Source: Bacillota bacterium
Lineage (GTDB): Bacteria; Bacillota; Clostridia; Oscillospirales; Acutalibacteraceae
Reading direction: 5' to 3'
Length of the DNA stretch: 56,789 bases
Assembly: GCA_021771115.1 (NCBI GenBank)
Contig: JAETPP010000003.1
Span: 1-56,789, forward strand
In this document: piece after piece, positions 1 through 56,789 of the stretch
How positions within the stretch are numbered: position 1 is the first letter of the stretch
Layout of the letters: each line of letters starts with the position of its first letter
The notes under the pieces: generated by a model
Database searches by the model: none
Told to the model about the DNA's origin: nothing
Seen by the model: the letters and a program-made list of their open reading frames with translations, nothing else
Position numbers and translations under genes: made by a program

Positions 1-2
1 CG

Positions 3-980
3 GTGGACGAAGAGGAAAGAACGCTGACCGCGTACCAGAAGCAGACCTATGACAGAGTGTGGGGCGGTATCATGCAGGACAGTCTGGATTCTCTGGTGGC
101 TTCGGAGAGCTTTCAGGAGGCTGAGTCGGAAATACAGGCCAAAATGCTGAAAAACCTCTACCAGTATGCGGATGCAAAAGCGAAAGCGGTATTGTATGAC
201 GATTTTTCACTGGACAAGCGGTTCCAAAAAGCGGACAAGGTCAAGGAAGCCGGTGGAACAGCTGCTGAGTGGGCGGCGTGGACGGCGGAAAGCTCCGGTA
301 TGAAGGCGGAGGAGAAATATACTTTGCTGGCCGAGAAGGATTTTTCGGACGAAGTAAAGAAAGCTATGGTCGGAAACGAGATCGGCACGGAGCTGAAAAC
401 GGAATCCGGGGAAGACTCTCAGTATGCCAAAATGCTGAAGCTGCTAGAAAGCGGAATGGATATGGACGATTACCTTTTGCTGAAGGCGCAGGGGTCCGGA
501 GCTGTGGACAAGTATGTGAAGTACGGCGAGAAGGAGCGAGGGATATCCTTCGAAAAGTACAGCACCCTGAAGGACAACAATGCTCTTGACGAATTCGACA
601 AGCTTTCCGGCGCCGGCGTAAATGCCACCAACGCTTACGACACCGCGCTGGCTTTGGAAGGCCTGGGAGATGATCCTGCTACCGTGGAAAAGTACATGGC
701 TATCGCAGAAATGCCATATCAGGAAGAGGTCAAGGAACAGGCTTTGGAAGCAATCATGAGCGACAGCGCATATGAAAAATACCAGAAGGCAAGGAAAAGC
801 GGAATAGATACTTACAGGTATTGCAAATTCCTGAGGGATACCGGGGAGTATTCCGGGGATGGAAAGCAGGAAAAGGTGTGGGCTTATATCAACGCACTGC
901 CTTTGTCTTCCGCGCAGAAGGACGCGCTGCATTTGAGTATGTACAAAGAAAGCTCTTTGAAAAAAGCGCCGTGGCACTGA
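3..980 (+). CDS. C-terminal part of a hypothetical protein, possibly a large phage/prophage structural protein (truncated by window edge)
   Basis: Open frame from the window edge to a stop at 980. Charged helical composition with a segment (TAYQKQTYDRVWGGIMQDSLDSLVASESFQEAESEIQAKMLKNLYQYADAKAKA) resembling repeats in large Firmicutes phage proteins; weak family call. Confidence 0.5.
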   Translation: MDEEERTLTAYQKQTYDRVWGGIMQDSLDSLVASESFQEAESEIQAKMLKNLYQYADAKAKAVLYDDFSLDKRFQKADKVKEAGGTAAEWAAWTAESSGMKAEEKYTLLAEKDFSDEVKKAMVGNEIGTELKTESGEDSQYAKMLKLLESGMDMDDYLLLKAQGSGAVDKYVKYGEKERGISFEKYSTLKDNNALDEFDKLSGAGVNATNAYDTALALEGLGDDPATVEKYMAIAEMPYQEEVKEQALEAIMSDSAYEKYQKARKSGIDTYRYCKFLRDTGEYSGDGKQEKVWAYINALPLSSAQKDALHLSMYKESSLKKAPWH

Positions 981-985
981 TGGGA

Positions 986-1023
986 GAACCCGGGGAGAAT
1001 TGATCTCCCCGGGTTCGGTTTTT
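986..1023 (+). terminator. Rho-independent terminator
   Basis: GAACCCGGGGAGAattgatCTCCCCGGGTTC followed by ggTTTTTT, just after the stop at 980. Confidence 0.85.
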
Positions 1024-1135
1024 TGGCTCGAAAAAATTGAACACTTGGTTGAACACTTTGTGTTCAAAAGTGCATTTTGACCTTGAAATTTTCATTTCGT
1101 AAAACGGGATTACGTTTCAAAAATGGCAGAAAGAA

Positions 1136-1175
1136 AGCGCCTTCTCACGGTTTTTCCCATGAGAAGGCACTTTCT
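1136..1175 (-). terminator. Probable terminator of tRNA-Leu
   Basis: Inverted repeat GCCTTCTCA...TGAGAAGGC immediately 3' of the tRNA on the minus strand. Confidence 0.5.
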
Positions 1176-1179
1176 GATT

Positions 1180-1263
1180 TGGTGCGCGAGACGGGACTTG
1201 AACCCGTACGTCGTAGACACACGCACCTCAAACGTGCCTGTCTGCCAGTTCCAGCACTCGCGC
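1180..1263 (-). tRNA. tRNA-Leu (anticodon GAG), CCA encoded
   Basis: Minus strand GCGCGAGTGCTGGAACTGGCAGAC...CACGT-TTGAGGT-GCGTG...GGGTTCAAGTCCC...CTCGCGCACCA; acceptor, anticodon, variable and T arms fold. Confidence 0.93.
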
Positions 1264-1359
1264 ATAACCAACGCTGAAAATTATACCATCTGCCCTGCTT
1301 ATTGTCAAGGGAGAATTTTGCTGGATCGGGCAATTCTTTTTTGCCGGTTTGCTTACATT

Positions 1360-2007
1360 TCAGCACTGGGAAAGGAAAAATTCAAAGAGAACGCGCCCGT
1401 CCACCGTATCCTTTCTTGCGTTCCGGAAGGCCATTCGCTCCGGGTGCCACTGCACGGCGTAGATCTTTTTAGAAGGGAGCTCCATTGCCTCTATCACGCC
1501 GTCGTCGGCCCGTGCGGCAACGGCAAATCCGGCGGCGGGCTCAGCCGCTGCCTGATGGTGGGCGCTGTTTACCGAAAAGCGTTCTCCATATAAGGGGAAG
1601 AGAAAACCGCCGGGAGAGGCTGTGACCGGGTGCACCTTATCGCCGGTGGCTTCTTCCCATTTGTGGGCGTCCGCCGTGGGAATATCCTGGATCAAACTGC
1701 CGCCAAAGGCCACGTTGAGGATCTGCAGCCCCTTACAGATTCCCAGGATCGGGCGCTCTGTTTTACGGAAATCCCGTACCAGCTGAAGCTCTTTTTGGTC
1801 TCTTTCCCTGTCAATGCCCCGGCTTCCCAGGTTTTCCGCACCGTAGAGAGCGGGGTCGACATCGGCTCCTCCCGGCAGCAAAAGCGCGCCACAGTCTTCG
1901 GCGTGTTGGAGATTTTCCGAAAAAATCCCGGCAGCCCCGCAAAAGCTCAAGGCCTCCGCGTAATTCCTGTAAATTTCCCGATCCCCACAGACAAAAATTT
2001 TTTTCAT
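1360..2007 (-). CDS. Gamma-glutamyl-gamma-aminobutyrate hydrolase-like class I glutamine amidotransferase (peptidase C26)
   Basis: LLLPGGADVDPALYG, ILGICKGLQILNVAFGGSLIQDI (nucleophile Cys in GICKG) and AVQWHPE motifs. Confidence 0.88.
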   Translation of the reverse strand: MKKIFVCGDREIYRNYAEALSFCGAAGIFSENLQHAEDCGALLLPGGADVDPALYGAENLGSRGIDRERDQKELQLVRDFRKTERPILGICKGLQILNVAFGGSLIQDIPTADAHKWEEATGDKVHPVTASPGGFLFPLYGERFSVNSAHHQAAAEPAAGFAVAARADDGVIEAMELPSKKIYAVQWHPERMAFRNARKDTVDGRVLFEFFLSQC

Positions 2008-2127
2008 AGAATGACTCCTCCCGATAGGATAAGCTGTTGCTTGATAAAAACTTGAAGCTTTCGTTTATGATGAATATGCGGAGTTTGGTTAGAATAGGCA
2101 AAGAGAAGAAAAAAGGGGGAGAAGGAA

Positions 2128-2859
2128 ATGAAACAAACAGAACAAAAGGCTCCCAAAATAGAATTCGCGTCCGGCGCGGTGATCCTTTTTTCGATTTTTC
2201 TGAGCCTTTTTATCAATTATCTGGGAATCTTAAATACGCGGGAAGCCATCCAAACAGCGGCAGGTGTTCAGCAGGGAGCGAAGGAATATACGCAGCTGTC
2301 AGACCCCCTGCTTGTGTTGGTAAACAACCAAATCCCACTGCCGGAAAGCTGGGTCGTAACGCCCAAGATGATCGATGATGAGCAGGTGGACCTGCGGGCC
2401 TATCAGGATCTTTCCGAGATGTTTGCGGCCGCCGCCGAGGACGATGTGTGGTTTTGGGTAGTATCCGGCTATCGCAGCGTGGAGCAGCAGGAGATCGTTT
2501 TGGAGCGGGCGATCCGAGAAAACATGGAAAACGGACTTTCCCGGGAAGAAGCGGAGCAGGACGCCCTGCGCACAGTTGCCCGCCCCGGCTACAGCGAGCA
2601 CCATACCGGGCTGGCTGTGGATCTGAACGACGTCAGCGATGAGTTTGAAGAGAGCAAGGCCTACAGGTGGCTTTCTGTCCACGCTGCGGAATACGGCTTT
2701 GTGCAGCGCTATCAAAAAAGTAAAACCGCCTTTACCGGAATCGACCGGGAAAGCTGGCATTACCGATATGTGGGGAAAAAGCACGCGAAAGAAATGAAAC
2801 GGCTGAATTTTTGCCTGGAGGAATATGTGGAATATCTGAAAAACCAGGGGAACTCTTAA
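2128..2859 (+). CDS. D-alanyl-D-alanine carboxypeptidase, VanY family
   Basis: SGYRSVEQQ...ARPGYSEHHTGLAVDLNDVS and ESWHYRYVG motifs of the VanY/DacB metallopeptidase family; N-terminal TM segment. Confidence 0.9.
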   Translation: MKQTEQKAPKIEFASGAVILFSIFLSLFINYLGILNTREAIQTAAGVQQGAKEYTQLSDPLLVLVNNQIPLPESWVVTPKMIDDEQVDLRAYQDLSEMFAAAAEDDVWFWVVSGYRSVEQQEIVLERAIRENMENGLSREEAEQDALRTVARPGYSEHHTGLAVDLNDVSDEFEESKAYRWLSVHAAEYGFVQRYQKSKTAFTGIDRESWHYRYVGKKHAKEMKRLNFCLEEYVEYLKNQGNS

Positions 2860-2959
2860 ATGCCATGTGCCTTTTTTCTATTTTATCACATTCTTTCAGG
2901 CCTTTGGCAGGGGAAAAGCACAAATTTGCCGGATGAATCAGAGAAAACGCAGTTTCCTA

Positions 2960-2989
2960 TTGCGAAAAGAAACAGGTTTGCTATATAAT
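2960..2989 (+). promoter_or_regulatory. Putative sigma-A promoter of gltX
   Basis: TTGCGA-N18-TATAAT upstream of the ATG at 3023. Confidence 0.6.
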
Positions 2990-3022
2990 AGGATATGATT
3001 TTTTGCGAAAGAGGGAAAACCT

Positions 3023-4468
3023 ATGGCTTCAGTTCGGACAAGATTTGCGCCCAGCCCCACGGGTTTTATGCATGTGGGAAATTTACGCACGGCTTTGTAT
3101 GAATATCTGGTGGCAAAGTCGCAGGGCGGGCAATTCGTTTTGCGGATCGAGGATACGGACCGGGAACGCCTGGTGGAAGGCGCGGAGGACGTGATCTATA
3201 ACACTTTAAAGCAGGTGGGGCTCCTGCACGATGAAGGCCCGGATATCGGCGGTGAATTCGGCCCCTATGTCCAAAGCCAAAGAAAAGAGCTGTACCGCCC
3301 TTACGCGGAGCAGCTGGTAAAAGAGGGGAAAGCCTACTACTGCTTCTGCTCCAAGGAGCGGCTGGAGTCCCTTCACGATGAAAACGGCCTCGGCGGCTAT
3401 GACAGGCACTGCCGGGAGCTGCCCGCAGAAGAGGTACAGCGCCTTTTGGACGCGGGCACGCCCCACGTGATCCGCCAGAAAGTGCCGCTTACCGGCTCCA
3501 CTACCTTTCAGGACGCGGTGTTCGGGGAAATCACCATTGAAAACAAAGAGATCGAGGATCAAATCCTCTTAAAGGCGGACGGCTATCCCACCTATAATTT
3601 CGCCAATGTGATCGACGATCATCTGATGCACATTACCCATGTGGTGCGGGGAAGCGAGTATCTGACCTCTACGCCCAAATACAATCTGCTGTACGAGGCC
3701 TTCGGCTGGGAGATCCCCACCTATATCCACCTGCCCCTGATCATGGGCAGAAACGAGGACGGCAGTGTGTCGAAGCTTTCCAAGCGCCATGGCTCCACCA
3801 GCTTTGAAGGGCTGGTAGAGGAGGGCTATCTTCCCGCCGTGATCACAAACTATATTGCCCTGCTGGGCTGGTGCCCCAAGGATAACCAGGAGATTTTTTC
3901 TCTGGAGGAGCTGACAAAGAGCTTTTCCGTGGAGGGAATCAGCAAATCTCCGGCGGTATTTGATTATGATAAGCTGGCCTGGTTCAACGGCGAATACATT
4001 AAGGCCATGGGGGAAGCGGAATTCCTTTCCCATGCGATGCCTTACTACCGGGAGGTGTTCGGGGAGCAGGAGAAGCCCTGGGAGGTTCTCCACTCCATTT
4101 TGCAGGCCCGCATCACAAAATTCCAGGAGATTCCCGCGCTCTTGGCCTTTTTCAAGGAGCTGCCGGAATACCCGGTGGAGTTCTTCACCAATAAGAAAAG
4201 CAAAACAGATTCGGAAAATTCTCCGCAAATGCTCCGGGCGGCCATCGAGGTGCTGGAGCAGCTCCCGAATTGGGAGCTTACCGCGATCCACGACAGCCTG
4301 ATCGGCCTGGCGGAGCGTCTGGAAGTGAAAAACGGCACGCTGCTGTGGCCGGTACGGATCGCGGCGGCAGGCACCCTTGTCACACCGGGCGGCGCCATGG
4401 AGATCCTGACCCTTTTGGGAAAGGAAGAGGCCCTGCGCAGACTGAAAGCGGGACTTGAAAAGTTTTAG
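3023..4468 (+). CDS. gltX: Glutamyl-tRNA synthetase
   Basis: PSPTGFMHVGNLRTALYEYL (HIGH-like) and SKLSKRHGSTS (KMSKS-like); full-length 481 aa. Confidence 0.96.
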   Translation: MASVRTRFAPSPTGFMHVGNLRTALYEYLVAKSQGGQFVLRIEDTDRERLVEGAEDVIYNTLKQVGLLHDEGPDIGGEFGPYVQSQRKELYRPYAEQLVKEGKAYYCFCSKERLESLHDENGLGGYDRHCRELPAEEVQRLLDAGTPHVIRQKVPLTGSTTFQDAVFGEITIENKEIEDQILLKADGYPTYNFANVIDDHLMHITHVVRGSEYLTSTPKYNLLYEAFGWEIPTYIHLPLIMGRNEDGSVSKLSKRHGSTSFEGLVEEGYLPAVITNYIALLGWCPKDNQEIFSLEELTKSFSVEGISKSPAVFDYDKLAWFNGEYIKAMGEAEFLSHAMPYYREVFGEQEKPWEVLHSILQARITKFQEIPALLAFFKELPEYPVEFFTNKKSKTDSENSPQMLRAAIEVLEQLPNWELTAIHDSLIGLAERLEVKNGTLLWPVRIAAAGTLVTPGGAMEILTLLGKEEALRRLKAGLEKF

Positions 4469-4500
4469 GGGAATTCTCCTGTCAGAAAAGAGGGAAAACA

Positions 4501-6189
<1,689 letters not shown>

Positions 6190-6228
6190 GAAGATCCGGC
6201 AATTTAAATTGAGATAAGAAATACCCTG

Positions 6229-6262
6229 AAATGACAGCGGGAGACTTTCCGCTGTCATTTTA
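6229..6262 (+). terminator. Rho-independent terminator of glnS
   Basis: AATGACAGCGG-gagacttt-CCGCTGTCATT followed by TTATTTAT. Confidence 0.8.
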
Positions 6263-6271
6263 TTTATCCGA

Positions 6272-6305
6272 ATTGTCACCAAATTATATCAGCAGGGTTG
6301 ACAAT
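6272..6305 (+). promoter_or_regulatory. BirA-type operator overlapping the birA-bioY promoter
   Basis: Inverted repeat TTGTCACCa-N14-GGTTGACAA matching the Firmicutes BirA operator pattern; the right arm contains the -35 TTGACA (6298-6303), with TATCCT at 6321-6326 after a 17-bp spacer. Confidence 0.75.
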
Positions 6306-6361
6306 ACGCTTTCGCTATGGTATCCTCTGGAAAAGAAAAGCGGAGAGCTGGGGGGAGAAGC

Positions 6362-7378
6362 TTGGAGTTTTTGAGCATGGTATTGGAGCTTTTGAGAGAA
6401 AGCGGCGGCCCTTTATCGGGAGAAGAAATGGCGAAAAAGCTGCATGTCAGCCGGAACGCCGTGTGGAAGGCCGTGAAAAAGCTGAAGGAAGCCGGCTATG
6501 AAATACAGGCCCGCACCAATCTGGGGTATGAGCTCCTTTCGGAAAGCGACGCCCTTCTTTCCGAAAATGTTTGCAGCCATTTATCCGGCGCGGCCCGGCA
6601 TACTTTTATTGAGGTGCGGGAGGCTGTCACCTCCACCAACACGGTTCTGAAGGAAATTGCGGAGCAGGGCGGGAAAGAAGGCCATGTGCTGATCGCCGAA
6701 CGGCAGACGGCGGGCAAGGGGAGGCTGGGGCGCTCCTTTGCTTCTCCCCGGGGGACCGGGCTTTATATGAGCATTTTGCTGCGGCCCCGGTTTTCCGCGG
6801 AAGAATCTCTTTCCATTACCACCGCGGCGGCGGTAGCGGTAGCGGAAGCGGTGGAAAAGGTAACAGGCCGCAGGGCGATGATCAAATGGGTCAATGATGT
6901 GTATCTGGACGGCTACAAGATCTGCGGGATTCTGACGGAGGCGTCCATCGATTTTGAAACAAACGGACTGCACTACGCGGTGCTGGGGATCGGCGTCAAT
7001 ATCCGGGAGCCGGAGGGTGGTTTTCCGGAGGAACTGAAGGAGATCGCCGGGGCGATCTATCGGGAAGCGCCGCCGCCCGGAGTCAGGGCGGCTCTTGCCG
7101 CGGAAATCCTGAACAGCTTTTTCGGCTTTTACGAAAGCTTAGAGAAGCGCCCCTTTTTACCGGAATACAGAAGCCGCTCTCTGCTCACGGGCAAAGCGAT
7201 CCGTTTTGTCTGCGGCAACAAGAAGTTTTCCGGCACGGTACAGGGGATAGACGAGGAAGCCCGGCTTCTTGTTTCTCTGGAGAATGGGGAACAGGCGGCC
7301 TTTGGGGCGGGAGAAGTGGCAATCGATAAGGATTTTTTAGACAGCCTGCGAAGCAAGCAGGAGAAGGGAATGGGATAA
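6362..7378 (+). CDS. birA: Bifunctional biotin--[acetyl-CoA-carboxylase] ligase / biotin operon repressor
   Basis: N-terminal winged helix (LSGEEMAKKLHVSRNAVWKAVKKLKEAGYEI) plus ligase motifs (STNTVLKE, AERQTAGKGRLGRSF, IKWVNDVY). TTG start at 6362 chosen because the ORF-track start (6317) lies inside the promoter and a GGGGGGAG SD precedes the TTG. Confidence 0.92.
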   Translation: MEFLSMVLELLRESGGPLSGEEMAKKLHVSRNAVWKAVKKLKEAGYEIQARTNLGYELLSESDALLSENVCSHLSGAARHTFIEVREAVTSTNTVLKEIAEQGGKEGHVLIAERQTAGKGRLGRSFASPRGTGLYMSILLRPRFSAEESLSITTAAAVAVAEAVEKVTGRRAMIKWVNDVYLDGYKICGILTEASIDFETNGLHYAVLGIGVNIREPEGGFPEELKEIAGAIYREAPPPGVRAALAAEILNSFFGFYESLEKRPFLPEYRSRSLLTGKAIRFVCGNKKFSGTVQGIDEEARLLVSLENGEQAAFGAGEVAIDKDFLDSLRSKQEKGMG

Positions 7379-7381
7379 ATC

Positions 7382-7933
7382 ATGAAAATGGAGCATCAAA
7401 CGAAACTGCAAAAAACTGTGATGACCGGGGTGTTTGCCGCTTTGCTGGCAGTGCTTTCTCAGATTTCTTTTCCTCTGCCCTCCGGAATACCGGTGACCCT
7501 GCAAACCTTTGCCGTTGCTTTGTGCGGCTTTGTGCTGGGCGCGAAGCTTGGCACCCTGTCCGTTGTGGTTTATCTTGCCATCGGCGCGGTAGGCGTGCCG
7601 GTATTTGCCGGCTTCAGCGGCGGGGTTGGAGCTTTCGCCGGTTTGGCGGGAGGCTACTTGTGGGGATTTTTGTTTATGGCTTTCCTCTGCGGGCTGGGAG
7701 CAAGCCGTTCAAAGCGTGTTCTCGCGATCATTTTGGGGATCGCCGGGCTGAGTATATGCCATCTGTGCGGTGCGGTCCAGTTTGCGCTGCTCTCCGCCAT
7801 TTCTCCCTGGCAGGCTTTCCTGTTGGCCTCCGCGCCCTATCTTTTGAAGGACGTGATTTCCGTGGCAGCGGCTTACCTTGCGGCTCAGGCGATCGTGTAC
7901 AGTTTGAAAAAAGCAAGGTTGGTGAGGGAATGA
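7382..7933 (+). CDS. bioY: Biotin transporter, BioY family (ECF S component)
   Basis: BioY-type sequence (ISFPLPSGIPVTLQTFAVALCGFVLGAKLGTLSVVVYLAIGAVGVPVFAGFSGGVGAFAG LAGGYLWGF); immediately downstream of birA. Confidence 0.93.
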   Translation: MKMEHQTKLQKTVMTGVFAALLAVLSQISFPLPSGIPVTLQTFAVALCGFVLGAKLGTLSVVVYLAIGAVGVPVFAGFSGGVGAFAGLAGGYLWGFLFMAFLCGLGASRSKRVLAIILGIAGLSICHLCGAVQFALLSAISPWQAFLLASAPYLLKDVISVAAAYLAAQAIVYSLKKARLVRE

Positions 7934-8331
7934 GACTGCGGGGGCATCACTTATTCTGCACCGCTTTGTTTTCCGGGCACGGCTACAGTGAGACCTTTAC
8001 CGAAAAAATGACGCATCTTACGAAGCAGCTGCGGGCAGGGGAAAAGCTGACTGTCATAGTTGGAGCCGACGAGGTTTGCGCCGCCTGTCCCAATAGAACA
8101 TCGGAAGGCGGCTGCGCGCTGAGCAGTGAGGATGTGGAAAAAAGAGATCGGGCGGCATTGCGGGTCCTGCGGCTGGCTCCCGCCGAGGAATTGACTTGGG
8201 AAGAGGCAAAAAGCCGTCTTTCCCGGCTGACAGAGCAGGAGTTTCAAGCAGTATGCGGCGGCTGCCGTTGGCAGGAGGAGGGGCTGTGCAGCCTTTTTCT
8301 GCTTCGGCAGGCGGTAAGCAATGAAAATTGA
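7930..8331 (+). CDS. DUF1284-type Cys-rich protein
   Basis: ATGA overlap with the bioY stop. MRLRGHHLFCTALFSGHGYSETF...VCAACPNRTSEGGC...CGGCRWQEEGLC is the C-terminal part of ORF 7522..8331. Confidence 0.8.
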   Translation: MRLRGHHLFCTALFSGHGYSETFTEKMTHLTKQLRAGEKLTVIVGADEVCAACPNRTSEGGCALSSEDVEKRDRAALRVLRLAPAEELTWEEAKSRLSRLTEQEFQAVCGGCRWQEEGLCSLFLLRQAVSNEN

Positions 8332-8341
8332 CCAACGAAAA

Positions 8342-8378
8342 AGCCCAGCCCTTTACGAAAAAGGACTTGGGCCCTTTG
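8342..8378. terminator. Bidirectional terminator-like hairpin between convergent genes
   Basis: GCCCAgccCTTT...AAAGGacTTGGGC between the DUF1284 stop and the convergent DUF212 gene. Confidence 0.6.
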
Positions 8379-8389
8379 CTTTAAATGTG

Positions 8390-8863
8390 CTATAAAAAGA
8401 AATGGGCGATCACAGCAATGGCAAAACCAAGGGCTGCGCCGCAGGCCACTTCGATCCGCCGGTGGCCCAAAGATTCGTTTAAGCGGGGGATCATATCCTG
8501 CAGCGCCTTTTTATCTATTTCTCCGTCGCTCTGCTCCAGATATTCCACAATGTGGTTGATGGCCTTGGCGTGAAGCCCGGCAGCCCAGCGAACACCGGTA
8601 GCGTCGTACATCACGATCAGGGCCAAAACGAAAGCAAGGGCAAAAACGGGGGAATCAAAGCCATACTGATAGTAAGCCGTTAAAAGCACAGCGCAGGTGA
8701 CAGCGGAGTGAGAGCTGGGCATTCCTCCGGCCCCCGCCAGGCGGCGGCGGTCGAACTGTTTGTGCTTCAAAGCGTCCAGCAGCGTTTTGATCAGCTGCGC
8801 GCTGAGCCATGCCGCAACACTGACATTGATTAACGGATTGGAGAGCAGGAAATTGAGATTCAT
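8390..8863 (-). CDS. Divergent PAP2 family protein (DUF212/YuiD-like)
   Basis: AGGMPSSHSAVTCAVLLTAYYQYGFDSPVFALAFVLALIVMYDATGVRWAAGLHA is diagnostic for this family. Confidence 0.9.
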   Translation of the reverse strand: MNLNFLLSNPLINVSVAAWLSAQLIKTLLDALKHKQFDRRRLAGAGGMPSSHSAVTCAVLLTAYYQYGFDSPVFALAFVLALIVMYDATGVRWAAGLHAKAINHIVEYLEQSDGEIDKKALQDMIPRLNESLGHRRIEVACGAALGFAIAVIAHFFL

Positions 8864-8976
8864 GAGGGTTCCTTTTCCTAAGGTGTATTCTTAGCTCTAT
8901 GATATCCGGTTCCGCCTTCTCTGTCAACTGGCTCGCTTGCAATCCCAGGGAATTTATGCTAAAATGAAGCAGTTTT

Positions 8977-9639
8977 TTGGAGAAAGGAGCAGGCGCTATG
9001 AGCACAGGAAAAAGAAACTACAGCAAAGAACTGGAAACGCTTCTGCAGGAGATCGAAAAAAGCGGCAAGCGCCCCTCTTTACTGCTTCATGTGTGCTGCG
9101 CACCCTGTTCCAGCTATGTGCTGGAATACCTTTCCCGCTATTTTTCCATTTTCATTCTTTATTATAACCCCAACATCAGCCCACAGGCGGAATATGAAAA
9201 GCGAAGGGCGGAATTGGAGCGGCTGCTTTCCGCTATGCCTTTGGAAGGCCCTGTAACGCTGCTGCCCTGCGATTACGAGGGAGAAAAGTTTTTGGAGGCG
9301 GCGAAAGGCTTGGAGCAAGCGCCGGAGGGCGGCGAGCGGTGTACCAAATGCTTTCGGCTCCGTCTGCGGCGGGCGGCGGAAGAGGCAAAGCTTCGGGGCT
9401 TTGAGTATTTTACGACCACTCTTTCCATCAGCCCGCTGAAAAACGCTGAGCTCTTAAACAGGCTCGGAGAAGAGATCGGAAAGGAAACCGGCGTGGCGCA
9501 TCTGCCTGCCGATTTCAAAAAGAAAGAGGGTTATAAGCGTTCCATAGAGCTTTCCAGGGAATACTCTCTGTATCGTCAGAATTACTGTGGCTGTGTTTTT
9601 TCCAAAGCACAGCGGGAAAAGGCAGGAAAGGAAGGATAA
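8977..9639 (+). CDS. queH: Epoxyqueuosine reductase, QueH family
   Basis: LLLHVCCAPCSSYVLEYL, YYNPNISPQAEYEKR, GERCTKCFRLRL and YCGCVFSKAQRE, as in the DUF208/QueH family. Confidence 0.9.
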   Translation: MEKGAGAMSTGKRNYSKELETLLQEIEKSGKRPSLLLHVCCAPCSSYVLEYLSRYFSIFILYYNPNISPQAEYEKRRAELERLLSAMPLEGPVTLLPCDYEGEKFLEAAKGLEQAPEGGERCTKCFRLRLRRAAEEAKLRGFEYFTTTLSISPLKNAELLNRLGEEIGKETGVAHLPADFKKKEGYKRSIELSREYSLYRQNYCGCVFSKAQREKAGKEG

Positions 9640-9641
9640 GC

Positions 9642-10475
9642 TTGTCTGTTACGCATCATGGGATCGTCTATCGCGCTGCGGATACCCACGCCCATATTTA
9701 TCCCGGAAAGATCGCGGAGAAGGCCACCGCCTCTGTGGGCGACTTTTATCATGTGGATATGCTGAATGTAGGCTTGCCCCATGTGCTGGCACAGCGGGGC
9801 GGCGCTGCCGGGATCGATCGTTTTCTCGTTTGCTCTGTGGCCACAAAGGTGGAGCAGGTGCGGTCTATCAATGAGTTCATTGAAAAAAAGTGCGGGGAAT
9901 ACCCGCAGTTTACCGGCCTTGCCGCCTGGCATCAGGAGGTGAGGGACATGGAAGCGGAGCTTGACGATATTCAAAGCAGAGGCTTAAAGGGGATCAAGCT
10001 GCACCCGGATTTTCAGAAATTTTTTATTGACGATGAAAACATGCTTCCTTTTTACGAGGAAGCAAACCGGCGGGGCCTTCCCATCCTGTTTCATATGGGA
10101 GACAACCGCACGGATTTTTCTTCTCCCCGCAGGCTGATGAACGTGCTGGAAAAGCTGCCGGAGCTCACCTGCATTGCCGCACATTTCGGCGGATATACGG
10201 AATGGGAGGAGGCCCGCAGAGTGCTGAAGGGAACAAACGTATTTGTTGATACCTCCAGCTCACTGTTTGCCCTTACAAAGGAGCAGGCCCGCAAATGCAT
10301 TGAGCATTTCGGTGTGGAACACACCATGTTTGGAACAGATTTTCCCATGTGGGACCCAAAAGAGGAAGTGGAACGCTTCTTTGCCCTGGAGCTGAGCGAA
10401 GAGGAGAACCGCCGCATTCTTTATGATAATTTTGCCCGGCTGTTCCACGTGGAAGCGGATGAGAAAAATGGATAA
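9642..10475 (+). CDS. Amidohydrolase family protein (TIM-barrel metal-dependent hydrolase)
   Basis: ADTHAHIYPGKIAEKA (metal-binding HxH), GIKLHPDFQKF, CIAAHFGG and MFGTDFPMWDPKEEV motifs. Start uncertain (non-ATG at 9642). Confidence 0.85.
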   Translation: MSVTHHGIVYRAADTHAHIYPGKIAEKATASVGDFYHVDMLNVGLPHVLAQRGGAAGIDRFLVCSVATKVEQVRSINEFIEKKCGEYPQFTGLAAWHQEVRDMEAELDDIQSRGLKGIKLHPDFQKFFIDDENMLPFYEEANRRGLPILFHMGDNRTDFSSPRRLMNVLEKLPELTCIAAHFGGYTEWEEARRVLKGTNVFVDTSSSLFALTKEQARKCIEHFGVEHTMFGTDFPMWDPKEEVERFFALELSEEENRRILYDNFARLFHVEADEKNG

Positions 10476-11226
10476 AACAGCCTTTCTGGCGGCATGCCAA
10501 AAAGTGATGGATGAGGGTCGAACAAAACAGGGGATCGGCACTCTGGGAGAAAAGACCCTTCACGCGGTGCTGAAGCACTATTTTGATCCTGTGGAAGAGC
10601 ACCACGAGATCCGTGTGGGCTCTTATGTGGCGGATATTCGAAACGCGGAAGGGATCTTTGAGATCCAAACGCGCGGCTTTGACCGTCTGTGGGGAAAGCT
10701 GGAAGCCTTTTTGCCGGAAGCTCCTGTTACGGTGATCTATCCTGTTCCCACCATAAAATGGCTTTCCTGGCTGGAGGAGGACGGAACAGCCTCGCCGAAA
10801 CGGAAAAGCCCGAAGCGTTACGGCGCGGCGGAGATCCTGCCGGAGCTCTATAAGCTCAAGCCCTGGCTGGGACGGCGGGAGCTCCGGTTCTGCGTACTGC
10901 TTCTTGAGGTGGAGGAATACCGGCTGAAAAACGGCTGGAGTGAAGACGGAAAACGAGGGGCCACTCGCTTTGAAAGGCTGCCGGTAGATCTGCTGGATGA
11001 GGTTTGGCTGTGCTCTCCGGCGGATTATTTGAGCTTGGTTCCGGAAGGCCTGCCGGCAGAATTTACGGTAAAGCAATACGCGAAGGCCTCCGGGCTCTCC
11101 GGGAAGAAGGCCTCTGTGGCGGTGAATGTACTGTTTTCCATAGGCACTTTGCAGCGTGTGGGAAAACAGAAAAACGCCTACCTGTATAAACGGAATTGTG
11201 AGGAAAACAATGAGCGGTTACACTGA
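10468..11226 (+). CDS. Hypothetical protein with a possible divergent PD-(D/E)XK nuclease-like core and C-terminal winged-helix-like segment
   Basis: ATG at 10468 overlaps the preceding stop. GEKTLHAVLKHYF...RVGSYVADIRNAEGIFEIQTRGF resembles E...D-I...E-x-(K/Q) topology; C-terminus TVKQYAKASGLSGKKASVAVNVLFSIGTLQRVGKQKNAYLY. Confidence 0.65.
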   Translation: MDKTAFLAACQKVMDEGRTKQGIGTLGEKTLHAVLKHYFDPVEEHHEIRVGSYVADIRNAEGIFEIQTRGFDRLWGKLEAFLPEAPVTVIYPVPTIKWLSWLEEDGTASPKRKSPKRYGAAEILPELYKLKPWLGRRELRFCVLLLEVEEYRLKNGWSEDGKRGATRFERLPVDLLDEVWLCSPADYLSLVPEGLPAEFTVKQYAKASGLSGKKASVAVNVLFSIGTLQRVGKQKNAYLYKRNCEENNERLH

Positions 11227-12361
11227 GGTGATCCTTCAGGCGCTGGTGTTCTTTCCATTGGCTGCCGCATTGATCACACTGCCTTTTGTCATTCATCATT
11301 ATCGGAAATTCGGAAGCATTACCTTTCCCCGTGTCTTCCTGGTGTACTCCTTTGTACTTTACCTGATGTGCGCCTACTTTCTGGTGATCTTACCTTTGCC
11401 GGATCGGGCGGAAGTGGCAAAGCTGACTTCGCCTACTGTGCAGCTGGTTCCCTTCAGCTTTTTTCGGGAGCTTCCCCGGGAAACCGATTTCCGGCTGGCT
11501 GAGGCCTCTACATGGCTTCCGGCGTTGGCAAGCAATTTTACGCTGCAATTTGTATTTAATATTGCCTTATTGTTCCCCCTGGGATTTTATCTGCGCTACT
11601 ATTTTCGCAGAAAGGCGTTGGGTACGGCGATCGTCTGCTTTTGTGTCAGCCTGTTCTTTGAGCTGACGCAGCTTTCCGGACTGTATGGGATCTATCCGCG
11701 CCCTTACCGGCTTTTCGATGTGGATGACCTGCTCTGCAACACCCTGGGCGGCTTGCTGGGGTATCTGGTGACAGGGGCTTTTTTGAAGCTTCTGCCGGAT
11801 CGGGACAAAATCGACGAGCGTTCTTACCAAAAGGGTATGCGTGTCACATTCCCGCGAAGGCTGCTTTCCTTCTGCGTGGATATGCTGTTTGTTTCTCTGC
11901 TTTCCTGGCCGGTAGGGCTGGGGCTGTCCTTTATTTCTTTAGAAAGATACGCTTTTGCGGCTGCCTATCTTTTCTATTTTGTTTTGCTGCAGTGGCTCTG
12001 GAAAGGAAAAAGCCTGGGAAAACGGCTGACAAAGATCTGTGTGGTGGACGAAAACGGCCACGCGCCCTCGCTGGGTAAATTGACGCTGCGGTATGGCTTT
12101 CTTTGTGCGGCGGCCGCGGCTTTTTCTCTGCTTTCTGATTTGCTTTCCGGTTTTTCTGACTATGCGCTGTTTGGCGCTTTCCTGCAAATCGGAATAACGC
12201 TGGGAGTCCTGCTGTGGTTTTTGGTGGATACTATTCAGAATCACAATTCCGTTTCCGGCAGGGATTATTTGCATGGAAGGCTTTCCAAAACAAAGCTTTC
12301 CAGTACCGTCCGGCGGGAGCCGAAGTCAGACGATTTTTCCGATGGAATACCTGGCGCTTAA
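11210..12361 (+). CDS. VanZ-like / RDD domain fusion membrane protein
   Basis: N-terminal VanZ-like segment (FNIALLFPLGFYLRYYF...FFELTQLSG...RLFDVDDLLCNTLGGLLGYL) followed by an RDD-like segment (PRRLLSFCVDMLFVSLLSW...WKGKSLGKRLTKICVVDENG). Confidence 0.82.
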   Translation: MSGYTEVILQALVFFPLAAALITLPFVIHHYRKFGSITFPRVFLVYSFVLYLMCAYFLVILPLPDRAEVAKLTSPTVQLVPFSFFRELPRETDFRLAEASTWLPALASNFTLQFVFNIALLFPLGFYLRYYFRRKALGTAIVCFCVSLFFELTQLSGLYGIYPRPYRLFDVDDLLCNTLGGLLGYLVTGAFLKLLPDRDKIDERSYQKGMRVTFPRRLLSFCVDMLFVSLLSWPVGLGLSFISLERYAFAAAYLFYFVLLQWLWKGKSLGKRLTKICVVDENGHAPSLGKLTLRYGFLCAAAAAFSLLSDLLSGFSDYALFGAFLQIGITLGVLLWFLVDTIQNHNSVSGRDYLHGRLSKTKLSSTVRREPKSDDFSDGIPGA

Positions 12362-13609
12362 GAGTGCCCAGTTTTGCGCGAAGGGACGCATAATGTTCCA
12401 ATAGCCGCCGCCGCGCAGGGAAAATTCATCCATCAGGTTAAATTTTCCCTCAATGCTCCGCACATCTTCAAACCAGACTACATGCTTTTGGTTTGCGTAT
12501 CCCCGATAGTCAAAGGTGGGGGAGTATGCGGTGCCGTCAAATTGGATCGCCACGTTGTTCCTCTGGGCGATCTCTACTGCGTACTCGTTGCCGATGGCGG
12601 TGGCCCTTGTGATCCCCCGCTCAAAGGGAAGGATCCAGTCATAGCCGTAATTTGGTATTCCCATCATAATTTTTTCCGGAGGGATAGCGGAAACGCCGTA
12701 TTCTATTACTTTTCTCACCTGGTTTAAGGGCGCTACAGCCATGGGCGGGCCATAGGTATAGCCCCATTCATAGGTCATCAGCAGCACCGTGTCAGCCAGT
12801 GCTCCGATCGCCGCGTAATCGTGAGATTCGTAGAGAAGCCCCGCCTGTCCGGCCGAGGATTTTGGGGCCAGATCCACGTTGACAAAAAAGCCCTCCGCAT
12901 GTATCCGTTCAATAGCGCGGCGCAGAAAGTTCTGGAAATTTCCCGCGTCCTCCGGCGCCACATACTCAAAATCGATATCCAGCCCTAAATAGCCTTTTTC
13001 CTTCATCACCGCCACGATCTGGTCCAGCAGCTTATCCTGCAGGGGAATATCCCGAAACAGCAGGCTGGCCCGCTGTCCGCTGAAGTTGCCGTCCTCTGTG
13101 ATGGAAGAAAGCAGCATGACAGGGGCCACCCTATATTCATAGGCCATGTTGATCATTTCCTGGTCGTCTATGGGGATCAATTCTCCTGTTTCCGTGAAGC
13201 CGTATCCGAAAATCGTAAGATAGCTGAGATAGGGCAGGGAGCGCCGCAGAATATCCCTGCGAATATAGGGGTAAGCATAGCCGTTTAGAAAGATTTCTCT
13301 AAGCTTTGGATCCTGAAAGTAGATCACAATGTTTTGGCCTGCCATGAGATAGGAAGAAAAAATCAGCTCGGGATTATTTTGAAGCAGCTCGATCTCCGAC
13401 ACGGAAAATTGCGCCGCAATGGTTTCCAGAGTGTCTCCCGGCTTTACGGTATACACAAGCTCCGGAATGAGAATGAGCAGTGCCTGGCCTACAGGCAGCT
13501 GCTGGAGATTTCTTATGCCGTTGTCACTGATGATCCGGCTGGCGGACACGCCATATTGACGGGCCAATCTCCATACGGTATCTCCTGGCCTGACTGTGTG
13601 GATCACCAT
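12326..13609 (-). CDS. LysM-domain glycoside hydrolase family 18 protein (SleL/YaaH-like spore cortex/germination enzyme)
   Basis: Two LysM repeats (HTVRPGDTVWRLARQYGVSASRIISDNGI; YTVKPGDTLETIAAQFSVSEIELLQNNP) and GH18 core YLGLDIDFEYVAPED, YEWGYTYGPPM. ATG at 13609 preferred over the longer track ORF. Confidence 0.9.
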   Translation of the reverse strand: MVIHTVRPGDTVWRLARQYGVSASRIISDNGIRNLQQLPVGQALLILIPELVYTVKPGDTLETIAAQFSVSEIELLQNNPELIFSSYLMAGQNIVIYFQDPKLREIFLNGYAYPYIRRDILRRSLPYLSYLTIFGYGFTETGELIPIDDQEMINMAYEYRVAPVMLLSSITEDGNFSGQRASLLFRDIPLQDKLLDQIVAVMKEKGYLGLDIDFEYVAPEDAGNFQNFLRRAIERIHAEGFFVNVDLAPKSSAGQAGLLYESHDYAAIGALADTVLLMTYEWGYTYGPPMAVAPLNQVRKVIEYGVSAIPPEKIMMGIPNYGYDWILPFERGITRATAIGNEYAVEIAQRNNVAIQFDGTAYSPTFDYRGYANQKHVVWFEDVRSIEGKFNLMDEFSLRGGGYWNIMRPFAQNWALLSARYSIGKIV

Positions 13610-13752
13610 ACCGTAAACCTTCTTTCTATAAAAACTCTGTCCAAAAGTATGCGGGCAGAGAATCTGGTATGCAAAAGACATTTCCAGGTTGCGGGATCTT
13701 TTCTTTTCCTGTATAATTTAGGTATATTTTTCTGAGCGAAGGAGCGTACAGT

Positions 13753-14025
13753 ATGGAAGCAGAAACGATGGATCTACAGAAGCTGACCTTTTTTACGGAG
13801 GGAAACACCTTTACCGGCAGCAGGACAAAAGACCCTAAAACCGGTGCGCTGCTTCGGTATCTTGTATATCCCGATCGGGAAAATGAGAAGCTGATTGCCT
13901 ATGGGTGGACAACAGATGTCTGCTTTGAAAAGGCAAAAGAGCGGCAGGAGGCGTCTTTCCCTCTCAGTGAGCAGGGACTTTCCGAAATACAAGCCTGGCT
14001 TCAGGAGCAGTATCGCGCTATTTGA
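13753..14025 (+). CDS. Hypothetical protein (90 aa)
   Basis: ATG with upstream GAAGGAG SD-like sequence; acidic small protein, no family recognised. Confidence 0.55.
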   Translation: MEAETMDLQKLTFFTEGNTFTGSRTKDPKTGALLRYLVYPDRENEKLIAYGWTTDVCFEKAKERQEASFPLSEQGLSEIQAWLQEQYRAI

Positions 14026-14202
14026 GAAGCGGCATTGTTTCCAGTGAGAGCCGCGGAACAGAAAAGCAAAAGCTTCTGAAAAATTACTGGGATTTTAAGT
14101 TGTTGACAATTGCCGACTTTATCATTTCATTTACATCTGCTGAAGTGCTGCTGTTACGACGCCAAAGTGGACTTCTAAGCGAAAGGGTTTTCTGTTCTCG
14201 AC

Positions 14203-14229
14203 CGCCGGGGCAATGCTCCGGCGTTTTTT
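14203..14229 (+). terminator. Rho-independent terminator
   Basis: CGCCGGggcaatgctCCGGCG followed by TTTTTT; about 180 bp beyond the nearest upstream stop. Confidence 0.8.
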
Positions 14230-14310
14230 GCAGAATTGTTTTTCGCGTGATTTGGCGCCGTTCTTTGTGAAGGATATTTTCTGCTGTTTTTGAGTTTCCT
14301 GAATTTACGT

Positions 14311-14339
14311 TTGATTCCGCGTGAAAGTTGCGGTATAAT
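14311..14339 (+). promoter_or_regulatory. Putative sigma-A promoter upstream of nfnA
   Basis: TTGATT-N17-TATAAT; the -10 forms the start of an inverted repeat. Confidence 0.6.
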
Positions 14340-14364
14340 ATCCGCAAAGGGCGCGGATATTATA
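14334..14364. repeat. Inverted repeat overlapping the -10 box
   Basis: TATAATATCCGC-N7-GCGGATATTATA, 12-bp perfect arms. Confidence 0.85.
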
Positions 14365-14419
14365 AGATTTAAATTTGTCCCGCCCAGTTCTTCGCTTTGC
14401 TCAGACGGGCGATGGACAC

Positions 14420-14455
14420 ATTATACCAACGCGCCTTTGGCGCTTATGGTATAAT
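14420..14455. repeat. Palindrome with TATAAT at the arm ends
   Basis: ATTATACCA-ac-GCGCC-ttt-GGCGC-tta-TGGTATAAT. Confidence 0.85.
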
Positions 14456-14491
14456 ACTTGACAATTAAGTTCCTGACAAGGAGTAAGCGCT

Positions 14492-15343
14492 ATGTATAAA
14501 ATCGTAAGTAAAAAAGAATTAAATCCCACAGTGACCAAAATGGAGATCGAGGCTCCTTTCGTCGCTGCCAAAGCAGAGCCCGGCCAGTTTATCATTCTGC
14601 GCGTGGATGAGGAAGGCGAGCGTATCCCTCTTACGGTGGCCGGCTATGACCGCCAGAAGGGCACCGTTGATATTATTTTCCAAATTGTCGGCGCTACCAC
14701 GGAAAAGCTGAATCATCTTGAGGAAGGCGATTCTCTTCACGACTTTGTAGGTCCGCTGGGGGTAGCTACCCATACCGAGGGCTTGAAAAAGGTCTGTATT
14801 GTCGGCGGTGGCGTCGGCTGCGCGATCGCTCTGCCCATTGCGCAGAAGCTGCACGATATGGGCTGTGATGTGACCTCTGTGATCGGCTTCCGCTCCAAGG
14901 ATCTTCTCATTTTGGAGGATGAGTTCCGTGCCGCTTCCAGCCGTCTGTTTGTCATGACAGATGACGGTTCCTATGGCAGGGAAGGCAATGTGTGTGTTCC
15001 TCTGAATGAAATGTTCGGTGCCGGCGAAACTTTTGATGAGGTGATCACCATTGGCCCGCTGATCATGATGAAGTTTGTTGTGGCTGCTACCAAGCCCACT
15101 GGAATTCCTTGCACAGTGTCCATGAATCCCATTATGATCGATGGCACCGGTATGTGCGGCGGCTGTCGTTTGACGCTGAATCAGGACGGCAAAAAGGTGA
15201 CAAAGTTTGCCTGTGTGGACGGCCCCGATTTCAACGGCTATGAGGTGGATTTTGATGAGGCTATGTCCCGAGGCGCCATGTACCACGATTTTGAGCGGCA
15301 TGCTTATGAGGAAACCTGCAATCTCTTTCAAAACAAAAATTGA
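14492..15343 (+). CDS. nfnA: Sulfide/ferredoxin-NADP reductase FAD/NAD-binding subunit (NfnA-like)
   Basis: MYKIVSKKELNPTVTKMEIEAPFVAAKAEPGQFIILRVDEEGERIPLT, VGGGVGCAIALPIAQ, C-terminal Fe-S motif GTGMCGGCRLTL...KFACVDGPDFNG. Confidence 0.88.
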   Translation: MYKIVSKKELNPTVTKMEIEAPFVAAKAEPGQFIILRVDEEGERIPLTVAGYDRQKGTVDIIFQIVGATTEKLNHLEEGDSLHDFVGPLGVATHTEGLKKVCIVGGGVGCAIALPIAQKLHDMGCDVTSVIGFRSKDLLILEDEFRAASSRLFVMTDDGSYGREGNVCVPLNEMFGAGETFDEVITIGPLIMMKFVVAATKPTGIPCTVSMNPIMIDGTGMCGGCRLTLNQDGKKVTKFACVDGPDFNGYEVDFDEAMSRGAMYHDFERHAYEETCNLFQNKN

Positions 15344-15415
15344 AAACAGCGTTCACACTGCGGAAGTAGGCAAAAAACGCCGCATCCCCAGCTTGAGGAA
15401 AGGAAGATACTAGAA

Positions 15416-16834
15416 ATGCCAGCCAATATGAATCCGAAAAAGAACCCAATGCCCACTCAGGAGGCTGCGGTTCGCGCGCATAACTTCCAGGAGGTTGCCA
15501 CAGGCTATTCCGAAGAGGTTGCCATCGATGAGGCCATGCGGTGCCTGAACTGCAAAAACATGCCCTGTGTCAGCGGCTGCCCGGTCAATGTCCATATTCC
15601 TGAATTTATCGCAAAGATCAAGGAAGGCGATTTTGAGGGCGCTTATCAGATCATCAATATCACCTCCAGCCTGCCCGCCGTATGCGGCCGGGTATGCCCT
15701 CAGGAAACCCAGTGTGAAAGCAAGTGCGTTCGCGGTATCAAGGGCGAGCCAGTAGGCATTGGCCGTCTGGAGCGATTTGTGGCGGATTGGCACAATAGCC
15801 ACGCCACGGAAAAGCCCCAGCCCGTTCCTTCCAACGGACATAGAGTAGCTATCGTCGGTTCCGGCCCCTCCGGCCTGACCTGTGCGGGAGACCTTGCCAA
15901 GAAGGGCTATAAAGTCACCGTGTTTGAAGCGTTACATACCGCCGGCGGCGTGCTGGTATACGGGATCCCCGAGTTCCGTCTGCCGAAGGCCATCGTACAG
16001 CAGGAAGTGGATCACCTGGCGGCAATGGGCGTAGATATGGAAACCAATATTGTCATCGGCAAGACCCTGACGGTAGACGAGCTGTTTGAGCAGGGGTATG
16101 AAGCTGTGTTTATCGGCTCCGGAGCGGGCCTTCCCAACTTTATGGGAATTCCCGGTGAATCCCTGAAGGGCGTATATTCCGCCAATGAGTTCCTGACCCG
16201 CAGCAACCTGATGAAATCCTATCTGGATCATCCCGTCACCCCCATTATGAAGGGCGGCAAGGTGGCCGTGGTAGGCGGCGGAAACGTGGCCATGGACGCC
16301 GCCAGGACCGCTCTCCGTTTGGGCGCGGAAAAGGTCTATATCGTATACCGCCGCTCCCTAGAGGAGCTTCCCGCCCGTAAGGAAGAGGTGGAGCACGCCA
16401 TGGAAGAGGGGATCGATTTCCGCCTGCTCAATAACCCGGTGGAGATCCTGGGTTATGAGAACCCCGATGACCGGCGCGATCCCAAGAATGGCTTTGTGAC
16501 CGGTATGAAGTGCATCAAGATGGAGCTGGGTGAGCCCGATGAAAAGGGACGTCGCCGTCCTGTTCCCGTAGAGGACAGCGAGTTTACCTTGGAGGTGGAT
16601 ACCGTGGTCATGGCGATCGGCACTTCTCCCAACCCGCTGATCAAGTCCACCACTAAGGGTCTGGAGACCCAGAAGTGGGGCGGTATCATTATCAATGAGG
16701 ACACCGGATTGACCAGCCGCGAGGGCGTGTACGCCGGCGGCGATGCCGTGACCGGAGCCGCCACGGTAATTTCCGCCATGGGTGCGGGCAAGCTGGCCGC
16801 TAAGTCCATTGATGAGTACCTGAGCGGTAAATAG
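15416..16834 (+). CDS. nfnB: NADPH-dependent glutamate synthase small-subunit-like protein (NfnB-like)
   Basis: CLNCKNMPCVSGCPVNVHIPEFI, GRVCPQETQCESKCVRG, VAIVGSGPSGLTCAGDLAKKGYKVTVFEA, VAVVGGGNVAMDAARTALRLGA; directly downstream of the nfnA-like gene. Confidence 0.88.
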   Translation: MPANMNPKKNPMPTQEAAVRAHNFQEVATGYSEEVAIDEAMRCLNCKNMPCVSGCPVNVHIPEFIAKIKEGDFEGAYQIINITSSLPAVCGRVCPQETQCESKCVRGIKGEPVGIGRLERFVADWHNSHATEKPQPVPSNGHRVAIVGSGPSGLTCAGDLAKKGYKVTVFEALHTAGGVLVYGIPEFRLPKAIVQQEVDHLAAMGVDMETNIVIGKTLTVDELFEQGYEAVFIGSGAGLPNFMGIPGESLKGVYSANEFLTRSNLMKSYLDHPVTPIMKGGKVAVVGGGNVAMDAARTALRLGAEKVYIVYRRSLEELPARKEEVEHAMEEGIDFRLLNNPVEILGYENPDDRRDPKNGFVTGMKCIKMELGEPDEKGRRRPVPVEDSEFTLEVDTVVMAIGTSPNPLIKSTTKGLETQKWGGIIINEDTGLTSREGVYAGGDAVTGAATVISAMGAGKLAAKSIDEYLSGK

Positions 16835-16840
16835 CATATA

Positions 16841-16904
16841 AAAAAACAGAAACAGAGAAGGTCAAGTATGCACTTTGCCTTCTCTGCTTCTGTTAGAGCT
16901 TTTT
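16841..16904. terminator. Bidirectional terminator
   Basis: AACAGAAACAGAGAAGGtcaa...TTTGCCTTCTCTGCTTCTGTT followed by agagcTTTTTT. Confidence 0.75.
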
Positions 16905-17189
16905 TCAATACGGTAAATATATCAGGCAGGTACCGCCGGCCAAAAGACTTACGAAATTTCCCACTAAGGCGAACAAGGCCGCCCGCTTTTTGGAATGCTC
17001 CTTCAACAGAGCGCAAAGGGAAATGAGCTCTGTCAGAAATACCGCAATTTCAATCGAAGCGTAAAAGAACAGCAGGTAAGCTGTGGATATTTCTGATATC
17101 CCTTGCTGAAAGAAAAGGAAGTTGAGTCCCGCTTGCGTGATCCCATTGACTAGAAAAAATGATCCAGTTCCTTTTGCTGCGATACCCAA
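16905..17189 (-). CDS. Small hydrophobic membrane protein, unknown function
   Basis: 94 aa with several hydrophobic segments; convergent with nfnB, shared terminator. Confidence 0.55.
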   Translation of the reverse strand: MGIAAKGTGSFFLVNGITQAGLNFLFFQQGISEISTAYLLFFYASIEIAVFLTELISLCALLKEHSKKRAALFALVGNFVSLLAGGTCLIYLPY

Positions 17190-17210
17190 ACAGCAGAAAC
17201 AGCAGGCCTT

Positions 17211-17678
17211 CTATAAATATTTTTCGCTCCAATCACAGGCTGAAGCAATAAGGCGGGCCAACCGCTCCATAATTTCGGCATCTTCTTTCGTAAAACGAGA
17301 GGGGAGAGGGCTGTCGAGGTCCAAAACCCCTAGAACTCTGCCGGAAGGCTCCAATAAGGGAACAACAAGCTCGGAACGGCTGGCGCTGTCACAGGCAATG
17401 TGGCCTGGAAATTCATGCACATCCGGCACAAGAAGTGTTCTTCTTTCTGCTGCGGCCGTGCCGCAGACGCCCTTTCCAAAAGGAATATGAATGCAGGCGG
17501 GCTTCCCCTGAAAGGGTCCCAGCAGAAGCTCGTTCCCAGTCGCAAGATAAAAACCGGCCCAGTTGATATCCTCCAGGCTTTCCCAAAGCAGAGCGGAAAG
17601 GTTTGCCAAGTTGGGAATGAGGCTTCGTTCTCCCTCCACCAGGGCTTCTGCCTGGCGCAGCAGGTGAAGATAAAACAA
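17211..17678 (-). CDS. GAF-domain protein, free methionine-R-sulfoxide reductase type
   Basis: INWAGFYLATGNELLLGPFQGKPACIHIPFGKGVCGTAAAERRTLLVPDVHEFPGHIACDSASRSELVVPL matches the fRMsr family including its Cys positions. Confidence 0.9.
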   Translation of the reverse strand: MFYLHLLRQAEALVEGERSLIPNLANLSALLWESLEDINWAGFYLATGNELLLGPFQGKPACIHIPFGKGVCGTAAAERRTLLVPDVHEFPGHIACDSASRSELVVPLLEPSGRVLGVLDLDSPLPSRFTKEDAEIMERLARLIASACDWSEKYL

Positions 17679-17710
17679 AATAACTTCCTCCGATCTCTTT
17701 TTTCATTTTA

Positions 17711-18562
17711 TTAAGGCAAGTTCTGTCCGATTTTTCCCTCTGCCCGGCTTTTGCCGCGGTATTCCATGGGAGTCATGCCGTGATACCGGCGGAAAATGCG
17801 AAAGAAGGTGCGCTGGCTTTCAAAGCCGGATTCTTCTCCTATTTCCGTAACGGAAAGCTCCGTCCCCTGCAGCAGGGCCTGGGCGTGGGAAAGGCGAATA
17901 TGGGCCAGATAAGCGGGAAAGCTTTGTCCGATTTTTTCGGAAAATACATGAGAGAGCCTTCCGGGACTGATGCCCACACCCTTTGCCAGCGCGGCCAGGG
18001 TCAAAGGTTCCTGATAATGGGCATTTACGTAATTGGCGATCTGCCAAATCAGATCCTGGTGATGGTCGCCCCGCTTCTTGTGCAGCTCCAGCTCCGGCAG
18101 AGCCCGGGCCAAAATGAGCTGGATCAGAGGGGCGTAAACGGCTTCATCCGGCTCAGGCTTTCCACGCTCTTTCACAAGCTCTTCTACAGCATAAGCAATA
18201 TTGGGATGCGCTTTTGTCAAAAAGGGAGAGGCGGGGTAGAAGCGCAGCAGAGAGTCCAAGTGTCCTCCTGTATAGGAAGGGTCGGCGATCAGCATGGTGA
18301 TCGAAGCGCCCTCCGCCGTGCTTTGATAGCTGTGTATCTGGTTGGGAAAAATCACGGCAAGGCCGCCTGCCCGCAGCACAGCGGTGCAGTTTCCCGCCGT
18401 GACCTCCGCCGAGCCGCTGTTCACAAAAAGCAATTCCAGCTGAGAATGGAGATGGGGCGGAAAAGAAAAGCCCGGGCAGGAGACAGCATGGAACCGCTCC
18501 GTACGGTTTTCAAAAAACGCATGGCGTTCCATCTGCTGTTCTCCTTTCCTGGGCTGTATCAC
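17711..18562 (-). CDS. AraC-family transcriptional regulator (cupin N-domain)
   Basis: N-terminal PPHLHSQLELLFVNSGSAEVT; C-terminal HTH LTLAALAKGVGISPGRLSHVFSEKIGQSFPAYLAHIRLSHAQALL...TEIGEESGFESQRTFFRIFRRYHGMTPMEYR. Confidence 0.93.
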   Translation of the reverse strand: MIQPRKGEQQMERHAFFENRTERFHAVSCPGFSFPPHLHSQLELLFVNSGSAEVTAGNCTAVLRAGGLAVIFPNQIHSYQSTAEGASITMLIADPSYTGGHLDSLLRFYPASPFLTKAHPNIAYAVEELVKERGKPEPDEAVYAPLIQLILARALPELELHKKRGDHHQDLIWQIANYVNAHYQEPLTLAALAKGVGISPGRLSHVFSEKIGQSFPAYLAHIRLSHAQALLQGTELSVTEIGEESGFESQRTFFRIFRRYHGMTPMEYRGKSRAEGKIGQNLP

Positions 18563-18569
18563 GCCGGCC

Positions 18570-19394
18570 TTAGATGCCTAAAACATCCCTCAGATAAATG
18601 CGGGAAACCTCCGCTGAATGGAAATTACATACCTCGGGCCGGTCAAGCTCCACACAGAGAACTCCGTCATAGCCCACTTCCTCCAGGGCTGCCTTTACGG
18701 CGGGGAAATCCACTGTGCCGTGGCCCAGGGCTCTGAAGGAGGCCATTTTATCCCGGCCCTCCGCCTTGGAAAGAGCATAGGTGTCCACATCCTTCAAATG
18801 CATATAGGCGATGCGGCTGCCATACTGGCGGATCAGTGCCGCCGGATCGATGCCAGCCAGGGTAGTGTGGGCGGTATCAAAGCAGAAGGAAACAAGCTCC
18901 GGGTCGGTATGAGCTGCAAAATAATCGATATCGCTTTGGCTGAACACGCAGGTGCCATAATGGGGATGGAAGCATACGGTAACGCCCTTTTGCTTTGCGT
19001 AGGCTCCCAGCTTGTTTGCAATCTCACAAATCGTATCGAGCATTGCAGGGTCGGTAGGCCGTTCAAAGGGGGCTTCGCCAAACCCGCCATGCTGACAGTT
19101 GTACCAGGCGCCCCCAATGGCGGCTAAGAAATCCACCTGCTCCATAGCGGTTTTCAAAGAGCTTTCCACATCGAGAGTGAAATGGCCATAGAGATTTACC
19201 AGCTTCACGCCGCAGGAATCAGCCAGCTGTTTCAGCTCGCTGGGGTCATCCTTGTAATAATCCCGCAGGAAAGCGAAATTTTCCACGATATCATAGCCCA
19301 GGAACTTGCATTCCTGGAAGCTTTGCTTTAATTGCTGCTTTGCCGTTTCCTCATCGCCGTGGATCCAGGTCCATCCTGTATAGGCTGCTTTCAT
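18570..19394 (-). CDS. Sugar phosphate isomerase/epimerase (xylose isomerase-like TIM barrel)
   Basis: VCFHPHYGTCVFSQSDIDYF, FCFDTAHTTLAGIDPAALIRQYGSRIAYMHLKD, VLCVELDRPE. ATG at 19394 chosen. Confidence 0.85.
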   Translation of the reverse strand: MKAAYTGWTWIHGDEETAKQQLKQSFQECKFLGYDIVENFAFLRDYYKDDPSELKQLADSCGVKLVNLYGHFTLDVESSLKTAMEQVDFLAAIGGAWYNCQHGGFGEAPFERPTDPAMLDTICEIANKLGAYAKQKGVTVCFHPHYGTCVFSQSDIDYFAAHTDPELVSFCFDTAHTTLAGIDPAALIRQYGSRIAYMHLKDVDTYALSKAEGRDKMASFRALGHGTVDFPAVKAALEEVGYDGVLCVELDRPEVCNFHSAEVSRIYLRDVLGI

Positions 19395-19447
19395 AATACT
19401 TTCATCCTCTTTCTTAAATGGTAGTATACTATGTTTGCTTTCTAAAA

Positions 19448-20656
19448 TCAATCGTCTAAAACGCCGTGCATGGGATTGTTCTTCATGGGCGCGGTAGGGG
19501 CATACCTTGTCTGCATGGGCAGATAGGCTTTTGTTTCACAGGAGCGGGAGAAGCCGGTCATGAGCTCCAGCACGTGGCGCTGCTGCTGATAGCTAGCCCG
19601 GTATTCCCGTCCGGTGCGCAGAGCTTTGCACAGATCGGCTAAGCCAAGCCCGCGGCTGTTCTCCGCATAGTCATACAGCAGGGGCATTTCCTTCCAGCCT
19701 GCGTAAAAGTCCGGTACGCCGTGGCGTGCAAGTCCCGGGTCTGTTTTGGGGGCGGCCGCGGCGTCCTCCGGGCGCAGGAGCAGCACCGGCCCGCCGAAGG
19801 TGTTGGGATCGGGCACCATCAGGCTGCCTTTGGTGCCATACACCTCAAACCGGGCCTGAGCGGTATAGTGCACATCGAAGGTGGTGAACACCTGGGCAAT
19901 GGCTCCATTGGAAAATTCAATGTTTCCGGCAAGATAAGTATCCACATCCACATCGATCGTTTCACCGTGATGGGGCTCGGAGGTGATAAGCCGCTGGGAA
20001 AAGGATTTTTTGGTCATTCCCATTACGCCTTTGGCTTCCCCCAAAAGCTGCACGAGAGCGGTGATATAGTAAGGCCCCATATCCAGCATGGGGCCGCCGC
20101 CCCGTTTGTAGTAAAATTCCGGGTCCGGGTGCCAGGTTTCGTGACCATGGCAAACCATGGCACAGCTGGCTCCTACAAGGTCTCCGATCATGCCGTCTTC
20201 AATGAGCCTGCGGGCGGTTTGGATCCCCGCGCCCAGAAAGGTGTCCGGAGCTCCGCCCAGAAGCAGGCTCTTCTGTTCCGCCAGGGCGATCAGCTCGTTC
20301 GCTTCCTCCATATCCACGCCAAGGGGCTTTTCAGAGTAAACGTGCTTTCCGTGAAGCAGCGCCTGCTTTGTCACTTCAAAATGCTCATAGGGCCGGGTGA
20401 GGTTCAGCACCACTTCTACCTCAGGGTCCTCAAAGGCCTCCAGCATATCCCGGTAAATTTTCGGCTGCGGCGCCTGGGCGCCTTTTTCGATCTCGCCCTT
20501 TACATAGGCCGCGCCTTGCTCCGCCCGCTCCGGGATCAGGTCACACAGACCAATGAGTTCAATTTCCCGGAAAGTGTTTGTGATGTTTTGCAGGTAAATG
20601 CCGCTGATCGCGCCAACGCCGATCATAGCCACCTTTACCGGCTGGTTGTTTTTCAC
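19448..20656 (-). CDS. Gfo/Idh/MocA family oxidoreductase
   Basis: VKVAMIGVGAISGIYLQNI (NAD-binding), GKHVYSEKPLGVDMEEA, GGGPMLDMGPYYITALVQLLG. Confidence 0.92.
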   Translation of the reverse strand: MKNNQPVKVAMIGVGAISGIYLQNITNTFREIELIGLCDLIPERAEQGAAYVKGEIEKGAQAPQPKIYRDMLEAFEDPEVEVVLNLTRPYEHFEVTKQALLHGKHVYSEKPLGVDMEEANELIALAEQKSLLLGGAPDTFLGAGIQTARRLIEDGMIGDLVGASCAMVCHGHETWHPDPEFYYKRGGGPMLDMGPYYITALVQLLGEAKGVMGMTKKSFSQRLITSEPHHGETIDVDVDTYLAGNIEFSNGAIAQVFTTFDVHYTAQARFEVYGTKGSLMVPDPNTFGGPVLLLRPEDAAAAPKTDPGLARHGVPDFYAGWKEMPLLYDYAENSRGLGLADLCKALRTGREYRASYQQQRHVLELMTGFSRSCETKAYLPMQTRYAPTAPMKNNPMHGVLDD

Positions 20657-20918
20657 AAGACCTCATCCTTTCCTTTGGCAAAATACTGGCTCTATGACAA
20701 TGATAGCTCTTTCTTTCCTAGATTTCCTGCCATAATCTGGTATGTTTGTGCCATTTTATGCTGATTTTAGATCAGGCTTCCTTGTGAGGGCCAAGGCGGC
20801 TGTTTTGCGATGGATGTGCCATCAAATCACTGGGATTTTCCGGAAAGAGCGCTTTGCTCGGTTAATCACTTTTCTTTCGGGCAATACTACTTTCACCATT
20901 TTCGGCGGAGGTAGTTTT

Positions 20919-21296
20919 GTGAGTAAAGAAGGTTTGATTTTTTTGACGGGGAGCTGCGCCTATCCCACCCTGGAAATGATCTGGCGGGGGAGGACCCATT
21001 ATTCCATGGCGCTGGCGGGCGGTCTGTGCCTTTATTTGATCAATAAGGTGTGCTGCGAAAAAATGAGGGGAAGAAGGCTTTCCTTTCGCTGTGTGACCGG
21101 CTCCGCCATTATCACGGGAGTGGAGATGGCCACAGGCCTCATTTTTAATGATTTAATGGGCTGCAATGTATGGGACTATTCCGATATGCCCATGAATGTA
21201 ATGGGACAGATCTGCCTGCCGTATTCCATCCTTTGGTGCGGCCTTGCGCTGCCCGCCATGGCTCTGTGCGAGATCTGCAAAAAGACCGAGTTTTAG
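20919..21296 (+). CDS. Putative ABC-transporter type IV-like integral membrane protein (PF06541-like)
   Basis: SCAYPTLEMIWRGRTHYSMALAGGLCLYLINK...NDLMGCNVWDYSDMPMNVMGQICLPYSILW. GTG at 20919 with GGCGGAGG SD, shorter than the track ORF. Confidence 0.75.
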   Translation: MSKEGLIFLTGSCAYPTLEMIWRGRTHYSMALAGGLCLYLINKVCCEKMRGRRLSFRCVTGSAIITGVEMATGLIFNDLMGCNVWDYSDMPMNVMGQICLPYSILWCGLALPAMALCEICKKTEF

Positions 21297-21336
21297 CGGA
21301 ACTTACCTTCTGTGGTGAAAAATTCCCGAAAAAGGA

Positions 21337-21366
21337 TTGACATTTACAGGGAGATTGTGGTAGTAT
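21337..21366 (+). promoter_or_regulatory. Putative promoter of the tRNA-Ser genes
   Basis: TTGACA-N18-TAGTAT upstream of tRNA-Ser(TGA). Confidence 0.6.
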
Positions 21367-21384
21367 TATACCCGCACTGGATAT

Positions 21385-21473
21385 GGAGAGGTGTCCGAGT
21401 GGTTTAAGGAGCTAGTCTTGAAAACTAGTGATCCCGCAAGGGACCAAGAGTTCGAATCTCTTCCTCTCCGCCA
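21385..21473 (+). tRNA. tRNA-Ser (anticodon TGA)
   Basis: GGAGAGGTGTCCGAGTGGTTTAAGGAGCTAGTCTTGAAAACTAG...GAGTTCGAATCTC...CTCTCCGCCA; long variable arm. Confidence 0.96.
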
Positions 21474-21516
21474 CCTGTTTATTAGGTTACATAGATAGCG
21501 TATAGATTTTCACCAT

Positions 21517-21606
21517 GGAGAAGTACCCAAGTGGTGAAGGGGCTCCCCTGCTAAGGGAGTAGGTCGGGAAACTGGCGCGAGGGTTCAAATCCCTCCTTCT
21601 CCGCCA
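21517..21606 (+). tRNA. tRNA-Ser (anticodon GCT)
   Basis: GGAGAAGTACCCAAGTGGTGAAGGGGCTCCCCTGCTAAGGGAG...GAGGGTTCAAATCCCTCCTTCTCCGCCA. Confidence 0.96.
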
Positions 21607-21645
21607 AATAATGGGAACAGCCTTTTGGCTGTTCCCATTATTTTT
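21607..21645 (+). terminator. Terminator of tRNA-Ser(GCT)
   Basis: AATAATGGGAACAGCC-TTTT-GGCTGTTCCCATTATT, perfect 16-bp arms, followed by TTT. Confidence 0.9.
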
Positions 21646-21650
21646 ACAAA

Positions 21651-21772
21651 GAGGGATTTGAACCCGCGAGGGTCTGACCGTAAAGAAAATGTACCGGTGG
21701 TACATTTTTAGGTCAGAGCGGCGAGGAGGATACGACGAGCCATCTGGCATGAAATGCCAGGTCAAATCCCTC
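21651..21772 (+). other. Structured multi-branch element, candidate ncRNA or small mobile element
   Basis: Outer arms GAGGGATTTGA (21651-21661)/TCAAATCCCTC (21762-21772); inner TCTGACC/GGTCAGA with AAAATGTACC/GGTACATTTT; second hairpin CTGGCAT-gaa-ATGCCAG. Confidence 0.6.
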
Positions 21773-21782
21773 CTTCTCCGCC

Positions 21783-21830
21783 AAACAAAGAAAGAAGAAA
21801 TTCCTTTTGGAATTTCTTCTTTCTTTGTTT
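21783..21830 (+). terminator. Second perfect terminator-like hairpin after the duplicated tRNA 3' end
   Basis: AAACAAAGAAAGAAGAAATTCC-TTTT-GGAATTTCTTCTTTCTTTGTTT, perfect 22-bp arms. Confidence 0.8.
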
Positions 21831-22006
21831 AAGCATGAAAACGGAGTAACGCAGGGGACAGTAAACAGCAGAAGAGAAAAGTGCTTCCGCCTTTTCCTTT
21901 CTGTTTTTTATGCTCGGATTTCCTGAAAGGTTTGAATTGAAAAGCGAGAAAACTTTTCTTATCTTGCGCTGTTCCAGTAATATTTTGCCTTCCTGACCGG
22001 AATCGC

Positions 22007-22035
22007 TTGTATTTTCCTGAGAAGTTTCTTATAAT
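22007..22035 (+). promoter_or_regulatory. Putative promoter of galE
   Basis: TTGTAT-N17-TATAAT. Confidence 0.6.
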
Positions 22036-22109
22036 GAGGTTGTATCAGACAGGTACGTGTACGGGCAGAAGCTGGATCGAACAGAGGAACGGGAAAGGAT
22101 GATCTCACG

Positions 22110-23129
22110 ATGAAAATTTTAGTGACCGGCGGTGCGGGCTATATCGGCAGCCACACCTCTATCGTTCTGCTGGAGCAGGGCTATGATGTGGTGATCGTGG
22201 ATAACCTGTGCAACAGCAAGCGGATAGCGGTAAAACGTATCGAGGAGCTCAGCGGAAAACAGGTAGCATTTTATGAGTACGATGTTTGCGACAGCGAAAA
22301 AATGCGGGAAGTATTTGAAAAGGAAAAAATCGACGCCGTGATCCATTTTGCCGGGCTGAAGGCGGTGGGAGAATCGGTGGCGATTCCGCTGCGGTATTAT
22401 CAGAACAATTTGGAATCCACTCTTTCTCTCCTGCAGGTGATGAAAGAATTCGGTGTGCACAATTTTGTGTTCAGCTCCTCCGCCACCGTTTACGGCGATC
22501 CGGCCTCTGTGCCGATCCGGGAGGATTTCCCCCTTTCTACCACAAACCCTTACGGCACCACGAAGCTGATGATTGAACGGATCCTCACAGACTGTGCCCA
22601 CGCGGACCCGGAATTCAATCCCATTCTCCTTCGCTATTTTAACCCGGTCGGCGCCCATAAGAGCGGGAAAATCGGGGAAGACCCCAACGGAATCCCCAAT
22701 AATCTGGTTCCCTATATCACCCAAACCGCCGTTGGCAAGCGGGAAAAGGTGCATGTGTTCGGCAACGATTATCCCACGCCGGACGGCACCGGCGTAAGAG
22801 ACTATATCCATGTGGTGGATCTGGCAAAGGGCCACGCGGCTGCTTTGAAGCTCTTTGAAAAAGGCGCTTGTGGGCTGAAGGTCTATAACCTAGGAACGGG
22901 AAAGGGATATTCCGTTTTGGAAATGATAGAGGCGTTTTCCAAGGCAGTGGGAAAGGAGATCCCCTATGTGATCGACGGCAGACGCCCCGGCGATATCCCG
23001 GAATGCTATGCAGACTGCACGAAGGCCTGGGAAGAGCTGGGCTGGAAGGCGGAAAAGGATTTGGACGATATGTGCGCCGATTCCTGGCGCTGGCAGAGGA
23101 TGAACCCCAATGGATTTGAAGGCGAGTAA
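22110..23129 (+). CDS. galE: UDP-glucose 4-epimerase
   Basis: MKILVTGGAGYIGSHTSIVLLEQGYDVVIVDNLCNS, FSSSATVYGDP, NPYGTTKLMIE, HVVDLAKGHAAAL. Confidence 0.97.
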   Translation: MKILVTGGAGYIGSHTSIVLLEQGYDVVIVDNLCNSKRIAVKRIEELSGKQVAFYEYDVCDSEKMREVFEKEKIDAVIHFAGLKAVGESVAIPLRYYQNNLESTLSLLQVMKEFGVHNFVFSSSATVYGDPASVPIREDFPLSTTNPYGTTKLMIERILTDCAHADPEFNPILLRYFNPVGAHKSGKIGEDPNGIPNNLVPYITQTAVGKREKVHVFGNDYPTPDGTGVRDYIHVVDLAKGHAAALKLFEKGACGLKVYNLGTGKGYSVLEMIEAFSKAVGKEIPYVIDGRRPGDIPECYADCTKAWEELGWKAEKDLDDMCADSWRWQRMNPNGFEGE

Positions 23130-23688
23130 AAAACTGATTTTGGCCTCGGCCTCTCCCAGCCGGAAAATGCTCTTGGAGCATGCCGGTGTGGAATTTGAGG
23201 TGTTTGTTTCTGGTGTAGACGAAGCGGTCCCGCCGGAATATGATCCCGCGCAGACAGTGGAATGCCTGGCGGAAAGAAAAGGCGAGGCGGTTTTTCGCCT
23301 GCGCCCCGAAAGCACCGTGATCTCGGCGGATTCCGTGGTGAGCATCGACGGGCTGATCTTGGGAAAGCCGGAAAACGACGAGGCCGCCAAGGCGATGCTT
23401 CGCAGGCTTTCGGGCAGGACCCATGAAATTTTTACAGGGGTATGCCTGCTTTCCGGGGAACAGAAAGAGGTGTTCCACAGCGTCACCCAAGTTACCTTTT
23501 ACCAGCTGACGGACGAGGAGATCGGGGAGTATGTGGCCATGGGAGAATCCCGCGGGCGTGCCGGTTCCTACGGGATCGAGGGAAAAGGCGTAACGCTGGT
23601 GCGGTCTATTTGCGGCGATTATTCCAATATCGTCGGCCTGCCTGTAGCGGAAACACTGCGCAGGCTGAGAAAGCTGAAGGAGCGTTAA
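23110..23688 (+). CDS. maf: Maf family nucleotide pyrophosphatase
   Basis: LILASASPSRKMLLEHAGVEFEV, ISADSVVSIDGLILGKPENDEAAKAMLRRLSGRTHEIFTGV; overlaps the galE end. Confidence 0.93.
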   Translation: MDLKASKKLILASASPSRKMLLEHAGVEFEVFVSGVDEAVPPEYDPAQTVECLAERKGEAVFRLRPESTVISADSVVSIDGLILGKPENDEAAKAMLRRLSGRTHEIFTGVCLLSGEQKEVFHSVTQVTFYQLTDEEIGEYVAMGESRGRAGSYGIEGKGVTLVRSICGDYSNIVGLPVAETLRRLRKLKER

Positions 23689-23698
23689 ATAGGGAAAG

Positions 23699-23750
23699 GC
23701 ACAAAAACCATTCCCGCTGTGTAGTATAAAACAGCGGGGTGGTTTTGTGC
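23699..23750 (+). promoter_or_regulatory. Long hairpin spanning the yunB SD and GTG start
   Basis: GCACAAAAACCATTCCCGCTGT-N10-ACAGCGGGGTGGTTTTGTGC; near-complete pairing, no T-tract on either side. Confidence 0.6.
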
Positions 23751-24397
23751 GATACATATGGAAGCGGTATTTCCCTGCCCGATATCGTTCTCCGGCGGGA
23801 AGAAAAAAGCTGGTAAAAAAGCTTTTGGCAGCGGTTCTGCTGGTGCTGTGCTCCGGGGAAGCCGTGGCGGAAATGGGGCTTTTCTCCATTTCTCAAAAGC
23901 TTACGGAAACGGCGGCCAGAAGCTATCTTCTTTCCCATATGAGCCAGGCGGTGAATGAAGAGCTTCAGGCGGAGAAGAATGCTCTTGTAGACTTGAACCG
24001 GACAGGAAACGGAGAAATTTCCGCTGTCAGCGCAAATACGGCTGCGCTGAACGCCTTGAAGGCCGGTGTGCTTTCCAGGCTGGAAAAATCTCTGAACGGA
24101 ACGGTAACAGCCTGGATCCCTGTGGGGAGTTTGACCGAGATCGGCATATTCAACGGGCGCGGCCCTGGGGTGCCTGTAAAGCTGAAACTGGAAAGCTCTG
24201 TCGATGTATCTTTTCAAACAGAATTTTGCTCGGCGGGGGTCAATCAAAGCTGCCACCGCATTACCATGACAGTGACAGCCAGCGCCTATTCCCAGTCTCA
24301 GCGGTTTGAAGCGCTGGTAGAGGAGCATACGGAAACGGTTTTGGCGGAAACTGTTGTAATAGGAGAGGTGCCCGATGTGGCGCTGACGGAAAGTTAA
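23747..24397 (+). CDS. yunB: Sporulation protein YunB
   Basis: RYRSPAGRKKLVKKLLAAVLLVL TM start; ISAVSANTAALNALKAGVLSRLEKSL; TAWIPVGSLTEIGIFNGRGPGVPVKLKLESSVDVSFQTEFCSAGVNQSCHRI. Confidence 0.88.
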   Translation: MRYIWKRYFPARYRSPAGRKKLVKKLLAAVLLVLCSGEAVAEMGLFSISQKLTETAARSYLLSHMSQAVNEELQAEKNALVDLNRTGNGEISAVSANTAALNALKAGVLSRLEKSLNGTVTAWIPVGSLTEIGIFNGRGPGVPVKLKLESSVDVSFQTEFCSAGVNQSCHRITMTVTASAYSQSQRFEALVEEHTETVLAETVVIGEVPDVALTES

Positions 24398-24444
24398 GAA
24401 AGCGCTGATAAAATCTTGTGTACAAAGCCGTTAGGCGTGATTGA

Positions 24445-26475
<2,031 letters not shown>

Positions 26476-26491
26476 ACGGCGGAAAGGAAAG

Positions 26492-27736
26492 GTGTACACA
26501 ATGGAAGTAAGCTATCAGGAGCTTTATGGGAAAGAAGCGGAGGCTCAAAGGGATCGTTATACGGCGATCAAAGCAGGCTTTGAGGAACTGTTCGGCACGG
26601 CGGAAGGCGCGGAATGGTTCAGCGCCCCCGGCAGAACGGAGATCGGCGGAAATCATACCGACCACAATCACGGCCATGTGCTGACCGCCGCCGTGAATTT
26701 GGATATTGTCGGCCTTGCGCGGAAAACGGGAAACGATGTGATCCGGCTGAAATCCGCTGAATATGACAAGCTGGACCAGGTAGCCCTGTCTGATTTGTCT
26801 GCCAGAGAAGAGGTCAGCGGCTCTCAGTCGCTGATCCGCGGCATCTGCGCGAAATGTATCGAGCTGGGCTATCAGGTAGGCGGCTTTGACTGCTACACCA
26901 TAACCCGCGTATTGAAGGGCTCGGGGTTATCCAGCTCGGCGGCCTTTGAGATCTTGGTGGTGACCATCATCAATCTCCTGTTTAACGAGGGAAGGATCGA
27001 TCCTGTAACGGCGGCTATTATCGCGCAGTATGCGGAAAATGTCTATTTCGGCAAGCCCTCCGGCCTGCTCGATCAAATGGCAAGCTCGGTGGCGGGCTTT
27101 ACCTCCATCGACTTTCAGGAGCCCACAAAGCCCGTGATCCGCCAGGTGGATTTTGATTTTGCTTCCTGCGGCCATGCCCTTTGTGTGGTGGATACCGGCG
27201 GAAATCATGCGGATCTCACCGAAGAATACGCCGCGATCCCCGAGGAAATGAAAGAGGTGGCCGCTTATTTCGGAAAGGAATTTCTAAGGGAAGTGGACGA
27301 ACGGGAGTTTTACGGCAGCCTGCGGGAGCTGCGCCGGGCTGTGGGAGACCGCGCCGTGCTGCGGGCCATGCACTTTTTCGATGACGACCGGCTGGCGGTA
27401 AAGGAAGCAGACGCGCTGGAGGCCGGGGACTTTGAAGCCTTCAAGAAAATGATACATACCTCGGGACAGTCCTCCTACCAGCGGCTGCAAAATGTATTTG
27501 CCGTGGTCGCTCCCAGAGAACAGGGGATCTCTCTGGCGCTGGCTGTCAGCGAGTTCGTGCTGGGAGAGAACGGCGCCTACCGGGTCCACGGCGGCGGCTT
27601 CGCCGGTACGATCCAGGCGTTTGTTCCCCTGGAGAAGCTGAGCGAATACCAAAGCACCATGGAAAATGTTTTTGGGCCGGGAAGCTGCCATGTGCTTTCT
27701 GTACGGCAGTTTGGCGGCGTGAAAGTGATCCTGTAA
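26492..27736 (+). CDS. galK: Galactokinase
   Basis: SAPGRTEIGGNHTDHNHGHVL signature, LKGSGLSSSAAFEIL, VHGGGFAGTIQAFVP. Confidence 0.93.
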   Translation: MYTMEVSYQELYGKEAEAQRDRYTAIKAGFEELFGTAEGAEWFSAPGRTEIGGNHTDHNHGHVLTAAVNLDIVGLARKTGNDVIRLKSAEYDKLDQVALSDLSAREEVSGSQSLIRGICAKCIELGYQVGGFDCYTITRVLKGSGLSSSAAFEILVVTIINLLFNEGRIDPVTAAIIAQYAENVYFGKPSGLLDQMASSVAGFTSIDFQEPTKPVIRQVDFDFASCGHALCVVDTGGNHADLTEEYAAIPEEMKEVAAYFGKEFLREVDEREFYGSLRELRRAVGDRAVLRAMHFFDDDRLAVKEADALEAGDFEAFKKMIHTSGQSSYQRLQNVFAVVAPREQGISLALAVSEFVLGENGAYRVHGGGFAGTIQAFVPLEKLSEYQSTMENVFGPGSCHVLSVRQFGGVKVIL

Positions 27737-27887
27737 ACAGAACCTGGAAAAAGCTGGCAAAGATATGCCGGCTTTTTCTCTTTTTCTTGCAGTTTTCCCC
27801 TGAAAGTGTTATACTATATGGCGAACTTTTGCAAAAGCATTTCGGAATTTTGAGACGCCGAAACGCAGTGATAAGGAGGAGCCGCTT

Positions 27888-29300
27888 TTGGAGAATCGTG
27901 CTTTGGAGCCCCTTCCTTTTTTGGAGGAAGCTGCCGCCGCCATGAAGGCGCGGGCTATGGGAGATACCCCTATGGCGTATATCCGCACCTATGGCTGCCA
28001 ACAGAACGTGGCGGACGGCGAAAAAATCAAAGGAATTTTGGCGGAAATGGGCTTTTCCTTTACGGAAGACCCGGAGCTTGCCGATTTTATCCTCTTTAAT
28101 ACCTGCGCGGTACGGGAGCACGCGGAGGATCGGGTGTTCGGCAATGTTGGAGCGCTGAAAAACGTAAAACGCCGGCATCCCTCCGTTATGATCGCCGTGT
28201 GCGGCTGTATGACGGAGCAGGAGCATATTGCACAGCGGCTGAAAAAAAGCTTTCCCTTTGTGGATATCGTGTTCGGCACCCATGGGATCCACCGCCTGCC
28301 GGAAATGATGGCGGAGGCAGCTTCCAATTCCCAGCGTGTGTTTTTCCGCAGCGGAGAGGAAAGCGAAGTGCTGGAGGGACTGCCTGTTCGTAGAGACAAA
28401 ACCTGGCAGGCCTGGGTCACGGTGATGACCGGGTGTGATAATTTTTGTTCCTACTGCATTGTTCCTTATGTTCGCGGAAGGGAAAAGAGCCGACGGCCGG
28501 AGGAGATTTTTCGGGAATGTGAATCGCTTGTCCGGGCAGGCTATAAAGAGATCACCCTGCTGGGCCAGAATGTGAATTCTTATGGGAAAGGCCTTGCGGA
28601 GCCAGCGAATTTTGCGGAGCTTTTAAGACGCCTTGACAGCATAGAGGGGGATTACCGCATTCGGTTCATGACCTCCCACCCGAAGGACGCTTCGAAAGAG
28701 CTGTTTGATGTGATGGCGGAAAGCCGCCATATCCCGCACTGTATCCATTTGCCCTTTCAGTCCGGAAACGACAGGGTGTTACAGGAAATGAACCGCCGGT
28801 ATACCCGGGAACAATATCTTTCTCTGATCCGTTACGCGAAAAGCGTGATGCCGGATATCAGCTTTACCTCCGATGTGATCGTGGGCTTTCCCGGGGAAAC
28901 CTACGAGGAATTTCAGGATACCCTGTCGCTGATTGAAGAGGTGGAATTTACCAACTTGTTTACCTTTATCTATTCTCCCAGAAAGGGGACAAAGGCCGCC
29001 GATATGCCGGATCCTGTTTCTCACAAGGAAAAAACCGAATGGTTTGCCGAGCTGCTTCGGGTGCAGGAAAAAATCGCTTCCCGGCGCGGGCAAAAGATGG
29101 TGGGAGGAAAAGAGCGGGTTTTAGTGGAAGGCAGAGACGAAAAGTCAGGTCTGCTTTCCGGCAGAACGGCAGGCGGTTTGATCGTTCTGTTTCCCGGCGA
29201 AGACAGCTCGATCGGAAACTATGCCGTTACAGAGGTCATGGAAGCCAAGGGCTTGCAGCTGAAAGGTGCTTTATGTCCTGCTGAAAACGGCAGCAAATAG
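27888..29300 (+). CDS. miaB: tRNA-2-methylthio-N6-dimethylallyladenosine synthase
   Basis: YIRTYGCQQNVADGEKIKGIL, FNTCAVREHAEDR, radical-SAM MTGCDNFCSYCIVPYVRGREKSR, TRAM domain. Confidence 0.97.
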   Translation: MENRALEPLPFLEEAAAAMKARAMGDTPMAYIRTYGCQQNVADGEKIKGILAEMGFSFTEDPELADFILFNTCAVREHAEDRVFGNVGALKNVKRRHPSVMIAVCGCMTEQEHIAQRLKKSFPFVDIVFGTHGIHRLPEMMAEAASNSQRVFFRSGEESEVLEGLPVRRDKTWQAWVTVMTGCDNFCSYCIVPYVRGREKSRRPEEIFRECESLVRAGYKEITLLGQNVNSYGKGLAEPANFAELLRRLDSIEGDYRIRFMTSHPKDASKELFDVMAESRHIPHCIHLPFQSGNDRVLQEMNRRYTREQYLSLIRYAKSVMPDISFTSDVIVGFPGETYEEFQDTLSLIEEVEFTNLFTFIYSPRKGTKAADMPDPVSHKEKTEWFAELLRVQEKIASRRGQKMVGGKERVLVEGRDEKSGLLSGRTAGGLIVLFPGEDSSIGNYAVTEVMEAKGLQLKGALCPAENGSK

Positions 29301-29328
29301 AATATAAAAACAGAAAGGAAAATAAGAA

Positions 29329-29736
29329 ATGGATATCATTGAATTGACAAGAGAGCTAGGCAGGCAGCTTCAGGCAGAGGAAAGCTATATCGCCATGCGT
29401 TCCGCGCAGCAGGCCTGCGATGAGGACGAGGCGCTGCAGGGGCTGATCGGTGAGTTTAATTTGAAGCGGATGGCCATCAATAACGAGGCGCAGAAGGACG
29501 ACAGAAACGAAGAGACCTTAAAGCGCTTAAACGAAGAATTCAGAGCGGTTTACGCGCAGGTCATGCAGAATGAAAACATGACGCGCTACAATGCGGCCAA
29601 GAATGAATTTGACGCGCTTTTGCAGCGTGTTACCGCGATCATCGGTCTGTGCGCTGACGGAGAGAACCCCGATACCTGTGATTATGACGCTGCCTCTTGT
29701 GGCGGCGATTGCTCTTCCTGCGGGGGCTGTCACTAA
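29329..29736 (+). CDS. YlbF/YmcA family regulator with Cys-rich C-terminus
   Basis: Helical YlbF-type body between miaB and mutS (the ymcA position in Bacillus); tail DTCDYDAASCGGDCSSCGGCH. Confidence 0.88.
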   Translation: MDIIELTRELGRQLQAEESYIAMRSAQQACDEDEALQGLIGEFNLKRMAINNEAQKDDRNEETLKRLNEEFRAVYAQVMQNENMTRYNAAKNEFDALLQRVTAIIGLCADGENPDTCDYDAASCGGDCSSCGGCH

Positions 29737-29787
29737 ATAGAAGGAATTTTACCGGGAAATCGGAAAGGGAAAGGATCGGGTAAAGCC

Positions 29788-32406
29788 ATGGCGGATTTTT
29801 CTCCCATGATGAAGCAATATTTCGAGATGAAGGAAAAGTATCCGAATACGATACTTTTCTTTCGCCTTGGAGATTTTTATGAGATGTTCTTTAACGACGC
29901 CAAAACGGTTTCCCAGGAGCTGGAGCTTACTCTGACCGGCCGGGAATGCGGTCAGGAGGAACGCGCACCCATGTGCGGCGTGCCCTTTCACAGCGCGGAA
30001 TCCTATATTGCCAGGCTGGTGGAGAAGGGCTATAAGGTGGCCATCTGTGAGCAGATGGAGGACCCGAAGCTGGTCAAGGGCCTGGTCAAGCGGGATGTGA
30101 TCCGGGTGATCACGCCCGGCACCGTGCTGGAAAACAGCATGCTGGATGAGACGAAAAACAATTATATCTGTTCGCTTTGTTATCAGAATGGAGCGGCCGG
30201 ACTCTGCTTTGCCGATGTTTCCACCGGAGAGCTTTACGCGGATCAGATAGCGGCTCCCGATATGCCGGCACTTTCTCACTTGTTGCTGAATCGGCTGGCC
30301 CGTTACCGGCCCAGCGAGATCTTGCTGGATCCCCAGGCCGCGGATCTTTCCGAGCTGCGGGATTTTATTCGGGATAAGCTCTATGCTTGTGTAGATTGCA
30401 TGGTACGTTCTCTGTACCGGGGTCTTCCGGCTGCCGAGGAAAGAGTTTCCCGGCAGTTCGGGAATAAAAGCATGGCGGAGCTGCTTTTATCGGATAAGCC
30501 CTTGGCCGTATTTTCCTTGAACGCTCTTTTGGAATACTTGGCTCAAACCCAAATAAACGGCCTGGAACGGCTCAGCGAAGTGGAGCTGGACCTGGAGTCC
30601 GCCGCCATGGGATTGGATATCACCGCCAGACGGAATCTGGAGCTGACGGAAACCATGCGCAATAAAGAAAAGCGCGGCTCTCTTTTGTGGGTGCTTGATC
30701 GCACCAAAACAGCCATGGGGAAGCGTTTGATCAAATCCTGGCTGGAGCAGCCTCTTTTGAGTCCTGCAAAAATCACCCTGCGGCAAAACGCGGTGGAAGA
30801 GCTGTATGATTCACCTCAAATTTTGGACGAGCTCTCTGAGCAGCTTACCGGGATCTATGATTTAGAACGCATTATGACAAGGATCGTATACGGCTCAGCA
30901 AACGGCAGAGAGCTTCGTTCTCTTTGTGCCGCGCTGAAAAGGCTGCCGGGCCTGAAGGCTGTTCTGAGTCAATGTGAAGCGACTCTCCTGCAAACTCTCA
31001 ACCGGGAGATCGACAGTCTGGAGGATGTGGCGCAGCTTATCGATGAGTCCATTGTGGACGAGCCTCCCTTCACCATTCGGGAGGGCGGCATCATCCGGGA
31101 GGGCTATCACCAGGAGCTTGATTCCATTCGCCGGGATATGAACGGCGGCACGGAGCTGGTGGCAGCCGTGGAAGCAAGGGAACGGGAACGCACCGGGATC
31201 CCCAAGCTGAAAACAGGGTATAACCGTGTGTTTGGCTATTACATAGAGGTATCCAACAGCTATAAAAATCAGGTGCCGGAGGACTATATCCGCAAGCAGA
31301 CCCTGACAAACGGAGAGCGGTATATCACCCAGGAGCTGAAGGACCTGGAAAACCGCATTTTAGGAGCGCACGACAAATCCGTAGCACTGGAAAGCCGCCT
31401 TTTCGAGGAGATCCGCCGTCATGTGGCGGCACAGCTTTCCAGGGTGCAGGCTGCCGCAAAAGCAGTGGCGGCATTGGATGTGCTGGCCTCCTTTGCCGCG
31501 GTTTCCGTGAAAAACGATTATACCCGCCCGGTGATCAATCTCAGCGGAAAGCTTTATTTGAAGGACAGCCGCCATCCCGTGGTGGAAGCTCTGTTGCGGG
31601 ACGCGCCCTTTGTGCCGAATGATGTGGATATGGATATGAACGACAACCGGGTAGCGATCATTACCGGCCCCAACATGGCGGGAAAATCTACCTATATGCG
31701 GCAGATCGCCATTATTACCATCATGGCCCAGATCGGGTGTTTTGTGCCGGCGGCAGTTGCCGAAATCGGTATTGTGGATCACATCTTTACCCGTGTAGGC
31801 GCTTCCGATGATCTTTCGGCGGGCCAGTCCACCTTCATGATCGAAATGTCGGAGGTGGCGGAGATTCTGAAGCATGCCACGGCAAACAGCCTGATCATTT
31901 TTGACGAGATCGGCAGGGGAACCTCAACCTTTGACGGCATGAGCATTGCCCGGGCTGTGCTGGAGTATGTGCAGGATAAAAAGCTGGTAGGGGCGAAAAC
32001 GCTGTTTGCCACCCATTACCATGAGCTGACAGAGCTGGAGGCCACTTTGCCCGGCGTGAAGAACTTCAATATCGCCGTAAAAAAGAAGGGCGATGACATC
32101 ACCTTTCTGCGCAGGATCGTTCGCGGCGGCGCGGACGACAGCTTTGGCATTGAGGTGGCAAAGCTGGCAGGTGTGCCGGATAAGGTGATTAAGCGGGCAA
32201 AACAAGTACTCTCGGACTTGGAAACGGGAGATGGTATGGAGCGGCCTTTTAGCACGGCGGAACGGTTTGCGGAAGAGCCGGTACAGCTTACCATGGATTC
32301 AGTGGACGGCGAGGTTTTGCAGAAGCTTCGTTCCATGGATGTGAACACCCTCACACCTATCGAGTGCATGAACGCATTATTCGAGCTTCACAATATGCTG
32401 AAATAA
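29788..32406 (+). CDS. mutS: DNA mismatch repair protein MutS
   Basis: MMKQYFEMKEKYPNTILFFRLGDFYEMFFNDA, ITGPNMAGKSTYMRQIA, IFDEIGRGTSTFDGMSIA. Confidence 0.98.
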   Translation: MADFSPMMKQYFEMKEKYPNTILFFRLGDFYEMFFNDAKTVSQELELTLTGRECGQEERAPMCGVPFHSAESYIARLVEKGYKVAICEQMEDPKLVKGLVKRDVIRVITPGTVLENSMLDETKNNYICSLCYQNGAAGLCFADVSTGELYADQIAAPDMPALSHLLLNRLARYRPSEILLDPQAADLSELRDFIRDKLYACVDCMVRSLYRGLPAAEERVSRQFGNKSMAELLLSDKPLAVFSLNALLEYLAQTQINGLERLSEVELDLESAAMGLDITARRNLELTETMRNKEKRGSLLWVLDRTKTAMGKRLIKSWLEQPLLSPAKITLRQNAVEELYDSPQILDELSEQLTGIYDLERIMTRIVYGSANGRELRSLCAALKRLPGLKAVLSQCEATLLQTLNREIDSLEDVAQLIDESIVDEPPFTIREGGIIREGYHQELDSIRRDMNGGTELVAAVEARERERTGIPKLKTGYNRVFGYYIEVSNSYKNQVPEDYIRKQTLTNGERYITQELKDLENRILGAHDKSVALESRLFEEIRRHVAAQLSRVQAAAKAVAALDVLASFAAVSVKNDYTRPVINLSGKLYLKDSRHPVVEALLRDAPFVPNDVDMDMNDNRVAIITGPNMAGKSTYMRQIAIITIMAQIGCFVPAAVAEIGIVDHIFTRVGASDDLSAGQSTFMIEMSEVAEILKHATANSLIIFDEIGRGTSTFDGMSIARAVLEYVQDKKLVGAKTLFATHYHELTELEATLPGVKNFNIAVKKKGDDITFLRRIVRGGADDSFGIEVAKLAGVPDKVIKRAKQVLSDLETGDGMERPFSTAERFAEEPVQLTMDSVDGEVLQKLRSMDVNTLTPIECMNALFELHNMLK

Positions 32407-32496
32407 GAGATGGAACAAGGAAAGCTTTGCTCAGTCCCGGTTTGAGCGGAGTTTCGTAATTCAGTAGAAAAATCGTTATAAAAAGGGGGGATACAG

Positions 32497-34428
32497 ATGC
32501 CGAAAATACGAGTACTGGACAAACAGATCGCAGAGCTGATCGCCGCAGGAGAGGTGGTAGAGCGCCCTTCCTCCGTGATCAAGGAGCTGGTGGAAAATTC
32601 CATGGACGCAGGCGCCAGCGTGATCACTGTGGAGATCCGCCGGGGCGGCATTACCTTTATGCGTGTTACAGATAACGGCTGCGGCATTTCCGCCGAGGAT
32701 GTGCCTACGGCTTTCCTGCGCCATGCCACCAGCAAGATCACACGCCAGGATGATCTGGATTCCATTATGACCCTGGGCTTTCGGGGCGAGGCGCTGGCTT
32801 CTATTTCCGCGGTGTCCCATGTAGAGCTTCTCACCAAAACGGCGGAGGCGGAAACCGGGGTCCGCTATGTGTGCGGCGGAGAAGAAGAGCCTTTGCTGGA
32901 AGAAGCGGGCTGCCCGGAAGGCACCACGATTTTGATTCGGGACCTGTTTTATAACACCCCCGCCCGTATGAAATTTTTGAAAAAGGATTCCACGGAAGGA
33001 AACTCGGTGGCCGGGGTCATTGATAAGCTGGCCCTTTCTCATCCGGAAATTTCCTTTCGCTTTATCCGGGATGGGAAGGAGCTGCTTCGCACGCCTGGCG
33101 ATAATAAGCTTTCTTCCGCGGTTTACGGTGTGTACGGGAAAGAATTTTTATCTACGCTGGCGCCGGTGGACTATGAATATGAGCATGTGAAGGTCACCGG
33201 GTATATCAGCAAGCCCTCCGGAAGCAGGCCCAACCGTTCCATGCAGAATTTCTTTATCAATGGCCGCTATATCCGCAGCCGCACGGCCATGGCCGCCTTG
33301 GAGGAAGCTTATAAAGGCTCTATCATGGTTGGAAAATTTCCCGCCTGTGTGCTCCATCTCTCCTTGGCTTTTGGCGCGGTGGACGTCAACGTTCACCCGG
33401 CTAAGCTTGAGGTGCGCTTTGTCAATGAGCGGCCGATTTTCGACGCAGTCTATCACGCGGTCAAATCAGCGCTGAACACGGGAGACGCGCCGAAGATCAT
33501 GGAGCTGAAGCGGCCTACCATACAGCCTCACGCTCCCATTTTAGAAAAGCATGAGCAAATCAAGCTGCCGGTTTTGGAAAAAGCGCCAAGCGCTCCTGTG
33601 TACACAGCGCCGAAGGCAAAGGAAACCACGGTGCTGCGGGACAGCGTACAGGGAAAGGATTCTTTTCATTCCTTCGCAGAGCGCATTCTGGAATCGGAGC
33701 CTGAAAAAAAGCCTGCTGCGTCTTTTGAAAGGGAACCTGCCGCACCGAGCCTTCCCACAAAAAAGGCCCCTTCTTCGGAAACAGCGGAGTGCCTTCCATC
33801 AAACCCGGAGAAGAAAAATGCGCCTTCAGATGTGGTTTCCAAGCCGATGTTTGGAGAGTTTCATTCCAAAATCCTGGGGGAGGCCTTCGGCACCTATATC
33901 CTTGTGGAATACAGCAAGGACGAGCTGATGTTTATCGACAAGCACGCCGCACACGAGCGGCTGCTTTATGAAAAATTAAAGCAGCAGGGAGAAAGCGGTG
34001 AGGCGCAGACGCTTTTGGAGCCTGTTGCGGTAACGCTGGATCAGGAAGAATATTCCGCCGTGCTTGCCCGCCGGGAAGAGCTTTTACAGGCCGGCTTTGA
34101 AGTGGAGGATTTTGGCAGGGGGGCTATATTGATCCGCTCCGTTCCCTTACTTTTGGATGGCGGAGATGCGGCCGCCTCTATTATGGAAATTGCGGGATAT
34201 CTGGCTTCCTCAAAAAAGGATTTTACCACCGAGCATATGGACTGGGTCTATCATAACATTGCCTGCCGTGCCGCCATGAAAGCGGGAGACACCACCACCC
34301 GGGAGGAGCTGATTTCCCTGGCGGAGGAGCTGGAACAAAACCCGCAGGTGCGCTATTGCCCCCACGGACGGCCCGTCTACATTCTTTTGAAGCGCCGGGA
34401 GATCGAGCGCCAGTTCGGCAGGAGTTAG
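32497..34428 (+). CDS. mutL: DNA mismatch repair protein MutL
   Basis: IAELIAAGEVVERPSSVIKELVENSMDAG, TLGFRGEALASIS, C-terminal endonuclease-type DKHAAHERLLYE. Confidence 0.97.
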   Translation: MPKIRVLDKQIAELIAAGEVVERPSSVIKELVENSMDAGASVITVEIRRGGITFMRVTDNGCGISAEDVPTAFLRHATSKITRQDDLDSIMTLGFRGEALASISAVSHVELLTKTAEAETGVRYVCGGEEEPLLEEAGCPEGTTILIRDLFYNTPARMKFLKKDSTEGNSVAGVIDKLALSHPEISFRFIRDGKELLRTPGDNKLSSAVYGVYGKEFLSTLAPVDYEYEHVKVTGYISKPSGSRPNRSMQNFFINGRYIRSRTAMAALEEAYKGSIMVGKFPACVLHLSLAFGAVDVNVHPAKLEVRFVNERPIFDAVYHAVKSALNTGDAPKIMELKRPTIQPHAPILEKHEQIKLPVLEKAPSAPVYTAPKAKETTVLRDSVQGKDSFHSFAERILESEPEKKPAASFEREPAAPSLPTKKAPSSETAECLPSNPEKKNAPSDVVSKPMFGEFHSKILGEAFGTYILVEYSKDELMFIDKHAAHERLLYEKLKQQGESGEAQTLLEPVAVTLDQEEYSAVLARREELLQAGFEVEDFGRGAILIRSVPLLLDGGDAAASIMEIAGYLASSKKDFTTEHMDWVYHNIACRAAMKAGDTTTREELISLAEELEQNPQVRYCPHGRPVYILLKRREIERQFGRS

Positions 34429-34445
34429 GGGGCGTGTGATCCGCA

Positions 34446-35420
34446 ATGGAAAAAAAGATCCCTGTTGTGGCGGTGGTAGGCCCGACCGCCGCCGGAAAAA
34501 CAGCCTTTGGAATTGGACTTGCCCGGCAATTTGAAGGAGAGATCGTTTCCTGCGATTCCATGCAGGTCTACCGCGGGCTTCCCATCGGCACAGCACAGCC
34601 CACTCCGGAAGAGCTGGCCCAGGCGCCTCATCATCTGGTTTCCTTTTTGGATTTGGAAACCTCCTTCAGCGTTTCCGATTATGTGAACTTGGCCGCCGAA
34701 ACGATCTGTGAGATCAGCGGCAGGGGAAAGCTGCCGATCCTTGTGGGTGGAACCGGCCTTTATGCCAGAAGCTTATTGAGAGGGTTTTCTTTCGAGGAAA
34801 ACTGTCGGGACGAAGACCTGCGGCAAGAGCTGTTCCTTCGAGCGGAGCGGGAGGGAACAGAGGCGCTTTATCAGGAACTGCAAAGCCTGGATCCGGTTTC
34901 CGCCGGTGAGATCCATCCCAACAATGTAAAGCGTGTGATCCGGGCGCTGGAATATTGCAAGCTTGCGGGAGAGCCCTTTTCCCGGCAGGCAGAGCGTTCC
35001 CAAAGCGCCGTTTCTCCTTACCGTTCTCTGATGCTCTGCATTTCTTTCCGCGACCGGGAAAAGCTGTACGACCGCATCGACAGGCGTGTGGACAAAATGA
35101 TAGAAGAAGGCCTTTTAAGCGAAGCGGAAGGCTTTTACCACTTTTGCCGTTCTTTGGAAACGCTGCCCACAGCCGCCCAGGCTATCGGCTATAAGGAGCT
35201 GTTTCCCTATTTTGAAAGCAAGCTGTCTCTTCAGGAGGCGGTGGAAAACATGAAGCGGGAAAGCCGGAGATATGCCAAAAGGCAGATCACCTGGTTCCGC
35301 CGGGAGCCGGAGATCCGGTTTCTTTATCAGGACGATTATCGGAGCCCGAAAGAGCTTTTGCAGGAAGGGATCCGTTTGGTAGAAGAATTCAAAAAGGAGG
35401 CGTCGCTCTGTGAACAGTAA
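34446..35420 (+). CDS. miaA: tRNA dimethylallyltransferase
   Basis: VVAVVGPTAAGKTAFGIGLA, SCDSMQVYRGLPIGTAQPT, VGGTGLYARSLLRG, KRQITWFRRE. Confidence 0.97.
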   Translation: MEKKIPVVAVVGPTAAGKTAFGIGLARQFEGEIVSCDSMQVYRGLPIGTAQPTPEELAQAPHHLVSFLDLETSFSVSDYVNLAAETICEISGRGKLPILVGGTGLYARSLLRGFSFEENCRDEDLRQELFLRAEREGTEALYQELQSLDPVSAGEIHPNNVKRVIRALEYCKLAGEPFSRQAERSQSAVSPYRSLMLCISFRDREKLYDRIDRRVDKMIEEGLLSEAEGFYHFCRSLETLPTAAQAIGYKELFPYFESKLSLQEAVENMKRESRRYAKRQITWFRREPEIRFLYQDDYRSPKELLQEGIRLVEEFKKEASLCEQ

Positions 35421-36717
35421 AAAAGTACAAACTCTCGCCGCGGCGGTGCTTACCTTTCTGCTGCTGATCTATGTGGGCTATCAGGTGTATCTTTCCAATC
35501 ATAAGGGGATCGTCACGGAAACCGCCATGTACGGAACAGTTTCCGATACCCTGCAGGCCAGGGGCTTTGCCATTCGGGACGAAAGGGTCATTACCGATTC
35601 CTACAATGGGGTTTTGACCTATCGTGTGGCGGATGGCACCAGGGTATCCCAGGGCGGCGTGATCGCCGATATCTTTACCAGTGAAAACGATGCCGCGGCG
35701 CAGAATAAAATCGATCGGATCGACCGGGAGATCGCAAATTTACAGCTTCTTTCCAAGCCAGCTGATTTTTTTGCCGCCAATCCCTCCATGATCAGCACGC
35801 AGATCTATTCCGCGCTCGGCGGGATCTTTTCTGAAACGCGGAACAATAATTTTTCTGAGATCTCAGAGCTGAAGGAAAATTTGCAGACAGTACTAAACCG
35901 AAAGCAGTTGATTACCGGGGAAGAAAGCGCGGAGGATTATCAGCTGAGAATTCAGGAGCTGGAGGCGGAAAAGGATCAAATCTCCGCTTCTGCCGGGGAA
36001 GCCATCGACAGCATCCGGTCTCCGGGCGCGGGATATTTTATCAGCAGCACAGACGGCTTTGAAAATGTAGTGGATGTTTCAAAAATACGGGAAATTACTC
36101 CCAATACCGTGCGGGATCTGTTAGGAAGAGAGCAGGGAACAGGCCTGGGTTCCTCTGTGGGCAAGATATGCTCAGATTTCAGCTGGTACCTTGTCTGTGT
36201 GTTTTCCGACAGCGCTATGTGGCGGTTTGAAGATGTGGAAGAAGTATCTTTGGATATTCCTCTGGCCAGCACGGAAACGATCCCGGCAGTGGTGATCGCC
36301 AAAAACAGGGACAGTGAAACAGGGGACACCGCCGTGGTTTTTGAGTGCTCCTATATGGATTCCGATATTGCTTCCGTACGCAATGAAACCGTACAGGTCA
36401 ATGTTCACACCTATTCCGGCGTTTTGGTAAGCGAGCGGGCCCTGCGTTTTTCCGATGTGACCTATACAGAAATCGATGAAAATGGAAATTCGGTGGAAAA
36501 GGTCAAGGAAAATGTAAAAGGTGTGTATATCCAAAATGGACGCCAGCTGGAATTCGTTCAAATTTTCACGGATAAAACAGTGAACGGCTACGCGATTTGT
36601 AAAACAGAACTGAGTGAGGAAGAGAGAGAGGCTTTGGTAACAGAGTCCACCATTCAGCTTTATGACAATGTTGTAGTGGAGGGGACGGATTTATATGATG
36701 GAAAACCAGTACAGTGA
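35410..36717 (+). CDS. HlyD-like membrane-anchored adaptor protein
   Basis: N-terminal TM, lipoyl/HlyD-like barrel region (DSYNGVLTYRVADGTRVSQGGVIADIF), long helical hairpin; starts inside the miaA end. Confidence 0.75.
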   Translation: MNSKKVQTLAAAVLTFLLLIYVGYQVYLSNHKGIVTETAMYGTVSDTLQARGFAIRDERVITDSYNGVLTYRVADGTRVSQGGVIADIFTSENDAAAQNKIDRIDREIANLQLLSKPADFFAANPSMISTQIYSALGGIFSETRNNNFSEISELKENLQTVLNRKQLITGEESAEDYQLRIQELEAEKDQISASAGEAIDSIRSPGAGYFISSTDGFENVVDVSKIREITPNTVRDLLGREQGTGLGSSVGKICSDFSWYLVCVFSDSAMWRFEDVEEVSLDIPLASTETIPAVVIAKNRDSETGDTAVVFECSYMDSDIASVRNETVQVNVHTYSGVLVSERALRFSDVTYTEIDENGNSVEKVKENVKGVYIQNGRQLEFVQIFTDKTVNGYAICKTELSEEEREALVTESTIQLYDNVVVEGTDLYDGKPVQ

Positions 36718-37414
36718 CCGCTGCAGAGATTTTGACGAAAACTATAAGCTGGTAACGGAGAAACTTTGCAAGGCGGCGGAAAAGGCAGGCAGATCCCCTC
36801 AGGATATTACCCTTCTTGCCGCAACAAAAACCGTGCCCCCGGAAGTGATCCACTATGCGATAGAACAGGGGGTCACCTGTATCGGAGAAAACAGGGTGCA
36901 AGAATTTTTAGAGAAATATGAGGCGCTGTGCTCCACCTCCTGTGACCTGCAATTTATCGGCAGGCTGCAGACCAACAAGGTAAAGTATCTCCTGCACAAG
37001 GTCAGCTGCATCCAATCGGTAGACAGCTTCAAGCTGGCTTCTGAAATTTCCCGGCTGTGTCTCCGGGAGAATGCTCACATGGATGTGCTGGTGGAGGTAA
37101 ATATCGGAAGGGAAGAAAGTAAGGGCGGCATTTTGCCGGAGGCTCTGCCGGAATTTGTGGATCAGATCCGGGAATTGCCCGGTATCACGGTTCGGGGGCT
37201 GATGGCGATCCCGCCGGATTGTGGAGATCCGGCCCAACTTTTTCAGTATTTTTCTTCCATGAGACAATATTATGTTGACATAGCGGCCAAAAAATTGGAT
37301 AATGTATCTATGGATTGTCTGTCCATGGGAATGTCTTCGGATTTTCCGGCGGCGATCGAGTGCGGCGCAACGATGGTACGGGTCGGCTCGGCGCTGTTTG
37401 GAAAGAGGAAATGA
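36695..37414 (+). CDS. YggS family pyridoxal phosphate homeostasis protein
   Basis: ITLLAATKTVPPEVI, IGENRVQEFLEKYE, LQFIGRLQTNKVKYLL, LSMGMSSDFPAAIECGATMVRVGSALFG. Confidence 0.95.
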   Translation: MMENQYSDRCRDFDENYKLVTEKLCKAAEKAGRSPQDITLLAATKTVPPEVIHYAIEQGVTCIGENRVQEFLEKYEALCSTSCDLQFIGRLQTNKVKYLLHKVSCIQSVDSFKLASEISRLCLRENAHMDVLVEVNIGREESKGGILPEALPEFVDQIRELPGITVRGLMAIPPDCGDPAQLFQYFSSMRQYYVDIAAKKLDNVSMDCLSMGMSSDFPAAIECGATMVRVGSALFGKRK

Positions 37415-37450
37415 ACCATAGAATTCAGCGATAGGGATGGTGACAGAGAA

Positions 37451-37924
37451 ATGGCAAACCTTCGGGATAAATTTCAAAGGCTGATCAGGCCGCCGGATGA
37501 TGAGTACGAGGATTATTATGATGAGGAAGAGCAGGAAGAGGAGGACTACGGCGATTACGGCGAGCCCAGGCGTTCCTCTTATGCCGCTTTTTCCGCCCGT
37601 ACAGATCCCAGAGAAAATAAAGTGGTAAATTTCAGCGCGAAATCTCAGCTTCAGATGGTGGTGTTTAAGCCCACCTCCTTTGGCGAGGAGGCGCGTAATA
37701 TCGCCGATGAGCTGCTTAAGCGCCACACGGTGGTTCTGAACCTGGAAAAGGCCGATAAAGAGGCAGCAAGGCGCATTGTGGACTTTTTAAGCGGCGTGGC
37801 CTACGCCAATAACGGAAAGCTGAAGCCGATCGCGGCCAACATCGTGATCGTGACTCCCTATAACGTAGATGTGATGGGAGACGATGTTCTGGACGAGCTG
37901 GAGAGCAGCGGGATCTATTTTTAA
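37451..37924 (+). CDS. sepF: Cell division protein SepF
   Basis: Acidic linker then VVFKPTSFGEEARNIADELLKRHTVVLNLEKADKEAARRIVDFLSGVAYANNGKLKPIAANIVIVTPYNVDV. Confidence 0.95.
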   Translation: MANLRDKFQRLIRPPDDEYEDYYDEEEQEEEDYGDYGEPRRSSYAAFSARTDPRENKVVNFSAKSQLQMVVFKPTSFGEEARNIADELLKRHTVVLNLEKADKEAARRIVDFLSGVAYANNGKLKPIAANIVIVTPYNVDVMGDDVLDELESSGIYF

Positions 37925-37927
37925 GCT

Positions 37928-38692
37928 ATGCAGAGAGAAGCAGAAGCTCTTTTGCTGGCAAAGCTGCGGGATGGCGTTTCTCTTTCGCAGAAAAGACCTT
38001 TCTTTTTAGGCTTTTTAGACGAAGCGGAGGCCGCCTCCTGCGAGGCCTTCTTAAAGAAAAGCCGGGAAATAAATTGGCTTTTTTGGGGCGGCTATGAAGA
38101 GGCGGAACGCAGGCTTTTAGGTCTGTTTCCCGATTATCTGGATTCGCAGGCGGAGGATTTTCCGCGGGCGGAATTATTTCCGCTTGTGCCGCTGACCTTT
38201 CTTTTTCGGAAATCAGATCCACTTTCTCACCGTGACTTTTTGGGCTCGTTTATGGCCCTGGGGATCGAGAGGGATGTGATTGGGGATATTCTTGTAGGGC
38301 AGGGGCGCTGTGTAGCCTTTATCCGCAGGGAAATGGAAGCTTATTTTCTCCAGAATTTAAAGAAAATAGGGCGCGTTGGCGTTCGGCTGGTTTCCGGCAT
38401 GGAAGGAGAGCTTCCCTATCAAAGAGAGTTTGAAACGCTTTCCGGCGTGGTGGCTTCTCCCAGGCTCGACTGCCTGGTGGCCTTTTTGTGCCGCACCAGC
38501 AGAGAAAAAGCAGCGGGGCTGATCACAGCCGGAATGGTAATGCGCAATCATAAAGAAGTACTTTCGGTTTCCGAGCAGCTGAAGGAAGGAGATTCCTTAT
38601 CGGTTCGGAAGCATGGAAAGTTTATCATAGATCGGTTAGGCCCCTTGACCGGCAAGGGGCGGCTGTCCGTACAGTGCAGGAAATATAAATAA
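37928..38692 (+). CDS. YlmH family S4-domain RNA-binding protein
   Basis: Position between sepF and divIVA; S4-like VMRNHKEVLSVSEQLKEGDSLSVRKHGKFIID. Confidence 0.9.
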   Translation: MQREAEALLLAKLRDGVSLSQKRPFFLGFLDEAEAASCEAFLKKSREINWLFWGGYEEAERRLLGLFPDYLDSQAEDFPRAELFPLVPLTFLFRKSDPLSHRDFLGSFMALGIERDVIGDILVGQGRCVAFIRREMEAYFLQNLKKIGRVGVRLVSGMEGELPYQREFETLSGVVASPRLDCLVAFLCRTSREKAAGLITAGMVMRNHKEVLSVSEQLKEGDSLSVRKHGKFIIDRLGPLTGKGRLSVQCRKYK

Positions 38693-38707
38693 GGGGGATT
38701 CTTCCAA

Positions 38708-39733
38708 ATGTTGACCGTAAAAGAGATCAATGAGGTAAGCTTCGGAAAGGCCGGGTTTTCAGGGTATAAGCCGGAGGATGTGGATGACTTCATTGACGAG
38801 GTGGCCGCTTCCTTCCAGCAGCTGGAGGCGGAGAGAAACAATGCGCTGAAGCACGCACAGGAGCTCACCGTGCAAAATGCTGAGCTTTCTGCGAAAAATG
38901 CCGAGATCCAGGAAAAATTGGCTATTCTTGCAAAAAAAATCGAGACCTACCGCGAGGATGAGGACGGGATCAAGGACGTACTGCTCAGCGCGCAAAGGCT
39001 GGCAAAGGATTCTGTTCAGGAAGCCAAGGATAAGGCGGCAGTCATTCTGCAGGATGCACAGGACAGCGCCAGAAGGATCACGGAAAACGCAAAAGCCGAG
39101 GCGGAGAAGGCCACCAGGCAGTACATGGTTCAGACAGAGGAAAAGAAGGAAGAACTGGAGGAAATGAAACGGCAGGTTTCCGCTTTCCGCGCTTCTTTGC
39201 TGGAGATGTATAAAAAGCATTTGGAGTGCATCAACCACATCCCCAATTTCCGCCAAAAGGAAAAAACGGAGGAAGAAGAGGAAGCTCCCACGGCTTCAGA
39301 GGTGTATGCGGAGCCGGTGAAGGAAGAACCGGAGGCTGAACCTGCTCCCGCCGCAGAGCCGGAGGCTCCCCAGCCGGAAAAGGTGGTTCAGCTTCCCAAG
39401 GAAACGCCCCATGAGCCCAGGGAGGCAGCCCGGCGTCCGGCGCCTGCTGAACAGACGCCGCAGCGGAAGCCCCAGCCTGCGCAGGCTCCTGTGAGCCATC
39501 AGGAAGAACACAGCCGTCCCACCCTGCATGACCGGGTGGATTACACGGTGGATCAGCGGCTTTCCCCGGAGGAAGAGGAAGAATTTCTGGATGACGATCT
39601 TTCCGATGTGGGGATCGACCTGAAAACCTACAGCAGCATTCCGGAAACGCTGAAGCACGAAAAAGAAAGCCATTTCAGCAATCTGGAATTTGGCGATGAT
39701 GTGGACCTGGGAAAGAAAAAGCGTAAGAAATGA
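38708..39733 (+). CDS. divIVA: DivIVA domain protein
   Basis: LTVKEINEVSFGKAGFSGYKPEDVDDFIDEVAASFQQLEAERN, coiled-coil body, long Pro/Glu-rich tail. Confidence 0.95.
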   Translation: MLTVKEINEVSFGKAGFSGYKPEDVDDFIDEVAASFQQLEAERNNALKHAQELTVQNAELSAKNAEIQEKLAILAKKIETYREDEDGIKDVLLSAQRLAKDSVQEAKDKAAVILQDAQDSARRITENAKAEAEKATRQYMVQTEEKKEELEEMKRQVSAFRASLLEMYKKHLECINHIPNFRQKEKTEEEEEAPTASEVYAEPVKEEPEAEPAPAAEPEAPQPEKVVQLPKETPHEPREAARRPAPAEQTPQRKPQPAQAPVSHQEEHSRPTLHDRVDYTVDQRLSPEEEEEFLDDDLSDVGIDLKTYSSIPETLKHEKESHFSNLEFGDDVDLGKKKRKK

Positions 39734-39738
39734 TTTTG

Positions 39739-39774
39739 CGGGCGCAAATTCAGCAGGATTTGCGCCCTTTTTCA
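39739..39774 (+). terminator. Rho-independent terminator after divIVA
   Basis: GGGCGCAAATtcagcaggATTTGCGCCC followed by TTTTTC. Confidence 0.85.
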
Positions 39775-39838
39775 TCGGATGTCTATGGGTATACTATAGG
39801 CGGCAAGGTCAAAATACAGGGAAAAGGATGGCTGCTTT

Positions 39839-40375
39839 TTGGAAGAAAGAAAACACGTTTCTCATTTTTTACGCGCCGCGGCACTACTGGGCGCCGCCGT
39901 GCTGCTGCTTGCGGTGGATATTGTCGCCAAACGCTGTGTGCTGCGGTATTTGAAGCCTACAGGGCCTATCACCTTGATCAATGGGCTTTTAGAGCTTTCC
40001 TATGTGGAAAATACCGGCGCGGCATTTGGACTTTTCAAAAACATGATGTGGCTGGTCGTCCTGATCACCGTGATCGCTGTAGCGGCTATTGTGGTGCTGC
40101 TGTTCCGTTATCAGAAGCATACTTTTTTCAGCTATGCGTCTTCCGCTTTGCTGATCGCGGGTGGGATAGGAAATCTTCTGGACCGGCTCCTTTATGGCTT
40201 TGTTGTGGATTATATCCATGTGCTCTTTTTTGATTATATCTTTAATTTTGCCGACTGCTGTGTCACAGTGGGTGCGGTGCTGTTTGTGATCCACGTGCTG
40301 CTGATCTCCCTGCGGGAAAAGCGAATGCAGGAGCAGGAGGAAACGAAGCCTTCCGCTTCGGATAATGCCGAATGA
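39839..40375 (+). CDS. lspA: Lipoprotein signal peptidase (signal peptidase II)
   Basis: VENTGAAFGLFK, GGIGNLLDRLLYGFVVDYI, FNFADCCVTVGAVL. TTG start. Confidence 0.95.
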   Translation: MEERKHVSHFLRAAALLGAAVLLLAVDIVAKRCVLRYLKPTGPITLINGLLELSYVENTGAAFGLFKNMMWLVVLITVIAVAAIVVLLFRYQKHTFFSYASSALLIAGGIGNLLDRLLYGFVVDYIHVLFFDYIFNFADCCVTVGAVLFVIHVLLISLREKRMQEQEETKPSASDNAE

Positions 40376-41295
40376 GCGGCGAAACACTTCTCCTGACGGT
40401 AGAGGAAGCAGGACTACGACTGGATAAATGGCTGGCAGAGCAGCTGGATGGAATGACGCGCTCCTCCATCCAGAATTTGATCCAGGCCGGTTTGGTGACT
40501 TGCGGGGGAAAGCCGCTGGCAAAAAGCGCAAAGCTGTCTCCCGGAGATGAGGTCACAGTAACGCTTCCCAAGCTGACGCAGCCCGATATTGAGCCGGAGC
40601 AGATCCCGCTGGATATCGTATATGAGGATGAGGACCTGCTGGTAGTCAATAAGTCAAAAGGCATGGTGGTCCATCCCGCGCCGGGGAATCAGACAGGTAC
40701 TCTGGTGAATGCGCTTCTATCCCATTGTGGCGATTCCCTTTCCGGCATCAACGGCGTGGCAAGGCCCGGCATCGTCCACCGGATCGATAAAGACACCAGC
40801 GGCCTTTTGATCGTGGCAAAAAACGATTTTTCCCATGTTCGTTTGGCAAAGCAGATCCAGGCCCATACCTTTACCAGAGAATACAGCGCGGTGGTATACG
40901 GTATTGTAAAGCAGGAGCGGGGCATAGTGGATCAGCCCATAGGGCGCCACCCGGTGGAGCGAAAGAAAATGGCTGTTCTGCCGGATTCTCTCTCTGCCCG
41001 AAACGCAGTGACGCATTTTGAAGTGACAGATCGTTTTGAAGGCTTTACCCAGCTTCGGCTTCGCCTGGAAACGGGGAGGACCCATCAGATCCGGGTCCAC
41101 ATGGCTTCTTTAGGGCACCCTGTGGCCGGTGATCCCGTGTATGGTCCGAAAAAGGTGATCACAGCTCTGCACGGGCAATGTTTGCATGCGGGCCTGATCG
41201 GCTTTGTGCACCCCCGCAGCGGAGAATATTTGGAATTTGAAGCGCCTTTGCCCGACTATTTTACAGATTTTTTGCGGAAACTGCGTAAGCTGTAA
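40372..41295 (+). CDS. rluD: RluA/RluD family pseudouridine synthase
   Basis: N-terminal S4 domain, GIVHRIDKDTSGLLIVAKND, ETGRTHQIRVHMASLGHPVAGDPVYG. Confidence 0.95.
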   Translation: MSGETLLLTVEEAGLRLDKWLAEQLDGMTRSSIQNLIQAGLVTCGGKPLAKSAKLSPGDEVTVTLPKLTQPDIEPEQIPLDIVYEDEDLLVVNKSKGMVVHPAPGNQTGTLVNALLSHCGDSLSGINGVARPGIVHRIDKDTSGLLIVAKNDFSHVRLAKQIQAHTFTREYSAVVYGIVKQERGIVDQPIGRHPVERKKMAVLPDSLSARNAVTHFEVTDRFEGFTQLRLRLETGRTHQIRVHMASLGHPVAGDPVYGPKKVITALHGQCLHAGLIGFVHPRSGEYLEFEAPLPDYFTDFLRKLRKL

Positions 41296-41332
41296 AAAGG
41301 GGGATCAAAGCGCTTGGAAAAGAGGCCAGCTT

Positions 41333-41827
41333 ATGGCGGAGAAAAAAGAAAAGAAGCCGGAGAGACAGCGTGCCTATATTGGCCTGGCACTTCTTTTTGT
41401 TCTTTTTGTCGCGGCAGTTATGGCCTTGGTGAAATTTCGCCTGGTTCACCCCGTGAATCTCTATGTGGTCTCAGAGCCATCCTCCTCCGAAGCCGTTTCT
41501 TCTCTGCCGGAGGAAGTGCTGGCCGAGAATACAAAGGAAATTTTCAGAGAGGTATTGGGAATGGGGGAAAAGAAGCATGTACCCGCCGTTTCTTCCAGTC
41601 CGCAAAAGTCTGAAGGATCCGCTGCCGCAACAGAAAAAATCAATATCAATACCGCAAATGCGGCGGAGCTGGAAAAACTGCCCGGGATAGGCCCAACACT
41701 GGCGGAACGCATTATTCAGTACCGAGAGGAAGAAGGACCCTTTTCCACAATCGAAGATATCATGGCAGTAAAAGGGATCGGCGAAAAGAAATTTGAAAAG
41801 CTCCGGGAATATATTGTTGTATCGTAG
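41333..41827 (+). CDS. ComEA-like helix-hairpin-helix protein
   Basis: N-terminal TM anchor, low-complexity linker, C-terminal ININTANAAELEKLPGIGPTLAERIIQYREEEGPFSTIEDIMAVKGIGEKKFEKLREYI. Confidence 0.92.
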   Translation: MAEKKEKKPERQRAYIGLALLFVLFVAAVMALVKFRLVHPVNLYVVSEPSSSEAVSSLPEEVLAENTKEIFREVLGMGEKKHVPAVSSSPQKSEGSAAATEKININTANAAELEKLPGIGPTLAERIIQYREEEGPFSTIEDIMAVKGIGEKKFEKLREYIVVS

Positions 41828-41829
41828 TA

Positions 41830-41868
41830 AAAATCCCTGCATGGAAAATTCCATGCAGGGATTTTCAC
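41830..41868 (+). terminator. Rho-independent terminator
   Basis: AAAATCCCTGCATGGaaaattCCATGCAGGGATTTT. Confidence 0.85.
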
Positions 41869-41869
41869 A

Positions 41870-41899
41870 GATGCTAGATGCTGGATTCTGGATGCTGGA
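41870..41899 (+). repeat. Degenerate 7-bp tandem repeat GATGCTR
   Basis: GATGCTA GATGCTG GATTCTG GATGCTG. Confidence 0.8.
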
Positions 41900-41954
41900 G
41901 AAGAGCAAAAGGCAATAAATGGGTACTTCTCTCCTGTCATCCTGTTTCCTTGTT

Positions 41955-41983
41955 TGTCATCCTGAGCGAAGCGAAGGATCTCG
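41955..41983 (+). repeat. GTCATCCTGAGCGAAGCGAAGGATCTCG interspersed repeat copy
   Basis: Same motif as the copies at 42058, 42113 (inverted), 42262 and 42345 (inverted). Confidence 0.85.
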
Positions 41984-41987
41984 CCCT

Positions 41988-42015
41988 TTAATTGTTAGTC
42001 ATTTGTTGTTAGTCC
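41988..42015 (+). repeat. Degenerate 7-bp period tract (TTAGTNN)
   Basis: TTAATTG TTAGTCA TTTGTTG TTAGTCC. Confidence 0.7.
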
Positions 42016-42057
42016 GAGCAAAGACACCCTCTCCTGTCATTCTGAGTCCCCCTACCT

Positions 42058-42155
42058 GTCATCCTGAACGAAGTGAAGGATCTCGTCCTTTGACCTTTAT
42101 CCAGGGAAAAAGACCAAAGGACGAGATCCTTCGTCACTTCGTTCCTCAGGATGAC
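42058..42155. repeat. Long inverted repeat made of two GTCATCCTGA copies
   Basis: GTCATCCTGAACGAAGTGAAGGATCTCGTCCTTTG (42058-42092) versus CAAAGGACGAGATCCTTCGTCACTTCGTTCCTCAGGATGAC (42113-42155 region). Confidence 0.9.
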
Positions 42156-42193
42156 AGCGTGGTAGGCAGTTCGATAAATTGGAATTTGGCTCA

Positions 42194-42228
42194 TTAGTAA
42201 TTAGCTGTAAGTAGTTAGTCGTTAGAAA
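42194..42228 (+). repeat. Degenerate 7-bp period tract (TTAGTNN)
   Basis: TTAGTAA TTAGCTG TAAGTAG TTAGTCG TTAGAAA. Confidence 0.75.
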
Positions 42229-42261
42229 AGAGCGTAACAGAAAAGGGGCACACGCACCACT

Positions 42262-42372
42262 GTCATTCTGAGACGAAGGCGAAGAATCTCGGCCATATCC
42301 CAGCCAGCGATTAAAAAGCCCTTCATGCGCTGGTTGCTGCTAATCGAGATTCTTCACTTTGTTCAGAATGAC
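42262..42372. repeat. Second inverted pair of GTCATTCTGA repeats
   Basis: GTCATTCTGAGACGAAGGCGAAGAATCTCG ... CGAGATTCTTCACTTTGTTCAGAATGAC, with an inner CAGCCAGCG/CGCTGGTTGCTG pair. Confidence 0.88.
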
Positions 42373-42440
42373 AGGAAGCAAGGGCGGCTGGTGTGTCAAA
42401 CAATAATTTACTTCACAGAAAATCAGCAGCAGACAGCAAA

Positions 42441-43436
42441 TCACCCTCGGCGGCTTTTGCAGTAGCGTTCCAGCACAGAAGCCACCTCGGCTCTTGTCGC
42501 TTTTCCCCTGGGATCAAGAACGCCGTTCACCTTTCCGGAAAGAATTCCTGTTTCCACCGCCCAGCAGAGAGCTGACCTTGCGTATCTGCTGGCGCCGGCG
42601 CTGTCAGTAAACTTTTCCAGGCTTCCATTGGTTTCCGGGCTTCCCGCATAGCGGTACAGCATACTTACCAGCTGTTCCCTGGTGATAGAGTCATCCGGGC
42701 CGAAATGGGTTTCATCGTATCCGGCGACTATGCCTTGTTCCGCCGCCCAGGCAATGGCTTCGGAATAGTACTCCCTGGGGTCTATATCGGTAAAGGGTGC
42801 GGATGTACTGATTTCCGGCTTTCCTTCCAGGCGATATAGGATCGCAGCAATCATGCCTCTTGTAGTGGCTGTATCCGGTGAGAAGGTTGTTTCTCCGGTA
42901 CCAGCCATGAGACCCTGCTCATACGTGAATTTGACAGCGTTATAGTACCAGCTGCTTTCCGATACATCAGTAAAGGGCAGTTCTGTGATCGGCTGGGGTG
43001 GGTCCGGCGGCGTGGGAGTGGGCGGCATCGGTTCCTCCGGCTTTTCCACCTTCACCGTGCGGATGGCTTCGGTATGATTTCCCGCACCGTCTGTGGCGCT
43101 ATACTTCACTGTGTAGGTTCCAGCTGTTTCGGTATCTACCGCCGAGGCGTCGATTTCCAGCTTGCTTTCGATTTCTTCGTCCCGATTATCCGTGACTTCC
43201 ACACCCGGTTCTTCATATTCTTCTCCCAGCTTGAGGGAAAGGGGATTATCTCCCAGCAGGGTGATCACCGGTGGTTCTTTGTCGATCCAGTCCACCGCAG
43301 CGATCGCCGTCCCTTTGTTTCCCGCTTTATCCTCAAACTCAAAGGTGAAGCTGCCGTTTTCCGGGAAAGTATGGCTCAAACCACCTTCACTTGTCACCTT
43401 TGGGATAATTGTCAGGGGATAAGAAAGTACTTTCAA
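42441..43436 (-). pseudogene. SLH-domain surface protein, probable 5'-truncated remnant
   Basis: Three SLH motifs (FTDVSESSWYYNAVKFTYEQGLMAGT..., FTDIDPREYYSEAIAWAAEQGIVAGY..., FTDSAGASRYARSALCWAVETGILSGK...) and a DUF5011-like Ig repeat; begins mid-domain at a TTG with no signal peptide. Confidence 0.65.
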
Positions 43437-43444
43437 AAGGAACG

Positions 43445-43518
43445 GGCAGGAAATAGTCGGTATTTCCTGCCTGCCTTTTTGTGTACAGAAATGCGTCTCA
43501 TCGTGAGACGCATTTCTG
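43445..43518. repeat. Two consecutive perfect hairpins upstream of the SLH fragment
   Basis: GGCAGGAAATA-N5-TATTTCCTGCC (then tgcCTTTTT on +) and CAGAAATGCGTCTCA-tcg-TGAGACGCATTTCTG. Confidence 0.85.
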
Positions 43519-43621
43519 CTGGGGGATTACTTTTCTTCTGAATACAGAAAAATAAATTCCTCCTCTATTGTATCTTTGCCTTATGAGGGTCTATTAGCTC
43601 TTCAACCCCTACGCTGTGCTC

Positions 43622-44623
43622 TCACTTTTCAGTATCACTGGGGAAACAGATTTTCAGCTGCTTCCTGGCGGCTTCCATAAATTCCGAAACTGCCGTGCTT
43701 AAAGCGGCACAGCGTAAATATTCTTCACGGGAGGTTTCCGGTTCGGTGATATAGCGGTAAAAATCTTTGGCTTCCCAGCCCATCAGCTGGTATTTTTCGT
43801 CTTTGTCGCCGTGCAGCTGTTCTACGGTGCCGTCCTTGTGCCGCAGGCTGATCCCGGCCAGGCGGGAGATGGAATCCACGCTGACGGTTCCGTCTGTTCC
43901 CTGAAAATCGCTGTTTGCTCCGGCCTGTCCCATTTTGGAATAGGTGAGTGTTACAAGCTTTCCCGGGTAGCGCAGGGTAAGGATACCGCCGCCGTCTAAG
44001 CCGCTGGTGGTGGGGAAGGCGTCCGCGTGGATGCTTTCCGGCTTGCCAAATAGAGCCAGGGCGGGGTAGACGCAGTAAACGCCCAGATCCATGAGAGCGC
44101 CGGTTTCCAGCTGTGGGTTGAAAATATTGGGCAGCTCTCCGGCAAGATAGGCGTCCAGCTTGGAAGAGCGCTGGCAGAAATCCAGCTTTACCATGGTGAT
44201 TTGGCCGATCCTGCTCAAGGCTTCCTCCAAAATCTTTCTCTGGGGAAGGTGAAGGTACATGATGGCTTCCAGAAAAATCAGGCCCTGCTTTTCCGCGATG
44301 CTTTGCAGCTCCCGTACTTTACTTGCCTGGGCGCACAAGGGCTTTTCGCAGATCACATGCTTGCCGTGCTCTAAAAGCAGCTTGCATTGGCTGTAGTGAA
44401 AAGCGTTGGGGCTTGCCACGTAAACGGCGTCTATTTCTGAAGAGCAGGCAAATTCCTCCAAGTCAGTATAAACAGTCCCGGCGCCATGCTTTGCGGCATA
44501 GGCCTCTCCACGCTCCCGAGAACGGGAATAAACGGCGGTCAATTCCCACAGGCCGCTGTCCTTCGCGCCGTGTATGTATTCGTCTGTGATCCATCCGGAG
44601 CCCACGGTACCAAAACGCAGCAT
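43622..44623 (-). CDS. Gfo/Idh/MocA family oxidoreductase
   Basis: LRFGTVGSGWITDEYIHGA, VYVASPNAFHYSQCKLLLEHGKHVICEKPLCAQ, GALMDLGVYCVYPALALFG. Confidence 0.92.
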   Translation of the reverse strand: MLRFGTVGSGWITDEYIHGAKDSGLWELTAVYSRSRERGEAYAAKHGAGTVYTDLEEFACSSEIDAVYVASPNAFHYSQCKLLLEHGKHVICEKPLCAQASKVRELQSIAEKQGLIFLEAIMYLHLPQRKILEEALSRIGQITMVKLDFCQRSSKLDAYLAGELPNIFNPQLETGALMDLGVYCVYPALALFGKPESIHADAFPTTSGLDGGGILTLRYPGKLVTLTYSKMGQAGANSDFQGTDGTVSVDSISRLAGISLRHKDGTVEQLHGDKDEKYQLMGWEAKDFYRYITEPETSREEYLRCAALSTAVSEFMEAARKQLKICFPSDTEK

Positions 44624-44626
44624 AAT

Positions 44627-45508
44627 TTATACCTCTTCCCAGTAGCGCTTTAAATTGGCAAGGCCGATACGCACGGCGTCGATCGGGTCCTCCATGCCTT
44701 CAAATTCAATGGCGATGGTATCGTCATAGCCCGCGGCCTTTAAGGTGCGCAGGCACTGCTTTACCGGCACATTGCCATGGCCGATGATCGTACCGCGCAG
44801 ATAATTTCCGGCCCTGGTCTGGAAAGCGCCCTCGCCGGGGTCGGCGTCGTAAAAGCTCTTCCATACAAAATCCTTGGCATGAACATACTTGGTGTAAGGG
44901 GCTACACGGGCTACCGCAAGGGAAGGGTCCTCATCGGCGCACATAAAATTCCCCATATCGCAGAGCAAAGCGAAATTCGGGTGGTTGACCGCGTTGTACA
45001 GCTTTTCCACACGGTCGGAATCCTGGGAGAAAAAGCCGTGGTTCTCCGTCATGGTCATTACGCTCTTGGAGGCCGCGTACTCGGCCACTTCACGGATGGG
45101 CCCCACTAAAAGAGGAATAGCGCTGTCATAGCTGCCGCAGCGGGCGGCGTCCTTTGCGGAAAAGCCTGAGGTAACATCGTGGCGCATTCTGGGCGCGCCC
45201 AGCGCGGCGGTAAAATCTACATAAGCTTTTATCCGGGCAATCTCTTTTTCCGTATCTCCATCGCTGCCGTTTAAGAAATCGGCCCCAATGGCTACGGAAG
45301 AGATCTCAAGCCCATGCTTTGCTGCTTCCGCCTTGATCTCTTCCGCCCTTTTGGGCATTTCCTCAGGTGTGCAGTCCACATTGACAAAATCCACAACTTC
45401 AACGGCATCAAAGCCAAGCTCCTTTGCCTTTGCGATACACTCCATGGGAGTCAGCGCGCCGCTGCGGATAGATTTGAAAAAGCTGTACAGGCTTACTGAA
45501 AATTTCAT
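44627..45508 (-). CDS. Sugar phosphate isomerase/epimerase (xylose isomerase-like TIM barrel)
   Basis: MKFSVSLYSFFKSIRSGALTPMECIAKAKELGFDAVEVVDF, MTMTENHGFFSQ, LLCDMGNFMCADEDPSLAV, IAIEFEGMEDP. Confidence 0.88.
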   Translation of the reverse strand: MKFSVSLYSFFKSIRSGALTPMECIAKAKELGFDAVEVVDFVNVDCTPEEMPKRAEEIKAEAAKHGLEISSVAIGADFLNGSDGDTEKEIARIKAYVDFTAALGAPRMRHDVTSGFSAKDAARCGSYDSAIPLLVGPIREVAEYAASKSVMTMTENHGFFSQDSDRVEKLYNAVNHPNFALLCDMGNFMCADEDPSLAVARVAPYTKYVHAKDFVWKSFYDADPGEGAFQTRAGNYLRGTIIGHGNVPVKQCLRTLKAAGYDDTIAIEFEGMEDPIDAVRIGLANLKRYWEEV

Positions 45509-45559
45509 ACTGATCAATCCTTCACTTTTATTTTTTCAAAAACCAATGCAAAAACCAGT

Positions 45560-46636
45560 TTAGTCGCCAAAGCTGATGCCAATCTGCCGTGCAGCCTGGA
45601 TCTCGCTGCAATCTACGGGAACAGACTTCAGCTTTCCTGCCACATCCTGAAGGGGAACGGGAACGGTATCGCCGTTTACCATGCCCACCATCACACCGAA
45701 ACGCTTTTCTTTGATAAAGCGTGCAGCGGTAGCGCCCAATCTGGTGCAAAGCACGCGGTCATAGGCGCAGGGGCTGCCGCCGCGCTGGAAATGGCCGGGA
45801 ACACAAACGCGGATCTCGTTATCGATCTTTTCCTGAAGCTCTTCGGCGATTCGATAAACGATAGAGGGGTGCTTAAAGTCCGCCCTGGCCTTTTTGAATT
45901 CCTTCTTGGAAAGGGCGGCCTCTTCCTTGGAGATGGCGCCCTCCGCAACGGCCAGAATGGAGAACTTCTTTCCCTTTTCAATGCGGTTGTTCAGCGTTTT
46001 GGCGATCTTGTTGATATCGTAGGGGATCTCCGGCAGCAGGATCACATCGGCCCCTCCGGCAATACCGGCGGACAGGGTAAGCCAGCCCACCTTATGGCCC
46101 ATGACCTCCACAATGAAGATTCTTCCGTGAGAGGTGGCGGTGGTGTGGATGCAGTCGATCACATTGGTGGCGATCTCCACGGCGCTGTGGAAGCCAAAGG
46201 TGATATCCGTACCCCAAATATCGTTGTCAATGGTTTTGGGAAGGTGGATCACATTAAGTCCTTCCTCCCGAAGCAGATTGGCGGTTTTCTGGGTGCCGTT
46301 GCCGCCCAGGATCACCAGGCAGTCCAGCTTCATTTTCTTGTAGTTATCCTTCATGGATTTTACCTTATCCACGCTGTTTTCATCGATCACACGCATGGTT
46401 TTGAAGGGCTGCCGGGAGGTGCCGAGCAAGGTGCCGCCCAGGGTAAGGATACCGGAAAAATCAGATTCCTTCATCAGCTTATACTCGCCGAAAATCAGGC
46501 CCTTGTATCCATCTTTGATCCCATAGATTTCCACATTGTCGCCGAATTCCTCGTAAAGCCCTTTGGCAACGCCGCGAATGGCCGCGTTTAAACCCTGGCA
46601 ATCTCCGCCGCTGGTCAGAATACCTACTCTTTTCAT
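45560..46636 (-). CDS. pfkA: 6-phosphofructokinase
   Basis: MKRVGILTSGGDCQGLNAAIRGVAKGL, LGGTLLGTSR, VILGGNGTQKTANLL, PKTIDNDIWGTDITFGFHSAVE, HFQRGGSPCAYDRVL. Confidence 0.93.
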   Translation of the reverse strand: MKRVGILTSGGDCQGLNAAIRGVAKGLYEEFGDNVEIYGIKDGYKGLIFGEYKLMKESDFSGILTLGGTLLGTSRQPFKTMRVIDENSVDKVKSMKDNYKKMKLDCLVILGGNGTQKTANLLREEGLNVIHLPKTIDNDIWGTDITFGFHSAVEIATNVIDCIHTTATSHGRIFIVEVMGHKVGWLTLSAGIAGGADVILLPEIPYDINKIAKTLNNRIEKGKKFSILAVAEGAISKEEAALSKKEFKKARADFKHPSIVYRIAEELQEKIDNEIRVCVPGHFQRGGSPCAYDRVLCTRLGATAARFIKEKRFGVMVGMVNGDTVPVPLQDVAGKLKSVPVDCSEIQAARQIGISFGD

Positions 46637-46683
46637 AAAATGCTCCTTCCTGAAAGTAAATAATAATTATCATGGAACAAGCT

Positions 46684-48792
46684 TTAAGCGCCTGTTTCGT
46701 CACTGGAATGAATGGGGATCAGGGGGCTGTCGGCCAAAGCCGGCTGGAGCTGTGCCAAGCGCTCCTGCGCCTGCTGGTAGAAAACGAGCTGGCTGCTGAA
46801 AGCGGGCTTGCCCCGGCGGTTGATATGGTGATAACTGGTGTTGGGGTTCATGACCCGGGCGTTGGTATTGTCCTGCAAGAAGGTATCCAGAATTTCAAAG
46901 GCACGCTGCTTCAGGTCTTCGTCTTCCACCGGAAATACCAGCTCGATCCTGCGGTCCAAATTTCTGGGCATCCAGTCCGCGCTGCCCAGATAGATTTTTG
47001 GGAACCCGGCGTTTTCAAACCGGAAAATGCGGCTGTGCTCCAAAAGCTGCCCGACAATGCTGATAACGGTGATGTTTTCACTGACACCCTCCAGGCCGGG
47101 GATCAGGCAGCAGATGCCACGAACGATCAGCCGGACCGGCACCCCCGCTTGAGAGGCCTCGTACAGTAAGGAGATGATCTCCGGATCTACCAGCGAATTC
47201 ACCTTTGCGGTAATGCCGCAGGGAAGCCCTTGTCTGGCATTGACCGTTTCCGCCTTGATCATGCGGATAAAAAAGCTTCGCATGCCGTGGGGGGCCACTA
47301 CAAAATGCCTGTATTCCGGCGGGCGGGAATACCCGGTGATCACGTTGAACAGGGAAGAGGCGTCCGCCCCGTATTGACTGTTGCAGGTGAAGAGCCCCAG
47401 GTCTGTATAGATTTTCGCGGTAGAATCGTTATAGTTTCCGGTGCCCAGGTGCAGATAGCGCCGAATGCCGTCTTCCTCCTGACGAACGACCAGGGCGATC
47501 TTGCAGTGAGTTTTCAGGCCGTGAAGGCCGTAGATCACGTGGCAGCCGGCTTTTTCCAGCTTGGTTGCCCAGTTGATATTGTTTTCCTCGTCAAAGCGTG
47601 CCTTCAGCTCCACCAGAACAGTGACCTGCTTGCCGTTTTCCGCCGCCTTGATCAGGGCCGCCACAATGGGGGAATTTCCGCTGACCCGATAAAGGGTCTG
47701 TTTGATAGCAAGCACATTTTCATCCTGTGCCGCCTGTTCGATGAATTGGACCACGCAGTCAAAGCTTTCATAGGGGTGGTGGACCATTCTGTCCTTTTCC
47801 CGGATGGCTTCAAAAATATCGTCGTATCCCCAAAAATCCGCGGGGGCCACAGGCCGGATAGGCTTGAAGCACATGGATTCAAAGCCGGATACACCGGCGA
47901 ATTTTGAGAAAAAGGTCAGATCCAGCGGGCCGGGCAGCTGATAGATCTCATTTTTCTTGATCTTGAGCATTTCCGTAAGAAAGCTGCGAATATTTTTATC
48001 GCATTTCTGCAGCAGCTCCAAACGTACCGGTCGCCCGCGCTTTCTGCGCTTGATGGATTTTTTGACCTCACTCATAAAGTCTTCCGCTTCCTCGTCGATC
48101 TCCAGATCAGAGTCTCGCGTAATGCGGAAGGGGCAGGCGGCTTTGATATCGTGCAGCTCAAAAAGCTCCTCCAGCTTATGGATGATCACATCCTCCAAAA
48201 GCGTAAAGGCCCTTCCGTCACCGGAGGGCAGCTCCAGAAAACGGGGGAGAATAGAGGGTACCTGTACGATGGCAAAGCATTTTTCCCCTTCCTTGCTTTT
48301 CAGATACACGGCGATATTCAAGGATTTATTGGCGAGAAGGGGGAAGGGGCGGCTGCCGTCCACTGCCAACGGGGTAAGGACGGGGAACAGGACCCGCTTA
48401 AAATATTCGGAAAGATAGGCAAGCTGCTCCTCGTTCATTTCCTCACAGCTCAAAAAACGGATTCCCTGCTGCTGCAGCGCGGGAAGGATCGAGCGGTGCA
48501 GGCAGGAATACTGCTTTTCCATGAACTTGTGGGTTTTCTCTTCCAGCTCTGTGAGCAGCTCGTCGGGAGTGAGATCAAAGCCGTTTTTTTGCTTGTAGCC
48601 GGAGCTTACCTGGGCTTTTACGCCGGCAATGCGCACCATGAAGAATTCGTCCAGGTTTGATCCGGTGATCGCCAGAAACCGCAGACGCTCCATCAGAGGG
48701 TTCTCTTTTTTGGTGGCTTCCTCCAGCACGCGGGCGTTGAAATCCATCCAACTCAGTTCTCTGTTATAGTAGGGCATTTTCTTATCAGCCAT
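46684..48792 (-). CDS. ppk1: Polyphosphate kinase 1
   Basis: YYNRELSWMDFNARVLEEA, HHPYESFDCVVQFIEQAAQD, VELKARFDEENNINWATKLEKAGCHVIYGLHGLKTHCKIALVVR, RYLHLGTGNYN. Confidence 0.97.
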   Translation of the reverse strand: MADKKMPYYNRELSWMDFNARVLEEATKKENPLMERLRFLAITGSNLDEFFMVRIAGVKAQVSSGYKQKNGFDLTPDELLTELEEKTHKFMEKQYSCLHRSILPALQQQGIRFLSCEEMNEEQLAYLSEYFKRVLFPVLTPLAVDGSRPFPLLANKSLNIAVYLKSKEGEKCFAIVQVPSILPRFLELPSGDGRAFTLLEDVIIHKLEELFELHDIKAACPFRITRDSDLEIDEEAEDFMSEVKKSIKRRKRGRPVRLELLQKCDKNIRSFLTEMLKIKKNEIYQLPGPLDLTFFSKFAGVSGFESMCFKPIRPVAPADFWGYDDIFEAIREKDRMVHHPYESFDCVVQFIEQAAQDENVLAIKQTLYRVSGNSPIVAALIKAAENGKQVTVLVELKARFDEENNINWATKLEKAGCHVIYGLHGLKTHCKIALVVRQEEDGIRRYLHLGTGNYNDSTAKIYTDLGLFTCNSQYGADASSLFNVITGYSRPPEYRHFVVAPHGMRSFFIRMIKAETVNARQGLPCGITAKVNSLVDPEIISLLYEASQAGVPVRLIVRGICCLIPGLEGVSENITVISIVGQLLEHSRIFRFENAGFPKIYLGSADWMPRNLDRRIELVFPVEDEDLKQRAFEILDTFLQDNTNARVMNPNTSYHHINRRGKPAFSSQLVFYQQAQERLAQLQPALADSPLIPIHSSDETGA

Positions 48793-48803
48793 AAAAACAC
48801 CTC

Positions 48804-50354
48804 TTACAGTAATTCGAATTTTACGGAAAGCTCAGGGGAAAGGCCAAACACATCCTTGAAAAATTGGGCGGATTCGGAAAAAGCCCATTGCTCCAGCATA
48901 ATATCCGAAGACACGGAGGCCTTAAATAAGACCCGATCCTCTTCCAAAGAGACTTTCAGTCCCCGCAGCTTTTCCCGATGAGATTTATCCAAGGCGTTCG
49001 CAATTCGGAAAATTGCGGCCAGCTTGGAGATAACAAGCTTTTCCTCGTTGCTGAGCCGGGAAAAATCCGGATCATTTTGTGTGGTGAGATTTGTAGAGAT
49101 ACTGCCGCTTACAAAGGCGACCTCCAAAACCTCGGCCTGACTTAAGCCGAACAAATCCATTCCCCGGATCAGGTCAAAGGTGCATCTGTTGTGCTGGCGC
49201 ACACTGACAAAGCTGCCGCAGCTGTGCAGGATAGAGGCGAGCTCTAAAATCAGCCGTTTGGAGGGATCCAGGCCGTGAATGTGCTTCAGCTTGTCAAAGA
49301 TCAGGCAGGAGCAGTCACGGATATACTGCGAATGAGAAAGATCGCCTCCAAACCGCCGTGCGATGGTTTTCGCGCAGGCAACGGCGCCCTTTCGGAAATA
49401 TAAGGCGCGTTCCTCGTCGGCTTTAGGAGAAAGCATGCACCGGATCACCGCTTCAGAGATATCGGCGGTAGGGGCGCAGATGGTTTCCGCATCGGGACAG
49501 AAACGGAGCATCGCCTGATAGATTGAAAGAGATGTATGGAGAATGGCGGCGTCTCCTTCCTTCATTCCATACCGCAGCCCGATCCCCTCCGGGGTCAGGG
49601 CCTTCAAAGCGTCATACAGCTCAGACAGCCGCTTTGTGCCGAATTGATATACATTCTTTGTATACTTCGCCCCGCAGAGCTTTGCCACCAGATCGATCTG
49701 CGACCCGGTGAGGATCAAATTTCGAATGGAAAATTCGGAAATGGCGATCCGGCTCAGGATCGTATCCAAATATTCTTCTACCACCGTGTGAAAGTCCTCA
49801 GCGGAATTTCGCATTTTGTGCAGGATCTCGTGAAGCTTGAGGGCGCCGATGGAAATGTTCTGAAAATAATTGACCTTAGAACCGTCGTATACCGCAATGC
49901 CGATGCTGCCGGAGCCCACATAGGCAATGACCGAATTGCCGGGCCGCAAAAACTCAGCTTCTTTCAGCTTCATGGCGATTTCAGAATAGATATAGGCCTT
50001 TTCCTGGCTGTCCTCCAGAACCGTTACATCGAGAGCGTTGCGCACTCGAAGCTGGTCTACGGCAAGAGAGCGGTTCTGCGCGTCCCGCAAAGCCGTGCAG
50101 GAAATGACCTTGGGCTTTTGCACCCGGTAGCTCAATAAGGCGGAGGTGTATTTCCCCAAAACACTCGAGAGCTCCCGCAGGCTCTCAAAGCTGATATTTC
50201 CCGTTTCAAATACGTCATATCCCAGCCTTACCGGGTATTCCAGCGAATCCAGAGTGGAAAGCTCTCCCTTGGTCAGCTGAGAGACCCGCATGTGTACGGT
50301 ATTGCTTCCTATTTCGATCACCGCCGCGGTGTTCGCGCTGCTTTTTTTATTCAA
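48804..50354 (-). CDS. ppx: Exopolyphosphatase Ppx/GppA family protein with C-terminal HD-like region
   Basis: AAVIEIGSNTVHMRVSQL, VIAYVGSGSIGIAVYD; TTG start at 50354 with GGAGGGG SD (shorter than the track ORF). Confidence 0.87.
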   Translation of the reverse strand: MNKKSSANTAAVIEIGSNTVHMRVSQLTKGELSTLDSLEYPVRLGYDVFETGNISFESLRELSSVLGKYTSALLSYRVQKPKVISCTALRDAQNRSLAVDQLRVRNALDVTVLEDSQEKAYIYSEIAMKLKEAEFLRPGNSVIAYVGSGSIGIAVYDGSKVNYFQNISIGALKLHEILHKMRNSAEDFHTVVEEYLDTILSRIAISEFSIRNLILTGSQIDLVAKLCGAKYTKNVYQFGTKRLSELYDALKALTPEGIGLRYGMKEGDAAILHTSLSIYQAMLRFCPDAETICAPTADISEAVIRCMLSPKADEERALYFRKGAVACAKTIARRFGGDLSHSQYIRDCSCLIFDKLKHIHGLDPSKRLILELASILHSCGSFVSVRQHNRCTFDLIRGMDLFGLSQAEVLEVAFVSGSISTNLTTQNDPDFSRLSNEEKLVISKLAAIFRIANALDKSHREKLRGLKVSLEEDRVLFKASVSSDIMLEQWAFSESAQFFKDVFGLSPELSVKFELL

Positions 50355-50555
50355 AAGATCCCCTCCTGAAGTCTGTGTATCGCCTTCAGCTTTTCCTCTT
50401 GTGAGAAAAGAAGCAAAGCCTGCGTTGAATTTCAAAAAAATTGTGGGCTTTGCGTTATTATACCAAATTATACTGGGAGATTCAAATAGATTTTTGGAAA
50501 AAAAGCCCATTTTTTCCCAGCTTTTTTCCTGAGGCAATTTTTTTGAAAAATGGGG

Positions 50556-50584
50556 TTGATTTTTTTTTCAGAATTCGGTATAAT
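50556..50584 (+). promoter_or_regulatory. Putative promoter of tRNA-Ser(GGA)
   Basis: TTGATT-N17-TATAAT 19 bp upstream of the tRNA. Confidence 0.7.
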
Positions 50585-50603
50585 AGGTAAGCCGTCAGGA
50601 TAT

Positions 50604-50690
50604 GGAGAGGTATTCTAATTGGTAAGGAGCCACATTGGAAATGTGGTGTGCCGCAAGGCATTGTGCGTTCGAGTCGCATCCTCTCCGCCA
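50604..50690 (+). tRNA. tRNA-Ser (anticodon GGA)
   Basis: GGAGAGGTATTCTAATTGGTAAGGAGCCACATTGGAAATGTGG...GCGTTCGAGTCGC...CCTCTCCGCCA. Confidence 0.95.
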
Positions 50691-50757
50691 AGAAGAAGGC
50701 GTCGGAGGTTATTCCGATGCCTTTTCTTTTATTATTTTGAAACCGGGGTGGAAAAGC

Positions 50758-51201
50758 ATGCCCAGAAAAATAGAAGCTGAGCTGACCACCATGTGTATGG
50801 TCACAAAGGGCAGCAGGATCCTGGTGCAGAACAGGCAGGGCCACGGCTGGCCTGGGATCGCGTTTCCGGGGGGCCACCTGGAAAACGAAGAATCTGTTAC
50901 AGATTCTGTGATCCGGGAGGTTTATGAGGAAACCGGGCTTACCATTTCCTCACCGCGCCTTTGTGGGATCAAGGATTGGTACTCAGATGAGGGCTTCCGT
51001 TATATCGTGTTTCTTTATCGAGCGGAAGACTTTTCCGGAGAGCTGAAGGCCTCGGAAGAAGGGGAGGTCTTTTGGGCAGAGCGCAATGAGCTGCCCGGTA
51101 TGAATTTGTGCAGAGGAATGGAAGAGACCCTTCAGGTTTTCTTTGACGATGCTCTTTGCGAGCTTTATTATGGAGATAACGATTCGTATCAGCTTTTTTG
51201 A
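50758..51201 (+). CDS. NUDIX hydrolase (8-oxo-dGTP diphosphatase-like)
   Basis: GGHLENEESVTDSVIREVYEETGL Nudix box. ATG at 50758, since the ORF-track start lies inside the tRNA. Confidence 0.92.
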   Translation: MPRKIEAELTTMCMVTKGSRILVQNRQGHGWPGIAFPGGHLENEESVTDSVIREVYEETGLTISSPRLCGIKDWYSDEGFRYIVFLYRAEDFSGELKASEEGEVFWAERNELPGMNLCRGMEETLQVFFDDALCELYYGDNDSYQLF

Positions 51202-51235
51202 ATAGAGTAAAATTTGAGGAAAAGAGGCAATATTT

Positions 51236-52630
51236 ATGAAGCATCAGGAAGTGTCCGCGTTTTATAAAGACCTATCCGCCTATGCCGGCAAAACGGTAAC
51301 TGTATGCGGCTGGGCTCGTTCGATCCGAGATTCCAAAACGCTGGGCTTTATCGATTTGAACGATGGCAGTTCTTTTAAAGGCGTTCAGGTGGTTTTCGAA
51401 GACGGAAAGATCGATAATTTCAAGGAGATCGCTTCCCAAAATGTTGGGGCGGCTCTGGTCGTTACTGGTACGCTGATCGCCACGCCGGAGGCGAAGCAGC
51501 CTTTTGAGATCCATGCGGAGAAAATTGAAGTGGAAGGCCCTTCCACACCGGAATATCCCTTGCAGAAGAAGCGCCACTCGGTAGAATATCTGCGCACCAT
51601 CGCCCATCTGCGGCCCCGTACAAATCTGTACAGCGCGGCGTTCCGTATTCGTTCCGCCGCCGCCATGGGCATACACCGGTTTTTCCAGGAGAATGGGTTT
51701 GTGTACTGCCATACGCCCATCATCACCGCCAGCGACTGCGAAGGCGCGGGGGAGATGTTCCAGATCACCACGCTGGATCTGGATCATCTGCCGAAAACGG
51801 AAGATGACCAGGTGGACTACAAGCGGGATTTCTTCGGCAAGCACACCTCTCTGACCGTTTCCGGCCAGCTGGAGGTGGAGTGCATGGCCCAGGCCTTTGG
51901 CAAGGTCTATACCTTCGGCCCCACCTTCCGTGCGGAGAATTCCAATACCACCCGGCACGCTGCGGAGTTTTGGCAGATCGAGCCGGAAATTGCCTTTGCC
52001 GATCTGAACGATGATATGGATGTGATCGAAGGGGCCATTAAATACGTGATAAACTACGTGCTGGAAACCTGTCCGCAGGATATGGAATTCTGCAACACCT
52101 TTGTGGATAAGGGACTTATCGAGCGGCTGCGGCATGTGGCGGATTCCGATTTTGTGCGGGTGTCTTACACCGATGCCATCAAAATCCTGGAGCAGCACAA
52201 CGATGAATTTGAATTCAAGGTCTCCTGGGGCGTCGATATCGCCACAGAGCACGAGCGCTATCTCACCGAAAAGCATTTCGGCAAGCCGGTGTTTGTCACC
52301 GATTATCCCAAGGAGATCAAATCCTTCTATATGCGCTTAAACGACGATGGAAAAACAGTGGCCGCCACGGACCTTCTGGTGCCGGGTATCGGAGAGCTTG
52401 TCGGGGCCAGCCAGCGGGAAGAGCGGTACGATGTGCTGCTGAACCGTATTCATGAGCTTGGCATGAAGGAAGAAGACTACTGGTGGTATCTGGAGCTGAG
52501 AAAATACGGTGGCACCAAGCATTCCGGCTTCGGCATTGGCTTTGAGCGGCTTGTCATGTATCTTACCGGCATCGAAAACATCCGGGACGTGGCGCTGTTC
52601 CCCAGAACTCCCGGTGCGGTGGAGTTTTAG
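51236..52630 (+). CDS. asnS: Asparaginyl-tRNA synthetase
   Basis: [33 protein letters not shown], class II motifs [24 protein letters not shown] and [29 protein letters not shown]. Confidence 0.97.
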
Positions 52631-52661
52631 TTGTTAGTAATTGGTAATTAGTTGTTAGACA
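52627..52661 (+). repeat. Degenerate 7-bp period tract overlapping the asnS stop codon
   Basis: TTAGTTG TTAGTAA TTGGTAA TTAGTTG TTAGACA. Confidence 0.8.
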
Positions 52662-52707
52662 AGGGCGGAGGGCTTCCGGAAATTTGGAAGTCCTCCGCCC
52701 TTGTTAT
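52658..52707. terminator. Bidirectional terminator between asnS and the convergent PurF-like gene
   Basis: ACAAGGGCGGAGGgCTTCC-ggaaattt-GGAAGtCCTCCGCCCTTGT. Confidence 0.8.
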
Positions 52708-52718
52708 GGAAAGACAGC

Positions 52719-54125
52719 TTATTCTTTTCCGTTCCAGCAATAAGTGCACAGCTTGCACTTGTCTATCCCCACGGAATCCATCAGGTCATCCAGCCGGTGG
52801 TAGCGCAGGGAGGTGAAGTTCCTCTTTTTTCCGATCAGGTCTACCATGGTCTGGTATTCCGGTGTTTCAGGGTCGGCGTATTTTTCAATATCCTCTGGCT
52901 CCGCGGTTCCCTCCATTTCCTGAATGACACGGCGGGTGGCAAGCTCTGTCAGAGAAGTGGAACGGGAGAAGTTCAGATATTTGCAGCCATAAAGCAGCGG
53001 CGGACATGCCGGGCGAACATGTACCTCCTTTGCGCCGCTCTGATACAGAAAATCTGTGGTTTCCCGCAACTGTGTGCCGCGAACGATGGAATCGTCGATC
53101 AAAAGCAGGCTGCGGTTGCGGATCAGATCGTGAACGGGGATCAGCTTCATCTTCGCAATGAGATTCCGGTCGCTTTGCACCGTGGGCATGAAAGAACGGG
53201 GCCAGGTGGGCGTATATTTGATCAGCGGGCGGGAGAAGGGAATGCCGGATTCGTTGGCATAGCCCACGGCATGAGCCGTGCCGGAATCGGGAACGCCTGC
53301 CACAATATCCGGCTTGGCGTCATCACGCTTTGCCAGCATGGCGCCGCACTGATAGCGCATTTGTTCTACGCTGACGCCCTCATACGAGGAAGAGGGATAG
53401 CCGTAATACACCCACAAGAAGGTGCAGATCTTCATTTCTTTTCCCGGGGCGGCCAGGGTAACGGCGCCCTCCTGCGTGATCACTGCGATTTCGCCCGGCC
53501 CCAGCTCTCTGGCGTCTGTATAGCCTAAGTTCAGATAGGCAAAGCTTTCAAAAGAGACACAGCAAGCATTTTCCTTTTTGCCGATCGCCACAGGAGTGCG
53601 GCCCAGCTTGTCCCGGGCGGCATAAATTCCCTGAGGGGTCAAAAGTAGCATGGTCATGGAGCCGGAAATGGTTTTCTGTGCATACTGAATGCCCTCGATC
53701 AGATTGTCCCGCTGGTTGATGAGAGCGGCCACCAGCTCGGTGGCGTTGACGTCGCCGCCGCTCATCTCCAGAAAATGGGAATACCCGCTTTTGAAAAGCT
53801 TTTGCACGATCTCCTCTATGTTGTTGATCTTGCCGACGGTGACAATGGCATAGGTGCCGTGGTGCGAACGCACGATCAGGGGCTGGGGTTCATAATCTGA
53901 AATACAGCCTATTCCGATCCGCCCTTGCATAGCGGAAACGTCTTTATCAAATTTTGTGCGAAACGGGGAGTTCTCAATATTGTGGATCGCCCGGTCAAAG
54001 CCCCGCTTTTCGTCATAGACCGCCATTCCGGCGCGCCTGGTTCCCAAATGGGAATGATAGTCCGTGCCGAAAAACAGATCAAACATGCAGTCTTCCTTTG
54101 AAGCTACGCCAAAAAAACCACCCAT
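52719..54125 (-). CDS. PurF-like amidophosphoribosyltransferase homolog lacking the N-terminal nucleophile Cys
   Basis: MGGFFGVASKEDC...TDYHSHLGTRRAGMAVYD (Ntn domain), LLLIDDSIVRGTQLRETTDFL (PRPP loop), C-terminal CKLCTYCWNGKE. Confidence 0.88.
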   Translation of the reverse strand: MGGFFGVASKEDCMFDLFFGTDYHSHLGTRRAGMAVYDEKRGFDRAIHNIENSPFRTKFDKDVSAMQGRIGIGCISDYEPQPLIVRSHHGTYAIVTVGKINNIEEIVQKLFKSGYSHFLEMSGGDVNATELVAALINQRDNLIEGIQYAQKTISGSMTMLLLTPQGIYAARDKLGRTPVAIGKKENACCVSFESFAYLNLGYTDARELGPGEIAVITQEGAVTLAAPGKEMKICTFLWVYYGYPSSSYEGVSVEQMRYQCGAMLAKRDDAKPDIVAGVPDSGTAHAVGYANESGIPFSRPLIKYTPTWPRSFMPTVQSDRNLIAKMKLIPVHDLIRNRSLLLIDDSIVRGTQLRETTDFLYQSGAKEVHVRPACPPLLYGCKYLNFSRSTSLTELATRRVIQEMEGTAEPEDIEKYADPETPEYQTMVDLIGKKRNFTSLRYHRLDDLMDSVGIDKCKLCTYCWNGKE

Positions 54126-54488
54126 TTTTTCTGTGCATCCTTTCTGAAATCAGAGATACGATGGGCCGGCAAAACAAGTCTGATGCTTTTCAAGCCCCAA
54201 AAAACAAATGATGGCTCAAAATTTTTTCAAGACAGCAACGGCCCTTTCCGTTGCCATTATAGCACAAGCAGCCGCTCTCCTGCAATTTTTTTCACGGTTT
54301 CAGTGGGGTGCACAGAAATTAGGAAAAAGAGGGCGGCGAATCATGCAAAATGTAAAATTTGCAAGATTTTATAAATCGACTTGCATTTTTTTGGCAAACA
54401 GAGTAAAATATATCACGTTTGATGTCTTAAAATGATGATTTTATCAGTGCTTCGATTCAAAACGAAATAACGGTAAGGAGATACCCTG

Positions 54489-55772
54489 ATGAAGCTGACA
54501 GCGATGAAGAAGGAAGAGATCCAGAAGATCAACCAAGAGGCGGTATGCCAATACGAAGCTTTCAAAAGCAAAAAACTTCAGCTCAATATGGCCAGAGGAA
54601 AGCCCTGTGCAAAGCAGCTGGATCTGGCGCTGGGTGTGCTGGAGGCATTGCATGCCCGGAGCGAATTTGCCAATTCCAACGGAGATGATTGCAGGAATTA
54701 CGGCGTGTGGAACGGCTTGCCGGAAATGCGGGCCATCTTCAGCGATATGCTGGGTGTGCCCGCCGACCAGATCGTTTTGGGCAACAACTCCAGCCTGCAA
54801 ATGATGTTTGACTGCATTTCCCAGGGATACACCCATGGCTTCGGCGGCTGTGAGCCCTGGTGCAGGCAGAAAAAAGTAAAATTTCTCTGTCCTGTCCCCG
54901 GATATGACCGTCATTTTGCCGTGACCGAGTATTTTGGGATCGAAATGATTCCCATTCCCATGCTGAAAACCGGACCGGATATGGACATTTTAGAGGAGCT
55001 TGTCAATAAAGACGAAACAGTGAAGGGCTGCTGGTGCGTTCCGAAATACTCCAATCCTACGGGGATCACGTATTCCGATGAAACCGTTCGCCGGTTTGCG
55101 GCGCTTCGCCCTGCGGCCAAGGACTTCCGTATCATATGGGATAACGCCTATTGTGTCCATGATTTGACCGATACGCCGGATACTCTTCTGAATCTCTACG
55201 AGGAATGTGTCAAGCAGGGGACGGAGGACTATGTATTTTTCTTTGCCTCCACCTCCAAAATCTCTTTCCCCGGGGCGGGAGTTTCCGCCTTGGCGGGCAG
55301 CCCGAGGAATATTGCGGATATCAAGAAACGCATTTCCGCACAGACGATCGGGCCGGATAAGCTGAACCAGCTTCGCCATATTTTGTTCCTGCACGATATC
55401 AGCGGCGTGCACGAGCTGATGCAGGGGCACCGGGAGATCCTGGAGCCGAAATTCCGCCTGGTGGAAGCTGCGCTGGAGAAGGAGCTGGGAGATTTGGGGA
55501 TCGCAAAATGGAGCAAGCCCAACGGCGGCTATTTTGTGAACCTGGATGTGATGAACGGCTGCGCAAAGAGAGTTGTTTCCCTGTGTAAAGAGGCCGGGGT
55601 GATCCTGACGGACGCGGGCGCCACCTTCCCTTACGGCGCCGACCCCAACGACAGCAACATCCGCATCGCGCCCACCTTCCCGCCGGAGGAGGAGCTTTCT
55701 CAGGCCATGGAGCTTCTGTGTATCTGTGTTCGGCTGGCAGCTTCGGAAAAGCTGCTTTTTGAGCGGACTTAA
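54489..55772 (+). CDS. PLP-dependent class I/II aminotransferase (aspartate aminotransferase, Asp_aminotransf type)
   Basis: LNMARGKPCAKQLDLALGVL, DDCRNYGVWNGLPEMRAIF, PKYSNPTGITYSDETVRRFA, FFASTSKISFPGAGVSALAGS. Confidence 0.9.
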   Translation: MKLTAMKKEEIQKINQEAVCQYEAFKSKKLQLNMARGKPCAKQLDLALGVLEALHARSEFANSNGDDCRNYGVWNGLPEMRAIFSDMLGVPADQIVLGNNSSLQMMFDCISQGYTHGFGGCEPWCRQKKVKFLCPVPGYDRHFAVTEYFGIEMIPIPMLKTGPDMDILEELVNKDETVKGCWCVPKYSNPTGITYSDETVRRFAALRPAAKDFRIIWDNAYCVHDLTDTPDTLLNLYEECVKQGTEDYVFFFASTSKISFPGAGVSALAGSPRNIADIKKRISAQTIGPDKLNQLRHILFLHDISGVHELMQGHREILEPKFRLVEAALEKELGDLGIAKWSKPNGGYFVNLDVMNGCAKRVVSLCKEAGVILTDAGATFPYGADPNDSNIRIAPTFPPEEELSQAMELLCICVRLAASEKLLFERT

Positions 55773-55788
55773 AGAGCAGGGTGCCTCT

Positions 55789-56789
55789 CTATTTTTCAGG
55801 GGCGGCTTCACAGCTTTTCGCTTCGTTTTCGATCACCGCGGGCAGCGCCCCGGTTTCCCGAAAAACAGAATACAGCATGAAAAGCCCCATGATATAAAAC
55901 AGGATCCAGAGGCTTTTTCCCGCCAGGGAGAAATATATGGCAGCCAGCATTGCAAGCGGGTGTATCTTGATGGTAGAGGAGATCAGCCTGGGCTCCAGGA
56001 TCTGGCGGATCAGGCTGATGATCCCCCAGCCGATCAGGATCCCCAGGGCTTTAGCGTACTGTCCGATCAAAAGCTGATACAGGATCAGCGGAAGAAAAAC
56101 AAAGCCGGGCCCTAAAACCGGCAGAACATCGGCCACTGCTGTAAAAAACGCCGTGGATAACGGATAGGACAGCGACAGGATCTTCAAGATCACATACGTT
56201 TCACAAAAAGTGATAAAATAGAGAAAGAGATAGGAAAAAATATACTTTTGACCAACGCCGCCGGTGCTTTTGGCGGCGGTTTTCATGTGCGCTGCCATGG
56301 TGCTGCTGAACAGAGCCTTCAGCCAACGCTTCAGCTTTTCCAGATCTCTGGCAAGGAAGAAAGCCGATACCACAGTGACGATCAGCATGGTGATGACTGC
56401 GGGCAAGGAAGAGAAAAAATTCAGTACCACACCCAGAAATCCCAGTATGAGATCCATGCTCTTTTGCAGCTGCTCTAAAATCGCTTCTTTGTTTTGCTCC
56501 CAGAAGCTCAAATCAAATTTTTGCAGGTATTCTCCGATTTTGTTCAAAAAGTTCGATACGGGCTGAGAAAATTCCGCAAAGCCGTTCTCGGAAGCTTGCA
56601 TGAGAAAAGCGGTGATCTCCTGCACGGCTATCACGCTGAGAACGATGAGCGCTGTAAATAGCGCGGCAAGAAATACAAACACCGTTGCCGCTGTGGCCGC
56701 CCCGTGATTCCAGTGAAATTTCCGTTCCAGAAACCTGATGGCCGGCTGTACAAAAATCGCGATCAGCAGGCCAAGCAGAAAGGGCAGCG
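55789..56789 (-). CDS. AI-2E family transporter (truncated by window edge)
   Basis: Hydrophobic protein with VLPVLGPGFVFLPLILYQLLIGQYAKALGILIGWGIISLIRQILEPRLISSTIKIHPLAMLAAIYFSLAGKSLWILFYIMGLF; frame remains open to the right edge. Confidence 0.87.
   Translation of the reverse strand, partial: LPFLLGLLIAIFVQPAIRFLERKFHWNHGAATAATVFVFLAALFTALIVLSVIAVQEITAFLMQASENGFAEFSQPVSNFLNKIGEYLQKFDLSFWEQNKEAILEQLQKSMDLILGFLGVVLNFFSSLPAVITMLIVTVVSAFFLARDLEKLKRWLKALFSSTMAAHMKTAAKSTGGVGQKYIFSYLFLYFITFCETYVILKILSLSYPLSTAFFTAVADVLPVLGPGFVFLPLILYQLLIGQYAKALGILIGWGIISLIRQILEPRLISSTIKIHPLAMLAAIYFSLAGKSLWILFYIMGLFMLYSVFRETGALPAVIENEAKSCEAAPEK

Follow-up and report, generated by a model that had tools for sequence, protein, structure and literature searches.

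The gene for tRNA-Ser(GCT) in the stretch of DNA analyzed here (the window, 56,789 nt from a member of the Acutalibacteraceae) is followed by a second copy of its own 3' end, and the question that this locus raises is what lies between the two copies and how it came to be there. A sequence-only reading of the locus had pointed to the duplicated tRNA 3' end, two perfect terminator hairpins and a set of nested arms, all of which were confirmed letter for letter, and the reverse complementarity that it had stated between the left arm and the T-arm holds at 13 of 13 positions. The parts are as follows:

21517–21606, + strand: host tRNA-Ser(GCT), intact (ARAGORN and Rfam RF00005)
21585–21608, + strand: first copy of the repeated segment D, inside the tRNA, from the T-loop to CCA plus AA (exact 24-nt match to 21762–21785)
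21606–21643, + strand: tRNA terminator hairpin, 17 bp (inverted repeat I4, 100% complementary)
21651–21665, + strand: 5' arm, the reverse complement of the host T-arm (13/13 at 21652–21664)
21662–21761, + strand: structured family core, P2 to P6 (covariance model match at 21651–21735 with 101.3 bits, a score for a copy that itself belonged to the training set of the model)
21662–21673, + strand: P2 hairpin ACCC-GCGA-GGGT with a GNRA-type loop (model helix 1, 97–99.7% of cells paired)
21674–21716, + strand: P3, with the outer stem CTGACC/GGTCAG and the inner stem around AAAATGTACC-GGT-GGTACATTTT (covariation in both stems)
21717–21743, + strand: linker and P4/P5 region, shortened in the window copy (alignment A1)
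21744–21760, + strand: P6 hairpin CTGGCAT-GAA-ATGCCAG with a GNA triloop, the loop type that predominates in the family
21762–21785, + strand: second copy of D, the tRNA 3' segment (exact copy of 21585–21608)
21783–21830, + strand: second terminator hairpin, 22 bp (inverted repeat I1, 100% complementary)

D is a 24-nt sequence (TCAAATCCCTCCTTCTCCGCCAAA), and the outer arms GAGGGATTTGA (21651–21661) and TCAAATCCCTC (21762–21772) are both present and pair with each other as P1, the stem formed by the 5' arm and D. The two terminators are unrelated in sequence, and the arms of each (21606–21622/21627–21643 and 21783–21804/21809–21830, respectively) are perfect. The element folds at −59.9 kcal/mol compared with −37.95 kcal/mol (sd 4.42) for 200 dinucleotide shuffles (z = −4.97), none of which was as good. 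The P5 hairpin, which is present in most copies of the family, is absent from this one (alignment A1). None of the other three tRNAs in the window has a reverse T-arm segment of its own: tRNA-Leu(GAG) and tRNA-Ser(GGA) reach 7/13 at best downstream, and the best match for tRNA-Ser(TGA), 10/13, is the tRNA-Ser(GCT) element itself. Two orthologous loci behind tRNA-Ser(GCT) differ from that of the window. At one, in genome G009 (L031:409–875), a GNAT acetyltransferase gene lies between the tRNA and the element, and at the other, in G023 (L024), just GAGGGATTTGAGCCCGAGCG is left after the terminator, probably as a decayed copy.

BLASTN searches in relatives found the core beside tRNA-Gly(TCC) in G008, tRNA-Leu(CAA) in G016, tRNA-Ser(GCT) in G009, and others. 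A covariance model was built from nine copies, and the genome search that the sequence-only reading had proposed as a check yielded homologous copies elsewhere, beside many tRNAs. Within the genus, 13 of 29 genomes have matches at E up to 0.01, a few of them fragments; at larger scale, the family is present in 149 of the 398 genomes of the GTDB family (66 of 135 genera) and in 74 of the 392 genomes of the class. Named records containing the exact core pattern are all from Clostridia, mostly metagenome-assembled genomes (MAGs), and a search of viral contigs, phages, and plasmids gave no match. The membership of the window copy in this family is clear.

The comparison with Rfam, likewise suggested earlier, left the element core without a match: tRNA alone reached the gathering cut-off of release 15 in the window, and no Rfam family matched the cores in further loci at E up to 1, 0.01, or 0.1. 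A skipping-rope match (RF02924, 31.7 of the 36.7 bits required, L039:1254–1348, on the strand opposite to the tRNAs) was rejected as an identity for the core, being below threshold, on the other strand, and off the core. Just downstream of a tRNA-Trp array lies a near-threshold match to Gut-1 RNA (RF01706, L234:1369–1444 on the minus strand, 45.2 of 50 bits, E 2e-06). We found no description of such an element in a literature search that covered open-access papers. Together, these results describe a family of small structured elements at the 3' ends of tRNAs that is real, widespread, and apparently not described before. Its apparent newness rests on an inverted arm made from the target, described later, and on the lack of a matching family in the searched libraries and open-access papers.

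Because the covariance model holds a generic arm and neither the tRNA nor D, the association with tRNAs is not built into the search. A tRNA or tmRNA on the same strand precedes 114 of the 147 distinct copies, with 26 anticodons plus tmRNA represented; the distance is within 300 nt in 108 of these 114 and within 80 nt in 90. The remaining copies mostly lie at contig ends or behind tRNAs apparently split or cut off by other integrative elements, and a few are unplaced. At three loci (L213, L214, and L114), the element is preceded by the 3' half of its host tRNA alone, from the anticodon arm onward, as though integration of a different element had taken place in the anticodon loop. Copies behind tmRNA (L098:1432–1515, L080, and L136) have the tmRNA T-arm playing the same part as the T-arms of tRNAs. 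The usual order is tRNA, terminator, 5' arm, core, D (i.e., the tRNA 3' copy), and terminator. The core is conserved and about 100–130 nt long, and a typical unit is non-coding, spans about 200 bp, and contains no integrase gene. The 3' junction lies in the T-loop, with D often exactly 22 nt (T55 to CCA), and across copies the direct repeat ranges from 22 to about 75 nt. Units also form tandem arrays of about 200 bp, with periods mostly of 155–222 nt, and one near-complete genome (G164) contains 12 copies against 43 tRNA matches. Some cores contain additional branched modules, e.g., GGGGCGCTGGTCGC..GGCGAG (L034:3300–3420, L037:2760–2860, and L032:2690–2810).

The ends of the unit follow the tRNA behind which it lies. 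Delimited by comparison at other tRNAs, the homologous core is continuous from GAACCC to GACGG at Lys, Leu, Arg, Glu, Trp, Ser, Ala, Pro, and Gln tRNAs as well as at tmRNA, and the sequence flanking it on both sides is target-specific. Across the family, the 5' arm and GAACCC together form the reverse complement of the T-arm, and in 99 of 102 cases the arm fits its own tRNA above the average of other tRNAs (9.8 vs. 7.9 of 12 positions). This specificity for the tRNA is visible only by comparing copies and could not have been seen in a single one. In P1, 502 of 624 cells are Watson–Crick compared with 411 when partners are shuffled, and P2 (ACCC-GNRA-GGGT) tracks the T-stem, becoming ACTC/GAGT at GAG-type tRNAs and ACCT/AGGT at AGG-type tRNAs. 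The reverse T-arm match behind 229 distinct tRNAs is bimodal, mostly at most 9/13 or 11–13/13, in proportions that reflect loci picked for elements and not a genome-wide rate; where it is 11–13/13, the core is almost always present too. A reverse T-arm copy without a core stands behind the last terminator or tRNA at five loci (L073, L158, L162, L079, and L193), perhaps as a remnant of excision or deletion. The left terminator was rejected as a part of the mobile unit, as it is about 62% identical where cores are at least 92% identical; the right flank is 58% identical. We know of no element that carries an inverted copy of the T-arm of its host gene at almost any tRNA.

Core similarity ignores the tRNA locus. 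Cores at the same tRNA in different genomes are on average 74.1% identical and pairs differing in both are 71.9% identical, leaving vertical inheritance at each tRNA locus unsupported. Forty copies come from genomes with several sites, and for 31 of them the nearest core belongs to a different tRNA in a different genome, a count to be read against sparse sampling, and strong constraint could mimic recent transfer in such similarities. Both empty and filled sites, which the sequence-only reading had proposed to look for, were found in congeneric genomes: in the genus of the window, the spacer between the Gly and Arg tRNAs lacks the element in 16 species and contains it in four, and the unit behind tRNA-Trp in G249 is absent from the congener G139, where a second type of element comes immediately after the arm and closes with the same tRNA 3' copy. 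We infer that the filled sites are insertions, with losses possible at single sites. Since core similarity is independent of locus ancestry and a single genus has both filled and empty sites, the element acts as a mobile, non-coding unit, and its mobility is well supported. The suggestion of a very small, non-autonomous element placed at the 3' end of a tRNA is thus supported by its occurrence at many tRNAs in many genomes, by the filled and empty congeneric sites, by the covarying stems, and by the lack of an Rfam match, and it withstood the computational refutations that the sequence-only reading had named. The alternative suggestion of an att scar is not supported as a full account, since the duplicated segment is made afresh from every target tRNA and the core represents a conserved structured family.

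The second structured element behind tRNA-Trp (L234:1480–2035 on the minus strand and L141:2845–3590) opens with the same reverse T-arm (GAACC..GAGGCAYGCGAAGCRTGCC) and has the same tRNA 3' copy at its end, and parts of it recur elsewhere in these genomes. Within it lies a repeat of about 226 bp (L141:3175–3400) that has dozens of copies, 75–90% identical, across the genomes of the genus and looks like a MITE.

The stems of the core covary across homologs, the support that the earlier proposal of a structured element called for: there are 252 double-changed cells, and the covariation score is 0.418 compared with 0.138 for shuffled and at most 0.06 for slid controls. Compensatory changes are abundant, and the types of mismatch that accompany them bear on whether DNA or RNA is folded. 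In P3b, the inner P3 stem, the non-Watson–Crick cells are G.T in 7 cases, A.C in 10, and other in 12 of 1,120, whereas the acceptor and T stems of the host tRNAs have 66 G.T and 4 A.C among 828 cells, i.e., the G.T share is 0.6% in P3b against 8.0% in the tRNA stems; the P3 hairpins were selected for at least 6/8 Watson–Crick pairs, which lowers every mismatch type alike. The triloops behind the core are GNA in 80 cases and the complement TNC in two, a bias to one strand. GNA and GNNA loops form extraordinarily stable DNA mini-hairpins (PMC4686876). The near-absence of G.T from P3b and the one-strand GNA triloops favor folded single-stranded DNA of the tRNA sense over RNA. One P3a pair is U.G in 18 cases against a single A.C, as RNA would show, and the GNRA-type P2 loops and the tandem G.A/A.G pairs, which occur in the P3 outer stem of about half of the family copies, also suit RNA. 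A kink-turn reading of these tandem G.A pairs was dropped, the 3-nt bulge being absent. Sigma-70 promoter scores in the left region before the arm are no better than those of its own shuffles. On this comparison of base pairs and loops, a fold at the DNA level is favored. The proposal of a tRNA-derived structured ncRNA is weakened on three counts: the core is not tRNA-derived, promoter enrichment is lacking, and the conserved P3b stem is short of the G.U pairs that an RNA stem would be expected to have.

None of the copies examined encodes its own enzyme, and no autonomous relative of the element was found. Candidate mobilizers resident in the genome were considered. A reverse transcriptase was rejected since many carriers lack RVT_1: it is absent from 9 of 16 high-copy carriers and from G008, and G008, G164, G346, G335, and G467, all without it, each have several to 14 copies. 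A Y1 transposase was likewise rejected, Y1_Tnp being absent in G000, G008, G009, and G016, which are main carriers of the genus. No IntI was seen beside copies among the portion whose neighbors were examined. Large serine recombinase genes end directly before the terminator and element at three loci in three genomes (L030, L072, and L149); these were set aside as a lead to the mobilizer and more probably belong to integrative elements that had entered that tRNA 3' end. Simple exchange by a tyrosine integrase at the T-loop was also set aside because a hybrid tRNA would result whenever the target changed, so that the process must include copying or extension from the target. Genes lie between D and the next arm in two arrays (L031 and L218). 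In the latter (G467:C33:25300–30500), behind tRNA-Ser(GGA), a 3.2-kb block between copies with identical cores holds two genes, one for an HTH-AAA_28-CYTH protein and the other for a 402-aa protein without a Pfam match.

We therefore compared the element with known systems. Like integron attC sites and cassettes, it has complementary outer ends and a variable middle, probably with a folded, strand-asymmetric structure that the paired ends and the one-strand GNA loops would fit, and it forms direct-repeat arrays with a fixed exchange point and occasional genes between units (L031 and L218). The outer sites of attC are RYYYAAC and GTTRRRY; by eye, the ends of the element, like CTTGAAC and GTTCRA, depart from this consensus with C at the fourth position. 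Also unlike attC, its outer ends are T-arm sequence that changes with the target and its core sequence is strongly conserved, and unlike cassettes its units are mostly gene-free. An attC site is recombined as a folded single strand (PMC2727003). We take attC as the closest working analogy and do not class the element as attC. Islands integrated at tRNAs are characterized by a displaced tRNA 3' fragment that lies in direct orientation (PMC4383910), and the element shares with Islander-type islands and phages in tRNA or tmRNA genes an intact tRNA followed by such a fragment, but it differs from them in its unit of about 200 bp, the lack of an integrase, the same core at many tRNAs, the inverted T-arm copy, and the tandem arrays. 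Short, non-coding, structured, dispersed, and without its own enzyme, it resembles MITEs, whereas it has no fixed terminal inverted repeat, its ends are target-made, and its target is the tRNA 3' end only. With SINEs it shares non-autonomy and direct repeats of variable length, but many carriers lack a resident RVT_1 and its stems are of DNA type. It is also a dispersed palindromic non-coding repeat as in REP/RAYT systems, from which it differs in its tRNA-specific placement and in the lack of Y1_Tnp in the main carriers of the genus.

The explanation that we put forward, and to which we give about an even chance of being right, is that of a non-coding mobile family inserting behind tRNA genes of Clostridia as an attC-like folded-DNA element targeted to T-arms. 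The mobile form would be the tRNA-sense strand folded as single-stranded DNA, with the base stem P1 built of T-arm sequence of the target. Within the T-loop, near T54/T55, either recombination or extension of an end would duplicate the 3' part of the tRNA and thereby leave the tRNA intact. Movement would take place in trans by an enzyme, in the manner of integron attC sites and with the T-arm as target, and an extra copying step from the new target is assumed for the inverted arm. A more ambitious version, which seems to us rather unlikely, is a tRNA-anchored integron-like system in which the T-arm of almost any tRNA would be the landing site, the folded single-stranded core would be attC-like, genes such as the GNAT gene at L031 and the 3.2-kb block at L218 would be cassettes, and more than one core type (the second in L234 and L141) would use the same ends.

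The fold could instead belong to a structured small RNA or cis-acting RNA, in which tRNA read-through or an unrecognised promoter yields a transcript of 5' arm, core, tRNA 3' end, and terminator that forms P1 from the T-arm and acts on the adjacent tRNA or in trans, the family spreading by ordinary horizontal transfer. The strong covariation, the GNRA-type P2 loop, the tandem G.A motifs, the one U.G-rich pair, and the terminator directly 3' of the element speak for such an RNA; yet P3b has almost no G.U pairs to match, the loops that follow the core correspond to DNA mini-hairpins, a promoter signal is absent, a strong terminator separates the tRNA from the element, and regulation poorly explains 26 anticodons plus tmRNA with target-made ends, so that we consider it unlikely. 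Target-primed reverse transcription as in SINEs would have a nick in the T-loop prime the copying of a core RNA and a template switch onto the tRNA gene produce the inverted 5' arm, the duplicated 3' end being a target-site duplication. This accounts for a direct repeat of variable length from a fixed start point, and the arm could arise through the GAACCC/GGGTTC microhomology common to all T-arms, but RVT_1 is missing from many carriers (past presence is possible) and the stem signature is of DNA type, making this course highly improbable in our estimate.

The core might also move without a dedicated enzyme, template switching during replication or repair at the T-arm palindrome copying it between tRNA loci and unequal recombination changing the number of units. 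T-arm microhomology at both core ends, near-perfect palindromes, unit numbers that vary between arrays, and the fact that a mobilizer was not found are consistent with this; alone, however, it does not explain why one conserved core should stand behind tRNAs across about 30 families of a class, or why cores at different tRNAs should be very similar between genomes, and we regard it as quite improbable. Finally, the copies might be remnant attachment sites of ordinary tRNA-integrating islands, each a displaced fragment left where a large island once occupied the tRNA 3' end. The tRNA 3' fragment in direct orientation and the serine recombinase genes that adjoin some copies (L030, L072, and L149) fit this origin. 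One and the same structured core separating the tRNA from the fragment at unrelated tRNAs across many genera, the tandem units at about 200 bp, and the target-made inverted arm do not, and the conserved covarying core refutes island remnants as the main reading, which is barely credible.

The family accounts for one source of the partial tRNA 3' ends found in genome annotations. It may have gone undescribed since it is short and its ends resemble tRNA fragments, and many of its carriers are gut MAGs. With the attC-like, T-arm-targeted element as the working explanation, discovery of the enzyme would give a new targeting rule and possibly a new single-stranded-DNA recombination system, one that would write next to tRNA genes without breaking them.
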